A stretch of 64,000 nucleotides of DNA from Phenylobacterium sp. (GTDB lineage: Bacteria; Pseudomonadota; Alphaproteobacteria; Caulobacterales; Caulobacteraceae). The notes under the pieces are model-generated. The model was not told the DNA's origin, did no database searches, and worked only from the letters and a program-made list of their open reading frames with translations. The stretch spans positions 62,001 to 126,000 of the forward strand of contig NZ_JAUYAW010000064.1 of assembly GCF_030693405.1 (NCBI RefSeq), written 5' to 3'. Positions 1 through 64,000 of this stretch are shown here, piece after piece; position 1 is the stretch's first letter; every line of letters starts with the position of its first letter. The translations under genes and the position numbers were made by a program.

Positions 1-275
1 CGGATGCGGTCGTCATGGTTACCGGGAATATAGACGACGTTCACGCCCCTTCGGGCCAGGCGCAGGATCTTCTGCACCACGTCATTGTGCGCCTGGGGCC
101 AGTACCAGCCGCTTTTCATCTTCCAGCCGTCGACGATGTCCCCGACCAGATACAGGGTGTCGCACTCGATATGCCGGATGAAGTCCAGCAGCATCTCGGC
201 CTGGCAGCCGCGGGTGCCCAGATGAACGTCGGAAACGAAGACAGTCCGATAACGTCGGATTCCCAGATCGGTCAC
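1..275 (-). CDS. UDP-2,3-diacylglucosamine diphosphatase-like metallophosphoesterase (partial)
   Basis: Only the N-terminal 91 codons are in the window; the gene runs off the left edge. Visible metal-binding motifs are SDVHLG (D16, H18), GDIVDGWK (D46) and GNHDDR (about residues 85-90), the calcineurin-like phosphoesterase pattern of the LpxH/COG2908 group. Members hydrolyse UDP-2,3-diacylglucosamine in lipid A synthesis, but many homologues are uncharacterised, so the substrate is an inference. A GTG start at 275 is chosen because a GGAGG Shine-Dalgarno lies five bases upstream and no in-frame ATG is present. It is divergent from the TetR gene at 416. Confidence 0.75.
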   Translation of the reverse strand, partial: MTDLGIRRYRTVFVSDVHLGTRGCQAEMLLDFIRHIECDTLYLVGDIVDGWKMKSGWYWPQAHNDVVQKILRLARRGVNVVYIPGNHDDRI

Positions 276-415
276 GAACGCCTCCGAAGCGCCTCTATTT
301 GACCGTCCGGTAGGCTGATTGCGTGTCGCTTTGATGAAACCGCACTGCAACACTGGCGCCGCAGCATAGCTCGCCATATGTCGGCCGCACTTTCATTGAA
401 GCCTTGCCTGTGCAG

Positions 416-1051
416 ATGGACGCCCGAACCTATCCCGCCAAGGAGACCCCGAAGTCTCGCCGGACCCGCGCCAGGATTCTGGACGCGGCCATGCGCCTGT
501 TCGCCGAGGTCGGCTATCACGCGGCCACCAACGCCCTGATCGCCGAGGCGGCCAATCTGACCCGCGGGGCGATGCTCTATCACTTCTCCAGCCGCGAAGA
601 GCTGGTGGAGGCCGCCGTCAGCCATATCGAGGTCGAGCGCGCCCGCCTGTTCGAACAGGCCGCCTCCGCGCCCGCCGGCCCTGGGGTGGACGCCGCCGAA
701 CACGCCATCGACGCCTACTGGTCCCTGCTGCACGAGACGCCCTTCGTGGCCTTCGCCGAGCTGGAGGCCGCCGCCCGCACCGACCCCATGCTGCGCGCCC
801 GCCTGGCCAACGCCCAGAGCGCCTTTGACCGCAATCAGGTGGGCGAACGTTTCCTGGCGCTCACTCAGGCCGGCAGCGACCCGCGCTTCCAGACCAGCCG
901 CGACCTCGGCCGCTTCCTGCTAGAGGGCCTGGCGAGGGGCTCGCTCACCTATGACGAGATGGCCCGGCGCGAACGGCTCATCGCCGTGGTCAAACGCGCC
1001 GTCCGCGCCCTCAACCGCAAGGGCGAGGCCCAGGACCTCTGGGTGGACTAA
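416..1051 (+). CDS. TetR/AcrR family transcriptional regulator
   Basis: The protein has about 211 residues. A basic N-terminal segment is followed by a typical TetR helix-turn-helix (about residues 15-60) with the pattern ARILDAAMRLFAEVGY, then TRGAMLYHFSSREEL. The C-terminal ligand-binding half is generic, so the effector cannot be named. The start is uncertain: TTG 404, GTG 410 and ATG 416 are all in frame, and ATG 416 is preferred as the conventional codon although no strong ribosome-binding site is seen. It diverges from the LpxH-like gene and converges on rmlA; TetR proteins often regulate a divergent neighbour, which is possible here but not shown. Confidence 0.8.
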   Translation: MDARTYPAKETPKSRRTRARILDAAMRLFAEVGYHAATNALIAEAANLTRGAMLYHFSSREELVEAAVSHIEVERARLFEQAASAPAGPGVDAAEHAIDAYWSLLHETPFVAFAELEAAARTDPMLRARLANAQSAFDRNQVGERFLALTQAGSDPRFQTSRDLGRFLLEGLARGSLTYDEMARRERLIAVVKRAVRALNRKGEAQDLWVD

Positions 1052-1060
1052 GCGTCCCGC

Positions 1061-1957
1061 CTATTCCGCCGGTTCGGCGCCAGGCGCCATACGTTCGGCG
1101 AGGCGGATCAGGTACTGGCCATATTCGCCCTTGGCCTGGGCGCGACCCAGATCGGCCAGCTGCGCCCGGTCGATGAAGCCCTTGGAATAGGCCACCTCTT
1201 CGATACAGCCGATGCGCAGGCCCTGCCGCAGCTCGAGCGTGCGGATCAGCTCGCCGGCCTGGATAAGGCTGTCATGGGTGCCGGTGTCCAGCCAGGCGAA
1301 CCCCCGGCCCAGCAGCTCCACATTCAGTTCGCCGGCGTCCAGATAGACCTGGTTCAGCGCGGTGATCTCCAGCTCGCCCCGGTGGGAGGGCTTCAACGTC
1401 TTGGCGTACTCGCTGGCCTTGCCGTCGTAGAAATAGAGGCCGGTCACCGCATAGTTGGACTTGGGCTGGGCGGGCTTTTCCTCGATGCCCAGCACCTTGC
1501 CGCCTTCGCCCAGCTCGACGACGCCATAGCGTTCGGGGTCGTTGACCGGATAGCCGAAGACGGTGGCGCCCTCGGTCCGCTCATCGGCGGCCCGCAGCAT
1601 CTGGCCGAAGTTCTGGCCAAAGAAGATGTTGTCGCCGAGCACCATGATGCTGGGCTCGCCGCCGACGAACTCTTCCCCCAGCAGATAGGCCTGGGCCAGG
1701 CCCTCGGGCTTGGGCTGGACGATGAATTCAAAGCGCACGCCCAGCTGCGAGCCGTCGCCCAGCAGGCGCTTGAAGCCGGCCTGGTCCTCAGGCGTGGTGA
1801 TGATCAGGATCTCCCGGACCCCGGCCAGCAGCAACACCGACAGGGGGTAGTAGATCATCGGCTTGTCGTAGATCGGCAAGAGCTGCTTGGAGACCGCCAG
1901 GGTCAGCGGGTGCAGCCGGGTGCCCGAGCCCCCCGCCAGGATGATTCCGCGTCTCAC
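1061..1957 (-). CDS. rmlA: glucose-1-phosphate thymidylyltransferase
   Basis: This 298-residue enzyme condenses glucose-1-phosphate and dTTP to dTDP-glucose, the first step of dTDP-L-rhamnose synthesis. The nucleotidyltransferase signature [11 protein letters not shown] is at residues 9-19 with [18 protein letters not shown] after it. The length is normal for RmlA. Its ATG overlaps the rmlD stop by four bases (ATGA), so rmlB, rmlD and rmlA form one leftward operon. The usual fourth gene, rmlC, is not in this window. Confidence 0.95.
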
Positions 1958-2850
1958 GCCGTCTCCTTCTGGGCCATCAACTCCGCCACCACATCCTCCA
2001 GCGCCTCCTGCCAGGGACGCAGTTGCAGGGAGAAGACCTCCTGCATGCGGCTCGTGTCCAGCACGGCGTTCAGGGCCCGGCGGGCGGGCGTCGGAAAGGC
2101 GCTGGTGGGCACGGGCTCCATGGCGGGCGGACCATCGGGCTGGGTCTGGGCGAAGATCGCCTGGGCCATCTCATAGCGACTGGCGACGCCCGAATTGACC
2201 ACATGCAGCAGGCCCCATTCCCGGGCGCCGGCCGGCGACTTGGCCAGGCGGTCCCCCTGGCTGAGGATGAAGGCCGCCAGGTCGCCGCTGGCCGTGGGAC
2301 AGGCCCGCTGGTCAGCCACCACCTTCAGCACCGGCTGGGTCTTGGCCAGCCGCAGCATCATCTGCAGGAAGTTCTGGCCATAGGCCGAAAACAGCCAGGA
2401 GACCCGCATCACCAGGGCCCGGTCGCAGGCGCCCAGCACCGCCTGCTCACCCACGAGCTTGGACGCGCCATAGACGTGCAAGGGCGCAGGCGCGTCGGTC
2501 TCCAGATAGGGGCCGGCCTTGTCGCCGGAAAACACCATGTCGGTGGAGATGTGCAGCAGGGGCAGGCCCCGCGCCTGACATGCCCTGGCCATGGCGGCTG
2601 GGGCCCAGGCGTTGACGGCATAGGCCAGGTCCGGCTCAGCCTCGGCCTTGTCGACGGCGGTATAGGCTGCCGCATTCAGCACCAGATCGGTCTCGCCGGC
2701 CTCGCCGATGGCGCGTGCAATGGCGTCGGGGTTGGTCAGGTCGACCTCGACCCGGGACAGGGCGGTGATCGCCACGCCGGGACCGGCGCGGCCCAGCATC
2801 TCCCGGGCGAGCTGGCCGGTGGCGCCGAACTGCAGAATCTTCAGGCTCAT
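1954..2850 (-). CDS. rmlD: dTDP-4-dehydrorhamnose reductase
   Basis: The 298-residue protein is an extended SDR enzyme that reduces dTDP-4-keto-L-rhamnose to dTDP-L-rhamnose. It shows an N-terminal nucleotide-binding GATGQLA motif, the [12 protein letters not shown] segment and the YGASKLVGE catalytic tyrosine/lysine region. An in-frame open stretch continues further upstream, but the ATG at 2850 overlaps the rmlB stop by four bases and begins MSLKILQFG, the expected family start. It is the middle gene of the rmlB-rmlD-rmlA operon. Confidence 0.93.
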
Positions 2851-3896
2851 CCCTTGGCCAGGCCCAGGCGCTCGGAGTGGAAGCCCTTGTCGCGGATGGC
2901 CTGCCACCAGTCGCGGTTCTCCACATACCAGGCCACGGTCTGGGCCAGGCCCTCGCCGAGCGGCGTGGCCGGCTCCCAGCCGAGCTCCGCCTTCAGCTTG
3001 GCCGCGTCGATGGAATAGCGGAAATCATGACCCGGCCGGTCGGCGACGAAGGTGATCTTGTCGGCGTGCGGCGTATTGGCCGGCGCCAGGCGGTCAAGCT
3101 CGGCGCAGAGCATCTGGATGACCTCCAGATTGCGGTGGGTGGAGTCCCCGCCGATGCAATAGGTCTCCCCCAGCCGCCCCTTCTGCAGCACCAGCAACAG
3201 GGCCTGGGCGTGATCGTCCACATGCAGCCAGTCGCGGACCTGGCGGCCATCCCCATAGACGGGGATGGTCTTGCCCTCCATGGCCCGGACCACGACGGTG
3301 GGGATCAGCTTTTCGGGAAACTGGAAGGGGCCGTAATTGTTGGCGCAGTTGGTGATGACCACCGGCAGGCCATAGGTCCGCCCCCAGGCCCGCACCAGAT
3401 GGTCGGCGCCGGCCTTGCTGGCCGAATAGGGAGAGTTGGGATCGTAGGGCGTCTCTTCGGTGAAGGCGCCGTCTTCGCCCAGCGCCCCGAAAACCTCGTC
3501 GGTGGAGACATGGTGGAAGCGGAAATCCGCCTTGGCGGGCGCCTCCAGGGTGTTCCAATAGGCCCGGGCGGCTTCCAGCAACACGGCGGTCCCGGTGACA
3601 TTGGTCCGGACGAAGTCCAGCGGGCCGTCGATGGCCCGGTCATTGTGGCTTTCGGCCGCCAGGTGCATGACCGCGTCAGGACGGTGGCGGGCGAAGATCT
3701 CCGCCATCCTGCCGGCGTCGCAGATGTCGGCCGCCTCGAAGGCGTAGCCGGGGGAGTCGGCGACCGAGGCCACATTGGCCAGGTTGGCCGAATAGGCCAG
3801 CACGTCCAGATTGACGACCTCGTGGCCCTGGGCGATCGCCCTGCGGACCACGGCCGAACCGATGAAGCCGGCGCCGCCGGTGATCAGAATTTTCAT
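2847..3896 (-). CDS. rmlB: dTDP-glucose 4,6-dehydratase
   Basis: The 349-residue SDR enzyme converts dTDP-glucose to dTDP-4-keto-6-deoxyglucose. TGGAGFIGSAVVRR (about residues 6-19) binds NAD, and the catalytic YSASKAGADH and substrate-binding NNYGPFQFPEKLIP segments are present, as is HVSTDEVFG. It is the first gene of a tightly overlapping leftward operon with rmlD and rmlA. The promoter must lie in the roughly 180-base gap shared with the divergent MATE gene. The products probably feed O-antigen or another surface polysaccharide. Confidence 0.95.
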   Translation of the reverse strand: MKILITGGAGFIGSAVVRRAIAQGHEVVNLDVLAYSANLANVASVADSPGYAFEAADICDAGRMAEIFARHRPDAVMHLAAESHNDRAIDGPLDFVRTNVTGTAVLLEAARAYWNTLEAPAKADFRFHHVSTDEVFGALGEDGAFTEETPYDPNSPYSASKAGADHLVRAWGRTYGLPVVITNCANNYGPFQFPEKLIPTVVVRAMEGKTIPVYGDGRQVRDWLHVDDHAQALLLVLQKGRLGETYCIGGDSTHRNLEVIQMLCAELDRLAPANTPHADKITFVADRPGHDFRYSIDAAKLKAELGWEPATPLGEGLAQTVAWYVENRDWWQAIRDKGFHSERLGLAKG

Positions 3897-4073
3897 GCCG
3901 AACTTTGTCTGCGGGCGCCCCAGGCGCGCGTCCGTTCAAATGGTTAGCCCTGCTCATACAGCGAAATGCGGCGGGCTCAAGACGGAGGGGTCTGCGCGGC
4001 CGGGTTGTGAGCGCTCGCACCGCCGCCTAGACTTGGAACTCAGTTTGCGCATGGACGCGGGCGGGAGCGTCGT

Positions 4074-5564
4074 TTGGAACCCTCTGAGACTGCGCCGCAC
4101 GCCGCCGCCCCCAGTCCCGGCAAGGCCCAAAGGCGACCGGCGGACCTGACCACCGGCCCTGTCGCCAAAGGCCTGCTGGTCTTCACCCTGCCCATGCTGG
4201 GGGCCAATCTCCTCCAGTCCCTGAACGGCACCGCCAACGCCGCCTGGGTCAGCCACATCCTGGGGCCGGCGGCGCTTACGGCCACAGCCAACGCCAACAA
4301 CATTCTCTTCCTGCTGCTCGGCGCGGTATTCGGCCTGGCCATGGCCGCCAACCTGCTGATCGCCCAGGCCGTCGGCGCCGGCGCGCCGCAGGAGATCAAG
4401 CGCGTGGCCGGGACCAGCACGCTGTTCTTCGCCCTCCTGTCGCTGGCTGTGGGCCTGGCGGGTCTGGCCCTGGCGCCGGCCATCCTGGCGGCCATGGGGA
4501 CGCCCCCCGACGCCCGGGCCGATGCGATCATCTATCTGCGGGTGATCTTCGCGGCCCTGCCCTTCATGTACTTCTTCTCGTTCGTGATGATGGCCATGCG
4601 CGGGACCGGCGACTCCCGCACCCCCTTCTACTTCTCCCTCACCGCGGTGGCTCTCGACATCATCCTCAACCCGGTGCTGATCCTGGGCCTGGGCCCGGTT
4701 CCGACCCTGGGCATCGCGGGCTCGGCCGCCGCCACCCTGCTCAGCCAGACGATCGCGCTCACCGGCATGATCGTCTTCCTCTACCGCACCGGCAGCCCGC
4801 TGGTTCTGCGCAAGGGGGAGTGGGGGATGCTCAGGCCCGACCCCGCCATCCTCAAGACCCTGGTGTTCAAGGGCCTGCCCATGGCCATGCACATGCTGGT
4901 GGTGTCGGGCGCCGCCGTGGTGATGCTGGCCTTCGTCAACGCCTATGGCTCCCAGACCGCAGCCGCCTACGCCGCGACCATGCAGGTCTGGACCTATGTG
5001 CAGATGCCGGCCATGGCGCTCGGCGCCGCGGTCTCCTCCATGGCCGCCCAGAATGTCGGGGCCGGGCGCATGGACCGGGTGGAGGCCGTGGCCCGCACCG
5101 GCGTCATCTTCGCCATTGTCATGACCGCCCTGCCCATTGGCCTGATCTATCTGGCCGAGCCGCTGATCCTGCGCATCTTCCTGACTGAAGACAGCGGGAC
5201 CATCCCCATAGCCCGGCACATCAACGCCATCGCGCTCTGGGGCTTCATCCCCTTCGGCGTGGCCTTCATCTTCGCCGGCGTCGTGCGGGCCACAGGCGCG
5301 GTCATCGCCCCCCTGCTGGCCATGGTGATCTCGCTCTGGGTGGTGCGCATCCCATTCGCCCAGCTGCTGACGCCGGCGCTTGGCGCCGACGCCATCTGGT
5401 GGAGCTTCCCGCTCGGCAGTGTCACCACCGTGATCCTGGCCGGCGGCTACTATGTCTGGGGCGGCTGGCGCACCGCCAAGCTCACGCCGGCCCCGCCCCG
5501 GGGCGGCGGCGGCGACGCCAGCCCGGCGACCCCGGCCATGGCGCCGGCGGGCAGCGCCGACTGA
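4074..5564 (+). CDS. MATE family efflux transporter
   Basis: This 496-residue, strongly hydrophobic protein has about twelve predicted membrane segments in two repeated halves, the first beginning near residue 30 with KGLLVFTLPMLGANLLQSL. Signature features include the MRGTGDSRTP loop after TM5 and the VRATGAVIAP loop in the second half, as in cation-driven multidrug and toxin exporters. The start is TTG at 4074 behind a GGGAG element; the nearby ATG at 4051 is out of frame. The last 30 residues are a Pro/Gly/Ala-rich cytoplasmic tail. The substrate cannot be told. Confidence 0.9.
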   Translation: MEPSETAPHAAAPSPGKAQRRPADLTTGPVAKGLLVFTLPMLGANLLQSLNGTANAAWVSHILGPAALTATANANNILFLLLGAVFGLAMAANLLIAQAVGAGAPQEIKRVAGTSTLFFALLSLAVGLAGLALAPAILAAMGTPPDARADAIIYLRVIFAALPFMYFFSFVMMAMRGTGDSRTPFYFSLTAVALDIILNPVLILGLGPVPTLGIAGSAAATLLSQTIALTGMIVFLYRTGSPLVLRKGEWGMLRPDPAILKTLVFKGLPMAMHMLVVSGAAVVMLAFVNAYGSQTAAAYAATMQVWTYVQMPAMALGAAVSSMAAQNVGAGRMDRVEAVARTGVIFAIVMTALPIGLIYLAEPLILRIFLTEDSGTIPIARHINAIALWGFIPFGVAFIFAGVVRATGAVIAPLLAMVISLWVVRIPFAQLLTPALGADAIWWSFPLGSVTTVILAGGYYVWGGWRTAKLTPAPPRGGGGDASPATPAMAPAGSAD

Positions 5565-5581
5565 CGGGCTTGCGCCATTCC

Positions 5582-5660
5582 GTCGCGCGCAGCGCAATAA
5601 AACCGGGGACACAAAGGACACAAAGGCGCCGCAGCCCTCTGTGTTCTTCGCGCCCTTATG
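5582..5660. repeat. dispersed palindromic repeat, family A copy 1 (short)
   Basis: The GGGACACAAAGGACACAAAGG unit on one side and GTGTTCTTCGCGCCC on the other form an imperfect inverted repeat. The same modules recur at 7355, 20924, 43491 and 59950. This copy is shorter than the others. It lies in the 415-base gap between the MATE exporter and the acyl-CoA dehydrogenase. Confidence 0.75.
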
Positions 5661-5679
5661 GTTCGTCCCGCTCCAACCG

Positions 5680-5768
5680 CGTCATGGTCGGGCTTGACCC
5701 GACCATCCATGAACACCCCGCTCTCCAGTGTGCATGGGCCCTCGGGTCAAGCGCGAGGGCGACGGAGG
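5680..5768. repeat. dispersed palindromic repeat, family B copy 1
   Basis: ATGGTCGGGCTTGACCCGACCAT is an almost perfect hairpin, followed by a CCATGAACACC linker and a second arm CCCTCGGGTCAAGCGCGAGGG. The same elements occur at 22619-22710. It sits directly after repeat A copy 1. The rest of the gap, to 5980, holds only an inverted repeat at 5906 and no gene that I can support. Confidence 0.7.
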
Positions 5769-5905
5769 GATGGTGGCGAGTCGGACTGGGTAATCTTAGC
5801 TTTTTCAATGGGTTATTCAATCGCCGCGCCCCCGGTTGCGTCTTGGGTCGCGCCGCCTGATAATGACGGAAGGGGGCCGGACGTCGGTCCCACAATTTGA
5901 ATATT

Positions 5906-5934
5906 CGGTATGGTCGGCGCCCCGAAACATACCG
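5906..5934. promoter_or_regulatory. inverted repeat upstream of acyl-CoA dehydrogenase
   Basis: CGGTATG and CATACCG form perfect seven-base arms separated by 15 bases, 47 bases before the acyl-CoA dehydrogenase ATG. It could be a regulator binding site or a leader hairpin. No regulator gene is adjacent, so the role is open. Confidence 0.35.
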
Positions 5935-5980
5935 CTTCTGCGAAAAATGCCCGGCCTGCCCGGGCGCCAAGGAGGACGAC

Positions 5981-7315
5981 ATGGCCTGGGACTTTGAAAC
6001 CGACCCCGAATTCCAGAAGAAGCTCGACTGGATCGAAGACTTCATGCGCGAGGAGGTCGAACCCCTCAGCCATCTGGGCATGGCCGCGCACGGCCCCCTG
6101 GGCCGCGAGAAGTTCATCAAGCCCCTGCAGCAGAAGGTAAAGGACCAGGGCCTGTGGGCCTGTCACCTGGGCCCCGAGCTCGGCGGCCAGGGCTATGGCC
6201 AGCTGAAGCTTGGCCTGATGAACGAGAAGCTGGGCCGCAACTCCATCGCCCCGACCATCTTCGGCTGTCAGGCGCCCGACACCGGCAACGCCGAGATCAT
6301 CGCCCACTACGGCACCGAGGCCCAGAAGGAGCGCTGGCTCTGGCCGCTGCTCAACGGCGAGATCCGCTCGGCCTTCTCCATGTCCGAGCCCACCGGCGGG
6401 TCCGACCCGCTGACCTTCACCACCCGGGCGGTGCAGGACGGCCAGGATTGGATCATCAATGGCGAGAAGTGGTACTCCACCAACGCCCGCTATTCGAAGC
6501 TGCTGGTGGTCTATGCGATCACCGATCCGGACGCCAAGGACCCCTATCGGCGCACCTCGATCTTCCTGGTGCCCACCGACACCCCCGGCGTGGAGATCAT
6601 CCGCAACGTGGCCGTCGGCGCCGGCGGCGAGATCGGCAGCGGGACCGAGGGCTATATGCGCTACACCAATGTCCGGGTGGGGCCTGAGGCCCTGCTGGGC
6701 GACCGGGGCGCGGCCTTCGTCATCGCCCAGGTCCGCCTGGGCGGCGGCCGGGTCCACCACGCCATGCGCACGGTCGGCGCCTGCCGCCATGCGCTGGACC
6801 TGATGTGCCAGCGGGCCGTCTCGCGCACCACCCGCGACGGGCGCCTGTCGGACCTGCAGATGGTGCAGGAGCAGATCGCCGACTCCTGGATCGCGGTCGA
6901 GCAGTTCCGCCTGCTGGTTCTGCGCACCGCCTGGCTGATCGACAAGCACAAGGACTACAACAAGGTCCGCAAGGACATCGCCGCCATCAAGGTGGCCATG
7001 CCCAAGGTCTATAACGACGTGGCCACCAAGGCCGCCCACCTGCACGGGGCGCTGGGCGTCTCCAACGAAATGCCCTTCATGCGGATGGTGACGAGCTCGC
7101 TGGTCATGGGCATCGCCGATGGCCCCACCGAGGTGCACAAGGTCACGCTCGCCAAGCAGATCCTGAAGGACTACCGGCCCGAGAACGACCTTTTCCCCAG
7201 CTACCACATCCCGCGCCTGCAGGAGGAGGCCAAGGAGAAGTACGCCAAGGAGCTGGCCGAGCTGAAGGAAGGCTACGCCAAGCTGAAGGCCGAACGGGAA
7301 AACGCCCCGGCCTGA
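5981..7315 (+). CDS. acyl-CoA dehydrogenase
   Basis: This 444-residue FAD enzyme catalyses alpha,beta-dehydrogenation of acyl-CoA. The FAD-contacting block FSMSEPTGGSDPLTF, then NGEKWYSTNA, lies in the middle domain, and the C-terminal helical domain contains LHGALGVSNEMPF and the GPTEVHKVTLAKQIL end region. The length and the RVGGGR-like LGGGRVHHAMRTVG block fit the ACAD10/11-like group rather than short-chain enzymes. ATG 5981 is chosen for its strong AGGAGG site seven bases upstream. An acyl-CoA ligase follows, suggesting a fatty or aromatic acid degradation pair. Confidence 0.92.
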   Translation: MAWDFETDPEFQKKLDWIEDFMREEVEPLSHLGMAAHGPLGREKFIKPLQQKVKDQGLWACHLGPELGGQGYGQLKLGLMNEKLGRNSIAPTIFGCQAPDTGNAEIIAHYGTEAQKERWLWPLLNGEIRSAFSMSEPTGGSDPLTFTTRAVQDGQDWIINGEKWYSTNARYSKLLVVYAITDPDAKDPYRRTSIFLVPTDTPGVEIIRNVAVGAGGEIGSGTEGYMRYTNVRVGPEALLGDRGAAFVIAQVRLGGGRVHHAMRTVGACRHALDLMCQRAVSRTTRDGRLSDLQMVQEQIADSWIAVEQFRLLVLRTAWLIDKHKDYNKVRKDIAAIKVAMPKVYNDVATKAAHLHGALGVSNEMPFMRMVTSSLVMGIADGPTEVHKVTLAKQILKDYRPENDLFPSYHIPRLQEEAKEKYAKELAELKEGYAKLKAERENAPA

Positions 7316-7354
7316 TGGTCGTCGCCTGACCCTCGGGCGCGTCCCGAGGGTCCT

Positions 7355-7493
7355 TGCGCGCCGCAGGCGCTTTTGAGGCGGGACACGAAGGACACAAAGG
7401 GGCGCGAAGGACACGAAGACGAGGCCGCCGCCCTTTGTGCCCTTCGCGAATCTTCGTGTCCTTTGTGTCCCCTCTTTTCTGGCGCTGCGCGCC
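7355..7493. repeat. dispersed palindromic repeat, family A copy 2
   Basis: This is a full-length example of about 139 bases. It opens with GCGCGCCGCAGGCGC, continues with tandem GACACGAAGGACACAAAGG units, reaches a centre near 7425, and returns with CTTCGTGTCCTTTGTGTCCC and GGCGCTGCGCGC. The matching ends suggest a defined element. A partial family B/C-like hairpin (CCCTCGGGCGCGTCCCGAGGG) lies just upstream at 7331-7351. Confidence 0.8.
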
Positions 7494-7587
7494 GAACCTG
7501 GACTTGCCTCTCGTCCAAGGCTCGGCTTTCTGAGCGCACAGGTCGCGACAAGACGGCCAAACCTCCGAGGACACCAGGACCCCCCCC

Positions 7588-9339
7588 ATGACCGAAACCG
7601 CCGCCAAGCCCTGGCCCGTCATGTCCATCGAAGAGGCCCATGCGCGGCTGACGGCGCCGGGCGAGCGCTTCGAGCTGGATGAGGCGGTCATCGACGGGAT
7701 CCCCACCAAGGTCTGGAAGAACGCCCCGCCCACCCTGCGCGACGTGCTGCTCAACGGCCGGGCCTTCGGCGGGCGCGAGTTCCTGGTCCATGAGGACGAG
7801 CGGGCCAGCTTCGAGGCCTTCACCCGGGCGGTGATCACGCTGGCCCACCAGCTGCAGGCCGATGGGGTGAAGCCCGGCGACCGGGTGGCGCTCATCATGC
7901 GCAACCTGCCTGAATGGCCGGTGGCCTTCTTCGCCGGGGCCATTGTCGGCGCTGTGGTCACCCCGCTGAACGCCTGGTGGACCGGACCTGAGCTGGAATT
8001 CGGCCTGGCCGATTCCGGCGCCAAGGTGGCCCTGGTGGACGATGAGCGGCTGGAGCGCATCCTCGAACATCTGGACGCCTGCCCGGCTCTGGCGCGCGTC
8101 TATGTCACCCGCGCGGGTGACCTGCCCGCCGACCCCCGCCTCGCCCGCCTGGAGGACGTCATCGGGCCGGTGAACCGCTGGAGCGACTTGGCCAACAAGC
8201 CCCTGCCCGATGCGGCGCTCGCGCCCGACGACGTGGCGACGATCTTCTACACCTCTGGCACCACGGGGAAGCCCAAGGGGGCGCTGGGGACCCACCGCAA
8301 CCTGACGGCCAACATCATGGCCAGCGCGTGTGCAGGCGCCCGCGGCTTCCTGCGCCGGGGCGAGCCGATCCCCGAGCAGGACCCGCACAAGCTGCCCCAG
8401 CGGGCCTATCTGCTGGTGGTGCCCATGTTCCACGTGACCGGCTGCAACGCGACCCTGTCGCCGGCCATCAATTCGGGCTCCAAGCTCGTCCTGATGCGCA
8501 AGTGGGAGCCGGTGGAGGCCATGGGCCTGATCGAGCGCGAGAAGGTGACCAATACCGGCGGAGTGCCCACCATCGCCTGGCAGCTGATCGAGCACCCGGC
8601 CCGCAAGGACTTCGACCTGTCGTCCCTGACCACCGTGGCCTATGGCGGCGCGCCGTCCGCGCCCGACCTGGTGCGCAAGATCGTCGAGACCTTCCCGGGC
8701 TCAGCCCCCTCTAACGGCTGGGGCATGACCGAAACCTCGGCCACCTGCACCACCAATATCGGCCGCGACTATGAGCACCGCCCCGACAGCTGTGGCGTCG
8801 CCCCGCCGCCCTGTGAGCTGAAGATCGTCGATCCCGCCGACGGGGTCACCGAGCTGCCGGTGGGCCGGGTGGGCGAGCTGTGGGCCAAGGGGCCCAACAT
8901 CGTCAAAGGCTACTGGAACCGGCCCGAAGCCACGGCCGAGACCTTTGTGGACGGATGGGTGCGCACCGGCGATCTCGCCCGCCTGGACGAAGAAGGCTTC
9001 TGCTTCATCGTCGACCGGGCCAAGGACATGCTGATCCGCGGGGGCGAGAACATCTACTGCGTGGAGGTGGAGAACGTCCTTTACGACCATCCCGATGTGA
9101 TGGACGCCGCCCTGATCGGCCTCCCCCACCGGACGCTGGGCGAGGAGCCCGCCGCCGTCGTCCATCTGAAGCCTGGCGGCAGCGCCACCGAAGATGAGCT
9201 GCGCGCCTTCGTCCGGGCGCGTCTGGCGGTCTTCAAGGTCCCGGTAAAGGTGGCCTTCTGGCCCGAAACCCTGCCGCGCAACGCCAATGGCAAGATCATG
9301 AAACCTGAGCTGAAAGCCGCCTTCACGGTCGAGGCCTGA
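7588..9339 (+). CDS. AMP-dependent acyl-CoA synthetase/ligase
   Basis: The 583-residue adenylate-forming enzyme activates a carboxylic acid with ATP and CoA. The P-loop YTSGTTGKPKG starts near residue 220, followed by the GWGMTETSA motif, WVRTGDLARLDEEGF, and the C-terminal catalytic lysine in PRNANGKIMKPEL. The overall form fits medium/long-chain or aryl-CoA ligases; the acid cannot be read from sequence. The ATG at 7588 directly follows a cytosine run, and the family A repeat occupies the gap from the upstream acyl-CoA dehydrogenase. The two probably act in the same catabolic route. Confidence 0.9.
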   Translation: MTETAAKPWPVMSIEEAHARLTAPGERFELDEAVIDGIPTKVWKNAPPTLRDVLLNGRAFGGREFLVHEDERASFEAFTRAVITLAHQLQADGVKPGDRVALIMRNLPEWPVAFFAGAIVGAVVTPLNAWWTGPELEFGLADSGAKVALVDDERLERILEHLDACPALARVYVTRAGDLPADPRLARLEDVIGPVNRWSDLANKPLPDAALAPDDVATIFYTSGTTGKPKGALGTHRNLTANIMASACAGARGFLRRGEPIPEQDPHKLPQRAYLLVVPMFHVTGCNATLSPAINSGSKLVLMRKWEPVEAMGLIEREKVTNTGGVPTIAWQLIEHPARKDFDLSSLTTVAYGGAPSAPDLVRKIVETFPGSAPSNGWGMTETSATCTTNIGRDYEHRPDSCGVAPPPCELKIVDPADGVTELPVGRVGELWAKGPNIVKGYWNRPEATAETFVDGWVRTGDLARLDEEGFCFIVDRAKDMLIRGGENIYCVEVENVLYDHPDVMDAALIGLPHRTLGEEPAAVVHLKPGGSATEDELRAFVRARLAVFKVPVKVAFWPETLPRNANGKIMKPELKAAFTVEA

Positions 9340-9415
9340 GGGGCGCCGACTTGGAGCCGGGCTCCCGGGCGCCTAAATGGCGAGCAGAGGTCCCCATGGG
9401 CCGAAGAGAACGCAG

Positions 9416-10543
9416 ATGACCACGACCCCGGACACCCACGCCGCCGCCACTGAGCGGGCGGTGAGCCCCATCGAAGACATCATCGAGGAAGCCCGCCAGG
9501 GCCGGCCCTACATCCTGGTGGACGCCGAGGACCGGGAGAATGAGGGGGATGTGATCATCCCGGCCCAGTTCGCCACCCCGGCCCAGATCAACTTCATGGC
9601 CCGGCACGCCCGGGGCCTGATCTGCCTGTCGATCACCGCCGAGCGGGCGCGGGCCCTGCGCCTGCCGCCGATGACCGCCGACAACGGTTCGGGTCACGGC
9701 ACAGCCTTTACGGTGTCCATCGAGGCCCGCGAGGGGGTGACCACCGGCATCTCGGCTCACGACCGGGCCCACACCATCGCCGTGGCCGTGGACCCCACCA
9801 AGGGGCCTGACGACATCGTCTCGCCGGGTCACGTCTTCCCCCTGGTGGCCAAGCCTGGCGGCGTGCTGGTCCGCGCCGGCCACACCGAGGCGGCCGTCGA
9901 CATTTCCCGCCTGGCGGGCCTCAACCCGGCCGGGGTGATCTGTGAGATCATGCGCGATGACGGGACCATGGCCCGCCTGCCCGACCTGATCGACTTCGCC
10001 CGCCTGCATGGACTGAAGATCGGGACAATCGCCGATCTTATCGCCTATCGCCGCCGCACCGAGCGGCAGGTGGAGCGGGTGCTGGAGACCCCGTTCGAGA
10101 GCGCCCATGGCGCGTTCCGCATGGTGATCTACCGCAACATTCTCGACCACACCGAGCATGTGGTGCTGACCAAGGGGCGGATCGCCGCCGAGCGGCCGAC
10201 CCTGGTGCGGATGCACCGGGTGGACTTCGCCGCCGACCTGCTGGGCGCCATCGGCCCCCGCCGCGACCACGTTCCCCAGGCGCTGAAGGCCCTGGCCGAG
10301 CATGACGGCGCAGGCGTGGCGGTGTTCATCCGCGACTCCAACCCCGCCGGTCTGTCGGAGCGCTACGGACAGGACGGCGCGGCCGCCGCCCCGGCCAATA
10401 TCCTGCGCGACTACGGGGTAGGCGCCCAGATCCTGCTGGACCTGGGCGTGCGCGACCTGATTCTGCTCAGCAACGCCGATACGGTTCTGCCGGGCTCAGC
10501 GGGCTACGGCCTGAAGATCGTCGGCCGCCAGCCCCTGGGTTAG
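9416..10543 (+). CDS. ribB: 3,4-dihydroxy-2-butanone 4-phosphate synthase with degenerate GTP cyclohydrolase II-like domain
   Basis: The N-terminal domain (about residues 15-215) has the RibB active-site elements [20 protein letters not shown], the threonine-rich [10 protein letters not shown] and GHTEAAVD. It makes the four-carbon precursor of riboflavin from ribulose-5-phosphate. The C-terminal domain resembles GTP cyclohydrolase II (RibA), but the zinc-binding cysteine motif (SEC...CDC in active enzymes) is replaced: [16 protein letters not shown] contains no cysteine. Cyclohydrolase activity is therefore unlikely and must come from another gene. ATG 9416 is preferred over ATG 9377 by similarity to family starts; neither has a strong ribosome site. 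Confidence 0.9.
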
Positions 10544-11076
10544 GCCGTCGGCGCGGCCGGCGGCTCGCTATAGACCACCTGGGCGCCCTTGAAGGTGCGG
10601 GTCTCCGGCGGCGGCAGCCCATTGGCCTTGATCATCGCCATCAGCTCGTCCTTGCGGGCCTGCATCCGCTCGGCCAGCTCCACCAGGTCCACATCGGTGC
10701 GGCGGCACTGGGCGAACATGCCCTCGGACGGGCGCTCCTCCTCCTTGACGTGGTGCTCGATCTCTTCGGACAGCACCGAGACCTTGGCGTCATAGAAGGG
10801 ATCATCGGGGTCGCCGGCCATCAGCTCGGCGATCAGCATCTTGGCGCCGTCGTGCTCCACATAGCCCTCGTCGAGGAGATCGTCTTCGATCTTGCCCCGG
10901 AAGGTGGGGTAGAAAATCTCTTCCTCGATCAGGCTGTGCACGGTGAGCTCGGTGCAGATCTTCTGCACGATCTTGGCCTTGCGGTCCTTGGCGGTGGCTT
11001 TTTCGAACTGTTCGAACAGGTCCTCCACCTCCCGGTGGTCGTCTTTCAGCAGTTTGATCGCGTCGATCCTGGCCAT
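10540..11076 (-). CDS. hemerythrin domain-containing protein
   Basis: The 178-residue cytosolic helical protein has a hemerythrin/HHE pattern: DDHREVEDLF near residue 12, HSLIEEEIFYP near 48, a central HDGAKMLIAEL and a late EEIEHHVKEEE. These His and Glu residues form the di-iron site that binds oxygen or responds to oxidative and nitrosative stress in characterised members. ATG 11076 is selected because GGGAGAG precedes it. The gene ends tail-to-tail with ribB, overlapping by four bases. The precise ligand is unknown. Confidence 0.88.
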   Translation of the reverse strand: MARIDAIKLLKDDHREVEDLFEQFEKATAKDRKAKIVQKICTELTVHSLIEEEIFYPTFRGKIEDDLLDEGYVEHDGAKMLIAELMAGDPDDPFYDAKVSVLSEEIEHHVKEEERPSEGMFAQCRRTDVDLVELAERMQARKDELMAMIKANGLPPPETRTFKGAQVVYSEPPAAPTA

Positions 11077-11296
11077 GGGTCTCTCCCGTTGTCTGGCGTC
11101 TTCGCCGTCAACGCGGCGATCGGGTTTTTGGATGCGCCGACGCGCGCGGCTTGCGCAGACGAATTGCCAAGCCCACCCCTTTTCCGCCAATCTGATCCCT
11201 GGCGCGGATTTTCACGCCGGAACACCCGACCTCACACCGACGGCCAGGCCGTCCGATATTCATTTCAAGCCGCCTCATTTTTCCGAGCTTCATCCC

Positions 11297-12058
11297 ATGA
11301 CCCAGATCCTCGTGCCGCGGCAGTTCCGCGGCCCCCCCGTCACCGCCAATGGCGGCTATATCTGCGGCCTGTTGACCAAGGCGGTCGGCGGCAAGGGCAG
11401 CGCCATGCTGCGGGCCGGCGTGCCCCTGGATACCGCCGTGGAGCTGGTCACGGCTGAGGACGGCGCGGTTTCGGCCATTGGCGCCGAGGGCCAGGTGCTG
11501 GGCGTGGCGCGGCCGGGCGGCGAAGACCAGATCCCCACCCCGCCGCCCTCCCCCGGGATCGAGGTCGCCCGGGCTGCGGCGGCCGCCTCCCCCTTCGCCA
11601 CCCGCTCCCTGCACCGGGGCTGCTTCTCCTGCTGCATCGAGCGCGAGCAGGGCGAGGGCCTCGGCGTCCATGTGGGTCAGGTCCCCGGCGCCGAGCCTGG
11701 CGTCTGCGCGGGCCTCTGGGTTCCCCACGCCAATTTCGCCGACCCCGACGGGACCATGCCTGACGAGATCACCTGGGGCGCCCTGGACTGCTCGGGCTCC
11801 ATGGCCTGGTGGATCAAGACCGACTCGCCGGTGGGCCTGCTGGGCACCATGGCCGGCGAGGTGCTGAAGGCGCCCAAGGCCGGCGAGACCTATGTGGTGG
11901 TCGCCTGGGCCCGGGAATCCGAGGGCCGCAAGTTCTTCGCCGGCGTCGCCCTCTATGACGCGGCCGGCGAGGTCGTCGCCAGGAGCGGCCAGATCTGGAT
12001 CGGCCGCCCGGCCGGCGCCCCGGCGCCCGCCCCGTTGGCCCCTGCGGCCAGCGCCTAG
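11297..12058 (+). CDS. hotdog-fold thioesterase-like protein
   Basis: The 253-residue protein begins MTQILVPRQFRGPPVTANGG and carries the RGCFSCCIEREQGEGLGVH segment, related to the CFVCGPDR..GDGLR motif of a two-hotdog thioesterase-like family, followed by WGALDCSGSMAWW in the second half. Such proteins resemble acyl-CoA thioesterases but few have been assayed. An in-frame opening runs upstream to 10943, but that part is antisense to the hemerythrin gene and is rejected. Divergent from the hemerythrin gene; the gap to it is about 220 bases. A Pro/Ala-rich tail ends the protein. Confidence 0.7.
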   Translation: MTQILVPRQFRGPPVTANGGYICGLLTKAVGGKGSAMLRAGVPLDTAVELVTAEDGAVSAIGAEGQVLGVARPGGEDQIPTPPPSPGIEVARAAAAASPFATRSLHRGCFSCCIEREQGEGLGVHVGQVPGAEPGVCAGLWVPHANFADPDGTMPDEITWGALDCSGSMAWWIKTDSPVGLLGTMAGEVLKAPKAGETYVVVAWARESEGRKFFAGVALYDAAGEVVARSGQIWIGRPAGAPAPAPLAPAASA

Positions 12059-12166
12059 GACGGGTCTTCCAGGACTTTCCCGGCGCACGACCTTCACGCT
12101 GTCGGGAAAGGCCCAGGGCGGGCATTTCCTTTCCCGCGGAACGGGCCTATACGGAATATTGACAAC

Positions 12167-12188
12167 CGCCCGGCCGAAAGGCCGGGCG
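12167..12188 (+). other. strong GAAA-loop hairpin in the trcR leader
   Basis: CGCCCGGCC and GGCCGGGCG form a perfect nine-base stem closed by a GAAA tetraloop, 22 bases before the trcR ATG. No T run follows directly, so this may be a Rho-independent-like stop without a U tract, an RNA-stabilising leader stem, or a translational control element. Confidence 0.5.
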
Positions 12189-12210
12189 CCGTCGTTTCTG
12201 GAGTACGGCC

Positions 12211-12846
12211 ATGACCGACATTCTGATGCCCAAGGCGACCGCCGTCTGGCTGGTCGACAACACCTCGCTGACCTTCGACCAGATCGCCGACTTCTGCGGC
12301 CTGCACCCCCTTGAGGTGCGCGGCATCGCCGACGGCGAAGTGGCGCGCGACATCCGCGGCGCTGACCCGATCGGCAACGGCCAGCTGACCCGCGAAGAGC
12401 TGGACGCGGCCCAGGCCAATTCCGCCTATCGGATGAAGGCCCAGAAGAGCCGCCACGCCGAGCTGCTCAAGCCGACCAAGAAGGCGCCGCGCTATACGCC
12501 GGTGTCCCGCCGTCAGGACCGCCCCGACGCCATCGCCTGGTTCCTGCGCAACCACCCCGAAGTGCCGGATGCGCAGATCGCCCGCCTGCTGGGCACCACC
12601 AAGGCGACCATCGACCAGATCCGCAACCGCACTCACTGGAACTCGGCCAATATCAAGCCGGTGGACCCGGTGACGCTCGGCCTGTCGACCCAGATGGAGC
12701 TGGACGCCGTGGTGCGCAAAGCCGCCGACAAGAAGGCCAAGGACGACGCCAAGGCCGGGATCACCGATCCCGATGGCCCCTCCCTGCGTCCGGCCTCTGA
12801 GACCGGCGCGGTCGAGGACGCCCCGCTGGCGACCGAGGAAGACTGA
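12211..12846 (+). CDS. trcR: DUF1013 cell-cycle transcriptional regulator TrcR
   Basis: The 211-residue cytosolic protein begins MTDILMPKATAVWLVDNTSL and contains two HTH-like segments: FDQIADFCGLHPLEVRGIADGE (about 22-43) and PDAQIARLLGTTKATIDQIRNRTHWN (about 124-150). This is the conserved alphaproteobacterial DUF1013 family. From published work, the Caulobacter and Sinorhizobium members (TrcR) travel with RNA polymerase and help control the cell cycle. The start has GGAG nine bases upstream. An intrinsic terminator follows at 12877. The C-terminal 40 residues are acidic and probably disordered. Confidence 0.85.
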   Translation: MTDILMPKATAVWLVDNTSLTFDQIADFCGLHPLEVRGIADGEVARDIRGADPIGNGQLTREELDAAQANSAYRMKAQKSRHAELLKPTKKAPRYTPVSRRQDRPDAIAWFLRNHPEVPDAQIARLLGTTKATIDQIRNRTHWNSANIKPVDPVTLGLSTQMELDAVVRKAADKKAKDDAKAGITDPDGPSLRPASETGAVEDAPLATEED

Positions 12847-12876
12847 AGCCAGGTCTTGGCCAGGCGCTGAAATGCA

Positions 12877-12906
12877 AGAGGCCCGCGCCATGCGCGGGCC
12901 TCTTTT
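12877..12906 (+). terminator. intrinsic terminator of trcR
   Basis: AGAGGCCCGCGC and GCGCGGGCCTCT form a perfect 12-base stem with a CAT loop followed by TTTT. It ends 13 bases before the stop of the convergent DUF465 gene and may serve both strands, since AAGAG precedes it. Confidence 0.92.
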
Positions 12907-12918
12907 CGTTCTAAAGGG

Positions 12919-13092
12919 TCAGTGGGCCTTGCGCTGCAAGGTCTCCATCTCTTCCTTCAGCTTGAGCTTTCGTCGCTTGAGTTCCTGAAGGCGGAGGTCG
13001 TCTCCCGCGGGGCTTCGCACTTCGTCCTGGATCGCCTTGTCCAGGGTTTGATGACGAGATCCAAGCTCACGGATGCGGGCTTCAACGGCCAT
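12919..13092 (-). CDS. DUF465 (YdcH family) small protein
   Basis: The 57-residue highly charged helical protein reads MAVEARIRELGSRHQTLDKA and then has LQELKRRKLKLKEEMETL, the DUF465/YdcH hallmark. ATG 13092 is preferred over 13122 because AAGGAGG lies seven bases upstream. The function of this family is not established. A second DUF465 gene lies at 14358 on the other strand. Confidence 0.88.
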   Translation of the reverse strand: MAVEARIRELGSRHQTLDKAIQDEVRSPAGDDLRLQELKRRKLKLKEEMETLQRKAH

Positions 13093-13221
13093 AGGTACGC
13101 CTCCTTCAAGGTTTTTCGACACGACACCTGATCACCCCTTCGCCGGGGTGTCAGATCAAATATGATTGCGCAGGGTTGAGTTCGCATTAGGGCCGGTTTT
13201 TTCGGCGCGGGGTGAGACGGT

Positions 13222-13845
13222 ATGTCGCGAGAAGGTCCAGCCGGCGCCAATCAGGGGCGCCCGCGCCTGGTGGTGGGAATCGCCGGGGCCAGCGGCGTGG
13301 CCTATGGCCTGCGCGCCCTGGCCGCCTGCCAGGACCTCGGGGTGGAGAGCCACCTGGTGATGAGCCGGGCCGCGGCTCTGACGCTCGCCCAGGAAACCGA
13401 ACTGTCGCTGGCCGAAGTCCAGGCCATGGCCGATGTGGCCTATCGTCCCGGCGATGTGGGGGCGGCGATCGCCTCCGGCTCCTTCCCGACGCTCGGCATG
13501 CTGATCGCGCCGTGTTCGGTGCGGACCATGAGCGAGGTGGCCACCGGCGTGACCTCCTCCCTGATGACCCGGGCCGCCGACGTCACCCTGAAAGAGCGCC
13601 GGCCCCTGGTGCTGATGGTCCGCGAGACCCCTCTGCACCTGGGGCATCTGCGCACCATGGTGAAGCTGGCCGAGATGGGGGCGGTGATCGCCCCGCCCCT
13701 GCCGGCCTTCTACACCAAGCCTCTGAGCCTTGAGGAAATGGTCGACCAGTCGGTGGGCCGGACGCTGGACCTGTTTGGCCTGTCCTGGTCGAAGGTCAAG
13801 CGGTGGGGCCAGGATATGGCCATGCCGCCGGCCGCGGACGACTGA
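13222..13845 (+). CDS. ubiX: flavin prenyltransferase
   Basis: The 207-residue protein attaches a dimethylallyl group to FMN to make the prenyl-FMN cofactor of UbiD decarboxylases, used in ubiquinone synthesis. It has VVGIAGASGVAYGLRAL (flavin site), the APCSVRTMSEVATG loop, and the VRETPLHLGHLRTM and PPLPAFYTKPLSLEEMVDQ regions. The first 14 residues are an extra polar stretch before the core. The DUF2390 gene follows five bases later, probably in the same transcript. Confidence 0.95.
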   Translation: MSREGPAGANQGRPRLVVGIAGASGVAYGLRALAACQDLGVESHLVMSRAAALTLAQETELSLAEVQAMADVAYRPGDVGAAIASGSFPTLGMLIAPCSVRTMSEVATGVTSSLMTRAADVTLKERRPLVLMVRETPLHLGHLRTMVKLAEMGAVIAPPLPAFYTKPLSLEEMVDQSVGRTLDLFGLSWSKVKRWGQDMAMPPAADD

Positions 13846-13849
13846 ACCC

Positions 13850-14320
13850 ATGGACCTCTGGTCCTGGGCCGTGTCCGCCTATGGGCGGGAGGGCGTCGCG
13901 CAGGCGGCCCTGGCCCTGCAGGATGATTATGGCCAGTGCGTCCCCCTGCTGCTGTGGGCCGCTTTCGCCCGCCCCGCCGAACCTGAGATGATCGCCCGCG
14001 CCGTCAGCCTGGCCCAGGCCTGGGAGGCCGCGGTCATCCTGCCCCTGCGCGCGGCCCGGCGGGGCCTGAAGGCCGAGCTGGCCGGGGTCGAGGCCCCGGC
14101 GCGGGAAGCCCTGCGGTCCAGGGTCAAGGCCGCCGAACTGGAGTCCGAACGCCTACTGCTGTCGGCCCTGGCCGATCTGGGCGAACCCGGCGAATCGCCC
14201 CTTGGGACCGCCCTGGCCGCCGTGGCCGCCGCCTGGGGCGGGACGGCGGACCCGGTGGCCCTCGACAGACTGTCGCGCGCCCTAAGCGGGCCTTTACCCG
14301 ATCCTGGCAAAACGGGATGA
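13850..14320 (+). CDS. DUF2390 (TIGR02444) family protein
   Basis: The 156-residue Ala-rich helical protein has the family's opening LWSWAVSAYGREGVAQAALALQD pattern and the CVPLLLWAAF segment. This family is of unknown function and is common next to small regulators in Proteobacteria. The ATG at 13850 begins five bases after the ubiX stop, so both are likely co-transcribed. No signal peptide or membrane segment is evident. Confidence 0.8.
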   Translation: MDLWSWAVSAYGREGVAQAALALQDDYGQCVPLLLWAAFARPAEPEMIARAVSLAQAWEAAVILPLRAARRGLKAELAGVEAPAREALRSRVKAAELESERLLLSALADLGEPGESPLGTALAAVAAAWGGTADPVALDRLSRALSGPLPDPGKTG

Positions 14321-14357
14321 TGCAGAGGCGCGGACACAAGGCCATGGCGGGGGCGGC

Positions 14358-14573
14358 ATGAACGATCTGGGGCCTGATCCCGAGGCGCAGCTGCGCGAGC
14401 GCCTGGCCGCCGCCCGGCAGGAGCACGCCGATCTGGACGTGGCGGTTCAGGCGATCAGCGCCATGCCCACCCCGAGCCTGGGGGTCCTGGGGCGCTTCAA
14501 GCGCCGCAAGCTCGTCCTCAAGGACGAGATCGCCGCCCTGGAAGACCAGCTGACCCCCGACATCATCGCCTGA
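14358..14573 (+). CDS. DUF465 (YdcH family) protein, second copy
   Basis: The 71-residue helical protein carries RERLAAARQEHADLDVAV and then GRFKRRKLVLKDEIAALEDQL, the DUF465 RRKLxLKDEI motif. It follows DUF2390 by 37 bases and is probably in the ubiX transcript. It is longer at the N-terminus than the copy at 12919 and not a recent duplicate by eye. Function is unknown. Confidence 0.85.
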   Translation: MNDLGPDPEAQLRERLAAARQEHADLDVAVQAISAMPTPSLGVLGRFKRRKLVLKDEIAALEDQLTPDIIA

Positions 14574-14602
14574 AAGGCGCGCGGCGGCGGTGGCGGCGGG
14601 TC

Positions 14603-14998
14603 CTAGTCGATGACCTTGAACCGGCCCTTGTCGAAGAATCTGAGCACCTGCTCGAGCTCATGGCCCCGGCGCAGGATCATGCCCCCCTGGCCGATCACCG
14701 CCCAGGCGCCCTGGCGCCTGGCCAGGGCCGGGCGCTTCTCGATCCGGTAAAGGGGCGCCTCGGCCGCCCGTCGGAAGACGGAAAAGGCGCAGGCCTCAGG
14801 CCCTGGCTCGATGGAATAGTCCCGCCACTCCCCGGCCGCCACCATGCGACCATAGAGGTTCAGCAGCCGCTGGAATTCCTGACGCTGAAAGAACACAGGG
14901 CCGGCCCTGCGGGCGCCGGAGGGGGGATCGTTGGCGGACGGATCAGTAGCCATTGCGGCTGAGCCTGACTCAATATCGCGCCGAAATCGAGCCGGCAT
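14603..14998 (-). CDS. DUF2794 family protein
   Basis: The 131-residue protein contains FQRQEFQRLLNLYGRMVAAGEWRDY, FSVFRRAAEAPLYRIEKRP and GQGGMILRRGHELEQVLR, the alphaproteobacterial DUF2794 pattern, of unknown function. Several starts are possible; ATG 14998 has AGGAG eight bases upstream and is chosen over ATG 14953 and 15022. It converges on the second DUF465 gene. Confidence 0.8.
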   Translation of the reverse strand: MPARFRRDIESGSAAMATDPSANDPPSGARRAGPVFFQRQEFQRLLNLYGRMVAAGEWRDYSIEPGPEACAFSVFRRAAEAPLYRIEKRPALARRQGAWAVIGQGGMILRRGHELEQVLRFFDKGRFKVID

Positions 14999-15187
14999 CT
15001 TGCGACTCCTGGCGCGGCGCACGCCGTGAAAAGACCTTATTTCGGTCCCGACCCCGCCTGTTTAGGCCCCGATAAATGCAGTGTCGGTTGATCGGGACGC
15101 CTCGCGGTTCCGGACCCTGAACAGCCCCCCCAGCCCCCCTGGGACCCGGGTTCCTGATCAGCCGGCGTCTACCCTTCCCCTGAAGAA

Positions 15188-15229
15188 GGCTCGTGCGGAG
15201 CAGCCCCCCTCCCCCGCACGGGCCTTTTT
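15188..15229 (+). terminator. intrinsic terminator with no obvious upstream gene on its strand
   Basis: GGCTCGTGCGG and CCGCACGGGCC pair over 11 bases (one G-T), followed by TTTTTCTTT. On the plus strand the closest upstream gene end is 14573, with the minus-strand DUF2794 in between. It may mark a small RNA in 15025-15230, or mainly serve the minus-strand DUF1223 gene, where the trailing tract is the weaker TTCTTC. Confidence 0.7.
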
Positions 15230-15255
15230 CTTTGCCCGAACGCCGACCGCCCGGA

Positions 15256-15993
15256 TCAGCGCGCCGCGGTCTGGGCGCTCTGGGGCTTGGCCGGCGCCGC
15301 CGCCTGCGGCTTGGCCGCCAGGATCCGCCCGCCCTCAGGGGCCTGGACGATCAAGAGGGTCTGCAGCCCATCCTCCTTGGCCTCCGGCGCCGCATAGGCG
15401 GTGGGCCGGCCGCGCCAGCGGCCCAGGCGGACGATTTCGCGAACCACATTGCGCTGCTCCAGGGTCTGGCCCCGGTTCTCACCCCTGCGCACCACCACTT
15501 CCTGCGGTTTGGGATCATAGCGAACAAGCCAGACCTCCGCGCCGCCCCGCGGGACCGGGCCTGAGCCCACATCCACTCGCCGGGGGCCTATGAACTGGAT
15601 GTCCGGCGCCGGGCGCTGGGCGCGGACGGCGGCCTCCAGCAAGGCCTCGACCTTGTCGGGCTCCACCGCCGAGGCCTCGCTCGCCCCATCGATCACCAGC
15701 TGCGGCGTATAGGGTTCGCGCAGGGAAAGCGGCGTCAGATAGGCCTTCTGCCGCTCGGCGAACTCCGGCAGGGCGAAGGTGTCCTCCCAGCCCAGATAAT
15801 CCCAATAATCGACGGCGAAGGTGAGCGCGACCACGCCTGGCCTGTCGGCCAGCTCATTGACGAAGGCGTTGGCCTGGGCGCAGGCCGCGCAGCCCTGGGC
15901 GGTATAGAACTCCACCACCACCGGCGGCTTGGCCGCGGCGGCGACGGCGGGAACCGCCAGGAGACAAAGGCTTGCGAGCAGGGCTCTGATCAT
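15256..15993 (-). CDS. DUF1223 thioredoxin-like secreted protein
   Basis: The 245-residue protein starts with a signal peptide (MIRALLASLCLLAVPAVAAA) and then VVVEFYTAQGCAACAQANAFV, a CxxC-like thioredoxin-fold motif (CAAC) typical of DUF1223. The family is periplasmic and of unknown substrate. The C-terminus is Ala/Pro/Gln-rich. ATG 15993 is preferred over 16059 because it places the signal peptide at the N-terminus; neither has a clear ribosome site. Confidence 0.83.
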   Translation of the reverse strand: MIRALLASLCLLAVPAVAAAAKPPVVVEFYTAQGCAACAQANAFVNELADRPGVVALTFAVDYWDYLGWEDTFALPEFAERQKAYLTPLSLREPYTPQLVIDGASEASAVEPDKVEALLEAAVRAQRPAPDIQFIGPRRVDVGSGPVPRGGAEVWLVRYDPKPQEVVVRRGENRGQTLEQRNVVREIVRLGRWRGRPTAYAAPEAKEDGLQTLLIVQAPEGGRILAAKPQAAAPAKPQSAQTAAR

Positions 15994-16102
15994 GGGCGGG
16001 CAATAAAGCCGAGTTGCTGCGCCAGCGCGTTTCAACAAGGTGTGAGCGGGAGCCGACATGGGGTTCGACGTCTCTGAAATAGCAGTCCCTCATAAAACGG
16101 CG

Positions 16103-16131
16103 AAGGGGGCCGCAGTGACCCGCGACCCCCC
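16103..16131 (-). terminator. probable terminator of acnA
   Basis: On the minus strand GGGGGTCGC and GCGGCCCCC pair with one T-G wobble around a GGGTCACT loop, followed by TTCGCCGTTTT. It lies 25 bases beyond the acnA stop. Confidence 0.55.
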
Positions 16132-16155
16132 CAGGCTTCAGCCGTGTTGCGCGCT

Positions 16156-18846
<2,691 letters not shown>

Positions 18847-19057
18847 CCTAAAGGATCCTCTCTCTGTTCACGGCCGTTCATCAACCGCCCCCGGGATCGC
18901 GCGCTCAAAGGGAAGGACACACAGCGTCCGACCCCGCGCCGCGTACGCCCCCTCGGGTGGCGACGGCCGCGGCTGTCATAGACCCGGCCGCGAGACTCGT
19001 CCATGCGAGGCGTGAGGACATTTTGGGTCCTGATCTCGTGTTTTTGGCGGCCCGCCC

Positions 19058-19657
19058 GTGATCCCAGAGGTTTCAATCCAGTCCCTGGCCCTCTCCCGCG
19101 GGGGACGACAGTTGTTTTCGCGACTTATTCTCAAGTTGGGGGCCGGGGAGGCCGTGGCCCTGACCGGCCGCAACGGGGCGGGAAAGACCAGTCTTTTGAG
19201 GGCCATAGCCGGCCTGATCGCGCCCGATGAGGGGGTCATCGCCTTTGGCGGCGTCGAGCCGGCCGAAGCGCGGGAAGCCATGCATCTGCTCGGTCATCTG
19301 GACGGGCTGAAGTCTTCGCGCACCGCCCGCGACGAACTGTCCTTCTGGACCGGTTTCGCCGGTGGCGCGGCCGATGCGCCGGAAGCCGCCGCCGCGCGGC
19401 TCGATCTGCTGCCCCTGCTGGATCTCGAGGTGCGCCGGCTCTCGGCGGGTCAAAGGCGGCGCCTGGCGTTGGCCCGCCTGCTGGCCGCGCCGCGGCCGCT
19501 CTGGCTGCTGGACGAACCACTCAGCCCCCTGGACTCCGAGTGGCGCGGCCGGTTCGGGCAGATCATGGGCGAGCATCTTTCCTCAGGCGGCATGATCCTG
19601 GCGGCGGTGCACGACCCCCTGCCGCTGGCCGCCCGCACGGTGGAGATCGGTCGATGA
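19058..19657 (+). CDS. ccmA: heme exporter ATP-binding protein CcmA
   Basis: The 199-residue ABC ATPase powers the CcmABCD complex that releases heme-loaded CcmE during cytochrome c maturation. Walker A GRNGAGKT is at residues 37-44, the signature [14 protein letters not shown] is near 128 and Walker [13 protein letters not shown] near 150. The start is GTG 19058. Its stop overlaps the ccmB ATG by four bases. It is divergent from acnA over a 210-base gap. Confidence 0.93.
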
Positions 19658-20319
19658 GCCGGGTGAGGGCGCTGCTGGCCCGGGAGACGGCGCTGGCCTG
19701 GGGCAAGGGCGGCGGGCCGATGGTGGCGGTCGGCTTCTATGCCGGGGTGGCCACACTCCTGCCGCTGGCGGTGGGGTCGGAGCCCGAGCGGCTGGCGGCC
19801 ATCGCGCCCGGCGCAGCCTGGGTGGCCCTGGCGCTGGCGGCCCTGCTCTCCCTCGATCGCCTGTTCGAGCGGGACTATGAGGATGGATCCCTGGACCTGC
19901 TCACCCTCTCGCCCGTCCCGCTGGAAATCATCTGCGCGGTCAAGTGCCTGGCCCAGTGGCTGGCCACCGGGCTGCCTTTGGCGCTGGCGGCGCCTGTGGC
20001 GGCCATTGCGCTGGGCGCCTCCCCCCAGCTCAGCGGCCTGGTGATCGCCTGCGCCCTGCTGGGCGGCCTGGCCTTTTCCTTCATGGGCGGGATCGGCGCG
20101 GCGCTCAGCCTGGGCGCCCGGCGCGGCGGCCTGCTGACCGCCGTGATCGTCCTGCCGCTGTTCGTGCCGCCGGTGATCTTCGGCGGCGGGGCCTTGGCGA
20201 GCCTCGATTCAGGCCTGCCCTGGAAGGCCGGGTTCGCCCTGCTGGGCGCCTATACGGCTGCGGCCGTGGCCCTGGGACCGCTGGCCATGGCCGCGGCCTG
20301 CCGCAACGCCCTGTCTTGA
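19654..20319 (+). CDS. ccmB: heme exporter membrane protein CcmB
   Basis: The 221-residue inner-membrane protein has about six hydrophobic segments and the conserved [21 protein letters not shown] loop of CcmB. It pairs with CcmA. ATG 19654 overlaps the ccmA stop (ATGA); the longer upstream opening is antisense noise. In the usual alphaproteobacterial order ccmC would come next, but here a Spy-like gene and a repeat intervene. Confidence 0.93.
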
Positions 20320-20409
20320 GGCGCGGAGCCTGAGGCGAAAAAGAAACTGCGACGGAACGGGGGTCGGCCGACGTGGAAGTCTTCAGAGGGGCGCAACTGG
20401 AGACCACAG

Positions 20410-20913
20410 ATGAAGACGATCAAGACCCTGGCCCTGAGCGGCGCCCTGGCGAGCCTGACCTTCGCCACCGCCAGCTTCGCCCAGCAGCCGCCGGCCCCCG
20501 GCCAGGGGCCGCGTCCGGGCATGGAGGCCCGCGAGCGCCCGAGCCCTGGACAGATGCGCAGCCACATGGCCGAGCGCCTGCGCACCACCCTGCAGCTCAC
20601 CAGCCAGCAGGAGGCTGCGCTCAACACCTATGTCGGCGCCATCACCCCCAAGGCCGGCGAACGACGCGACCGCGGGGACCGCCAGGCCATGCGCGACATG
20701 ACCACGCCGCAGCGCCTGGACGCCATGGCCGCCCATATGGCGGAGCGCCAGCAGGCCTTCGCCGTCCGGGCTGAGGCCACCAAGCGCTTCTACGCCCAGC
20801 TGACCCCGTCCCAGCAGAAGGCCTTCGACGCCCTGCGCCCGGCCGGCCGCGGCATGGGCGGCGGCAAGGGCGGCCCCATGGGCCATGGCGGCATGGGCCA
20901 CGGCCCCCGTTAA
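20410..20913 (+). CDS. Spy/CpxP-like periplasmic LTXXQ protein
   Basis: The 167-residue protein has a signal peptide (MKTIKTLALSGALASLTFATASFA), a Pro-rich linker, a helical core with two LTxxQ-like motifs (LQLTSQQEAALN and AQLTPSQQKAFD) and a Gly/His/Met-rich tail. Spy/CpxP relatives are periplasmic chaperones or metal-stress sensors. Its position between ccmB and ccmC hints at a role around heme or metal delivery, but this is only context. A GGAGACCACAG site precedes the ATG. Confidence 0.7.
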   Translation: MKTIKTLALSGALASLTFATASFAQQPPAPGQGPRPGMEARERPSPGQMRSHMAERLRTTLQLTSQQEAALNTYVGAITPKAGERRDRGDRQAMRDMTTPQRLDAMAAHMAERQQAFAVRAEATKRFYAQLTPSQQKAFDALRPAGRGMGGGKGGPMGHGGMGHGPR

Positions 20914-20923
20914 GCGTCCGAAA

Positions 20924-21043
20924 TGTGAGGGACACGAAGGACACGAAGCCAGCCAAGAACACGAAGATGCCTGCGGCGTGGTCTTCGTGTTCTTCGCGCC
21001 CCTTTGTGTCCTTTGTGTCGCCCCTTGATGTCGCCTGCGGCGG
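20924..21043. repeat. dispersed palindromic repeat, family A copy 3
   Basis: GGGACACGAAGGACACGAAG opens the element; AAGAACACGAAGA and TCTTCGTGTTCTT are perfect 13-base inverted arms around a GC-rich loop; CCTTTGTGTCCTTTGTGTC and CGCCTGCGGCGG close it. It separates the Spy-like gene from ccmC inside the ccm cluster. Confidence 0.8.
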
Positions 21044-21130
21044 ACGAGACCTCGCCGCACTCAGGCGCTGACCCCCCGCGACCGAGCGGCGCCTTGCAGG
21101 GCTGGGGCGCAAAGGGCTAATTGCGCGGCC

Positions 21131-21859
21131 ATGATCCCCGCCCCGGCCTTCCTGTCCAATCCCGAACGGTTCATGGCCTTTTCCCGCTGGGCCGCGCCCA
21201 TGTTCGGCGCCATCGCCGTGGTCCTGGCGCTGGCCGGCCTGTGGCTCGGCTTCGCCGCGCCCGAGGACTACCAGCAGGGCGATACGGTGCGGATCATGTT
21301 CATCCATGTGCCCGCGGCCTGGATGAGCATGTTCGTCTATGCCTGCTTAGGGATCGCCAGCTTCCTGTCGCTCGTTTTCCGCCACGCCCTGGCCGACGCC
21401 GCGGCCCAGGCGGCCGCCCCGCTCGGCGCGGCCTTCACCGCGCTGGCCCTGATCACCGGCTCCCTGTGGGGCCGGCCCATGTGGGGCGCCTGGTGGGTAT
21501 GGGACGCGCGGATGACCTCGGTGCTGGTGCTGTTTCTGTTCTACGTCGCCTATATGGCGCTCCGCGCCGCCCTGGATGACGAGGCTAAGGCCGCCCGGGC
21601 CGGCGCAATCCTGGCGCTTGTCGGCGTCTTCAACCTGCCCATCGTCAAGTTCTCGGTGGACTGGTGGAACAGCCTGCACCAGGGCGCCTCGGTGTTCCGC
21701 GCCGATGGCCCCACCGTGGCCGACGTCTTCCTCTATCCCCTGCTGCTGATGGCGCTGGCCTATATGTCGGCCTTCGGGTCGCTGTGGCTGGTGCGGATTC
21801 GCGGCGAGGTGTGGCGCCGCCGGGCCGAGGCCCTGGCGCTCCGCGCAGCGAGGGCCTGA
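21131..21859 (+). CDS. ccmC: heme exporter membrane protein CcmC
   Basis: The 242-residue inner-membrane protein has about six membrane segments and the tryptophan-rich heme-handling motif WGAWWVWDARMTS near residues 118-130. Conserved histidines lie in FIHVPAAWMS and in NSLHQGAS. It transfers heme to CcmE. The ATG at 21131 follows the repeat and a GC-rich gap; ccmD starts three bases after its stop. Confidence 0.95.
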   Translation: MIPAPAFLSNPERFMAFSRWAAPMFGAIAVVLALAGLWLGFAAPEDYQQGDTVRIMFIHVPAAWMSMFVYACLGIASFLSLVFRHALADAAAQAAAPLGAAFTALALITGSLWGRPMWGAWWVWDARMTSVLVLFLFYVAYMALRAALDDEAKAARAGAILALVGVFNLPIVKFSVDWWNSLHQGASVFRADGPTVADVFLYPLLLMALAYMSAFGSLWLVRIRGEVWRRRAEALALRAARA

Positions 21860-21861
21860 GG

Positions 21862-22071
21862 ATGTTCGGCATGCTTGATCTCGACGCCAGCCCCTATGGC
21901 GCCTTTGTGTGGCCGGCCTTCGCCATCACAGCCCTGGTCTTCGCCGGCATGATCGCCGGCGCGCTCGCCCACGCCCGCCACTGGCGGGCCCGCACCGAGA
22001 CCCTGCGCAAGACCGCCGAGGCCGCTGAAGCCGCCCGTCGCGCCGCGCCTGTCCAGGATACCGCCCCATGA
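21862..22071 (+). CDS. ccmD: heme exporter protein CcmD
   Basis: The 69-residue protein has one membrane segment (about residues 15-37, AFVWPAFAITALVFAGMIAG) and a charged Arg/Ala-rich tail, the CcmD pattern. CcmD stabilises the CcmABC-CcmE complex. The stop overlaps the ccmG ATG by four bases, supporting one operon. Confidence 0.85.
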   Translation: MFGMLDLDASPYGAFVWPAFAITALVFAGMIAGALAHARHWRARTETLRKTAEAAEAARRAAPVQDTAP

Positions 22072-22583
22072 GCCGCTGGCTGGCGCTCATCCCTCTGGTG
22101 GTGCTCATCGCGCTCGGCCTGCTGTTTGGCCTCTATTCCCTGAACCGCGACCCCCAGGTCCAGCCCCAGGCCATGGTCGGCAAACCGGTCCCGGCGCTCA
22201 GCCTGCCCAATCTGGAGGACGGCCGCCCCGTGGCCCTGGCCCAGGCGCTGAACGGTCAGCCGGCCCTGGTCAACTTCTTCGCCTCCTGGTGCCCGCCCTG
22301 CGAGGTGGAGCATCCAGTGCTGGTGGGCCTGGCCGCCCAGGGCGTGCCGATCATCGGCGTGGCCTATAAGGACGCCCCGCCCAACACCGAGGCCTTCCTC
22401 GCCCGCCTCGGCGACCCCTTCACCATCCACCTGGTGGACCGCGACGGCCGCGCCGGCGTGGAGTTCGGCGTCACCGGCGTGCCGGAAACCTACCTCGTCG
22501 GCGCCGACGGGACGATCCTCGCCAAGCATGCCGGCCCGCTGAGCGCGGAGGATGCGGCGGCGTTGTGGGGACAGCGGGAGTAG
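22068..22583 (+). CDS. ccmG: thiol:disulfide interchange protein CcmG/DsbE
   Basis: The 171-residue protein has an N-terminal membrane anchor (residues 4-23) and a periplasmic thioredoxin domain with active site WCPPC (C75, C78). GVTGVPETYLVG holds the cis-proline. It reduces apocytochrome c cysteines before heme attachment. It ends the ccm cluster here; ccmE, ccmF and ccmH are not in the window and must be elsewhere. Confidence 0.93.
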   Translation: MSRWLALIPLVVLIALGLLFGLYSLNRDPQVQPQAMVGKPVPALSLPNLEDGRPVALAQALNGQPALVNFFASWCPPCEVEHPVLVGLAAQGVPIIGVAYKDAPPNTEAFLARLGDPFTIHLVDRDGRAGVEFGVTGVPETYLVGADGTILAKHAGPLSAEDAAALWGQRE

Positions 22584-22618
22584 ATCGCCTCTCCCGCCTC
22601 CTCCGCCTCCCCACTTTC

Positions 22619-22710
22619 CTCCGTCACCCTCGGGCTTGACCCGAGGGTCCATGAACACCTGGGTCGATCGGTGTTCATGGATGGTCGGGTCAAGCCCGAC
22701 CATGACGCCG
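22619..22710. repeat. dispersed palindromic repeat, family B copy 2
   Basis: CGTCACCCTCGGGCTTGACCCGAGGGTCC forms one hairpin, a GTTCATGGA module follows, and ATGGTCGGGTCAAGCCCGACCAT forms a second hairpin that is the reverse complement of the first hairpin of copy 1. It lies between ccmG and the membrane/Xre pair. Confidence 0.75.
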
Positions 22711-22755
22711 TTGGGATTGGGCGCTCACAGCCGATTGGCGAACCGAACTCTTGAA

Positions 22756-22800
22756 GTCAGGTTGACCTTACATCGCCTCCGTGTCAGGTTGACCTGACAC
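22756..22800. promoter_or_regulatory. double palindromic operator before the membrane/Xre gene pair
   Basis: GTGTCAGGTTGACCTGACAC (22781-22800) is a perfect palindrome with nine-base arms and a TG spacer. GTCAGGTTGACCTTAC (22756-22771) is the same site with one mismatch. Their centres are 27 bases apart. The pair lies just upstream of the GGAGG site and ATG at 22819, a layout typical of autoregulation by a small DNA-binding protein, here most simply the Xre regulator at 23205. Confidence 0.7.
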
Positions 22801-22818
22801 CCACGGAGGCCCTCACCC

Positions 22819-23208
22819 ATGTCCGCCACCCCTGCCGACCGACGCTATATCCTGCGCACCACCGCCTTCATGGGCGGCTATGTGGCGGTCAATCTGGCCG
22901 CCATCACCGGGGCCTTTGACGATATCGGGGCCGTGGCCGCCTGGGTCCTGGCACTGGCTGTGGCGGCGCCCGTGGCGGGGCAGATCTGGGCGGTGCTGGC
23001 CTGGATGAAGGCCAGCGACGAGTTCGTCCGGGGCCTGGCGGCCAAGCGGTTCATCATTGCGGCCGGCGCGGCCATCGCGGTCTTTTCGGCCTGGGGCTTT
23101 TCGGAGTCCTATGCCGGCGCCCCGCACGCCCCGGGCTGGCTGATCTATCCCCTGTTCTGGGCGGCCTATGGCCTGGTCAGCCCGCTCGTGCGGACCAGCC
23201 GGATTTGA
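22819..23208 (+). CDS. small membrane protein of unknown function
   Basis: The 129-residue protein has four predicted membrane segments (about 14-33, 38-60, 74-93 and 105-122). I do not recognise the family; related small membrane proteins are often co-encoded with an Xre regulator. GGAGG lies ten bases before the ATG. The stop overlaps the TTG start of the regulator (TTGA), so translation is coupled. The double operator upstream suggests repression of both. Confidence 0.75.
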   Translation: MSATPADRRYILRTTAFMGGYVAVNLAAITGAFDDIGAVAAWVLALAVAAPVAGQIWAVLAWMKASDEFVRGLAAKRFIIAAGAAIAVFSAWGFSESYAGAPHAPGWLIYPLFWAAYGLVSPLVRTSRI

Positions 23209-23405
23209 GCGGGCGGCTGCGCGAGCTGCGCCAGCAGCAGGGCTGGACGCAAGCTGAGCTGGGCCAGCGGCTCGGGGTCTCCCGCCAGGCGGTCAACGCC
23301 CTGGAGAGCGGCAAGCACGACCCCTCCCTCGATCTCGCCTTCCGCATCGCCGCCCTGTTCGACCAAGCGGTGGAGGCGGTGTTCGAAAACCCCCATCGGC
23401 GGTGA
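23205..23405 (+). CDS. Xre-family helix-turn-helix regulator
   Basis: The 66-residue protein is almost only a Cro/CI-type HTH: RLRELRQQQGWTQAELGQRL, then GVSRQAVNALESGKHDPSLDLAFRIA and a short tail containing FDQAVEAVF, as in YozG/YgzD-like regulators. The TTG start at 23205 overlaps the preceding stop. It is a natural candidate to bind the palindromes at 22756-22800. Confidence 0.88.
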   Translation: MSGRLRELRQQQGWTQAELGQRLGVSRQAVNALESGKHDPSLDLAFRIAALFDQAVEAVFENPHRR

Positions 23406-23492
23406 GGGGGAGGCCCTCCCCGGCCAAACCTTAACTTGACGGGCGAACGTCGTTATTTCAACCTCCCGCTCTACCATAGGGGGTGGGGAAGC

Positions 23493-24236
23493 ATGACTAA
23501 ATTCCAGGTGGGGCTGGCCGTGGTCGCCGCCCTTGGACTGGGCGCCACGGGGACCCAGGCCGCCGAGGGTCAATACCCCATTCATGAGCGCGGCGAGCGC
23601 CTGAACGGGCCGCCCTTGAAACCTGATCAGGCGCTGGCGGGCCGGGTCGACGCCGGCGCCGCTTCAACGGCGCAGGCCCGCCGCGAACTCGCCTACACCC
23701 TGATCGCCCAGTCGGACGCGTCCTGCGAGAACTATCTGGTGGGGGTGAGCGAGCAGCGGAACAAGGTGGTGGGCGGCCTCTCCATCGCCTCCCTCTTTTT
23801 CAATGCGCTTTCGGTTCTGTCGAAACCTGCGCAGACGAAGAACGCCCTGGCTCAGGCCGCCGGGCTCAGCACCGGGGCGAGCTCCGAGCTGCAGAACACG
23901 ATCATGAACGGCAACGAGTACCGGCTGATCTACACGGCGGTGAAGAACGGCCGCCAGGAGCGCCGGCGCCAGCTCTATGCCGACATCCATGAAGGCAAGT
24001 TCGACACCTGGTCATCCACCTCCATCACCAGCATCCTGACCCCCTACCACCACGACTGTGGGATCAACTATGCGCTGGAGCGCCTAGAAGCTGCCGCCCG
24101 TGAGCTGGGCAAAACCCCAGCCGACGAGAGGCCCGAGCCTGTGCCCGAGGCGCCTGCCGAAGCGGCCGCGCCTAGGCAAGACGGCAACTCTGGCGTGGCG
24201 CCGCCGCCTACGGGACCCCGCGCCCCACGCAGCTGA
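23493..24236 (+). CDS. secreted protein of unknown function
   Basis: The 247-residue protein has a signal peptide (MTKFQVGLAVVAALGLGATGTQA, cleaved near residue 24). The mature part has two isolated cysteines (in DASCENYLVG and HHDCGINYAL), a hydrophobic stretch VVGGLSIASLFFNALSVL that could contact membrane, and a Pro/Glu/Ala-rich disordered tail. I do not recognise a family. GGGGAAGC precedes the ATG. A TTAA/TTGAC-rich patch lies about 60 bases upstream. Confidence 0.7.
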   Translation: MTKFQVGLAVVAALGLGATGTQAAEGQYPIHERGERLNGPPLKPDQALAGRVDAGAASTAQARRELAYTLIAQSDASCENYLVGVSEQRNKVVGGLSIASLFFNALSVLSKPAQTKNALAQAAGLSTGASSELQNTIMNGNEYRLIYTAVKNGRQERRRQLYADIHEGKFDTWSSTSITSILTPYHHDCGINYALERLEAAARELGKTPADERPEPVPEAPAEAAAPRQDGNSGVAPPPTGPRAPRS

Positions 24237-24296
24237 GTCGGGACCTTCACGGGCGCTTGGCGGGCTAGCGCGCAACGCTCTGGCCTTCAGATCCCG

Positions 24297-24304
24297 TTAA
24301 CCAT
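24297..24304 (+). promoter_or_regulatory. possible CtrA half-site (TTAACCAT)
   Basis: TTAACCAT is the second, half-type motif associated with CtrA binding in Caulobacter. It lies 61 bases before the ATG of the small gene at 24366. An eight-base match can occur by chance, but TTAA is rare in this GC-rich sequence. Confidence 0.35.
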
Positions 24305-24365
24305 AAATTCAGCGGAGACGGGCCATTTTGGCCCTGATTTCCCGCTCCAGACCCCGGTTTTCGCC

Positions 24366-24659
24366 GTGACCGTAATTCGCCCCCCCTTCCCGCCCCCCGC
24401 TTCGGCGGCTCCGCAAGGGGTCCAGGGGCAGGCGCGCAATGCGGCCCAGAAGGCGTTTTTCGAAGCCGCGCTCGGCCGGGCCGCGCCGGCCCAGGCGCCG
24501 GCCCAGGCGACCCGCACGGCCCAGGTGGCCGAGACCAAGGCCGCCGAGGTTCAGGTCCGGGCGACGCCGGTGCGCGAGATTCCGCAACCGATACGCGGAA
24601 CCGACGAGGCGCCGCAGAAGATCCTGCGGCCGGGCTCCCTGCTGGATATCCGGGTCTAG
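24366..24659 (+). CDS. small Ala/Pro-rich hypothetical protein
   Basis: The 97-residue protein has no signal peptide or membrane segment. A Pro-rich start is followed by a short helix (NAAQKAFFEAALG), a low-complexity Ala/Gln/Pro run and a more ordered C-terminus, KILRPGSLLDIRV. I do not recognise it. The ordered end and the possible CtrA half-site upstream favour a real gene. It converges on the DUF2244 gene, 14 bases away. Confidence 0.55.
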   Translation: MTVIRPPFPPPASAAPQGVQGQARNAAQKAFFEAALGRAAPAQAPAQATRTAQVAETKAAEVQVRATPVREIPQPIRGTDEAPQKILRPGSLLDIRV

Positions 24660-24672
24660 GGGGAGCCTGATC

Positions 24673-25146
24673 CTAGAAGCGCCCCGTGCGGGCCTTCCAG
24701 ATGGCGGTTTCCAGGGCCTTGGCGAATTCGGCGCGCTCGCCCGGCGACAGGGCCGCGGCGACCTGGGCGAACTTGCCCGACAGCCGGACCCGCACGCCGA
24801 CGGTCTGATCGTCCTCCACCTCCACATCGACCCGGGTGAAGGCCGTGGGCGAGGTCCAGACCAGGGCCTGGGCCTGGGGGGTCTGACGCAGGACCCGGAC
24901 CTCATGGGCGGTGACCTGCACCCGCTCCACCTGTTTGGCGGCATGGAAGCTGACCAGGAAGGCCAGGGCGATGGCGCCGACATCCAGGGCCAGGAAGATG
25001 GGCACCAGGGTCGCCCCCATGGACATGAAGACGAGGCCCGAGACGCAGTTCAGCGCCGTGATGCAGGAAATAAGGATGACGAACCCTCGCTGGGACAGCG
25101 AGCGGTTGGGGGTGATGACCGCGTCCATGTAATAGGGGCTGTCCAT
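24673..25146 (-). CDS. DUF2244 integral membrane protein
   Basis: The 157-residue protein begins MDSPYYMDAVITPNRSLSQRGF and then has two close membrane segments (about 22-42 and 45-64) and a cytoplasmic beta-rich domain, the DUF2244 layout common next to cytochrome or nth genes in Alphaproteobacteria. Function is unknown. ATG 25146 matches family starts; the longer opening to 25206 would run close to the divergent nth start at 25212. Confidence 0.82.
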   Translation of the reverse strand: MDSPYYMDAVITPNRSLSQRGFVILISCITALNCVSGLVFMSMGATLVPIFLALDVGAIALAFLVSFHAAKQVERVQVTAHEVRVLRQTPQAQALVWTSPTAFTRVDVEVEDDQTVGVRVRLSGKFAQVAAALSPGERAEFAKALETAIWKARTGRF

Positions 25147-25211
25147 CGCGTCCGCGATATTAGCCGGACGGGCGGACTTGGCGAGAGGCTTTGCGCAGGG
25201 CATCAAGCGCC

Positions 25212-25916
25212 ATGGCCAAGCCCGCCGCCTCGTCGCCGAAGAAAGCCCCCGGCAAGACCGCCGCGCGACGCCTGTCGCCGGCCGAACGGGCGCGCATCGC
25301 CACCCTGTTCGAGCGGTTCGAGGACGCCGAGTCCGACCCCCGCACCGAGCTCAACTATGACAGCCCCTATACGTTGGTGACCGCCGTCGCCCTATCGGCC
25401 CAGGCCACCGACGTCTCGGTCAACAAGGCCACGACCCGGCTATTTGCGGTCGCCGACACCCCGGAGAAGATGCTGGCGCTCGGCGAAGAGGGGCTGATCC
25501 CGTTCATCGCCTCCATCGGCCTGTTCCGCACCAAGGCCAAGAACGTCATCGCCGCGGCCCGCATCCTGATCGAACAGCACGGGGGCGAGGTGCCCCTGGA
25601 GCGCGAGGCCCTGCAGGCCCTGCCCGGGGTGGGCCGCAAGACCGCCAGCGTGGTGCTCAACGAGCTGCGGGTCGAGCCGGCCATCGCCGTGGACACCCAC
25701 GTCTTCCGCGTCGCCCACCGGCTGAAGCTCGCCTTCGGCAAGACGCCCGACCAGGTGGAGGCCGAGCTGATGGCGGTGATCCCGCAGCCCTATCTGGTGC
25801 GCGCCCACCACTGGCTGATCCTGCACGGCCGCTATGTGTGCGTGGCCCGCAAGCCCAAGTGCGAAGAGTGCCCGGTATCCGACCTCTGCCCCTCCAGGGC
25901 GCTGTTCACGGGCTAG
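25212..25916 (+). CDS. nth: endonuclease III
   Basis: The 234-residue DNA glycosylase/AP lyase removes oxidised pyrimidines. The helix-hairpin-helix LPGVGRKTASVVLNE contains the catalytic lysine, VDTHVFRVAHR the catalytic aspartate, and CVARKPKCEECPVSDLC gives the C-x6-C-x2-C-x5-C iron-sulfur cluster. A Lys/Ala-rich N-terminal tail of about 20 residues precedes the core. ATG 25212 is the start nearest to the family core. Confidence 0.96.
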   Translation: MAKPAASSPKKAPGKTAARRLSPAERARIATLFERFEDAESDPRTELNYDSPYTLVTAVALSAQATDVSVNKATTRLFAVADTPEKMLALGEEGLIPFIASIGLFRTKAKNVIAAARILIEQHGGEVPLEREALQALPGVGRKTASVVLNELRVEPAIAVDTHVFRVAHRLKLAFGKTPDQVEAELMAVIPQPYLVRAHHWLILHGRYVCVARKPKCEECPVSDLCPSRALFTG

Positions 25917-25927
25917 GCAGGTCCTAT

Positions 25928-26018
25928 CCTCCGTCACCCTGGGCCTTGTGCCCAGGGTCCCTCGTGACGCTTGCGCCTGCCCTCGACAGGGACCCTCGGG
26001 ACGAGCCCGAGGGTGACG
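25928..26018. repeat. dispersed palindromic repeat, family C copy 1
   Basis: CGTCACCCTGGGCCTTGTGCCCAGGGTCC is one hairpin and GGGACCCTCGGGACGAGCCCGAGGGTGACG is another, joined by an ACGCTTGCGCCTGCC linker. The copy at 51873 is nearly identical. It occupies the whole gap between the convergent nth and cyclophilin genes. Confidence 0.8.
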
Positions 26019-26020
26019 CC

Positions 26021-26857
26021 CTACGGGGTTGGATGACCCCGCACCGGGATTTCCACATCGCAGAGGGTGAAGTCGGCGCCTTTTTCGGTGCGCAGGGCGG
26101 CGACCTTGGCCTGGAAGAGCGCGCCCCTTGCGTCGGCCACCTCAAGGCTAGGGCGCTCGGCGGCCGGCAGGTTGGCGGCCAGCGCCACGCGGATCATCTG
26201 GTCGGGGGTCTCCGGCGGCTCGCCCACGGCCAGGGCCTGGGCCACATCGAAGCCCGCGATCACCCGGCCGAACGGCGTGTAGTCGCGGTCGAGCCTGCGC
26301 GCTGAGTCCAGCATGACGAAGATCTCGCTATTGGCGGTGCCGGGATCGGCCTGACGGCCCATGCCGAACACGCCCGCGCAATAGGCGCCCCAGGCCAGAA
26401 CCCGGCCGTTGCGGGCCCGGGCCTCTTCTCCGCCTGAGACCGCGCTGATCGGCAGGGAGCCCAGGAAGCCGGTGCGTGCGTCGCTGGCCGCGGTGACGAA
26501 GGCGACCCCACGCGCGATCTCCGGGGTCAGGCGGAAGGTGAATTCCGGGGGCAGGTCGGGATGATCGGAAGCTCCGCCATCCTGGTTGCCCGGATTTCCG
26601 GTCTGGGCGACGAAGCCCGCGATCACCCGGTGGAACTGCAGCCCGTCATAGACGCCCTCCTTGGCCAGCAGCTTGACCCGGGCCACGGCCTGCGGCGCGA
26701 CCTGCGGGGCCATCTCCACCACGATCCGTCCCTTGGTGGTGTCGATCACCAGGGTTTCGGCGGGGTCTAGCGGGCGCCAGTCGGGGGCTGGGGTAGCGGC
26801 GGCGGCGGCGAGGGGGAGGAGCGCGGCCATCAAGCCCGCGGCGAGGGAGGTCTTCAT
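26021..26857 (-). CDS. cyclophilin-type peptidyl-prolyl isomerase, exported
   Basis: The 278-residue protein has a signal peptide (MKTSLAAGLMAALLPLAAAAA), then the cyclophilin core: GRIVVEMAP, YDGLQFHRVIAGFVAQTGNP, a variable insert, and NSEIFVMLDSARRLDRDYTPFGRVIAGFDV. It should assist folding in the periplasm. The active-site FHR is present; the usual tryptophan is not obvious. The C-terminal 60 residues are an extension. Its ATG overlaps the stop of the DUF6886 gene by four bases. Confidence 0.9.
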   Translation of the reverse strand: MKTSLAAGLMAALLPLAAAAATPAPDWRPLDPAETLVIDTTKGRIVVEMAPQVAPQAVARVKLLAKEGVYDGLQFHRVIAGFVAQTGNPGNQDGGASDHPDLPPEFTFRLTPEIARGVAFVTAASDARTGFLGSLPISAVSGGEEARARNGRVLAWGAYCAGVFGMGRQADPGTANSEIFVMLDSARRLDRDYTPFGRVIAGFDVAQALAVGEPPETPDQMIRVALAANLPAAERPSLEVADARGALFQAKVAALRTEKGADFTLCDVEIPVRGHPTP

Positions 26858-27387
26858 GTCCAGTCCTTGGCGTGGCGCAGGCGGATGCCGCTGGCGTGCA
26901 GGGTGGTGTCCCAGACCGGCCGCAGATGGGTCAGGGTCTCGGTGAGGCGCAGCTCGACGCCGGCCTCACGCAGGGCGGCGGGCAGGTTATTCAACGTCTC
27001 GCAGGCGAGCGGCGTCACAGCTTCGCGGGCCACCCACATGCCCGCATCGTCCAGATCCTCGAACGGAGCGCTGGGCAGGGCGTAGCGACAGAGGGTCGCC
27101 GCCCGCAGGGGCTCCAGCCAGTCCCACTCCACATAGGCGAGGGCCCGGGCGGGGCTTGCGCCAAACCAGGCGGTGCGGTCGGCCGCGGTGGTGTCGGCCC
27201 GGGGAAACAGCAGGATGCGAGGACAGTCCCGGGGAAACAGGTACATCGCCTGCCAGTCAGCCTCGATGGCCCAGACCAGCGGCCCGTTCAGCCACTCGCG
27301 CCCCGGCGGCCGCGCCGAGGGGACGCGGACGGGGCGGGGCTCGAAAACCGCGATGCCCGGATCGTCGCTGAAGTGGTAGAGCTGCAT
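26854..27387 (-). CDS. DUF6886 family protein
   Basis: The 177-residue protein starts MQLYHFSDDPGIAVFEPRP and contains VWAIEADWQAMYLFPRDCPRILLF, VEWDWLEPLRAATLCRYALP and MWVAREAVTPL, which resemble the DUF6886 family. The fold may be distantly ADP-ribosyltransferase-like, but no activity is established. It is co-transcribed with the cyclophilin gene (four-base overlap), with no obvious functional link. Confidence 0.6.
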   Translation of the reverse strand: MQLYHFSDDPGIAVFEPRPVRVPSARPPGREWLNGPLVWAIEADWQAMYLFPRDCPRILLFPRADTTAADRTAWFGASPARALAYVEWDWLEPLRAATLCRYALPSAPFEDLDDAGMWVAREAVTPLACETLNNLPAALREAGVELRLTETLTHLRPVWDTTLHASGIRLRHAKDWT

Positions 27388-27560
27388 GAGGCGCGATAGC
27401 GCCCGATCGGGGAGAGCGGCGCAAGGCCCGCCACGCCGGGCGGGCGCCGTTGTCTTTGGCCAGGCTGTGGGCCTGCTTCACATTGCCCCGACTGTGCTTT
27501 CCCTGTAATCGGCGCCCGTTCCCGATCACCTTCGCGCCTCGGAAGAGAAACCCGCCCGCC

Positions 27561-28550
27561 ATGACCGAGCTTTACGACGTCGCCGCCATCGGCAACGCCA
27601 TCGTCGATGTGATCGCCCCGGCGGACGAGGCCTTCCTGACGTCTGAGGGTCTGTCCAAGGGCGCGATGATGCTGATCGACGAGGCTCGCGGCGTGGATCT
27701 CTACAGCCGCATGGCGCCCGGCGTGGAGACCTCCGGCGGCTCGGCCGGCAACACTGTGGCCGGCGTCGCCAGCTTCGGCGGCCGGGCGGCCTATATGGGC
27801 AAGGTGGCCAAGGACCAGCTGGGCGACGTCTTCGCCCACGACCTGCGCGCCCAGGGCGTGCGGTTCGATGTCGCCCCCCTGGGCGCCGGTCCGGCCACGG
27901 CCCGCTGCCTGATCAATGTGACGCCCGATGGTCAGCGCACCATGTGCACCTATCTGGGCGCGTCCACCGAGCTGACCGCCGACGATGTGGACCCGGCCAT
28001 CATCGAGGCGGCCAGGATCGTCTATCTGGAAGGCTATCTGTTCGACCCCTTCGAGGCCCGCCGCGCCTTCGCCAAGGCCGCTGGGTTAGCCCGGGCCAAT
28101 GGCCGCCAGATCGCCATCACCCTGTCGGACGCCTTTGTGGTCGAGCGCCATCGCGGCGCCCTGATGGAGTTCATCGAGACCCAGGTGGACATCGTCTTCG
28201 CCAATGAGGCCGAGGTCTGCGCCCTGTTCGAGACCACGGATTTCGACGCCGCGGTAAACGCCCTGGCCAGCCGCACGGCCATCGCCGCGGTGACCCGCAG
28301 CGACAAGGGCTCTGTGATCGCCGCCGGTGAGGCCCGCCACGAAATCTGGGCCGCAGCCGTGGATCAGGTGATCGACACCACCGGGGCCGGCGACCAGTAC
28401 GCCGCGGGCTTCCTATATGGACTGGCGAACGATCGCTCGCTTCCGGTCTGCGGCCAGCTCGGCTCGCTGGCGGCCGCAGAGGTGATTTCGCACTACGGGC
28501 CGCGGCCGCAGGTCTCTCTGAAGGCCCTGGCCGCTTCGAGAGGACTTTGA
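27561..28550 (+). CDS. PfkB family carbohydrate/adenosine kinase
   Basis: The 329-residue kinase has the N-terminal [10 protein letters not shown] and [28 protein letters not shown] signature and the C-terminal [18 protein letters not shown] motif with the catalytic aspartate. In Alphaproteobacteria this gene is usually annotated as adenosine kinase, but the substrate is not proven. It lies directly before hisB; its stop falls eight bases before the chosen hisB ATG. The upstream opening to 27450 is rejected because GGAAGAG lies before the ATG at 27561. Confidence 0.88.
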
Positions 28551-28555
28551 AGACC

Positions 28556-29146
28556 ATGGCGCGCACGGCCGAGGTGGTTCGCAACACGAAGGAAACCCAG
28601 ATCACGATCAGCGTCGATCTGGACGGGACCGGCGTGTCCGATGTCGAGACCGGCGTCGGCTTCTTTGACCACATGCTCGACGCCTTCGCCCGCCATGGCG
28701 GCATCGACCTGAAGGTCCGCACCAAGGGCGACCTTCACATCGACGCCCACCACACGGTGGAGGACACCGGCATCGTGCTGGGCCAGGCGATCCACAAGGC
28801 GCTGGATGGGTTCAAGGGCATTCGCCGGTTCGGCCATGCCTATATCCCCATGGACGAGACCCTGACGCGCTGCGCCATCGACCTGTCCAACCGGCCCTAT
28901 CTGATCTGGAAGACCACCTTCCGGACGCCGAAGATCGGCGAGATGGACACCGAGCTGTTCAAGGAGTTCCACCACGCCTTCGCCATGAATTGCGGCGCCT
29001 GCGTGCATCTGGAGACCCTGTACGGGGACAACAGCCACCATATCGCCGAGAGCGGGTTCAAGGCCTTGGCCCGGGCCCTGCGCACCGCCATTGAGATCGA
29101 CCCCAAGACGGGCGGCCAGGCCCCCTCCACAAAGGGCGTGCTCTAG
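28556..29146 (+). CDS. hisB: imidazoleglycerol-phosphate dehydratase
   Basis: The 196-residue monofunctional HisB (no phosphatase domain) performs the dehydration step of histidine synthesis. Metal-binding motifs are [30 protein letters not shown] and FHHAFAMN...[21 protein letters not shown] 28556 is chosen; a TTG three codons earlier overlaps the kinase stop and is also possible. It starts the hisB-hisH-hisA-hisF-hisE run. Confidence 0.95.
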
Positions 29147-29173
29147 GCGCGCCCAAGGGTCTAAGGAACCGCT

Positions 29174-29818
29174 ATGCAGACCGTCGCCCTGATCGACTAC
29201 GGGTCGGGCAATCTCCGTTCGGCGCAGAACGCCCTCGAAAAAGCCGCCGGCTCCGCGCCTGGGGCTACGGAGATTCGCGTCACCTCTGATCCCGAGACGG
29301 TGGCCGCCGCCGATCGCATCGTCCTGCCGGGCGTCGGCGCCTTCGCCGCCTGCCGCGGGGCGCTGATGGCCAGGCCTGGCCTGGTCGAAGCGATCACCGA
29401 AGCGGTGCAGACCCGCGGCGTCCCCTTCCTGGGGGTCTGCGTCGGCATGCAGCTTCTGGCCAGCCGCGGCCTGGAGTTCGGCGAAACCCCGGGCCTCGAT
29501 TGGATCCCCGGCGAGGTCCGCCGCCTGACGCCGGCCAGCCCCTCCTGCAAGGTGCCGCACATGGGCTGGAACAGCCTGGACGACATCAGCCCAGCCGGTC
29601 ACGCCCTCGGCCTCGTCGCCGACGGGGCCATGTATTTCACCCACTCCTTCGCCTTCCACGCGGCCGATCCCGCCGACGTGGCCGCCTTCACCGATCACGG
29701 GGGCCGGTTCGCCGCCGCCGTGGCGCGGGGCAATGTGGCGGGGGTTCAATTCCACCCGGAGAAGTCGCAGTCTGCCGGGCTTTCTCTCCTCGCGCGCTTT
29801 CTGGAGTGGCGACCTTGA
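29174..29818 (+). CDS. hisH: imidazole glycerol phosphate synthase, glutaminase subunit
   Basis: The 214-residue class I amidotransferase supplies ammonia to HisF. The nucleophile is C89 in FLGVCVGMQLL; VQFHPEKSQ near the end holds the His-Glu pair. GSGNLRSAQNALE at the N-terminus is typical. The stop overlaps the hisA TTG start (TTGA). Confidence 0.96.
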   Translation: MQTVALIDYGSGNLRSAQNALEKAAGSAPGATEIRVTSDPETVAAADRIVLPGVGAFAACRGALMARPGLVEAITEAVQTRGVPFLGVCVGMQLLASRGLEFGETPGLDWIPGEVRRLTPASPSCKVPHMGWNSLDDISPAGHALGLVADGAMYFTHSFAFHAADPADVAAFTDHGGRFAAAVARGNVAGVQFHPEKSQSAGLSLLARFLEWRP

Positions 29819-30537
29819 TCCTCTATCCGGCCATCGACCTTAAGGACGGCCAGTGCGTGCGCGTGCTGCACGGCGTCCTCGACACCGCCACGGTGTTCAA
29901 CACCTCGCCCGCCGACCAGGCCAAGCAGTGGGCCAATGCCGGCTTCCCCTGGATCCATGTGGTGGACCTGAACGGGGCGGTGGAAGGCAAGGCCGTCAAC
30001 GCCTCGGCCGTGGAGGCCATTCTCTCGGCCGTATCGGTCCCCGTGCAGCTGGGCGGCGGCATCCGCAGCCTGGCCGATATCGAGGGCTGGATCGAGGCCG
30101 GTGTCAGCCGGGTGATCCTCGGCACGCTGGCCGTGCGCGAACCGCAGGTGGTGGTGGAGGCCGCCCGCCTGTGGCCCGAACAGATCGCCGTCAGCGTCGA
30201 CGTCCGCGGCGGCAAGGTGGCTGTCCAGGGCTGGACCGAGGATTCCGATCTCGACGCCGTCACCGTGGCCAAGCGGTTTGAGGACGCCGGCGTCAGCGCG
30301 CTGATCATCACCGACATCGACCGCGACGGCGCCCTGACCGGCTTCAATGTGGACGTGTTCGGGGCCATGGCCGACGCGGTGGACATTCCGGTGATCGCGG
30401 CCGGCGGTCTGGCTAGCGTCGAGGACATTCATCGTCTGCGCGCCCGCAAGGGCCGCCCCATCGCCGGCGCGGTCCTGGGCCGAGCCCTCTATACCGGCGC
30501 CATCAAGGCGCCCGAAGCCATCAAGGCCGCGGCCTGA
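29815..30537 (+). CDS. hisA: ProFAR isomerase
   Basis: The 240-residue TIM-barrel enzyme isomerises 5'-ProFAR to [19 protein letters not shown] holds the first catalytic aspartate, and [13 protein letters not shown] the second. The start is TTG 29815, overlapping the hisH stop, with GGAG upstream; the longer opening from 29500 is antisense to nothing but lies out of frame within hisH and is rejected. The stop shares one base with the hisF ATG. Confidence 0.95.
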
Positions 30538-31337
30538 TGCTGAACCTGCGCGTCATCCCCTGCCTGGACGTCAAGGACGGCCGCGTGGTCAAGGGCGTGC
30601 AGTTCCTGTCCCTGCGCGACGCCGGCGATCCGGTGGAGCAGGCCAGCGCCTATGACGCGGCCGGCGCCGACGAGCTGATGTTCCTGGACATCACCGCGAG
30701 CCACGAGGGCCGCGGGGCCATCCTCGACGTGATCGCCCGCACCGCCGATGTCTGCTTCATGCCGCTCAGCGTCGGGGGCGGTATCCGCGCGGTGGACGAT
30801 GCGCGGCGGCTTTTGCTGGCCGGCGCCGACAAGATTTCGGTGAACACCGCCGCTGTTGAGAACCCCGACCTGATTAGCGCCTGCGCCGACGCCTTCGGCT
30901 CCCAGGCCGTGGTCTGCGCCATCGACGCCAAGCGGACCGAGGACGGGGACTGGCGGGTCTTCATCTATGGGGGCCGCAAGGACACCGGCCTGGACGTGGT
31001 CGACTATGCCCGCCTGGCGGTGGAGAAGGGGGCCGGCGAGATCCTGCTGACCTCCATGGATCGGGACGGGGCCAAGACCGGCTATGATATCGCGCTGCTG
31101 CGCGCCGTGACCGGCGCCGTCAGCGTGCCGGTGATCGCCTCGGGCGGCGCCGGTTCGGCCGCCCACATGGTCGAGGCCGCCACCCAGGGGGGCGCCGATG
31201 CGGTGCTCGCCGCCTCCATCTTCCATTTCGGCGAGGTGTCCATCGGCGAGGTCAAGCAGGCCATGATCGCCGCCGGCCTGCCCGCCCGCCTGACCGGGGC
31301 GGAGATGCGCCGCGACGCCGCCGAGGCCTTCTCATGA
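30537..31337 (+). CDS. hisF: imidazole glycerol phosphate synthase, cyclase subunit
   Basis: The 266-residue TIM-barrel partner of HisH makes imidazole glycerol phosphate and [24 protein letters not shown] contains the catalytic aspartate near residue 11 and [14 protein letters not shown] the second. It overlaps hisA by one base and hisE by four. Confidence 0.96.
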
Positions 31338-31657
31338 GCCGGCTGGCCGAGGTGCTCACCCGTCTTTCGGCCGTGATCGAAAGCCGCAAGGGCGGCGATC
31401 CGGCCGCCTCCTACACCGCCCGCCTGCTGGCTGAGCCCGCACTGGCCGCCAAGAAGCTAGGCGAAGAGGCGATCGAGACGGTGATCGCCGCCGTGCAGGC
31501 CGATAAGGACGCCTTGGCCGCCGAGAGCGCGGACCTGCTCTATCACTGGCTGGTGGTCATGGCCGCGTCAGGGGTGTCCCTCGACGAGGTCGCCGCCAGG
31601 CTCGAAGCCCGCGAGGGCGTGTCCGGCCATGCCGAGAAGGCCGGCCGCAAGGGCTAG
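31334..31657 (+). CDS. hisE: phosphoribosyl-ATP pyrophosphatase
   Basis: The 107-residue MazG-fold enzyme hydrolyses PR-ATP to [19 protein letters not shown] and [12 protein letters not shown] carry the metal-binding acidic residues. It is the last gene of the his run; hisG, hisD, hisC and hisI are not in the window. It converges on the next minus-strand gene, only four bases apart. Confidence 0.94.
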
Positions 31658-31661
31658 AGCG

Positions 31662-31985
31662 CTATGGTTTGGGCGGGGGAGGCTTGTTCTCCAGCAGCAG
31701 CTGGCCCTGGGTCTGCACCCGGCCCTTGATCTTGCCCGCCAGCATGGCCAGCACATTGGGCAGCTTGATCTCCATGCGGACGGCGTCGGCCAGGACGTCC
31801 AGGTGTCCGCTGATGGTCTGGCCCAGCACCGTGGCGGAAAACGCCATGCGATCGCCGGTCCACTGGCGGGTGACCTTGGCGCCCTCACCCACCTGACTGA
31901 GAATCTTGTCGAACCCGTCTTCCAGCCGTCGCCGCGCCTCGGCGGCGCCCAGGGTGTGGGGAATGTCGATGGTGACGGGCTTCAT
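31662..31985 (-). CDS. polyhydroxyalkanoic acid system family protein
   Basis: The 107-residue cytosolic protein fits the PHA_gran_rgn/TIGR02610 family: IDIPHTLGAAEARRRLEDGFDKIL at the start, then GDRMAFSATVLGQTISGHLDVL and VRMEIKLP. It ends in a Pro/Lys tail. A role in polyhydroxyalkanoate granules is named for the family but weakly supported. No PHA genes are adjacent. Confidence 0.75.
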   Translation of the reverse strand: MKPVTIDIPHTLGAAEARRRLEDGFDKILSQVGEGAKVTRQWTGDRMAFSATVLGQTISGHLDVLADAVRMEIKLPNVLAMLAGKIKGRVQTQGQLLLENKPPPPKP

Positions 31986-32036
31986 CGGCGACCTCGCTGT
32001 GTTCGGGTCAGTCTAACGCGAAATCTGCGCACAGGC

Positions 32037-32603
32037 TCATCCCCGCGGCTTGCGTTTCAGCGCCACATAGAGGGCGCCGCCGCCTCCATGCCGACGATGG
32101 GCCTCTGAAACGCCGGCCACGATGGAGCGCAGATGCGGGGCGGCCAACCACTCGGGAGCCGCCCGGCGCAGGGTTCCGTCGCCGCTTCCACGGGAGCCCT
32201 TGCCGGTGATCACCAGCACGGCCCGATGGCCCTCATGCCAGGCCTGCAGCAGGAAGCCGTCCAGCCGCGCCCGGGCCGCGTCATAGGTCAGGCCATGCAG
32301 GTCGAGCCGCGCGGCGATGGGATCGCGCTCACGCACGATCCGGTGATGGCGGTTGGGCTCAATCAGTTCAGGGCCTGGCCACGGGGCCGGGGGCGAGGTT
32401 TTCGGCGCCGGCGCAGGTCCCGGGGCCGGACGCTTAGGGGGCTGCTTGCCCGGCGGGGCCTTGCCCGCCGGCGCTGCGGCCTGCGGCGGCGGGTCGGCTG
32501 GCTCAGCTGGCGCCGTTGGCGTGTGCCGTCCGGGCAGAGGGTGAAGCGTGGCCGCCACGACCGACCAGAGCCTGTGCTCCTCAGGTCGAAGCGGGCGTTT
32601 CAT
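32037..32603 (-). CDS. Smr/MutS2-type domain protein
   Basis: The 188-residue protein has a Pro/Ala-rich disordered N-terminal 80 residues and a C-terminal Smr domain: ARLDLHGLTYDAARARLDGFL and VLVITGKGSRGSGDGTLRR, followed by GGGGALYVALKRK. Smr domains can nick DNA or RNA. Its ATG overlaps the mltA stop by four bases, so it is translated with mltA. Confidence 0.9.
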   Translation of the reverse strand: MKRPLRPEEHRLWSVVAATLHPLPGRHTPTAPAEPADPPPQAAAPAGKAPPGKQPPKRPAPGPAPAPKTSPPAPWPGPELIEPNRHHRIVRERDPIAARLDLHGLTYDAARARLDGFLLQAWHEGHRAVLVITGKGSRGSGDGTLRRAAPEWLAAPHLRSIVAGVSEAHRRHGGGGALYVALKRKPRG

Positions 32604-33697
32604 CGGCCGGGGTCGGGTCCCACCCGGGGCGCCAGGCGCACCATTCTCAGGGTGTGGCGGACGCGGCCCGCCTCCACGCCTGCCTCTGGCCCGGAGCCCA
32701 GATAGAGGTCGGCCCGGACCTGGCCCTTGATGGCGCCGCCCGTGTCCAGGGCGACGGCCAGGCGGCGATAGGTGGGGAAGGCGCCGCTGAGGATGGGTGC
32801 GGTGGCGTCGATCCAGAACAGTTCGCCGACCCGGTGCTGGCTCAGGTCCACAGCGATGGCGTGGTCGGGGGGCAGGGGAACCCCGGCCGCACCGACGGGA
32901 TGCAGGCCGTCATCGGCTTCCAGGCGGAACCAGACATAGCGGCGGTTCAGCCGCATGATGGCGTCGGCCTCAGGTCCCCGGCGGGCCGCCAGCCAGGCGC
33001 GGATCGCCTCGCCAGACGTATTGTTCGCCTCCAGCAGGCCGCGGTCGCGCATGTGATTGGCGATGCCGGAAAACGGCAAGTCATTGTGGGCGGCGAACAG
33101 CACCTTGACCCGCAGCCCGTCGGGGAAGGTCAGGACGCCGGAGCCCTGGATCTGCAGGAAGAACAGCTCCTCAGGCCGCATCCAGGCCAGGACGACGTCC
33201 GGCGGCGTGGCCTCGATGGCCGCCCGATCAGCCCGCCCCGACAGGGCGGCGTGGTTGGCGGGCTTGGGGCGCACGGGCGCGCTGTATTCGGCGTCCGGCG
33301 TTGTCCGGGCGGTGTATTCCGGGGCGTAATAGGCGGTCAGCACCCCTTCGCCCGGGACCGGCTCGAGACGGAAGTTGGCCTCGAAGAAGGCCCGGGCCGC
33401 GTCGGTCTCCAGGCGCGGCTGCGCCCGGGCCCGGCGGCAGACCTCCACCTCGGCCGGCGCCTTGGCCACCCCGCAGGTGGCCTGATAGGCGGCGAAAGCC
33501 TCGGCGTGGTCGGCGCTGGCCCAGCCGGTCAGGCTGCTGAAGGCGATCGGCGCCGGCGGGGGCCCATCCCGGGGGGGCGCCCCCGGCGAGGGCGCAGGCG
33601 GAGTGGGGGGAGTCGAAGCCTCATCAGGCGCCCGCGCGGTGGCGCAGGCGCTCAGGAGGAGGGCGCCGCCGATGACGCCGACCAGACGCAAACGCAC
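32600..33697 (-). CDS. mltA: membrane-bound lytic murein transglycosylase A
   Basis: The 365-residue outer-membrane lipoprotein cleaves peptidoglycan. A lipobox LLSAC (C18) follows a short signal. The MltA domain has YYAPEYTA and IQGSGVL, and the C-terminal 3D domain ends with HAIAVDLSQHRVGELFWIDA and VALDTGGAIKG. The GTG start at 33697 lies just after the Tim44-like stop at 33702. It is the middle of the Tim44-like/mltA/smr operon. Confidence 0.92.
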   Translation of the reverse strand: MRLRLVGVIGGALLLSACATARAPDEASTPPTPPAPSPGAPPRDGPPPAPIAFSSLTGWASADHAEAFAAYQATCGVAKAPAEVEVCRRARAQPRLETDAARAFFEANFRLEPVPGEGVLTAYYAPEYTARTTPDAEYSAPVRPKPANHAALSGRADRAAIEATPPDVVLAWMRPEELFFLQIQGSGVLTFPDGLRVKVLFAAHNDLPFSGIANHMRDRGLLEANNTSGEAIRAWLAARRGPEADAIMRLNRRYVWFRLEADDGLHPVGAAGVPLPPDHAIAVDLSQHRVGELFWIDATAPILSGAFPTYRRLAVALDTGGAIKGQVRADLYLGSGPEAGVEAGRVRHTLRMVRLAPRVGPDPGR

Positions 33698-33701
33698 AGA
33701 C

Positions 33702-34322
33702 CTAGGCCTCCGCGGCGTCGACGTGAACCAGGGTCCAGTTGGGGTCTTTGCTCTTGAGGTTGCGCTCGAAGGTCCAGAGCTCGGCGGTGCGGCGGTCGTC
33801 CACCGCCTCGCCGCGTTCGTCCTTGGTGCGGCTGCGCAGCTCGGCCAGGAAGCGCACGGTGACGCGAGCGGCATCGGCCTCGACCTCGGCCTTTTCCATA
33901 TCCGCCCGGGGCGGATGCAGGAATTCCACCGTCTCGGTGCGGCCCTCGGCCTCCCGGGCGGATATGGCCGATTCAAAGGCCGAATAGACTTCGTCCGACA
34001 GAAGGTTGCGCAGGGTGTCGCGGTCACCGCTGGCGAAGGCGTTGACGATCATCTGATAGGCCGACTTGGCGCCATGCAGGAAGTGGCTGAGGTCGAAGGA
34101 CGGGTCCCGGGCGCGGACCGCGGCCAGGCCCGACAGGGCGACGCCTTCGGCCTCCTCAGACGCCTCCAGCACCCGCTCCACAGGACGCACGGGGCTCGGC
34201 TGGGCCTCGCCCGCAGGCTTGTCCTCCGGTTGCCGTCCGACACGCCGTCCCAGCACCGAATAGAGCTGGTACAGGACAATGGCCGCCAGGGCGGCGAAGA
34301 TGATCAGCTCCAGTAGGGGCAA
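33702..34322 (-). CDS. Tim44-domain protein
   Basis: The 206-residue protein has one N-terminal membrane segment (LPLLELIIFAALAAIVLYQLYSVLG) and a C-terminal Tim44-like domain (DLSHFLHGAKSAYQMIVNAFASGDRDTLRNLLSDEVYSAF). Bacterial TimA-like proteins are inner-membrane proteins of unclear task, sometimes linked to transport. The start is uncertain: TTG 34322 behind a GAGAGAC site fits family starts, while TTG 34394 would add 24 residues. Confidence 0.78.
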   Translation of the reverse strand: MPLLELIIFAALAAIVLYQLYSVLGRRVGRQPEDKPAGEAQPSPVRPVERVLEASEEAEGVALSGLAAVRARDPSFDLSHFLHGAKSAYQMIVNAFASGDRDTLRNLLSDEVYSAFESAISAREAEGRTETVEFLHPPRADMEKAEVEADAARVTVRFLAELRSRTKDERGEAVDDRRTAELWTFERNLKSKDPNWTLVHVDAAEA

Positions 34323-34529
34323 ACGGGTCTCTCGTGGGCTTCTGTGGACGAGCGGGCCAGAAACGCGGCCCTTGTGATCTATATAGTCGCTCAAAACGCC
34401 GGCGTCAGGACCGACGTTGCATCACGCAGGGTCGCATGTTAGCAGCCCGCGCCAGGAATGGGCGGGTTTTCCCGCCGAAAGACGGTCGGCCCTGGCGCCG
34501 GCCTGGCCTCCCATAACGGACAGACGTGC

Positions 34530-35036
34530 ATGACCGACACCGACGCCGCCGCCCCCGGCGGCCTGCCGAACGGCGCTGAGGCCTTTGTTCCGGGTGTCCG
34601 CATCCTGGCCCAGTTCATCCGCGACCTCTCCTTCGAGAACCCCCGCGCGCCTGACGCCCTGCGCGGGACCGGCGTCCAGCCGCAGATCGATCTGGGCGTG
34701 GAGATGAACGCCCGCGGCCGCGAGGACGGGCTGTTCGAGGTGGACCTGAAGCTGTCGGCGCGGGCCTCGCGCGAAGACGGCCCGGTCTTCCATGTGGAGC
34801 TGCTCTATGGCGGCGTGTTCGGGATCAATGGCGTGGCGCCAGAGGACCTGGAGCAGGTGCTGCTCGTGGACTGCCCCCGCTTCCTGTTCCCCTTCGCCCG
34901 CCGGGTGATCGCCGACGTGACCTCGGACGGGGGCTTCCCCCCCTTCCTGCTCGATCCGATTGATTTTGCGGGGGTCTATGCGGCCCGCAAGGCCCAGGGC
35001 GACCTGTCACAGATGGACGAGATCGGCCACGCCTGA
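34530..35036 (+). CDS. secB: protein-export chaperone SecB
   Basis: The 168-residue cytosolic tetrameric chaperone keeps preproteins unfolded and hands them to Sec[18 protein letters not shown] is the family opening; [34 protein letters not shown] is the conserved C-terminal part. ATG 34530 is preferred; an in-frame opening starts at 34458. A strong terminator follows at 35067. Confidence 0.95.
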
Positions 35037-35066
35037 TCCTACGGCGCGGCCCATCGGGCCGTGTTC

Positions 35067-35093
35067 AACGGCGCCCTTCGGGGCGCCGTTTTC
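35067..35093 (+). terminator. intrinsic terminator of secB
   Basis: AACGGCGCCC and GGGCGCCGTT form a perfect ten-base stem with a TTCG loop, followed by TTCG. The end abuts the stop of the convergent dnaQ. Confidence 0.9.
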
Positions 35094-35097
35094 GTAT

Positions 35098-35802
35098 CTA
35101 GAGGCCGTGCTTCTTCCAGAGCAGGTCGGACTTGACCACGTCGCGGACGAAGGCCGCGTGGCGTTCTCGCTCCAGATCGCTGGCCACCACGGTCAGGGGC
35201 CGGGGCCTGGCCCCATAGCTCGCCTGGCGCGCTGCGCCCACCGCCTGGGCGACCATGGCCGGGGCCAGCTCCAGGCGCCGTTCGCGGCCGCCCTTCAGCT
35301 CCAGATAGACATCGGCCAGCAGCCGCGCGTCGATCAGCGCCCCGTGCTTTTCCCGGTCGGTGAGCGAGATCTTGAAACGCCGGCAGAGCGCGTCCAGGGA
35401 ATTGGCCATGCCCGGGAACCGGGCGCGGGCCAGGACCAAGGTGTCCACCCAGCGGTGTTCGATGATCTCGATCCGGCCGCAGAGGCCGAGCTCGAAATTG
35501 ATGAAGGTCCGGTCGAACGCGGCGTTGTGAGCGACGATCGGCGCGTCGCCGACGAAGTCGAGAAAGGCGTCCACCACCTCGGGCGCCTCGAACCTGGGCT
35601 TGCCCCGCAAGAAATCCGCCGACAGGCCATGCACCTTCTCAGCCTCGGGCGGCATGTCCCGCAGGGGGTCGATATAGCAGTGGAAGGTGCGGCCGGTGGG
35701 GATGAAGTCCTCGATCTCGAGGCAGGCCAGCTCCACCAGGCGGTGGCCCTCGCGGGGCTCAAAGCCGGTGGTTTCGGTGTCGAGAACGATTTCGCGGGCC
35801 AT
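35098..35802 (-). CDS. dnaQ: DNA polymerase III subunit epsilon
   Basis: The 234-residue proofreading 3'-5' exonuclease has the DEDD residues in VLDTETTGFEP (D8, E10), AHNAAFDRTFINFEL and the HGALIDARLLADVYLEL motif. It binds the polymerase core near the fork. It is the last gene of the leftward ppsR-maf-aroE-coaE-dnaQ run that starts at the origin; coaE ends six bases before its ATG. Confidence 0.95.
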   Translation of the reverse strand: MAREIVLDTETTGFEPREGHRLVELACLEIEDFIPTGRTFHCYIDPLRDMPPEAEKVHGLSADFLRGKPRFEAPEVVDAFLDFVGDAPIVAHNAAFDRTFINFELGLCGRIEIIEHRWVDTLVLARARFPGMANSLDALCRRFKISLTDREKHGALIDARLLADVYLELKGGRERRLELAPAMVAQAVGAARQASYGARPRPLTVVASDLERERHAAFVRDVVKSDLLWKKHGL

Positions 35803-35808
35803 CGGGTC

Positions 35809-36453
35809 TCAATGGCCCGGTTTGGTTTCAGCTTCAACCGCGCCAGGCGCCGCGGCCGCGGCGGCCCGGGCGCGCAGGGCGTTCACAATTTCCGTGACCT
35901 GGGCGCGAGCGTGCTCAAGCCCATGACCGGTCTCCACCACATAGTGGGCGCGGGCGCGCTTTTCGGCGTCGGCCATCTGCTGGGCGAGGATGGCGTCGAG
36001 CCGCTCCGGCGTCATCCCGGGTCTGGCCAGCACCCGTTCGCGCTGCATGTCGGCCGGGGCGCTCACCACCACTACGGCGTCCATGCGCGCATCGCCGCCG
36101 GTCTCGTAGAGCAGGGGGATGTCGAGGACGACCATGTCGGCGCCCTTGGCTTGGGCCTCAGCGAAGAAGCTCTGGCGGTCGATCCCCACCAGGGGATGGA
36201 CGATGGCGTTCAGCCGCTTCAGGGCCTCGGGATCGCCGAGCACCCGCTGGCGCAGCAGCTCCCGGTCCACGGCCCCGCCCTGGACGACGCCCGGAAAGGC
36301 CTCGCCCACCGGAACCACGGCCGCGCCGCCCACATCATAGAGATCGTGCACGGCGGCGTCGGCGTCATAGACGGGCGTCCCATGCTCGCGGAACATGGCC
36401 GCGGTGGTGGACTTGCCCATGCCGATGGAGCCGGTCAGGCCGATGATCAGCAT
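35809..36453 (-). CDS. coaE: dephospho-CoA kinase
   Basis: The 214-residue enzyme makes coenzyme A, phosphorylating dephospho-CoA. [12 protein letters not shown] (Walker A, residues 5-16) and DIPLLYETG are typical. The C-terminal 20 residues are Ala-rich. It lies in the origin-side operon between aroE and dnaQ. Confidence 0.95.
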
Positions 36454-36458
36454 TGTCT

Positions 36459-37325
36459 CTAGATCCTCTCGTTCAGGCTCAGACTGTTCAGCGCCAGGGC
36501 GCGGACATCCACATGCGCCGGCGGCGCGACCCCGAAAAAGGCGGTGAAGGACGGGACGGCCTGGCCGATCAGCATGGCCAGGCCATCGACCGTGCGGCGG
36601 CTCTCCGCCTGCGCCCTGGCCAGGAAGGGCGTGATCAGCGGCTTGTAGACCATGTCCATGACCACGCAGCCAGCCGGCGTAGCGCCCAGCGGCACGTCGA
36701 GCTCGCCCTGGCCCGACAGGCCCGCCGAGGTGGCGTTGATCACTGCGCCGGCGCCGTCAAAGGCGTGAGTGGCTTCATCAAGGCCCAGGGCGCGCACGCC
36801 AGAGCCCAGACGCTCGGCGATGGCCTCAGCCCGGGAAAGCGTGCGGTTCAGGATCAGCACCTCCGGCGCGCCGGCCGCGATGAAGGCGGCGGCTGCGCCC
36901 CGCGCCGCGCCCCCGGCCCCCAGGATCACGACGGGTGCGGCGGCGGGATCAAAGCCCGGCGCCTGGCTGGCGAAGGCGGCCAGCAGACCCGTCCCATCAG
37001 TGTTGTCGGCGAGGATCTGTCCGTCGGATTTGAACAGCAGAAGATTGGCCGCCCCCGCCGCCTGGGCCGCCGGGCTCGGGGCGTCGGCCAGGGCCAGGGC
37101 TTGTTCCTTGAAGGGCAGGGTCACGTTCAGGCCGGCGATAGCCCCGCCGCGCAGACCCTGGACGAAGGCTTCAAACCCCGTCTCTGGCGGACTGAAGGGC
37201 GCATAGACGGCGTCGAGGCCGAGGCTATCGATCCAGGCGTTGTGGATCAGGGGGCTCAGGGAATGACGGACCGGCGATCCGACCACGCCGGCGACCTTGG
37301 CCCCCCCGGTGAGGACCGCGCTCAT
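36459..37325 (-). CDS. aroE: shikimate dehydrogenase
   Basis: The 288-residue NADP enzyme reduces 3-dehydroshikimate in aromatic amino acid synthesis. [29 protein letters not shown] (catalytic Lys), DNTDGTG (catalytic Asp) and [13 protein letters not shown] are present. ATG 37325 overlaps the maf stop by four bases; the longer opening upstream lies out of frame over maf and is rejected. Confidence 0.95.
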
Positions 37326-37915
37326 GGGATCAGAGCGCCGCGCTGGCGCAGCTGGTCCAGGAGGCCCAGCATGGGCAGGCCAAGTATGGCGAAGTAGTCC
37401 CCCTCGATCTGGGCGAACAGCTGGGCGCCTGGACCTTCCAGCCGGTAACAGCCCACCGAGCCCAGCATCGCCTCGCCCTCCTGTTCGAGATAGGCGTCGA
37501 GGAAGGGTTCGGAGAAGTCGCGCATGGTCAGGGTGGCGCTGGCCGTCTCCGACCACAGGACCTGGCCATCCTGAGCCAGGGTGACCGCCGAATGCAGATG
37601 GTGCGGCTGACCGCGCAGAGAGAGCAGTCGCGCGCGGGCCTCGTCCAGGCCCCTGGCCTTGTCATAGAGGACGCCGTCGAATTCCAGGGTCTGATCTGCG
37701 CCGATCACGAGACCGGGCTGCAGGTCCGAGACGGTCACCGCCTTGATGTCGGCCAAGGCCTGGGCGACCGCGCGGGGGCTGCCGCCCTCGGCCTGGATTC
37801 GGGCCTTGACCAGGTCCTCGTCGACGCCGGAGACGATCTTGTCGAACACGACGCCCGCGCCCGTCAGCAGCTGGCTGCGGGCCGCACTCTGGGAAGCGAG
37901 AATGATGCGGGTCAT
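37322..37915 (-). CDS. maf: Maf family nucleotide pyrophosphatase
   Basis: The 197-residue protein begins [18 protein letters not shown], the Maf signature, and has [12 protein letters not shown] and [30 protein letters not shown]. Maf proteins hydrolyse non-canonical nucleotides (dTTP/UTP-type or m7GTP-type); which subtype is not clear here. It is joined to aroE and to ppsR by four-base overlaps. Confidence 0.92.
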
Positions 37916-38754
37916 CCCAGTATGTCCACCTGGCGGCCGGAGGTCAGCAGGTTCATGACCGCGGCGGCGGTTTCCTCCACCGAGCGGCGGGTGACGTCGA
38001 TCACCGGCCAGCCCTGTCGCTCATAGAGCCTGCGGGCCTGGACAATCTCCTCCCGGACATTGTCCACGTCGATATAGGCCGAGGTGCGGTTCTCTTTGAG
38101 GCTGAGCAGGCGGTTGCGCCGGATCTGGATCAGCCGGTCGGGCGAGATGGTCAGGCCCACCACCAGGGTGTTCTTCAGCTGCAGCAGTTTGTCAGGGATC
38201 GGCCGCGACGGGACTAGGGGCACATTGGCCGCCCGCACGCCGCGATGGGCCAGATAGATGCAGGTTGGTGTCTTCGAGGTGCGCGACACGCCGACCAGGA
38301 CCACATCAGCCTGTTCCAGATCCTGGCCCCCCTGACCATCATCGTGGCCGATAGCGTAGTTCAGGGCGTCCATACGGTTGAAGTACTCGTGGTCCAGCGC
38401 GTGCTGAGCGCCGACCCGGGTGGAGGTAGCCAGGCCCAGATAGCGGGACACCGCCGAGACCAGAGGATCGAGGGCGGCGATACAGGCGATCTCCAGCCGC
38501 CGGCACCCATCCTCCAGAGCCGCTCTGAGTTCAGCGTCGACAATGGTGTGAATGACCAGGCCCGGGGCGGACTCGATATCGGCCAGGGCGCGGTCCAGCT
38601 GCCGGCGGGACCGCACCAGGGCGTAGATGTGCTCGATGGGCAGGACGTCGTCGAACCGGGCGCATACGGCGCGGGCCATAGCGTTCAGCGTCTCGCCGGT
38701 GGAGTCCGAGACCAGATGCAGATGGAAATAGGTGGCGATGCGCGGGTTGGTCAT
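37912..38754 (-). CDS. ppsR: pyruvate, phosphate dikinase regulatory protein (DUF299)
   Basis: The 280-residue bifunctional kinase/phosphorylase has HLVSDSTGETLNAMARA, the P-loop GVSRTSKTPTCIYLAHRG and PSRPIPDKLLQL. It should reversibly phosphorylate pyruvate phosphate dikinase or PEP synthase. It is the first gene left of the predicted origin, at the place held by the gene called RP001 beside the Caulobacter origin. Confidence 0.93.
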   Translation of the reverse strand: MTNPRIATYFHLHLVSDSTGETLNAMARAVCARFDDVLPIEHIYALVRSRRQLDRALADIESAPGLVIHTIVDAELRAALEDGCRRLEIACIAALDPLVSAVSRYLGLATSTRVGAQHALDHEYFNRMDALNYAIGHDDGQGGQDLEQADVVLVGVSRTSKTPTCIYLAHRGVRAANVPLVPSRPIPDKLLQLKNTLVVGLTISPDRLIQIRRNRLLSLKENRTSAYIDVDNVREEIVQARRLYERQGWPVIDVTRRSVEETAAAVMNLLTSGRQVDILG

Positions 38755-38797
38755 ACCGGGGCGGCGGCCTGCGACAAAATGCTCTTGGGGACGAGGG

Positions 38798-38857
38798 AGT
38801 CGATAAGTCTCTTAACCGAGGCGGACAGGCTTGGGGATAGGTGACGACTTATCCCGG
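38798..38857. promoter_or_regulatory. cluster of degenerate DnaA-like boxes, left side of origin
   Basis: TTATCGACT (38798-38806, minus), CTATCCCCA (38832-38840, minus) and TTATCCCGG (38849-38857, plus) match the TTATCCACA consensus at six or seven of nine positions. A fourth, TTATCCCCG, lies at 39138-39146. Weak DnaA sites are known for Caulobacter. Single sites are not convincing; the cluster is suggestive. Confidence 0.45.
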
Positions 38858-38941
38858 CCTGGCAGGCGCTTCCGCCGGGGGCCGGGACAGACCCGCCGCT
38901 GGACCGGTTTTCGCACACAAGATCACCCGCCGGGGAAAACC

Positions 38942-38956
38942 TTAACGAAAGGTAAA
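38942..38956. promoter_or_regulatory. imperfect CtrA box in the origin
   Basis: TTAACGAAAGGTAAA fits TTAA-N7-TTAA with one changed base in the second half. Confidence 0.5.
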
Positions 38957-39009
38957 CACAGGGGCGCAGGCGAGGGGCCAGTCATCCTCAGTCCGCGAGC
39001 GGACGTCTC

Positions 39010-39024
39010 TTAAGGTTTTGTTAA
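39010..39024. promoter_or_regulatory. perfect CtrA box (TTAA-N7-TTAA) in the origin
   Basis: TTAAGGTTTTGTTAA matches the full CtrA consensus spacing exactly. In Caulobacter, phosphorylated CtrA binds such boxes in the origin and blocks initiation in swarmer cells. Confidence 0.75.
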
Positions 39025-39054
39025 GGTTTGAGCCACGACCTTGACCTTATGCCC

Positions 39055-39112
39055 GGGACTCACAGAGGCCCTCAACGCCTTGGGACAGATCAGGGGCGAG
39101 CTGTGAGTTCCC
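39055..39112. other. long inverted repeat in the origin
   Basis: GGGACTCACAG (39055-39065) and CTGTGAGTTCCC (39101-39112) are near-perfect inverted arms around about 35 bases. A GANTC site lies in the left arm. Confidence 0.5.
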
Positions 39113-39285
39113 TTGGTATGGCTGTGCCGGGGCAGGCTTATCCCCGGGTCTGACCGGCCCTACCACCTCCTCTGTCCAAACAATCTCTTTCTTTCAGGAA
39201 GAAGGGCGGGCGAGGGGGACAAGCGGTCCTGACCCTCTCACCAGGAGACTTGAGCCTGGCCCCCAGAGCCGCTTTAAGGCTTGGC

Positions 39286-40317
39286 ATGAGCGAACCTGCA
39301 AAACCCCGCCTCCTCCGCGCCCTGGCCGGCGAAACCCTTGAGCGTCCCCCGGTCTGGTTCATGCGCCAAGCCGGCCGGTCCCTGCCGGAGTACCGTGAGC
39401 TGCGGACCCGTGCGCCGGACTTCATCGCCTTCTGTCACAATCCGCAGATGGCGGCCGAGGCGACCCTGCAGCCCATGCGCCGGTTCCCCCTGGATGCGGC
39501 CATCGTCTTCGCCGACATCCTGCTGCTGCCCAAGGCGCTGGGCCAGAAGGTGTGGTTTGAGGCCGGCGAGGGGCCAAGGCTCGGCGAACTGCCTGAGCTT
39601 TCGGCGATGGAGGCTGAGATCGAGGCCTCGACCGGCAGGCTTTCCGAGATCGGGGAAACCCTGACCCGGGTTCGGGCTGAACTGGAGCAGGACCGGGCCC
39701 TGATCGGCTTCGCCGGCGCGCCCTGGACCGTGGCCACCTATATGATCGAAGGCCGCGGGTCCGATCGTTCCGGCGCCCGGACCTATGCCTATCAGAACCC
39801 CGAGGCCCTGGACCGGCTGCTGGACATTCTGGTGGAATCCACCGCCCGCTACCTGGTGATGCAGGCCAAGGCTGGCGCCCAGGCGCTGAAGCTGTTCGAG
39901 AGCTGGGCCGAGGGCCTGGCCGAGGACGTCTTCGAACGGATCGTCATCCGTCCCCATGCCGCGATCATCGAAAAGGTCCGCGCCGCCGGGATCGACACTC
40001 CCTTCATCGGCTTCCCCCGCGGGGCCGGCGCCCTGGTGGACAATTATGCGGCCAAGGTTCCGGTCCAGGCCGTGGCCCTGGACACCCAGGCCAGCGCCGC
40101 CCAGGGTCAGAGGATCCAGGCCGGCGGCAAGGCCATCCAAGGCGCGCTGGACAATCTGCTGCTGCGGGCCGGGGGACCGGCCATGGACGCCCGCATCGAC
40201 GCCCTGATCGAACAATGGGGCAAGGGCCCCTATATCTTCAATCTGGGCCACGGGGTTCTGCCGGACACCCCGGTGGAGCATATCGAACGCGCCGTGCGCC
40301 GGGTTACGGGGACCTAG
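39286..40317 (+). CDS. hemE: uroporphyrinogen decarboxylase
   Basis: The 343-residue enzyme turns uroporphyrinogen III into coproporphyrinogen III in heme synthesis. PVWFMRQAGRSLPEYRELR near residue 20 is the family signature; GAPWTVATYMIEG and FNLGHGVLPDTPVEHIERAV are typical. It is the first gene right of the origin. ATG 39286 fits the family start; a TTAA half-site lies just upstream. The hemH ATG follows its stop directly. Confidence 0.96.
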   Translation: MSEPAKPRLLRALAGETLERPPVWFMRQAGRSLPEYRELRTRAPDFIAFCHNPQMAAEATLQPMRRFPLDAAIVFADILLLPKALGQKVWFEAGEGPRLGELPELSAMEAEIEASTGRLSEIGETLTRVRAELEQDRALIGFAGAPWTVATYMIEGRGSDRSGARTYAYQNPEALDRLLDILVESTARYLVMQAKAGAQALKLFESWAEGLAEDVFERIVIRPHAAIIEKVRAAGIDTPFIGFPRGAGALVDNYAAKVPVQAVALDTQASAAQGQRIQAGGKAIQGALDNLLLRAGGPAMDARIDALIEQWGKGPYIFNLGHGVLPDTPVEHIERAVRRVTGT

Positions 40318-41358
40318 ATGAAGAAGAAGCTTGCGGTCGTCCTGTTCAATCTGGGCGGCCCCGATGGTCCGGACTCCGTCCAGCCCTTCCTCTTCAACCT
40401 GTTCCGCGACCCGGCCATCATCGGCCTGCCAGCGCCGGCCCGCTACGCCCTGGCCGCCCTAATCTCCACGACCCGCAAGAAGAGCGCCCAGGCCAATTAC
40501 GCCATCATGGGGGGCGGCTCGCCCCTGCTGCCCGAGACGCAAGCCCAGGCCAGGGCCCTGGAGGCGGCGTTGGCGACCGCCGCGCCGGAGCTTGAGACCC
40601 GCATCTTCATCGCCATGCGCTACTGGAACCCCAGGGCCAAGGCGACAGCGGCGGAGGTGGCGGCCTTCGCCCCGGACGAGATCGTGCTGCTGCCGCTCTA
40701 TCCGCAGTTTTCCACCACCACCTCGGCCTCCTCCCTGAAGGACTGGGCCAAGGTCTATCGCGGTCCCGGCGTCTCGCGGGCGGTGTGCTGCTATCCCACG
40801 GAGGCGAAGCTGGTGGCGGCCCACGCGGCCAAGATCGCCGAGACCTGGGAGGCCGCCGGTCGGCCGGATAATGTACGCCTTTTGTTCTCAGCGCACGGCC
40901 TGCCGGAGAAGGTGATCAAGGACGGCGATCCCTACCAGGCCCAGGTGGAGGCCGCCGCAGCAGCTGTCGCCGCCCTGTTGCCGGACCTGCCCGACTGGCA
41001 GGTCTGCTATCAGAGCAAGGTCGGGCCGCTGGCCTGGATCGGGCCATCCACCGAGGACGCCATCCGCCAGGCCAAGGCCGACAATCGTGGCGTGCTGCTG
41101 ACCCCCATCGCCTTTGTCTCCGAACATGTGGAGACCCTGGTGGAGCTGGATCACGAATATGCCGAGATCGCCCATGAGATCGGCTGCGCGCCCTATCTGC
41201 GGGTTCCGGCGCTCGGCGTGACGCCTGGCTTCATCGATGGGCTGAAGGCCATGGTGCTCGACGCCCTGGACAGCGGGGCCGCCGTGGCGCCGGCCGGCGG
41301 CTGGACCTGTCCCGCCGCCTATGGGAAATGCGCCTGCAATACGGGGAGGGCGGCATGA
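40318..41358 (+). CDS. hemH: ferrochelatase
   Basis: The 346-residue enzyme inserts iron into protoporphyrin IX. FNLGGPDGPDSVQPFLFNLF, YGAGGGSPL-like IMGGGSPLLPETQAQA, LLPLYPQFSTTTSAS and LLFSAHGLPEKVIKDGDPY (catalytic His) are present. The Cys-rich end (CPAAYGKCACN) may bind an iron-sulfur cluster. It abuts hemE and overlaps hemJ by four bases. Confidence 0.96.
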   Translation: MKKKLAVVLFNLGGPDGPDSVQPFLFNLFRDPAIIGLPAPARYALAALISTTRKKSAQANYAIMGGGSPLLPETQAQARALEAALATAAPELETRIFIAMRYWNPRAKATAAEVAAFAPDEIVLLPLYPQFSTTTSASSLKDWAKVYRGPGVSRAVCCYPTEAKLVAAHAAKIAETWEAAGRPDNVRLLFSAHGLPEKVIKDGDPYQAQVEAAAAAVAALLPDLPDWQVCYQSKVGPLAWIGPSTEDAIRQAKADNRGVLLTPIAFVSEHVETLVELDHEYAEIAHEIGCAPYLRVPALGVTPGFIDGLKAMVLDALDSGAAVAPAGGWTCPAAYGKCACNTGRAA

Positions 41359-41816
41359 ACTGGTATGATCTGCTTCGGGGCCTGCACATTATCGCGGTCA
41401 TCGCCTGGATGGCCGGCATGATGTACCTGCCGAGGCTCTACGCCTACCACACCGAGACCGCGCCGCCCGGCAGCGAGTTCGACGCCCATTTCAAGGTGTG
41501 GGAGGCCAAGCTCCTGCGGATCATCATTAACCCCTCGATGGTGATCACCTGGATCTTTGGCCTCAGCCTGATCATGTATCACGTGCACGCCATGGGTCAG
41601 GGCTGGGCCTTCCTGCTGCAGCCCTGGATGATGCTGAAGCTCGCCCTGGTGATCTTCCTGTCCGGCTGGCACGGCATGCTGGCGGGCGCGCGGAAGAAGA
41701 TTGCGGCCGGCGAACGGCCGAGGTCGGCCAAGTTCTGGCGGGCCACCAACGAGATCCCCTTCCTGATCACCATCGTCGCCGTCCTGGCCGTGACCCTGGA
41801 ATTCGGCGGCCGTTAG
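41355..41816 (+). CDS. hemJ: protoporphyrinogen oxidase HemJ
   Basis: The 153-residue inner-membrane protein has about four membrane segments and the conserved LRGLHIIAVIAWMAGMMYLPRLYAYH opening, with the histidine used for heme binding, and ...LKLALVIFLSGWHGML. It is the oxygen-independent-type oxidase HemJ. ATG 41355 overlaps the hemH stop. A terminator follows, ending the hemE-hemH-hemJ operon. Confidence 0.93.
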   Translation: MNWYDLLRGLHIIAVIAWMAGMMYLPRLYAYHTETAPPGSEFDAHFKVWEAKLLRIIINPSMVITWIFGLSLIMYHVHAMGQGWAFLLQPWMMLKLALVIFLSGWHGMLAGARKKIAAGERPRSAKFWRATNEIPFLITIVAVLAVTLEFGGR

Positions 41817-41843
41817 ACCCATCTGATCTGGAGACGGCTATTG

Positions 41844-41868
41844 ACCACAGGCCCCCGCCTGTGGTTTT
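41844..41868 (+). terminator. intrinsic terminator of the hemE-hemH-hemJ operon
   Basis: ACCACAGGC and GCCTGTGGT form a perfect nine-base stem with a CCCC loop, followed by TTTGG. A second small stem, GCGGGA/TCCCGC, lies at about 41880-41895 in the rho leader. Confidence 0.88.
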
Positions 41869-42061
41869 GGCTAGGGACGCGGGAGCCATCCCGCGCCCCG
41901 CCTTTTCCCGGCGCCGCGCGTTTACCGCCGACGGCCCGGTCCTCGAGACAACATAGCCGGCGCCGCCCAAGACAGCGCCCCACCTCTCGTCCCCGCCCGC
42001 CCGGACTCCGTCTGGCCGGCCGGAGGACCGATAATTTCCATTAGAGCCTTTAAAGACCATC

Positions 42062-43441
42062 ATGAGCGAAGACACCGAAACCCAGGTCCTCGAAAATCAG
42101 ACCGACGAGGACGGGGGCGCCGACAACGACCTGGACGAGCCGTCCCTGGCCTCCCAGGCGATCGCGGCCATGGGCCTGACCAAGATGTCGCTCCAGGAGC
42201 TGAAGGAGAAATCCTCCTCCGACCTGCTGGCCTTCGCCGAGCAGATGGACATCGAGAACGCCAACTCGATGCGCAAGCAGGACATGATGTTCGGCATCCT
42301 GAAGACCCTCGCCGAAGAAGGCGTGGAGATTTCAGGCTCCGGCACCATGGAGGTCCTGCCCGACGGGTTCGGCTTCCTGCGCAGCCCCGAGGCCAACTAT
42401 CTGCCCGGCCCGGACGACATCTATGTGAGCCCCTCACAGATCCGGAAGTTCGGCCTGCGCACCGGCGATTCCGTAGTCGGCGCCATCCGCGCGCCGCGGG
42501 AAGGCGAGCGCTACTTCGCCCTGGTCAAGGTCGACCAGATCAACTTCGAAGACCCCGAGAACGTTCGCCACAAGGTCCACTTCGACAACCTGACGCCGCT
42601 CTATCCTGAAGAGCGCCTGCGGATGGAGATCGATGATCCAACCTTGAAGGACCGTTCGGGCCGGGTGATCGACATCGTCGCCCCCCTGGGCAAGGGCCAG
42701 CGCTGCCTGATCGTCGCCCCGCCGCGGGTGGGTAAGACGGTGATGCTGCAAAACATCGCCAAGTCCATCGAGGCTAACCACCCCGAGGTCTATCTGATCG
42801 TCCTGCTGATCGATGAGCGGCCGGAAGAAGTGACCGACATGCAGCGCACCGTGCGCGGCGAGGTCATCGCGTCCACCTTCGACGAGCCGGCCACCCGCCA
42901 CGTGCAGGTCGCCGAGATGGTCATCGAAAAGGCCAAGCGCCTGGTGGAACACAAGCGCGACGTGGTCATCCTGCTGGACTCCGTCACCCGTCTCGGCCGC
43001 GCCTACAACACCGTGGTCCCGTCCTCGGGCAAGGTGCTGACCGGCGGCGTGGACGCCAACGCCCTGCAGCGGCCGAAGCGCTTCTTCGGCGCGGCGCGGA
43101 ATGTGGAGGAGGGCGGTTCGCTCTCGATCATCGCCACCGCCCTGATCGACACCGGCAGCCGCATGGACGAGGTCATCTTCGAAGAGTTCAAGGGCACCGG
43201 TAACTCGGAAATCGTCCTCGACCGCAAGGTCGCCGACAAGCGCATCTTCCCGGCCATCGACGTGCTGAAGTCCGGCACCCGGAAGGAAGAGCTGATCACG
43301 CCCAAGGATCAGCTGCAGAAGACCTATGTGCTGCGCCGGATCCTCAACCCCATGGGGGCGCAGGACGCCATCGAGTTCCTGCTCGACAAGCTCCGCAACG
43401 CCAAGAACAACGACGACTTCTTCCAGTCGATGAACACCTGA
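42062..43441 (+). CDS. rho: transcription termination factor Rho
   Basis: The 459-residue hexameric RNA helicase ends transcription. The N-terminal RNA-binding part contains [28 protein letters not shown]; the ATPase has [21 protein letters not shown] (Walker A) and the [17 protein letters not shown] Walker B/Q-loop region. An acidic 45-residue N-terminal extension is seen, as in other Alphaproteobacteria. The 245-base leader may allow autoregulation. Confidence 0.98.
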
Positions 43442-43490
43442 GGCGGCGGGGCCCGCAGCTCAGGTTGCGCGCCCTGTCCGGCCGGTTCAG

Positions 43491-43633
43491 GCCGCCGCAG
43501 GCGCTTTCAAGGCGGGACACAAAGCGCACAAAGGTTCGCAAAGGACACAAAGATGTGGCCGCGGATCCCTTTGTGTCTTTGGCTTCCTTTGTGTCCTTCG
43601 TGTCCTCTCTTCGCTGATCGGCCTTCGGCCGGG
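43491..43633. repeat. dispersed palindromic repeat, family A copy 4
   Basis: GCCGCCGCAGGCGCTTTCAAG, GGCGGGACACAAAGCGCACAAAGG, a GC-rich centre, and GTGTCTTTGG...CCTTTGTGTCCTTCGTGTCC with a GGCCTTCGGCC end. It lies between convergent rho and a small membrane gene. Confidence 0.8.
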
Positions 43634-43648
43634 GTGCTCAGCAAGGCC

Positions 43649-43664
43649 TGTTTCACGTGAAACG
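43649..43664. other. parS centromere site 1
   Basis: TGTTTCACGTGAAACG contains the perfect ParB palindrome GTTTCACGTGAAAC (43650-43663). It lies about 4.4 kb right of the origin and abuts the stop codon of the small membrane gene. Confidence 0.93.
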
Positions 43665-43868
43665 TCAGCTGGTCGGGGGAACGTGATCCCTCGGCCATTT
43701 GATGAAGGCCACCACCCACAGCATCACCAGGTTCACCACGGGCACGACCGTCAGGAAGGCCACGGCCCAGGGGATGCCCATGCGGGACAGGATCTTCCCG
43801 ATCGGGAAGATGATGAGGAAGAGCCACACCGCCACGATCAGCCAGTGCCACAGGGAGAAGCTGTCCAC
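43665..43868 (-). CDS. small membrane protein
   Basis: The 67-residue protein has two hydrophobic segments (about 8-28 and 32-57) and a short polar tail. I do not recognise a specific family; superficial likeness to small PLDc_N-type segments is not enough. The start is GTG 43868 with AAGGA upstream; the longer frame at 43507-43851 lies over the repeat and is rejected. It ends exactly at parS site 1. Confidence 0.65.
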   Translation of the reverse strand: MDSFSLWHWLIVAVWLFLIIFPIGKILSRMGIPWAVAFLTVVPVVNLVMLWVVAFIKWPRDHVPPTS

Positions 43869-43892
43869 GTCTTGGGTCCTTTGAAGCAGGGC

Positions 43893-44864
43893 TTAAGGGA
43901 TGAGCAGGGAGGCGCCGATGGTCTCGCGACCTTCCATCGCCTCATGCGCCGCGCGGGCCTCCGCCAGGGGGAAGGTCTGGCCGATGTCGATGCGAACCTG
44001 GCCCTTGGCGATGACCTCGAACAGGGCCGCGGCGCTGGCGTCCAGTTCCTGTGTGGTGGCCACATAATCGAACAGGGTCGGCCGGGTGAGGAAGATCGAG
44101 CCCAGCTGCGACAGGCGGGCCGGCAGGATGGCCGGCGCAGGCCCCGAGGCGTTGCCATAGGAAACCAGCAGGCCGCGGCGGGCGAGGCTCTTCAGGCTGG
44201 CCTCGAAGGTGGCCGCGCCGACGGAATCATAAACCACGGGCACGCCGGCTCCACCGGTGATCTGCCGCACCTCTTCGGCCACGTCTTGATCGCGATAGAG
44301 GATGGTGTGGTCGGCCCCGAGGCTGCGGGCCCGGGCGGCCTTGTCCTCAGAGCCTACGGTGGCGATGACCTCAGCCCCCAGGGCCTTGGCCCACTGGACG
44401 AGGATCGAGCCGACGCCGCCAGCGGCCGCATGGACCAGGATGGTCTGGGCCGGCTGCACCGGAAAACACCGTCTCAGCAGGAATTCCGCCGTCATGCCCT
44501 TGAGCAGGGCGGCCGCGCCGACCTCAGCCGTGATTCCGGCCGGGGGCTTCACAGCCCGGTCGGCCTTGACCACATGCTGTTCGGCATAGGCCCCGATCGG
44601 ACCAGAGGCATAGACAGCCAGGTCTCCGGGGCTAAAGCGGGTGACCCCGTCACCGACCTCAAGGACCTCGCCCGCGCCCTCCATGCCCAGGCCAGACGGC
44701 AGCTTCACCGGATAGAGGCCGGTGCGGTGATAGGTGTCGATGAAGTTGAGACCGATGGCCTGGTTGCGGATCAGAACTTCGCCGGGACCCGGACGAGGGA
44801 TCTCGATCTCGACGGTCTCCAGAACCTCAGGGCCGCCCGTGCGGCTGATGCGGATAGCGCGCAT
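43893..44864 (-). CDS. NAD(P)H:quinone oxidoreductase, zinc-independent
   Basis: The 323-residue medium-chain reductase resembles zeta-crystallin/QorA: GRTGLYPVKLPSGLGMEGAGEVLEVG, then HAAAGGVGSILVQWAKALGAEVIATVGSEDKA as nucleotide site, with no zinc ligands seen. The substrate is probably a quinone or enone, not proven. Its ATG shares one base with the stop of the dienelactone hydrolase gene (TGATG). Confidence 0.9.
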   Translation of the reverse strand: MRAIRISRTGGPEVLETVEIEIPRPGPGEVLIRNQAIGLNFIDTYHRTGLYPVKLPSGLGMEGAGEVLEVGDGVTRFSPGDLAVYASGPIGAYAEQHVVKADRAVKPPAGITAEVGAAALLKGMTAEFLLRRCFPVQPAQTILVHAAAGGVGSILVQWAKALGAEVIATVGSEDKAARARSLGADHTILYRDQDVAEEVRQITGGAGVPVVYDSVGAATFEASLKSLARRGLLVSYGNASGPAPAILPARLSQLGSIFLTRPTLFDYVATTQELDASAAALFEVIAKGQVRIDIGQTFPLAEARAAHEAMEGRETIGASLLIP

Positions 44865-45562
44865 CAGGCGAGGTTCGCTTTGAAGAAGGCCATCGTCCGC
44901 TCATTGGCCGTCTGCGCATCGGCGGCGTCATAGTGCTCGCCCCCCTTGCGGGCGAAGGCGTGATCGCGGCCGGCGTAGGTGTGGATCTGCACCTGCGGGT
45001 GGTTCTTCAGGGCGCCGAGGATCAGCTCCTGGGCGGTCTTGGGGACAAACTGGTCTTCCTCGGCGATGTGCATCATCAGGGGGTTGGCCAGCCGCTCGGC
45101 CTCGCCGGTGCGCTGCTCGATGCCCACGCCATAGTAGGAGACACTGGCGTCAGCGTCGGTGCGGGTCGCGGTGAGGAAGGCCAGGAGACCCCCCAGGCAG
45201 AAGCCCACGGCGCCAACCTTGCCGCTGCAGTCGGCGTGGCTGCGGATGGTGTCGATCACCGCGCGGATGTCGCGGACCCCCTGGTCGGGATCAAAGGCGT
45301 TCATCAGCTCAAAGGCCTTCTTCCACTCGGCCTCCGACTGGTCGGTGATGTCGACGCCCGGCTCAATCCGCCAGAACAGGTCGGGGCTGATGGCGAGATA
45401 GCCCTGGGCGGCGTAGTCGTCGCAGATGTCGCGCATCACCTGGTTGACGCCGAAGATCTCCTGGATCACCACGACGGCGGGCGCAGGCATTTGGGCTGGC
45501 CTGGCCACATAGGCCGAGAAGGCGCCGTCCGGTGTCTGAATCTCTAGGGTTTGCCCGGCCAT
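44864..45562 (-). CDS. dienelactone hydrolase family protein
   Basis: The 232-residue alpha/beta hydrolase has VVIQEIFGVNQVMRDICDDYA, the nucleophile cysteine in GAVGFCLGGLLAF, and DHAFARKGGEHYD with Asp/His near the end. It is a carboxymethylenebutenolidase-like enzyme, but natural substrates differ. It is translationally coupled to the quinone oxidoreductase. Confidence 0.9.
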   Translation of the reverse strand: MAGQTLEIQTPDGAFSAYVARPAQMPAPAVVVIQEIFGVNQVMRDICDDYAAQGYLAISPDLFWRIEPGVDITDQSEAEWKKAFELMNAFDPDQGVRDIRAVIDTIRSHADCSGKVGAVGFCLGGLLAFLTATRTDADASVSYYGVGIEQRTGEAERLANPLMMHIAEEDQFVPKTAQELILGALKNHPQVQIHTYAGRDHAFARKGGEHYDAADAQTANERTMAFFKANLA

Positions 45563-45689
45563 GATCTGCTCCCGTTGGTTTCATCGGCATATAGGGTCAG
45601 GATGCGGCGAGCCGAACCCTGGGCGCCGAACCTAACAAGCCCAGGCAACAATGTCGCCACAACGCCCGGCAGCGGGCAGGGAGACTCCC

Positions 45690-45941
45690 ATGAAGATGAC
45701 CGTCGAAGTCGACTGCACGCCGGCCGAAGCCCGGGCCTTTCTCGGCCTGCCCGATGTCACCGATCTCAACGACCGGCTGGTGAAGGAGATGCAGTCGAGG
45801 CTCGAGGCCAATATGGCCATGGCCTCGCCGGACGAGCTGGTGAAGGCCTGGACCGCTTTCGGGGTCGGGGCGCAGGAGCAGTTTCGCAAGCTGATGACGG
45901 CGGCCGCTGAGGGCGCCATGGGCGGCTCCCGGCCCAAATGA
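45690..45941 (+). CDS. DUF6489 family protein
   Basis: The 83-residue soluble protein starts [21 protein letters not shown] and continues [17 protein letters not shown], the DUF6489 pattern, which lies beside mnmE in many Alphaproteobacteria. Function is unknown. ATG 45690 has GGGAG six bases upstream. The stop overlaps the mnmE ATG by four bases. Confidence 0.82.
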
Positions 45942-47242
45942 CCGACACGATTTTTGCCCCGGCCACGGCGCCGGGGCGAGCGGCGGTGGCTGTGGTGCGG
46001 CTTTCGGGACCGGCGGCGGGCGATGCGCTCCGGCGGCTTTCTGGCCGCCTGCCCAAGCCGCGCCGGGCCTCGCTGCGCCGGCTGCGAGACGGCGCCGGGG
46101 CCTTGCTGGACGAGGCGCTGGTGCTCTGGCTGCCTGGCCCCGCCAGCTATACCGGCGAAGACAGTGTCGAGCTTCACCTGCATGGGGGACCGGCCGTGGT
46201 GGCGGGGGTGCTGGACGCCCTCAGCGCCCTTGGCCTGCGGCTGGCTGAGCCGGGGGAGTTCACCCGCCGGGCCTTCGAGAACGGCCGGCTGGACCTGGCC
46301 CAGGCCGAGGGGGTCGCCGACCTGATCGAGGCGGAAACCGAGGCTCAGCGCCGCCAGGCCCTGGACCAGGTGGGCGGACGGCTGAGCGGCGCCCAGGCCC
46401 GGTGGCGAGACGCCCTGATCGAGGCCCTGGCGGTGTTCGAGGCCGCCGTGGACTTTCCCGACGAAGAGATTCCGGCCGACGTGGCCCGGCGGGCGGCGCC
46501 CATTCTCTCGTCCCTGATCGCCGAGCTGCGCGCGGCCGCCGCGGAGACCGAGCGGGGCGAGCGGGTCCGCTCAGGCTACCGGATCGCCCTGATGGGGACG
46601 CCCAACGCCGGCAAGAGCACCCTGCTAAACGCCCTGGCCCGCCGGGAGGCGGCCATTGTCACCGCCACGGCCGGGACCACCCGGGACATCATCGAGGTCC
46701 CTCTCGTGCTCGCCGGCTACAAGGTGATCCTCGCCGACACCGCCGGGCTACGGGAGACCGCCGATGAAATCGAGGCCGAAGGCGTGCGCCGGGCGCAGGC
46801 GTGGGGCGCTGAGGCTGATCTGCGCATCTGGCTGAGGGACGGGACGGTGGAGGTCAACGACCCGCTGCCCGGGATCGCCGCTGGGGAGGATCTGGTGCTG
46901 GTCACCAAGCGAGATCTGGTCAATCTGACGGCGTCAGGGCAGGGGCGGTCGTTCAGCGCCCGTCTGCCGGAAGACCTGGCTTGGCTCGAAGAGGCCCTGG
47001 CCGCCCGGGTCAGCGCCGCGCTTGGGGGCGCGGAGCCTCCAGCGGCGACCCGTCTTCGACATCGGGAGCTGCTGACCGAGGCCGTCGCACGGCTGGAGCG
47101 GGCCGCTGGTGCGGAGATCGAGCCGGAACTGGCCGCGGAGGATGTTCGGCTGGCCGCTCGCGCCCTGGACCGGATCACAGGACGTATCGGCTCTGAGGAC
47201 GTGCTCGATCGAGTCTTCGCCAGCTTCTGCATCGGCAAGTGA
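45938..47242 (+). CDS. mnmE: tRNA modification GTPase MnmE
   Basis: The 434-residue GTPase works with MnmG to modify U34 of certain tRNAs. It has the folate-binding N-terminal domain ([21 protein letters not shown]), the G domain with [14 protein letters not shown] and DTAGLRE, and the C-terminal FCIGK end with the essential cysteine. Its TGA lies immediately before parS site 2. Confidence 0.96.
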
Positions 47243-47258
47243 TGTTTCACGTGAAACG
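47243..47258. other. parS centromere site 2
   Basis: TGTTTCACGTGAAACG contains the perfect palindrome GTTTCACGTGAAAC (47244-47257), directly after the mnmE stop. Confidence 0.93.
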
Positions 47259-47280
47259 GTCATGCTGAAGCTTGACCACG

Positions 47281-47296
47281 TGTTCCACGTGAAACA
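47281..47296. other. parS centromere site 3
   Basis: TGTTCCACGTGAAACA matches parS with one asymmetric base in the core (47282-47295), 38 bases from site 2. Confidence 0.88.
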
Positions 47297-47413
47297 GGCC
47301 CGCACGGGCGGCGGCACGACCCGGTGTGGCCGCGCTTCTTGTCGCGCGTGAGGGGAATGCGACGGCGACGGCCCGTCGACCTTTGCCCCGCCATCGCCTA
47401 TATAGAAGCCGCT

Positions 47414-47435
47414 CGCCCCCGCCTGCGCGGGGGCG
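47414..47435 (+). other. strong hairpin in the mnmG leader
   Basis: CGCCCCCGC and GCGGGGGCG form a nine-base perfect stem with a CTGC loop, 20 bases before the mnmG start. No T run follows. It may end mnmE transcripts or affect mnmG translation. Confidence 0.5.
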
Positions 47436-47455
47436 TCCTGCTTCAAGGCGACAGC

Positions 47456-49327
47456 GTGACCTCCAACCCTGCATCCTCAACCTGGGACGTGATCGTCATC
47501 GGCGGCGGTCATGCCGGCTGCGAGGCCGCGACGGCGGCGGCGCGCGTGGGCGCCCGGACCCTGTTGCTGACCCACAAGCTGGAGACCATCGGCGAGATGT
47601 CCTGCAACCCGGCCATTGGCGGTCTGGGCAAGGGGCATCTGGTCCGCGAGATCGACGCCCTGGACGGGGTGATGGGGCGCATGGCCGACCAGGCCGGCAT
47701 CCAGTTCCGGCTGCTGAACCGCTCCAAGGGCGCCGCCGTGCGCGGCCCGCGGGCGCAGATCGATCGCAAGCTCTACCGCCAGGCCATGCAGGCTGAGCTG
47801 GCGGCGACCCCCAACCTGACCCTCATCGCCGAAGCGGTGGAAGACCTGGTGGTGGAAGCTGGCCGGGTCACCGGCGTCGTGGGCGCCTCGGCCCAGGTCT
47901 ATGCCGCAGGCCGGGTGGTGCTGACCACAGGCACCTTCCTCAAGGGTCTCATCCATCTGGGCGACCGGCGCATTCCGGCGGGCCGGGCGGGCGAGGCTCC
48001 GGCCATCGGCCTGGCTGACCGGCTCTATGACGGCGGCCTGGCCATGGGCCGGCTGAAGACCGGCACGCCGGCGCGGCTGGATGGGACCACCATCGCCTGG
48101 GACCGGCTGGAGATGCAGCAGGCCGACGCTGAGCCCGTTCCCTTCTCCTTCCTGACCTCGGCCATCACCACCCCGCAGATCGCCTGCGGCATCACCCATA
48201 CGACCGAGGCCACGCACAGGATCATCGCCGAGCGCCTGTCGGAATCGGCCGTCTATGGCGGGCGGATCAGCGGCCGCGGGCCGCGCTACTGCCCCTCGAT
48301 CGAGGACAAGGTGGTCCGCTTCGCCGACAAGACCAGCCACCAGATCTTCCTGGAGCCGGAAGGCCTGGACGACGACACCGTCTATCCCAACGGCATCTCG
48401 ACCTCGGTCTCGGAAGAGACCCAGGACCTCTTCCTCCGCACCATTCCCGGCCTCGAGCGGGTCCAGGTGCGCCGGTATGGCTACGCCATCGAGTATGACT
48501 ATGTGGATCCCCGGGAGCTCTATCCCACCCTGGAGGTTAAGCGGCTGCCCGGCCTCTATCTGGCCGGCCAGATCAACGGCACCACGGGTTATGAAGAGGC
48601 CGGCGCGCAGGGGCTGGTGGCCGGGCTCAACGCCGCCCGCTCGGCCGGTGGCGGCGAGGGGCATGTGTTCGCCCGGGACGAGGCCTATATCGGCGTGTTG
48701 ATCGACGACCTGGTCACCCGCGGTGTGACCGAGCCCTACCGCATGTTCACCAGCCGGGCGGAGTTCCGCCTGATCCTGCGGGCCGACAACGCCGACCAGC
48801 GGCTCACCGCCAAGGGTGTTGAGCTCGGCGTGGTGGGGACGCAACGGGCCGGCGCCTTCGGCGCCAAGGCTGTGGCGCTGGATGAGGCGCGGGCGACCGC
48901 CGCCCGCCTGACCTTGTCGCCGGCCAAGGCGGCCCAGGCCGGTCTGCCGGTCAAGGCTGACGGGGTGGTGCGAAATGTGGTCGAGCTGTTGGCCTATCCG
49001 ACCATCAGCTTTGAAGACCTCACCGTCATCTGGCCGGAGCTGAATAGCTGGGCGCCCGAAATTCGCGAGCAGTTGGAGATCGACGCCAGCTATGCCGGCT
49101 ATCTGGATCGCCAGGCCGCCGACGTCGCCGCCTTCCGACGGGACGAAGATCTGCGCCTGCCGCCTGAGTTGGACTATGGCGCCGTCGGCGGCCTCTCCAA
49201 CGAGGTGCGTGAAAAGCTCGCCGCCATCCGTCCGTTGACCCTGGGCCAGGCTGCCCGGATTGAAGGCGTGACGCCCGGCGCGCTCACCGCTCTGCTGGCT
49301 CACGTCCGCCGCAAGGTGGCGGCATGA
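47456..49327 (+). CDS. mnmG: tRNA uridine-5-carboxymethylaminomethyl modification enzyme MnmG
   Basis: The 623-residue FAD protein pairs with Mnm[25 protein letters not shown] binds [26 protein letters not shown] and the [11 protein letters not shown] motif (catalytic Cys) are conserved, as is [22 protein letters not shown]. The start is GTG 47456; an in-frame opening to 47324 runs through the parS region and is rejected. Its stop overlaps the rsmG ATG. Confidence 0.97.
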
Positions 49328-50028
49328 GTTCGACACCAACGGTCGCCGAAAACGCCGAAAACAGCCTCGAAAAAATCGGCCCTGTGGCGCACAGCGCCGT
49401 ACCCCACATCGACGAGGCGGAATTTGTGCGGCTGAGCGGGGCTTCGCCAGCTCAGATCGAGGCCCTCAGGGCCTATCGCGACCTTCTAACTGACTGGAAT
49501 CAAAGGATGAATCTGGTCGGCCCGGCGACCTTGCCCGACTTCTGGGGAAGACACGCCTGGGACTCCGCCCAGCTCATTTCTTTGGCGCCGCAGGCCCTGA
49601 CCTGGGCTGATCTGGGCGCCGGGGCCGGCCTGCCCGGACTCGTGCTGGCGATACTGGGCAAGGGCCGCGAGGGGTTCGAGGTTCACCTGGTGGAGAGCAT
49701 GGCCAAGCGCTGCCGCTTCCTGGATGCGGTGGTCGAGGCTCTCGATCTGCCGGCGGTGATTCACAACGACCGTGCGGAAAACCTGTCGCGGGATGTGGAT
49801 ATCGTGACGGCCCGGGCTTGCGCCCCGATGACCCGCCTGCTGGGCTATGCCAAGCCTTGGCTGACCGGAACCAACCAGGCCCTTTTCCTGAAGGGCCAGG
49901 ATGTGGCCGCCGAGATCGAGGCGGCTCGGGACGCCTGGCGGTTCGAGGCCGAACTTCTGCCCAGCACCAGCGACCCCCGGGGTCGTATCGTTCGCCTGAG
50001 GAACAAGATCCATGCCCGCCGAAGCTGA
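49324..50028 (+). CDS. rsmG: 16S rRNA (guanine527-N7)-methyltransferase
   Basis: The 234-residue enzyme has [17 protein letters not shown] (SAM site) and [16 protein letters not shown]. An extra 30 polar residues at the N-terminus precede the core; a shorter start is possible. Its 3' end overlaps the parA start by 17 bases. Confidence 0.94.
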
Positions 50029-50872
50029 GGTCCAGGACGCCCGGCCCGCCGCCGCGCCTGCGAGCCGCGCCCGCGTCCTGGTGATCGCCAACCAGAAGGG
50101 CGGGGTGGGCAAGACCACCACGGCGATCAATCTCGGCACGGCGCTGGCCGCTGTCGGCGAGAAGGTGCTGCTAATCGACTCCGACCCGCAGGGCAATGCG
50201 TCTACCGGCCTGGGCGTCGCCCGGGCCAGGCGCAAGACGACCCTCTATGATGTGCTGATGGGGGAGAAGCCCGCCACCGAGGCGGTGGTGGCCACCGACC
50301 TGCCGGGCCTGTTCCTGATCCCGGCCGATCCGGACCTGTCGGGCGTCGAGCTGGAACTGGGCAATCAGAGCCGGCGGTCCTTCAAGCTGCGGGACGCCCT
50401 GGACCAGATCCGGCGGGAAGGGGACTTCACCTATGTGCTGATCGACTGCCCGCCGTCGCTGAACCTGCTGACCGTCAACGCCATGACCGCCGCCGACGCG
50501 GTCCTGGTGCCCCTGCAGTGCGAGTTCTTCGCCCTCGAGGGCCTGACCCAGCTGATGCGCACCGTCGAGCTGGTGCGGGGCAGCCTGAACCCGGCCCTGG
50601 AGATCCAAGGCGTGGTGCTGACCATGTACGACAAGCGCAACAGCCTGTCGGAACAGGTGGCCAGCGATGTCCGCGGCCACTTCGGCAAGACGGTCTATGA
50701 GACGGTCATTCCGCGCAATGTGCGGGTCTCCGAGGCGCCGTCCTTCGGCAAGCCGGTGCTGGTCTATGACCTGAAATGCGCCGGCAGCCAGGCCTATCTG
50801 AAGCTCGCCCGCGAGGTCGTGGTCCGCGAGCGCCAGCGCCGCAAGGCCGCGGCCAGCAAGCAGGAAGTCTGA
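50012..50872 (+). CDS. parA: chromosome partitioning ATPase ParA
   Basis: The 286-residue ATPase moves the ParB-parS complex. The deviant Walker A KGGVGKTTT (residues 29-37) follows a 20-residue Ala/Pro-rich head; DSDPQGNAS and IDCPPSLNLLTVNAM are further ATPase motifs. ParA is essential in Caulobacter. It overlaps rsmG by 17 bases and precedes parB by two. Confidence 0.96.
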   Translation: MPAEAEVQDARPAAAPASRARVLVIANQKGGVGKTTTAINLGTALAAVGEKVLLIDSDPQGNASTGLGVARARRKTTLYDVLMGEKPATEAVVATDLPGLFLIPADPDLSGVELELGNQSRRSFKLRDALDQIRREGDFTYVLIDCPPSLNLLTVNAMTAADAVLVPLQCEFFALEGLTQLMRTVELVRGSLNPALEIQGVVLTMYDKRNSLSEQVASDVRGHFGKTVYETVIPRNVRVSEAPSFGKPVLVYDLKCAGSQAYLKLAREVVVRERQRRKAAASKQEV

Positions 50873-50874
50873 AC

Positions 50875-51795
50875 ATGGCGGAAAACCGCAGGGGTCTGGG
50901 CCGGGGTCTGTCGGCCCTGCTGGGCGAGGCCGAGGATGAGACCATCGCCGATGCGGCGGCCGCCGCCGAGGCCGCCGAGGCGGCGGGTCCGGTCAGGGCG
51001 CTGTCGCCCATGCGCGACCTGCCCATCGACCTGATCGATCCCAACGCGGCCCAGCCGCGGTCGGTATTCCATGACGAGGACATGGAGGAGCTGACCAACT
51101 CCATCCGCGAGCGCGGCGTGCTGCAGCCAATCCTAGTGCGCCCGCTGCCCAATGGCCGGTTCGAGATCGTCGCCGGCGAGCGCCGCTGGCGGGCCAGCCA
51201 GAGGGTCGGCCTGCACACCGTGCCCGCCGTGGTCCGCGAGCTGGACGATCTGCAGGTGATGGAAATCGCCATCGTCGAAAACGTCCAGCGGGCCGATCTC
51301 AGCGCCATCGAAGAGGCCCGCGGCTATGAGGTGTTGATCGCCCGGTTCGGCCGCACCCAGGAACTGGTGGCCCAGGTGGTCGGCAAGAGCCGCAGCCACG
51401 TGGCCAACATGCTGCGCCTGCTGACCCTACCAGGTTCGGTTCAGAACCTGGTGGTGGAGGGCAAGCTCTCGGCCGGCCACGCCCGGGCCCTGATCACGGC
51501 GGAAAACCCCGAGGCCCTGGCCGACCAGGTCATGGCCAAGGGCCTGTCGGTGCGCGACACCGAGGCCCTGGTGCGCAAGGGCGCAGCCCCTGCGGCTCGC
51601 GGCGGCGCCAGTCGCGGCGGCGGCTCAGGCGCTGACAAGGACACCGATACGCTGGCCCTGGAAAACGACCTGGCCGAGGTGCTGGGCCTGTCCGTCCAGA
51701 TCGCCGACCGCGGCGGCGCTGGCGAGCTGAAGATCAGCTACAAGACCCTCGAACAGCTAGACGACCTTTGCCGGAGACTGTCCCGCACGGGGTGA
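50875..51795 (+). CDS. parB: chromosome partitioning protein ParB
   Basis: The 306-residue protein binds parS and spreads as a CTP-dependent clamp. RRGLGRGLSALLG is the ParA-stimulating N-terminus, RFEIVAGERRWRASQR and IVENVQRADLSAIEEA the CTP-binding motifs, and VVGKSRSHVANMLRLLTLP the HTH. ATG 50875 lies two bases after the parA stop. Three likely target sites are at 43649, 47243 and 47281. Confidence 0.97.
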   Translation: MAENRRGLGRGLSALLGEAEDETIADAAAAAEAAEAAGPVRALSPMRDLPIDLIDPNAAQPRSVFHDEDMEELTNSIRERGVLQPILVRPLPNGRFEIVAGERRWRASQRVGLHTVPAVVRELDDLQVMEIAIVENVQRADLSAIEEARGYEVLIARFGRTQELVAQVVGKSRSHVANMLRLLTLPGSVQNLVVEGKLSAGHARALITAENPEALADQVMAKGLSVRDTEALVRKGAAPAARGGASRGGGSGADKDTDTLALENDLAEVLGLSVQIADRGGAGELKISYKTLEQLDDLCRRLSRTG

Positions 51796-51872
51796 TTCCG
51801 GGGGCGCGAAACGCCTTCGCTCCCTGCGTCTGCGGTGCGCGGGGCGGCGGTCACCAGGCCCTCACCCCAACG

Positions 51873-51960
51873 CCGTCACCCTGGGCCCTGTGCCCAGGGT
51901 CCCTCTCGACGCTTGCGCCTGCCCCCGACAGGGACCCTCGGGACGAGCCCGAGGGTGACG
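51873..51960. repeat. dispersed palindromic repeat, family C copy 2
   Basis: It is nearly identical to 25928-26018: two hairpins (CCCTGGGCCCTGTGCCCAGGG and CCCTCGGGACGAGCCCGAGGG) with a GACGCTTGCGCCTGCC linker. It lies between convergent parB and holA. Confidence 0.8.
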
Positions 51961-51987
51961 ACAGGGCGAGGCGAGGGCGCGTGGACC

Positions 51988-53040
51988 CTACAGCCCCATT
52001 CGACGGGCGCGGGCGGCGATGGTCAGGGCCAGGCGTTCGGCGATCAGGCGATCGGGGCTGCCGGTGGTCTTGCAGGCGCGGTCGGCGGCCAGGACCTCTG
52101 GCTGGACTGCGTCCAGGGTCTCCAGGCTCCAGGCGCGGGCCTGACGCAGAAACTCTCGCTCATTCTTCCAGAACACCCCCGACGCCTTGGCGGCCTCGGG
52201 AAGCCCGGCCCCGCTCTTCACCAGGGTGAGCGTGCGGCGCAGCTTGGCCAGATGCTGGCTGATCGCCCGGACGGCGGCGGGGCCGGCCTCGCCCTCGGCC
52301 GCAGCCCGTCGCAGGCCGCTCTGGGCCTCGGCGATGCGGCCGCCAAAGGCGTCGGAGGCGGCGTCGGCCAGGGAGGCCTCAGGCTCGACGCCTAAGAAGT
52401 CCTCGAGATCCTTGGGCCCGGCGGTGATCCCGCTGCGGGGGCCGAGATAGAGGATCAGCCGTTCGATCTCCTGGCGGGCCACGCCGCGGTCCTTGGGCAG
52501 GCGGGCGACGAACAGGCCCAAGGCGTCGGCGTTCAGCCCCACCCCTTCGGCGTTCAGGGCCTCGCGCACCAGGCGGGCCATGTCCCCGGGCTCGTCCTCG
52601 TAGCAGGGGATGACGGCGATGCCGGCCGCCTTTTCGGCGATCTTCCGGAGGGTCGAATCCCGCCCCAGATTGCCGGCCTCAATGAGGAAGAAGGCCTCAG
52701 GATTGAAGGCGCCCTCGTCGTGGCCCTTCACGGCCTCGGCGGTCATCTTGTCGAGGCTGGCCTTCTCGCTGGAGAGCTTGAGCCGCACCAGGCGCCGTCC
52801 CCCCATCAGGGACTGGGAGGCGAGCTCATTGTCCAGCCGGCCAGCGTCCCCGTCGATGTCGCCATCGGTGAGCAGGGCCACGTCGAAGGGGTCGTCCGGA
52901 TTGGCGACGGCCTTGGCGGCCAGCTGGTTGGCCCGCTCGCGGACGACGCCAATGTCGCGGCCATAGATCAGCGCCCCGCGGATGCCCGGGTCAGGACGCG
53001 CCAGAAAGCGCTCGATATCGGGCCGGCGGCTGAGGATCAT
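51988..53040 (-). CDS. holA: DNA polymerase III subunit delta
   Basis: The 350-residue clamp-loader protein has LIYGRDIGVVRERANQLA, ASQSLMGGRRLVRLKL, FLIEAGNLGRDSTLRKIAE and the helical C-terminal collar domain (KLRRTLTLVKSG). ATG 53040 follows the lptE stop by 13 bases. It is last in the leuS-lptE-holA operon. Confidence 0.93.
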   Translation of the reverse strand: MILSRRPDIERFLARPDPGIRGALIYGRDIGVVRERANQLAAKAVANPDDPFDVALLTDGDIDGDAGRLDNELASQSLMGGRRLVRLKLSSEKASLDKMTAEAVKGHDEGAFNPEAFFLIEAGNLGRDSTLRKIAEKAAGIAVIPCYEDEPGDMARLVREALNAEGVGLNADALGLFVARLPKDRGVARQEIERLILYLGPRSGITAGPKDLEDFLGVEPEASLADAASDAFGGRIAEAQSGLRRAAAEGEAGPAAVRAISQHLAKLRRTLTLVKSGAGLPEAAKASGVFWKNEREFLRQARAWSLETLDAVQPEVLAADRACKTTGSPDRLIAERLALTIAARARRMGL

Positions 53041-53053
53041 GCCGGCCAGCGCC

Positions 53054-53560
53054 TCAATTCTGGCCCTGTTCGGCGAACCACGCGGCCAGCTCCAGCTGGA
53101 TGCGACGGGCGGCCTCAATGGCGGCCCGCTCCTGGGCGTCCTGCTGGGCGGCCACCGAGGCATAGGGCTGGTCGGCGGAGTCGTAGGTCAGCTCCACCCT
53201 CACCGTACCCACCTTGGCCGGCTCACCGGTGGCGGCCGCGCGCAGGGTGTAGGCCGCGGTCAGCACGTATTCGTAGCGGGTCGCGACATTGTCCACCCGC
53301 AGACCCCGGGGGAAACGCTGCTCCGACAGGTCGAGGTCCAGACGCCAGGCTGGCGTCCCTGCTCCGGTCGCAAGGGCGTCGCCAAGCGCCTCGCCCAGCA
53401 GATAGCCCGCCCGCCCGTCAGGGGCGGCGACCTGGACGGCCGACAGGCCCGGCGTCACCCCCGGCTGGGCGTAGAGGGGTCGAAAACCGCAGGCGCCAAG
53501 GCTCAGGGCGACGCAGGCCAGGACCAGGACTGAGGCGAGACGGGAGGACATGGTCATCAC
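53054..53560 (-). CDS. lptE: LPS assembly lipoprotein LptE
   Basis: The 168-residue outer-membrane lipoprotein has a signal and lipobox LSLGAC (C24), then GFRPLYAQPG, the LptE opening. It plugs LptD during lipopolysaccharide export. The start is ATG 53560 or 53551; GGA lies close to the first. It sits between leuS and holA, the usual order. Confidence 0.88.
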   Translation of the reverse strand: MMTMSSRLASVLVLACVALSLGACGFRPLYAQPGVTPGLSAVQVAAPDGRAGYLLGEALGDALATGAGTPAWRLDLDLSEQRFPRGLRVDNVATRYEYVLTAAYTLRAAATGEPAKVGTVRVELTYDSADQPYASVAAQQDAQERAAIEAARRIQLELAAWFAEQGQN

Positions 53561-53569
53561 ATTCCAAGT

Positions 53570-56149
53570 CTAGCTGGCCACGATGTTGACGATCCGGTCC
53601 TTGACCACAATCACCTTGCGGATGGTCAGGCCTTCCAGGCGCCGGGCGATCTCAGGGTCTTCAAGCACCATCTTCTCCACGTCGGCGGGCTCGGCGCCAG
53701 CCGGGGCGCTGATCTCGCCGCGCCGCTTGCCGTTCACCTGGACCGGCAGGACCTTCACCGCATCCTCGGCCAGGGCGCGATCATAGTCCGGCCAGGGCGC
53801 GACAGCCACCAGACCCTGACCGCCGATCGCCGCCCAGCATTCCTCGGCCAGGTGGGGCGTGAAGGGCGCCACCAGCCGGGCGAAGACCGACAGGGCCTCC
53901 TGCCGCGCGGCCAGCACCGCCGGACTCGCCCCCTGGGCTGGGTGAGCCTTGAGAACATTGAGGAATTCGTACAGACGCGCGATGCCGGAATTAAACCGGA
54001 AGTCGTCGACGGCCTCGGTCATGGTCTTGATCAGCCGGTGGCTGGCCCGGGTCAAAGCCCTGGCCGCCTCGTCGGGCTCGGCGGCCGGCGTGGTCGCCGG
54101 CTGGCTCTCGAACTCGGCCCAGACCCGGTTGACGAAGCGCCAGGCGCCCTCGACGCCGGAATTGGACCACTGGGTGTCGCGCTCCGGCGGGCTGTCGGAC
54201 AGGACAAACAGGCGCGCGGCGTCCACGCCATAGACCTCGAAGATCTCCTCGGGCGCCACGGTGTTCTTCTTGGACTTCGACATCTTCTCGACGTCGCCGA
54301 TCGTCACCTGTTCGCCGGTCTCGATCAGGACCGCCCGGCGGGTGTTTCCGCTGGCCTCGATCTCCACGGCCGCCGGCTCCAGCCATTCGCCGGACTGGCG
54401 ACGATAGGTCTCGTGAGTGACCATGCCCTGGGTGAAGAGGCCCGCGAACGGCTCCTTCACCGACAGCAGCCCCTGGTCGGCCAGGGCCCGGGTGACGAAG
54501 CGGGCATAGAGCAGGTGCAGCACCGCATGCTCGATGCCGCCCACATACTGGTCCACCGGCAGCCAGTAGTCGGCGGCGGCCTTGTTGATCGCCTCATCGG
54601 CGTCGGGATCGGTGAAGCGGGCGAAGTACCAGGAGGAGTCGACGAAGGTGTCCAGCGTATCGGTCTCACGCCGGGCCTCGCCGCCGCAGGTGGGGCAGGC
54701 CACGTGCTTCCAGGTCGGGTGGCGGTCCAGCGCATTGCCCGGCTTGCCGAACTCCAGGTCGTCGGGCAGGGCGACGGGCAGCTGGTCCTTGGGCACAGGG
54801 ACTACGCCGCACTTGGCGCAATGGATCACCGGCACCGGGCAGCCCCAGCCCCGCTGGCGGGCCACGCCCCAGTCGCGCAGGCGATAGACGGTGGCGCCTT
54901 CGCCCAGGCCCAGCTCCTCGATGCGGGCGATGGCCGCGGCCTTGGCGGCCTCGATGTCCAGGCCGTCCAGGAAGCTGGAATTGAAGATGACGCCCGGCCC
55001 GGTATAGGCCTCGGCGCCCACAATGACCTGATCAGGCGCCTCGCCCGGCAGAAGGACCACGGGCTTGACCGGCAGGTCGTACTTGCGGGCGAAGTCCAGG
55101 TCGCGCTGGTCGTGGGCCGGGCAGGCGAAGATGGCGCCCGTGCCGTAGTCCATCAGGATGAAGTTGGCGATCCAGACCGGCAGCTTCCAGTTGGGATCGA
55201 AGGGGTGGGCCACGGTGAGACCGGTGTCGAAGCCAATCTTCTCGGCGGTCTCGATCTCGGCGGCGCTGGCCCCGCCCTTGCGGCAGTCGGCGATGAAGGC
55301 GGCCACCTTGGGATCGGCGGCGGCCAGCTGCTCGGCGAGCGGGTGGTCGGGGGCGACGCCCACAAAGCTCGCCCCAAACAGGGTGTCGGGCCTCGTGGTG
55401 TAGACCTTCAGGCCGTCCTCGAAGCCGGCCGGGGCCGCACCCGCCCAGGGGAAGGCGAACTTCAGGCCCTTGGAGCGGCCGATCCAGTTCTCCTGCATCA
55501 GCCGGACCTTGTCGGGCCAGCGGTCCAGGGTTTTCAGGCCTTCAATCAGGTCGTCGGCATAGTCGGTGATGCGCAGGAACCACTGGTTCAGCTTGCGCTT
55601 CTCCACCAGGGCGCCGGAGCGCCAGCCACGGCCGTCCACCACCTGTTCATTGGCCAGAACCGTCTGGTCCACCGGGTCCCAGTTGACCACGCCCTCGCGG
55701 CGATAGACGAGGCCGGCCTTGTACAGGTCCAGGAACCAGGCCTGCTGCTTGCCGTAATATTCCACGTCGCAGGTGGCGAATTCCCGGCTCCAGTCGATGG
55801 ACAGGCCCAGCTGCTTCAGCTCGTCCCGCATCCGGGCGATATTGTCATAGGTCCAGGCCCGGGGATCGACGCCCCGCTCCATGGCGGCGTTCTCAGCCGG
55901 CAGGCCGAAGGCGTCCCAGCCCATGGGATGCAGCACATTGAAGCCGCGGGCCCGCTTGAACCGCGCCACCACATCGCCGAGGGCATAGTTGCGCACATGG
56001 CCCATGTGCAGCCGCCCCGAGGGGTAGGGGAACATCTCCAGCACATAGTATTTCGGCTGGTCGGGCTTGATGTGAGCCTTGAAGACCTCGGCGTCGGTCC
56101 AGGCCTGACGCCACTTGGGCTCGACGTCCTTGGGATTGTAGCGCGCCAT
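53570..56149 (-). CDS. leuS: leucyl-tRNA synthetase
   Basis: The 859-residue class I synthetase charges tRNA-Leu. HMGH (in [17 protein letters not shown]) and [10 protein letters not shown] (near residue 620) are the catalytic motifs; the editing domain has [21 protein letters not shown]. The C-terminal tRNA-binding domain ends [17 protein letters not shown]. It leads the leuS-lptE-holA run. An 800-codon opening on the other strand is an antisense shadow. Confidence 0.98.
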
Positions 56150-56269
56150 CTCAGGCAGCCTTCACGATCTGGTTCGGTTCAGGGAACGAAGACCGGCGAG
56201 CTTGAGGGGCGCGCCGGCCACGGCATGGGCGGCGCGTTCGATCGGGCAGGCTGAACGCGCCCCGGGGCG

Positions 56270-56746
56270 TCAGCCCCGGATGTTCGAAAGTCGAAGCTGG
56301 CGGGCCCGGGTCAGGATGGCGTTCTCCAGATCGACCTCGGTCTGGGCCGAGGGCGGAGCATCGGCCCACTGACCGTCGGCGCCGCGGACCTGCTTGAACA
56401 GGGCGACGTTCAGGCCGTCTGCCCGCAGGCGGGAGTCCAGAATATAGACCGTGGCCTTGAAGCGCTCATTGGGCGCCTCGGGTGTAGAATACCAGTCGGT
56501 GATGACGATGCCGCCATAGGGGTCGGCCGACACCAGCGGCATGAAGGCCAGGGTGTCGAGGGTGGCGCGCCACAGATAGCCGTTGACGGAGATGGCCGCG
56601 GTCTGGGCGGCCGCCGGCTCGCCCCGGCCAAACAGGCCCCGACGCTCGCCGTCCCCGCGGGAGGCGCAGGCCGAAACGGAAACCAGGCAGAGGGCCAGGA
56701 CGCCGACCGAAATCTTGGAGATCCGAGCTCCGCGCACAAACGGCAT
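56270..56746 (-). CDS. DUF3576 lipoprotein
   Basis: The 158-residue protein has a lipobox VSAC (C27) after the signal. It then has ISVNGYLWRATLDTLAFMPLVSADPYGGIVITDWY, the DUF3576 core, and FKATVYILDSRLRADGLNVALF. Function is unknown; it is likely outer-membrane attached. ATG 56746 has GGAG upstream; the 56890 opening is longer than needed. Confidence 0.85.
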   Translation of the reverse strand: MPFVRGARISKISVGVLALCLVSVSACASRGDGERRGLFGRGEPAAAQTAAISVNGYLWRATLDTLAFMPLVSADPYGGIVITDWYSTPEAPNERFKATVYILDSRLRADGLNVALFKQVRGADGQWADAPPSAQTEVDLENAILTRARQLRLSNIRG

Positions 56747-57008
56747 GTTATCCGTCTCCAGTAGTGTTTTCCGCGTCGTGGTCGCGCCGCGGCGCCGCCC
56801 CGCGCCGGCGCCCTCTATAACAACCCGATTGCAGGCGCCAAACAGGAATCGCGTGGCCTCGGCGCCACATGAACGGGCCATCTTGTCCACAGAGGCGAGA
56901 CTCCCGCCAAGGTCGGTTGACCCGCCCGGCCAGGGGCTTCTAATCGGGGGGACGACCGCGCACGGACTATCCGGACGTGGTCTGCGGGGCGCAGGGGGCC
57001 CTTAGACG

Positions 57009-57386
57009 GTGAAAATGTCCATTCGGACCTTGGTTTTGAGCGCGACCATCGCGACCCTGCTTGGGTCGACGGCGGCGCACGCCCAGACCGAGCGGGCCAA
57101 GGGCCTGGATTTCACCGTCCGCAGCGAGACCCTGCCTCAGGGGGGAAAGACCCTGAAGTGGGGTCTTCAGAACGGACGTTGGGGGGTGTCGCTCAATCTC
57201 GACCAGCCCAGCGGCCGTGATGTTCAGCTCAACGACGTCGAGGCGGGCGCCTTCTATAGCGTGACCCCCAGCCTGCGGGTCGGCGGCGCGGTCGCCCTGG
57301 CGGAGAAGGAAGAGCCGGCCTTCAAGAAGACCCAGCCCACCGACGCCACCCCGAGGGTGCGCCTCGAGACCGCGCTGAAGTTCTAG
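57009..57386 (+). CDS. ntrZ: NtrZ-like periplasmic protein
   Basis: The 125-residue protein has a signal peptide (about residues 1-26) and a mature part GGKTLKWGLQNGRWGVSLNLDQP, then SVTPSLRVGGAVAL and RLETALKF, matching what I recall of NtrZ from Caulobacter. NtrZ is reported to inhibit the phosphatase activity of the NtrY sensor. GTG 57009 or ATG 57015 may be the start. The position near the DUF3576 gene and leuS agrees with Caulobacter. Confidence 0.72.
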   Translation: MKMSIRTLVLSATIATLLGSTAAHAQTERAKGLDFTVRSETLPQGGKTLKWGLQNGRWGVSLNLDQPSGRDVQLNDVEAGAFYSVTPSLRVGGAVALAEKEEPAFKKTQPTDATPRVRLETALKF

Positions 57387-57389
57387 GGC

Positions 57390-58013
57390 CTATCTGGGCG
57401 AAAGCCCCTCCACCGCCGCCAGACCCACCACGCCCGAGGCCAGCAGCCGCCGGGCGTTTTTCGTATTGATCCCCCCGAGCGCGAAGACAGGCCCCCCGGC
57501 GGCTCGGGTCAAGGCCGCCAGCCGCATGGGCCCGAGCGGCGCTCCGGCGCTGGGGCTGCGGCTGGGAAACACCGCCGAGACGACCACGGCGTCGGCCCCG
57601 AAGGCCAGGCCCCGGCGGGCCGCGGGCAGGCTGTGGGCCGCCGCGGTGATCAGCCAGTCGGGATGGGCCCGCCTCAGCCGGCCCGCCAGGTGGGCCCTCC
57701 GCTCGGGCAGGTGAACCCCGTCGGCGGCGCAATCGCGGGCCAGGGCGGGATCTGCGCCGATCAGCAGGCCGACGCCGAGACGGCGGGTGACCTGCCGCAG
57801 GGCGCGTGCGACCCGCAGGCTGTCGGCCGCGCCAAAGGCCCGGTAGACGACGGCGGACCCCGCCGGCAGGGACCGCGCTGCGGCGACGGGATCAGGGGTC
57901 CTCGACGGATCGGTGAACAGCAGCAGGGGCGGCAGGGGCTTTTGTGCGCCTGCGCGGCGGCTTAAGGACCATGCGGTCCGCCGCAGGTCCCAGAAGTCGA
58001 AATCAGCCCCCAT
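57390..58013 (-). CDS. thiE: thiamine phosphate synthase-like protein
   Basis: The 207-residue TIM-barrel protein has LLLFTDPSRTPDP, GLLIGADPALARDCAADGVHLPE, ADAVVVSAVFPSRSPSAGAPLGP and FALGGINTKNARRLLASGVVGLAAVEG, all ThiE/TenI signatures. Short, so TenI-like or a second ThiE is possible. Its ATG (58011-58013) overlaps the yggS ATG (58012-58014) on the other strand. Confidence 0.82.
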   Translation of the reverse strand: MGADFDFWDLRRTAWSLSRRAGAQKPLPPLLLFTDPSRTPDPVAAARSLPAGSAVVYRAFGAADSLRVARALRQVTRRLGVGLLIGADPALARDCAADGVHLPERRAHLAGRLRRAHPDWLITAAAHSLPAARRGLAFGADAVVVSAVFPSRSPSAGAPLGPMRLAALTRAAGGPVFALGGINTKNARRLLASGVVGLAAVEGLSPR

Positions 58014-58683
58014 GTCCGACGCCCCCTTCGATTCCGCCGCCGCCCGCGCCCAGGTGCTGGACAGGGTCGCCCAGGCCGCCCGCGCCAGCGGCCGGGACCC
58101 CGCCGATGTGACCCTGGTGGCGGTGTCCAAGCAACAGCCCTGGGACCCTGTGGCCCAGGTGCTGGCCGCTGGCCAGACGATCTTTGGCGAAAACCGGGTG
58201 CAGGAAGCCCAGACCCGATGGGCCGACCGCCGCGAGGGGCTGGAGCTTCGCCTCATCGGCCCCTTGCAGACCAACAAGGCCCGCGAGGCTGTGGCCCTGT
58301 TCGACGTCATCGAGACCCTGGACCGGGAGCGGCTGGCCAAGGCCCTGGCCGAGGAGATGGCGCGCCAGGGCAGGGCGGTGCGCCTCTATGTTCAGGTCAA
58401 TACCGGCGAGGAGCCGCAGAAGGCCGGGGTCTCCCCCGCCGAGGCCGACGCCTTCATCGCCCGGTGCCGGGAGGCCCATGGTCTGGAGATCGAGGGCTTG
58501 ATGTGTATTCCGCCGGCCGAGGAGCCCGCCGGGCCGCACTTCGCCCTCCTGGGCAAGATCGCCGCCCGCAACGGCCTCTCGAAGCTCTCCATGGGCATGA
58601 GCGGCGATTACGAGACCGCCGTGCGGTTTGGGGCGACCAGCGTGCGGGTCGGCTCAGCCCTGTTCGGCGCCCGCGCGGCCTGA
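58012..58683 (+). CDS. yggS: YggS family PLP homeostasis protein
   Basis: The 223-residue PLP-binding barrel has VTLVAVSKQQPWDPVAQ (Lys binding PLP), FGENRVQEAQTRW, LIGPLQTNKAREAV and LSMGMSGDYETAVRFGATSVRVGSALFG. It balances pyridoxal phosphate levels. Start codons of yggS and thiE overlap in CATG, so each promoter must lie in the other gene. Confidence 0.93.
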   Translation: MSDAPFDSAAARAQVLDRVAQAARASGRDPADVTLVAVSKQQPWDPVAQVLAAGQTIFGENRVQEAQTRWADRREGLELRLIGPLQTNKAREAVALFDVIETLDRERLAKALAEEMARQGRAVRLYVQVNTGEEPQKAGVSPAEADAFIARCREAHGLEIEGLMCIPPAEEPAGPHFALLGKIAARNGLSKLSMGMSGDYETAVRFGATSVRVGSALFGARAA

Positions 58684-58699
58684 GGGCGCCAGGTTGCGC

Positions 58700-59206
58700 T
58701 CAGTCAGGTCCGATCTGCAGGGCGTCGCCGGGCTGGGCCTGGGCCAGGACCCTCTCCAGATCAGGCCGGGAGAGCGCGATGCAGCCCTCGGTGGGGGCGT
58801 AGTCCGGCTTGGCCAGGTGCAGGAAGATGGCTGAGCCCAGGGGCGAGACGGGAGGATCGTCATTGTGCCCCAGCACCACCACCAGATCGTAGAGCCCATC
58901 CTCGCGCCACAGGACCTCATGGCTGGCGGAAAACGGCCGCTGAACGAGACGATTATAGTCGCGGTGGGTCGGGTCGTCGCACCAGCCGTCCTGCGGGGTG
59001 ATCGCCCGGACAGACAGGGCGGTGGCCGGCGCAGGCCCTCTGTCGGGGCGATAGAGCAAGGAACGCAGGGGCCAGACGCCGATCGGCGAGACCCCATCCC
59101 CCTCCCGCTTGGCGGCTGCCGGCGCGAAGCCTCCACGACCGATGGCGCAGGGAAACGCCTGGTCGCCCGCGTGGAACAGACCGGTGGAATCTGCGCGGAA
59201 GATCAA
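58700..59206 (-). CDS. L,D-transpeptidase (YkuD) family protein
   Basis: The 168-residue protein has the YkuD layout: CAIGRGGFAPAAAKREGDGVSPIGVWPL, VVLGHNDDPPVSPLGSAIFLHLA and the catalytic cysteine C142 in TEGCIALSRPDL. No signal peptide is seen, which is unusual for a peptidoglycan enzyme, so the location is uncertain. The start is TTG 59206, with GGGAGC upstream. Confidence 0.86.
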   Translation of the reverse strand: MIFRADSTGLFHAGDQAFPCAIGRGGFAPAAAKREGDGVSPIGVWPLRSLLYRPDRGPAPATALSVRAITPQDGWCDDPTHRDYNRLVQRPFSASHEVLWREDGLYDLVVVLGHNDDPPVSPLGSAIFLHLAKPDYAPTEGCIALSRPDLERVLAQAQPGDALQIGPD

Positions 59207-59262
59207 GGTTCTGCTCCCAAAACTCTTTGCCCGGGGGCGCCGATGCGGTGCATGTTCCCCCT

Positions 59263-59949
59263 ATGGCGCAAAGAAAGACCCTGCTGATCATCGACGACGA
59301 CGACGACCTGCGCGGCGCCGTCGCCGAACAACTTCAACTGCACGAGGAGTTCCTCGCTGTCGAGGCGGCCACCGGCGCCGAGGGCGTCCGCCTGGCCCAG
59401 GAGGTGCGGCCCGACCTTGTCCTGTTGGATGTCGACCTGCCCGACATGAACGGCCGCGAAGTCTGCAAGGCGCTGCGCCAGCAAGGCGTCAGCGCGCCGG
59501 TGATCATGCTGACGGCGGCGGCCTCGGACGAGGATACGGTCCAGGGCCTGGAGGCCGGGGCCAATGACTATGTGACCAAGCCCTACCGCTTCGCCGTCCT
59601 GCTGGCCCGCATCCGCGCCCAGCTACGCAGCCACGAACAGTCCGAAGGCGCGGTCTTCCAGCTGGGCGGCTACGAGTTCCGGCCCTCGGCCAAGACCCTG
59701 ATCGGTCAGGATCAGAAGAAGATCCGCCTGACCGAGAAGGAAACCAACATCCTGAAATACCTCTACCGCGCCGGCGACAAGCCGGTGTCCCGGGAGGAGC
59801 TGCTGGCCGAGGTCTGGGGCTATAACGCCGGGGTCACCACCCACACGCTGGAGACCCATGTCTATCGGCTGCGCCAGAAGATCGAGCCCGATCCCGGCAA
59901 CGCCCGCCTCCTGCTGACCGAAGCCGGCGGCTACCGCCTTGCGCCTTAG
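59263..59949 (+). CDS. cenR: CenR-like response regulator (OmpR family)
   Basis: The 228-residue regulator has a receiver domain with DDDDD (11-15), phospho-acceptor D56 in VLLDVDLPDMNG, T/K region DYVTKPYRF, and a C-terminal winged helix (KIRLTEKETNILKYLYRAGDKPVSREELLAEVWG). From memory, Caulobacter CenR, an essential cell-envelope regulator, is encoded near the origin in a similar place. The name rests on position and likeness. No kinase gene is adjacent. Confidence 0.78.
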   Translation: MAQRKTLLIIDDDDDLRGAVAEQLQLHEEFLAVEAATGAEGVRLAQEVRPDLVLLDVDLPDMNGREVCKALRQQGVSAPVIMLTAAASDEDTVQGLEAGANDYVTKPYRFAVLLARIRAQLRSHEQSEGAVFQLGGYEFRPSAKTLIGQDQKKIRLTEKETNILKYLYRAGDKPVSREELLAEVWGYNAGVTTHTLETHVYRLRQKIEPDPGNARLLLTEAGGYRLAP

Positions 59950-60074
59950 GCCGCAGGCCGGGCCGTTAAAGACGGGACACAAAGGGCACGAAGAGGTCGG
60001 CGGCGTCGCCTTTGTGTCCTTTGCGCCCCTTTGTGTTCTTCGTGTCCCATCTTGAGGGCGCCTGCGGCGCGCAG
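59950..60074. repeat. dispersed palindromic repeat, family A copy 5
   Basis: GGCCGCAGGCCGGGCCG, GACGGGACACAAAGGGCACGAAG, a GC-rich centre, CCTTTGTGTCCTTTGCGCCCCTTTGTGTTCTTCGTGTCCC and GGGCGCCTGCGGCGCGCAG. It lies between convergent cenR and xth. Confidence 0.8.
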
Positions 60075-60101
60075 AACGTCCGGGGCTGAGTGTTGTCGCC
60101 C

Positions 60102-60908
60102 CTAAAGTCCCAGGTCGGCGGTGACCGGGGCGTGGTCGCTGGGGCGTTCCCACTCGCGGACGTCGTCATGCACGCGCGATGAGGCGCCGCCGGTGCGGAA
60201 GGCGGCCTCACGCAGGCCTGGCGAGACCCAGATATGGTCCAGGCGCAGGCCGCGATTGGACTTGCGGAAGTCCGCCGACCGATAGCTCCACCAGGAGAAC
60301 AGCTTTTCCGGCTCCGGCGTCGCGGCCCGCGGCAGGTCGATGAAGCCCAGGGATTTCTGCAGGGCCTCCATGGCCGCCACCTCTACCGGGGTGTGGCTGA
60401 CGATGCGCGACATCTGCCGATGGCTCCAGACGTCGAACTCGCCCGGCGCCACGTTGAGGTCGCCAACGATGGCGAGCGGCGCCTGGGGATCGCGGCGGCC
60501 CATCTCGGCGGTCAGGCTCTCGAAGAAGTCGAGCTTGTGGTCGAACTTGGGGTTCAGGGCGCGGTCGGGAACGTCGCCGCCGGCTGGCACATAGAAGTTC
60601 TGGATCTCGACGCCGGCCACCTTGGCTGAGACACAGCGGGCATGGCCCTCCCGGCAGACATTGAGGATCGGCGCGTCTTCGATCGGCAGGCGCGAGGCGA
60701 TGGCGACGCCGTGCCAACCCTTCTGGCCGGCGATCTTCACATGCGGCAGGCCCATGGCCGCGAAGGCCTCCCGCGGGAACTCGGCCTCCTGGCACTTGAT
60801 CTCCTGCAGGCACAGGACGTCGGGCGCCTGCTCGTCGACGAAGCGGGCGACCTGCTCGGCGCGCAGGCGGACGGAGTTGATGTTCCAGGAGGCGATACGA
60901 AGGCGCAT
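60102..60908 (-). CDS. xth: exodeoxyribonuclease III
   Basis: The 268-residue AP endonuclease has LRIASWNINSVRLRAEQ, DVLCLQEIKCQEAEFP, the GDLNVAPGEFDVW motif and a C-terminal RLDHIWVSPGL and PSDHAPVTADL. It repairs abasic sites. A terminator hairpin lies 33 bases upstream of its ATG. Confidence 0.95.
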   Translation of the reverse strand: MRLRIASWNINSVRLRAEQVARFVDEQAPDVLCLQEIKCQEAEFPREAFAAMGLPHVKIAGQKGWHGVAIASRLPIEDAPILNVCREGHARCVSAKVAGVEIQNFYVPAGGDVPDRALNPKFDHKLDFFESLTAEMGRRDPQAPLAIVGDLNVAPGEFDVWSHRQMSRIVSHTPVEVAAMEALQKSLGFIDLPRAATPEPEKLFSWWSYRSADFRKSNRGLRLDHIWVSPGLREAAFRTGGASSRVHDDVREWERPSDHAPVTADLGL

Positions 60909-60937
60909 GGGGCGGGCTTAAGCCAGATCGCCGCATA

Positions 60938-60971
60938 AGAAAACGCCCGGGGACTGGAGAACCCCGGGCGC
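60938..60971 (-). terminator. intrinsic terminator upstream of xth
   Basis: On the minus strand CGCCCGGGG and CCCCGGGCG form a perfect nine-base stem, with a nine-base loop, followed by TTTTCTT. It could serve lolA, the candidate RNA, or act as an attenuator for xth. Confidence 0.9.
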
Positions 60972-61058
60972 CAAGTCATTCGTCTCTCATGCCGCCGCCG
61001 GGAGGGGATAGGTTCCGGCACGGCGCTGCCGCTGGGCCTCGGCCCTGCATCAGCGATG
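60938..61058 (-). ncRNA. candidate small RNA or attenuated leader upstream of xth
   Basis: On the minus strand a good sigma70-like promoter (61065-61093) is followed about 110 bases later by a strong terminator (60941-60971). Between them no convincing gene is found; a four-codon frame (MRDE) sits just before the terminator. The transcript could be a free RNA, or the xth leader controlled by attenuation. Confidence 0.5.
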
Positions 61059-61064
61059 CGTGTC

Positions 61065-61093
61065 ATATTTGCCACGAGGCAGATAAAAGTCAA
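61065..61093 (-). promoter_or_regulatory. sigma70-like promoter
   Basis: TTGACT (61088-61093), a 17-base spacer, and AAATAT (61065-61070), reading on the minus strand. The surrounding stretch is less GC-rich than the rest. Confidence 0.55.
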
Positions 61094-61130
61094 GCCAGAA
61101 TCACGATGATTCTTGCCTGTTGTGCGATTG

Positions 61131-61784
61131 TCACATTCGCGAGCGGCCGGGGCGCAGATTGCGCGGGTCCTTCAGCACGAACAGGCTGTCGTCCAGGCTC
61201 GCCACCTTTTCCAGTCGGGTCAGACGCACGCGGGTGCCCTGGCCCTGCGGGTCGGTGATGGTCCAGCCGACCAGCTGCATGGGGGCGTCTGAGAAGGTCA
61301 GGGTGATCTGGCCCTCGGCCTCCTTCTTGCCGTCCCGGGCGGTGATGGAGAACCCGTCCGCCAGACGGCTCACCCGGGTCACCTGCACCCCGCGATCCAG
61401 GCGGATCTGACGGGCGAGAAACAGCGACAGCGGCGTGGCGCCCAGGGGATAGGACTCGAAGGTCTTCAGCTTGGAATTGGCGACGGAGACCAGATTGCCG
61501 TCCGACACCACCAGCAGGCCCGAGGGCGCGGCATAGGCGAAGCGGGCCTTGCCCGGACGCTTGAGGAAGATCTCGCCCTGGGTGGTGACGCCCCTGGGAT
61601 CGGTCTGGACGAAGGTCCCCTTGGCCTGGGTCAGGCCTTCCAGATAGGCCACGGCCTTGTTCACCAGGGCCTGGTCGGCGGCGGGCAGGGCGGCGGCGGG
61701 ACCGACGGCCAGCAGCCCGGCGAACGGCGCGCAGGCGAGGCCCAGCGCCAGGGTCCGGCGGCTCAGGTCGGGGGTGCGGCTCAT
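61131..61784 (-). CDS. lolA: outer-membrane lipoprotein carrier protein LolA
   Basis: The 217-residue periplasmic carrier has a signal peptide (about 1-33), then LEGLTQAKGTFVQTDPRGVTTQGEIFLKRPGKARFAYAAP, typical of LolA. It shuttles lipoproteins to the outer membrane. The C-terminal 10 residues are Arg-rich. It has no operon partner in the window on the left side. Confidence 0.9.
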   Translation of the reverse strand: MSRTPDLSRRTLALGLACAPFAGLLAVGPAAALPAADQALVNKAVAYLEGLTQAKGTFVQTDPRGVTTQGEIFLKRPGKARFAYAAPSGLLVVSDGNLVSVANSKLKTFESYPLGATPLSLFLARQIRLDRGVQVTRVSRLADGFSITARDGKKEAEGQITLTFSDAPMQLVGWTITDPQGQGTRVRLTRLEKVASLDDSLFVLKDPRNLRPGRSRM

Positions 61785-61970
61785 AAAATCGGCTCCTTGA
61801 GTTCAGCGAACAGTCTATGGCCTGTCCACGGCGTCAATAGGGCGGGCTAACGGCCAGGCTTGGGCTTCGTTCCCCTAAGGCTGCGGCCTCGCCCCGTGAT
61901 CGCAAGCTCTAGCCGAGGGCCGATGAATGGGTCATGTCCGGGGTGTTCAGCCCTGAGCCTGGAGCCGCCC

Positions 61971-63044
61971 TTGACGACCCTCTGCCGTGACCGCGACTGG
62001 ATTGACCGGGCCGTCCAGACCATCGAGGCCGACTTCAACCGCTCGGCGGACACCCACCTGCTGCGCGCGCCCCTGGCCGGGGCGGTGGATCTCTATTTCA
62101 AGGATGAGTCCACCCACCCGACCGGCAGCTTGAAGCACCGGCTGGCGCGGTCGCTGTTCCTCTACGCCCTGTGCAATGGCTGGATCGGACCCAAGACCCC
62201 GATCATCGAGGCCTCCAGCGGTTCGACCGCGGTGTCGGAGGCCTATTTCGCCCGCATGCTTGGCCTGCGATTCATCGCGGTGATGCCGAGGTCCACATCG
62301 GCCGAGAAGGTGGCGCAGATCGAATTCCACGGCGGCGAGACCCACTTCGTCGACGCCGCCCACGAGGTCTATGCGCAAAGCGCCCGGCTCGCCGCCGATC
62401 TCGGGGGCCACTACATGGACCAGTTCACCTATGCCGAGCGGGCCACCGACTGGCGGGGCAACAACAATATCGCCCAGTCGATCTTCAGCCAGCTGGCCCA
62501 GGAGCCGCACCCCGTCCCCGCCTGGATCGTGGCCGGGGCCGGCACCGGCGGCACCACGGCGACGCTTGGCCGGTTCATCCGCTACAACCGCGCCCCCACC
62601 TGTCTGTGCCTTGCCGATCCGGAGGCCTCGGTGTTCCACAGGCATGTGGCTGATCGGGCGGTGACCACCAGCGCGGCGCAAGGCTCGATCATCGAGGGCA
62701 TCGGCCGGGCCCGCTGCGAGCCCTCCTTCAACCCCGAACTGATCGACCGGGCCGTCGCTGTGCCCGATGCGGCCAGCATCGCCGGCGCCCGGGTGGCCAG
62801 CCGCCGGCTTGGCCGGTCCTGCGGCGGCTCCACCGGCACCAATCTCTGGGCCTGCGCCCAGGTGATCGAGGCCATGGCCGCCAGGGGGCAGGAAGGCTCG
62901 GTGGTCACCCTCCTGTGCGATTCCGGCGAGCGCTATGCCAGCACCCTCTCCAATCCCGACTGGCTGGCGGCCGCCGGGATCGACACCGGCGCCTACGAGG
63001 CGGCTCTGGAGGCCTTCTTCGATACGGGTCGCTTCGCCCTCTAG
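61971..63044 (+). CDS. PLP-dependent cysteine synthase-family protein (Cds1-like)
   Basis: The 357-residue fold type II PLP enzyme has [32 protein letters not shown] (PLP lysine in GSLKHR), [20 protein letters not shown] and [17 protein letters not shown]. It resembles the Cds1 L-cysteine desulfhydrase group rather than CysK, so it may release sulfide from cysteine. Start TTG 61971 has GGAG six bases upstream; ATG 61923 is possible. Confidence 0.85.
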
Positions 63045-64000
63045 TCGGCCGGCCAGGGCTGGCGGGCGCCGTCCAGCTTGTGCACGACGCCGCGGCGCAT
63101 GACGAACCGCACCCGCTCGAGCTCGGTGACGTCGGCAAGCGGGCTCTGCGCCACGGCGATGATATCGGCCGACTTGCCCGGCTCCAGGGTCCCCAGGGCG
63201 GCGGACAGGCCAAGCAGATCGGCGGCGTCCACCGTGGCGCTGCGGATCGCCCGGGCCGGCGTCATGCCGGCCTCGACCATCATCTTGAATTCCGTCGCAT
63301 TGTCCCCGTGGGCGGAGACGCCGGTGTCGGTGCCAAAGGCGATCTTCACGCCGGCCGCCGCATACTGCTCGACATGCTTGGCGTAGGCGATGCGGGCGGC
63401 TTCCTCGGCCTTGGCCAGGACGGCGGGGGGCCGCTGGCCGGCCCGGGCCTGGGCGACGGCGGCCTCGGGCGCGATCATGGTCGGGACCAGATAGGCGCCG
63501 GTCTGGCGGAAGAGGGCGAGGGTCTCGGCGTCGGTGAAGGTGGCGTGCTCGATGGAATCCACCCCGGCTCTCAGCGCGCCCTCGATGCCGTCCTTGCCGT
63601 GGGCGTGGGCTGTGGCCTTGCGGCCAAAGGCGTGGGCGGTCTCGACGATGGCCTTCATCTCGTCGTCGAACATCTGCCGGCCGAGGCCGCCGGCCACATT
63701 GGACAGCACCCCGCCGGTGGCGGCGAACTTGATGACCTGGGCGCCCTGGGAGACCTGGATGCGCACCGCCCGGCGACAGGCCTCGGGCCCGTCGCAGGTG
63801 TTCACCGCCTCGGCGCGCTCCAGCTCCGCATAGCGCGGGGCGAGCCCGTTGGCGCCGTCCCCGTGGCCGCCGCTGATGGAGATCATTCGACCGGCGTTGA
63901 TGATGGTGGGCCCCTCGATCAGCCCCTTTTCGATCCCATCGCGCAGGGCGGTGATGGCCGCGGGCTCCGAGCCCAGGTCGCGGACCGTGGTGAAGCCGGC
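63041..64000 (-). CDS. metal-dependent amidohydrolase (partial)
   Basis: The last 319 codons of an imidazolonepropionase-like amidohydrolase are present; the N-terminus is off the right edge. It has [60 protein letters not shown] (metal His) and [18 protein letters not shown]. The substrate, possibly a dipeptide, is unknown. It overlaps the Cds1-like gene tail-to-tail. Confidence 0.9.

Follow-up and report, generated by a model that had tools for sequence, protein, structure and literature searches.

The ppsR-hemE intergenic region of a Phenylobacterium-like genome is very probably a chromosomal replication origin and the ortholog of Caulobacter Cori

The experimentally identified replication origin of Caulobacter crescentus, Cori, has COG1806/ppsR and hemE as its boundary genes (PMC1914354). 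It is described as carrying five CtrA sites and two G-boxes, with CtrA excluding DnaA and with W-boxes that depend on the G-boxes for occupancy (PMC4468827). The G-box sequence is TGATCCACA, and that of the W-box is TCCCCA, which is very weakly bound by DnaA (PMC4285127). In the account given in PMC4468827, CtrA sites have not been observed in other alphaproteobacterial origins, except those of marine caulobacters and possibly Rickettsia. The basal unwinding system, a second point of reference, is composed of a DnaA-box, a spacer (peak 10 to 13) and DnaA-trios (PMC8287927). For Phenylobacterium, the genome paper of P. zucineum set base 1 of the chromosome at the putative origin (PMC2529317); no treatment of the origin sites of this genus was found in the open-licence literature, judged by titles and abstracts.

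The window, by which we mean the whole 64-kb stretch that was analyzed, is part of the 140.6-kb contig C10 of a draft genome (G000; 3.395 Mb, 85 contigs). The original prediction located a chromosomal origin in the gap between two divergent genes, and these were found as claimed, with ppsR on the minus strand and hemE on the plus strand of a 531-bp gap (38755-39285). The locus and its neighborhood comprise the following features.

37912..38754, minus strand: ppsR (COG1806/DUF299), left boundary gene, from its open reading frame and the HemE-locus comparison
38755..39285, unstranded: predicted origin region and counterpart of Cori, 531 bp, the gap between ppsR and hemE
39286..40317, plus strand: hemE, right boundary gene, from its open reading frame and the HemE homologue search
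43649..43664, unstranded: parS, one mismatch, from a whole-genome parS search
47243..47258, unstranded: parS, one mismatch, from the same search
47281..47296, unstranded: parS, one mismatch, from the same search
50012..50872, plus strand: parA, named from translation and position
50875..51795, plus strand: parB, named from translation and position, start codon chosen by hand

With gene names taken from translations, the order rightward from the gap is hemE, hemH, rho, two opposite-strand genes, mnmE, mnmG, rsmG, parA and parB, and leftward it is maf, aroE, coaE, dnaQ, secB, tim44 and mltA. The Caulobacter-like order hemE-hemH-rho-mnmE-mnmG-rsmG-parA-parB is thus present, and genes are mostly directed outward on both sides, the exceptions being secB on the left and 43893-44864 and 44864-45562 on the right. 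Among the best 80 of 592 relatives, the HemE of the window is 95 to 97% identical to that of the three nearest records (Phenylobacterium sp. or Caulobacteraceae bacterium); the divergent ppsR-hemE pair occurs in 59 of these 80 HemE loci, and no ppsR lies in the fetched flank of the other 21, including L030, L031, L037 and L058, which are titled Caulobacteraceae. The gap has a GC content of 0.62 versus 0.69 both in hemE and on contig C10. Of the origin characteristics used in PMC1914354, it shows an AT content above the genome average and an intergenic position beside hemE and/or COG1806, as well as CtrA sites of the form TTAA-N7-TTAA, one exact and one with a single mismatch. As for DnaA boxes, given as TTATNCACA in the same source, the gap contains none within one mismatch of TTATCCACA and has only W-box-like sites, to which that pattern does not extend.

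We aligned 66 distinct gaps from Phenylobacterium and near relatives, which are related sequences whose counts are not independent events. A hemE match was present in 77 of 80 genomes, and loci or pieces were available for 69 (30 as loci and 39 genomes by pieces, with G031 in two). Eight genomes were left out (G008, G012, G017, G038, G039, G040, G043 and G051; G017 is J367 and enters the set as L034). Of the pieces, L233 was too short at 66 bases, and seven others (L209, L225, L229, L230, L231, L239 and L243) failed the hemE anchor. Sixteen loci were added (L002-L014, L016, L029 and L034), among them L003, L009-L012 and L016, which were included by HemE similarity and are not titled Phenylobacterium. 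Eleven of the resulting 77 gaps were discarded because each had a 140-bp stretch identical to one in another gap. The Caulobacter set was 30 loci of genus g22. Caulobacter sp. Root1455 (locus L020, genome G236) belongs to this genus, and C. crescentus may not be in the set; L314 had no ppsR in reach, and 29 gaps were used. The alignment with the Cori gaps of other Caulobacteraceae, suggested as a check on the prediction, revealed a conserved architecture at the same ppsR-hemE gap. Within the window, its elements are as follows.

38786..38794, minus strand: W1, W-box-like with a TCCCCA core, in the position of the left box of Caulobacter (TCCCCA in 65/65 aligned Phenylobacterium gaps)
38810..38820, plus strand: block B, TCTTA(G/A)CGAAG, conserved in the alignment, at the place of the Caulobacter left CtrA site
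38832..38840, minus strand: W2, W-box-like nonamer CTATCCCCA (in 48/66 gaps)
38942..38956, plus strand: second CtrA-like site, one mismatch (also in near relatives L002-L004)
39010..39024, plus strand: central CtrA box TTAAGGTTTTGTTAA, exact TTAA-N7-TTAA, from a motif search
39050..39066, plus strand: block F, TCCCCG-N-N-A-Y-Y-CACAGG, degenerate tandem DnaA-like (CACA columns 97 to 100%; degenerate in the window)
39138..39146, plus strand: W5, hemE-side DnaA-like box TTATCCCCG (position 7 is C in 45/66 gaps and A in 21/66)
39147..39159, unstranded: spacer of 13 bp from W5 to the tract (13 bp in 59/66 gaps)
39160..39177, plus strand: 3-bp-periodic pyrimidine tract, DnaA-trio-like, with C at every third base
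39171..39204, unstranded: AT-rich stretch (AT-richest 30-mer), proposed unwinding element
39249..39278, plus strand: CTTGAGCC...TTTAAG element, conserved, probable hemE promoter

The gap resembles Caulobacter Cori in its COG1806/ppsR and hemE boundaries, its size, its parS linkage, its central CtrA site, a W-box 44 to 47 bp from the left box and a promoter-like element before hemE. It differs in the left box itself, which is TCCCCA in Phenylobacterium. In Caulobacter, that box has a TCCACA core in 29/29 gaps, and a W-box lies approximately 44 bp further on in 28/29. The exact G-box TGATCCACA occurs in 23/29 Caulobacter gaps versus 0/66 in Phenylobacterium, and the C. crescentus-like arrangement of this G-box adjoining a CtrA site was likewise found in 0/66 Phenylobacterium gaps. 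A left CtrA site within one mismatch is present in 29/29 versus 0/66, and a hemE-side CtrA site, within 130 bp of hemE, in 22/29 versus 2/66; the central CtrA site is present in 29/29 Caulobacter and 59/66 Phenylobacterium gaps. The median number of exact CtrA boxes per gap is one in Phenylobacterium versus three in Caulobacter. The expectation of a site set sparser than that of C. crescentus was therefore borne out against the 29 genus-g22 gaps, as a genus-wide property rather than one of this genome alone.

From these site counts, the left pair of boxes is common to both genera, but the outer box is of the W type in Phenylobacterium, whereas that of Caulobacter resembles a G-box. Other members of the family have TCCACA (L017, L018, L019 and L026), TCCACG (L015) or CTCACA (L024) at the left box, where L025, L027 and L059 could not be aligned. 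The occurrence of TCCACA outside Caulobacter suggests that the C of the Phenylobacterium TCCCCA may be derived. The putative origin of P. zucineum HLK1 (G031) is the same gap, as hemE is located 0.5 kb from the numbering origin (PMC2529317). Like the window, the HLK1 gap combines an exact CtrA box at the center with the two left W-boxes; it also contains two elements that are absent from the window, a TCCACA core at a distance of 13 bp from W1 and, on the hemE side, TTATCCACG. Beyond these genera, 29 of 30 other gaps (mostly Maricaulales-like and Rhizobiales) contain a DnaA box within one mismatch and five contain an exact CtrA box. Three of four Brevundimonas or Brevundimonas-like gaps (L025, L027 and L059) have no CtrA site within one mismatch, with TTATCCCCA and TTATCCCC-type boxes present.

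The DnaA boxes of the window had been called degenerate, and the gap indeed contains none within one mismatch of TTATCCACA and four within two. These four are weak evidence, because at least as many occur in 2.1% of the window's 531-bp segments, and mismatch counts to TTATCCACA were rejected as evidence for DnaA boxes (83 matches window-wide versus 47 expected). The spacings of the left module are nearly fixed: W1 and W2 are 46 to 47 bp apart in 64/66 gaps, and block B is exactly 23 bp from W2 in 65/66. Counted without alignment, minus-strand TCCCCA occurs at least once in the first 200 bp of 65/66 gaps and at least twice in 61/66. A match within one mismatch of TTATCCCCA is present in 65/66 gaps (5.2 expected from mononucleotide shuffles). 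Near-matches to TTATCCACA (one mismatch or less) occur in 16/66 gaps (3.8 expected) and a TCCACA core in 41/66; the window's gap has neither, and on these counts the idea that the genus is without any strong box was rejected. Minus-strand TCCACA lies within the first 200 bp in 24/66 gaps, exactly 13 bp from W1 in 22 of them. In the subclade to which the window belongs, a TCCACA core is missing from eight of the nine gaps checked, among them that of the window. DnaA domain IV of this genome retains GGRDHTTVLHA, as in the E. coli DnaA structure 1j1v.

On the hemE side, C occurs at successive third bases of the tract with frequencies of 0.86, 0.86, 0.83, 0.83, 0.71 and 0.73, a periodicity unmatched for C by any tested control stretch of the alignment. 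A coding origin of the 3-bp period was rejected, as the distance to the hemE ATG modulo 3 is distributed 28/22/16. In 57/66 gaps, the AT-richest 30-mer is located 60 to 140 bp before the hemE ATG, immediately after the tract; in the window, the AT-richest 30-mer (63% AT) ties with 39002-39035 over the CtrA box. The box, the 13-bp spacer and the 3-bp-periodic tract beside an AT-rich stretch resemble the basal unwinding system described in PMC8287927, but the periodic base in the Phenylobacterium tract is C (G on the other strand). A strict pattern based on that system (spacer of 16 bp or less and three or more.A. trios within 16 bp) matches 10/66 gaps, which does not exceed the shuffles (mean 9), and the window's gap is not among them. 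Nearest hemE, CTTGAG-N15-18-TTTAA is present in 61/66 Phenylobacterium and 27/29 Caulobacter gaps. Its TTTAA starts 12 to 13 nt before the hemE ATG in 49/66 gaps (13 in the window), so close that the hemE mRNA may be leaderless.

The predicted CtrA box was confirmed as a motif: TTAAGGTTTTGTTAA is the sole exact TTAA-N7-TTAA in the window, and 100 shuffles yielded none. The 3.4-Mb genome holds 10 exact sites, one of them in the gap, versus five for a reversed-pattern control. An exact CtrA box is present in 58/66 Phenylobacterium gaps (0 expected from mononucleotide shuffles). The central site, at one mismatch or less, was counted above in 59/66; it is exact at the alignment columns of the window's box in 42/66. 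The first 110 bp contain no CtrA site within one mismatch in any of the 66 gaps. The genome encodes a CtrA that is 95% identical over 202 residues to a C. crescentus CtrA sequence.

The remaining predicted elements were present. Two GANTC sites occur in the gap versus 0.66 expected from the window rate, which is unremarkable; across the 64-kb window, GANTC is depleted (79 versus 251 expected), as we would expect with a CcrM-type methyltransferase. Twenty-five inverted-repeat pairs were found in the gap, of which 38822-38839/39139-39156 (78%) links the flanks of two W-boxes and the remainder are probably mostly chance. The IHF pattern WATCAN4TTR, which is not the pattern of PMC1914354 itself, has no match in the gap, and of the other gaps listed it matches only L018, L026, L040 and L056.

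A parS cluster lies near the gap, as for a chromosomal origin. The three one-mismatch sites are all 4.4 to 8.0 kb to the right of it and are the only sites with two mismatches or less in 3.4 Mb; a search extended to three mismatches found two further sites elsewhere in the genome and none in the reversed control. Six relatives were searched. Five of them, J367, P. deserti, UBA3198 and the genomes of L014 and L027, have their best parS sites no more than approximately 11 kb from hemE, and in the sixth, the L030 genome, which has no ppsR beside hemE, these sites are approximately 1.6 Mb away. Another one-mismatch parS stands alone at G001:C1:3403046-3403061, 2.1 Mb away from the origin of J367. 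The parS-like palindrome TGGCTCACGTGAACCA, which differs from parS at three positions, is conserved; it is located at G000:C69:6879-6894, approximately 1.2 kb past dnaA, and also at G001:C1:1172494, G002:C3:887904 and G005:C10:441580; in J367 it lies approximately 7 kb past dnaA.

Strand composition proved informative in some relatives. A cumulative GC-skew minimum near 39 kb, put forward with the original prediction as a check, did not appear in the window, where there is no turn at 39 kb and the minimum is near 30 kb. GC skew was rejected as an origin locator, since neither the window nor contig C10 yielded a signal and J367 yielded little; it was clear only in G028 and mixed in G031. We also counted GGGNAGGG, a polar 8-mer that is the FtsK-orienting motif of E. 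coli. In J367 (53 samples, 4.81 Mb), the right and left arms have strand counts of 105:49 and 64:105, respectively; the best arcs are 1.236/1.256-3.90 Mb, with the gap at 1.295 Mb, and 0 of 1,000 order shuffles were as good. G028 is a single 4.29-Mb contig with the gap near 82 kb. Its best arc starts at 0.2 Mb and ends at 2.2-2.4 Mb (67:18, order-permutation P = 0.001); 8/10 samples on 0.2-2.0 Mb have a positive GC skew, and 10/10 on 2.2-4.15 Mb have a negative one. G031 yielded 77:14 (P = 0.0065), and P. deserti, with the gap-holding sample excluded, yielded 7:44 and 12:8 for the two sides of the gap. In G031, none of the samples closest to the gap (0.1, 3.6 and 3.85 Mb) has a GGGNAGGG bias of the expected sign (2:4 at 0.1 and 2:1 at 3.85 Mb). 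Since the near-origin bias is weak or reversed, the switch is placed to within tens or hundreds of kilobases and not to the gap itself.

The polarity switch was thus seen only in the relatives J367, G028, G031 and P. deserti. The 300-kb UBA3198 contig has no GGGNAGGG switch (30:33 and 7:7). The window's own contig gives 13:19 left of the gap and 11:1 right of it (Fisher P = 0.0027, which is optimistic because GGGNAGGG was selected following a less strict inspection of J367). Trained on J367 (cross-validated accuracy 0.72, 90 windows), a 5-mer strand classifier failed to transfer, with a permutation P of 0.155 in P. deserti and of 0.39 and 0.77 on the own contig; on UBA3198, P was 0.012, yet the change was near 180 kb rather than 248 kb.

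Synteny, parS clustering, the conserved site architecture and the strand-polarity switches in relatives support the prediction. We conclude that the chromosomal origin of this Phenylobacterium-like genome is very probably located at 38755-39285 and is the ortholog of Caulobacter Cori; this is the best explanation of the gap, at a probability of roughly 0.94, and the working of its sites is a proposal. BLAST against plasmids returned matches confined to the hemE end of the query. The origin is ordinary in kind, and what seems novel is the simplified site set of the genus.

We infer the binding of DnaA, CtrA and ParB, the opening site and the regulatory consequence along the following lines. By analogy with C. 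crescentus, DnaA-ATP would assemble cooperatively on weak boxes, namely the left pair W1 and W2, the central block F and the hemE-side W5. From W5, DnaA would cross the 13-bp spacer to the periodic tract, open the AT-rich stretch before hemE and load the helicase, an unwinding step modeled on the basal unwinding system as presented in PMC8287927. Phospho-CtrA on the central box would, again as in C. crescentus, block initiation, and in the subclade it may also do so via the one-mismatch site 68 bp leftward. ParB on parS, 4 to 8 kb away, would then segregate the new origins. The unchanged DnaA recognition motif and the 95%-identical CtrA make it probable that the protein side is ordinary and that the DNA side has changed. 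Our tentative reading, held at less than even odds, is that in Phenylobacterium, and most of all in the window's subclade, the origin fires without a moderate- or high-affinity DnaA box, the rigid weak module W1-block B-W2 replacing the G-box/CtrA site, with DnaA nucleated by cooperativity or by a block-B protein and CtrA control being central only.

The TCCCCA blocks could instead be sites of another origin-binding protein, with DnaA using only block F and W5, which we consider unlikely. The binding of TCCCCA by DnaA is very weak even in C. crescentus (PMC4285127 and PMC4468827), block B is conserved between W1 and W2, and CTATCCCCA is not enriched genome-wide (24 versus 25 in the reversed control), all of which would suit such a protein. 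However, TCCCCA is the published W-box consensus of C. crescentus DnaA (PMC4285127), W1 occupies the place of the Caulobacter TCCACA box and the DnaA recognition motif is unchanged. Slightly less likely again is an only apparent loss of CtrA sites, in which degenerate or half sites (block B; TTAACC in the subclade) would still be bound by CtrA and regulation would be as in Caulobacter. Block B does retain TTA(G/A)C where the Caulobacter left site has its right half, and the window reads TTAACC, but the absence of a left site within one mismatch from all 66 gaps, against its presence in all 29 of Caulobacter, argues against this. Finally, it is highly improbable that the gap is an ordinary divergent ppsR/hemE promoter region in which CtrA regulates hemE, with the true origin elsewhere, e.g., beside dnaA: a conserved promoter-like element does precede hemE, and dnaA lies on a separate contig (C69) in this genome and approximately 131 kb from the gap in J367 (at approximately 1.164 Mb; L123:8169), but the conserved blocks at the ppsR end and center are unlike promoters and have fixed spacings, the parS cluster and polarity switch are found around the ppsR-hemE gap, the same gap is the experimentally identified Cori of C. 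crescentus (PMC1914354) and the rpsT-dnaA gap on C69, the sole rival place tested, was rejected because it contains neither a DnaA box at two mismatches or less nor a CtrA box at one or less.

Under the proposed working of the ppsR-hemE origin, a genus without the left CtrA/G-box competition module or the hemE-side CtrA site should initiate under weaker dependence on CtrA and stronger dependence on DnaA cooperativity and ATP state. W-type boxes without an exact G-box in the sampled origins of a related genus are a natural test of the minimum affinity that an origin needs. Because two of the three CtrA positions are gone while the ctrA gene is kept, Phenylobacterium is also a natural test of what CtrA control adds.
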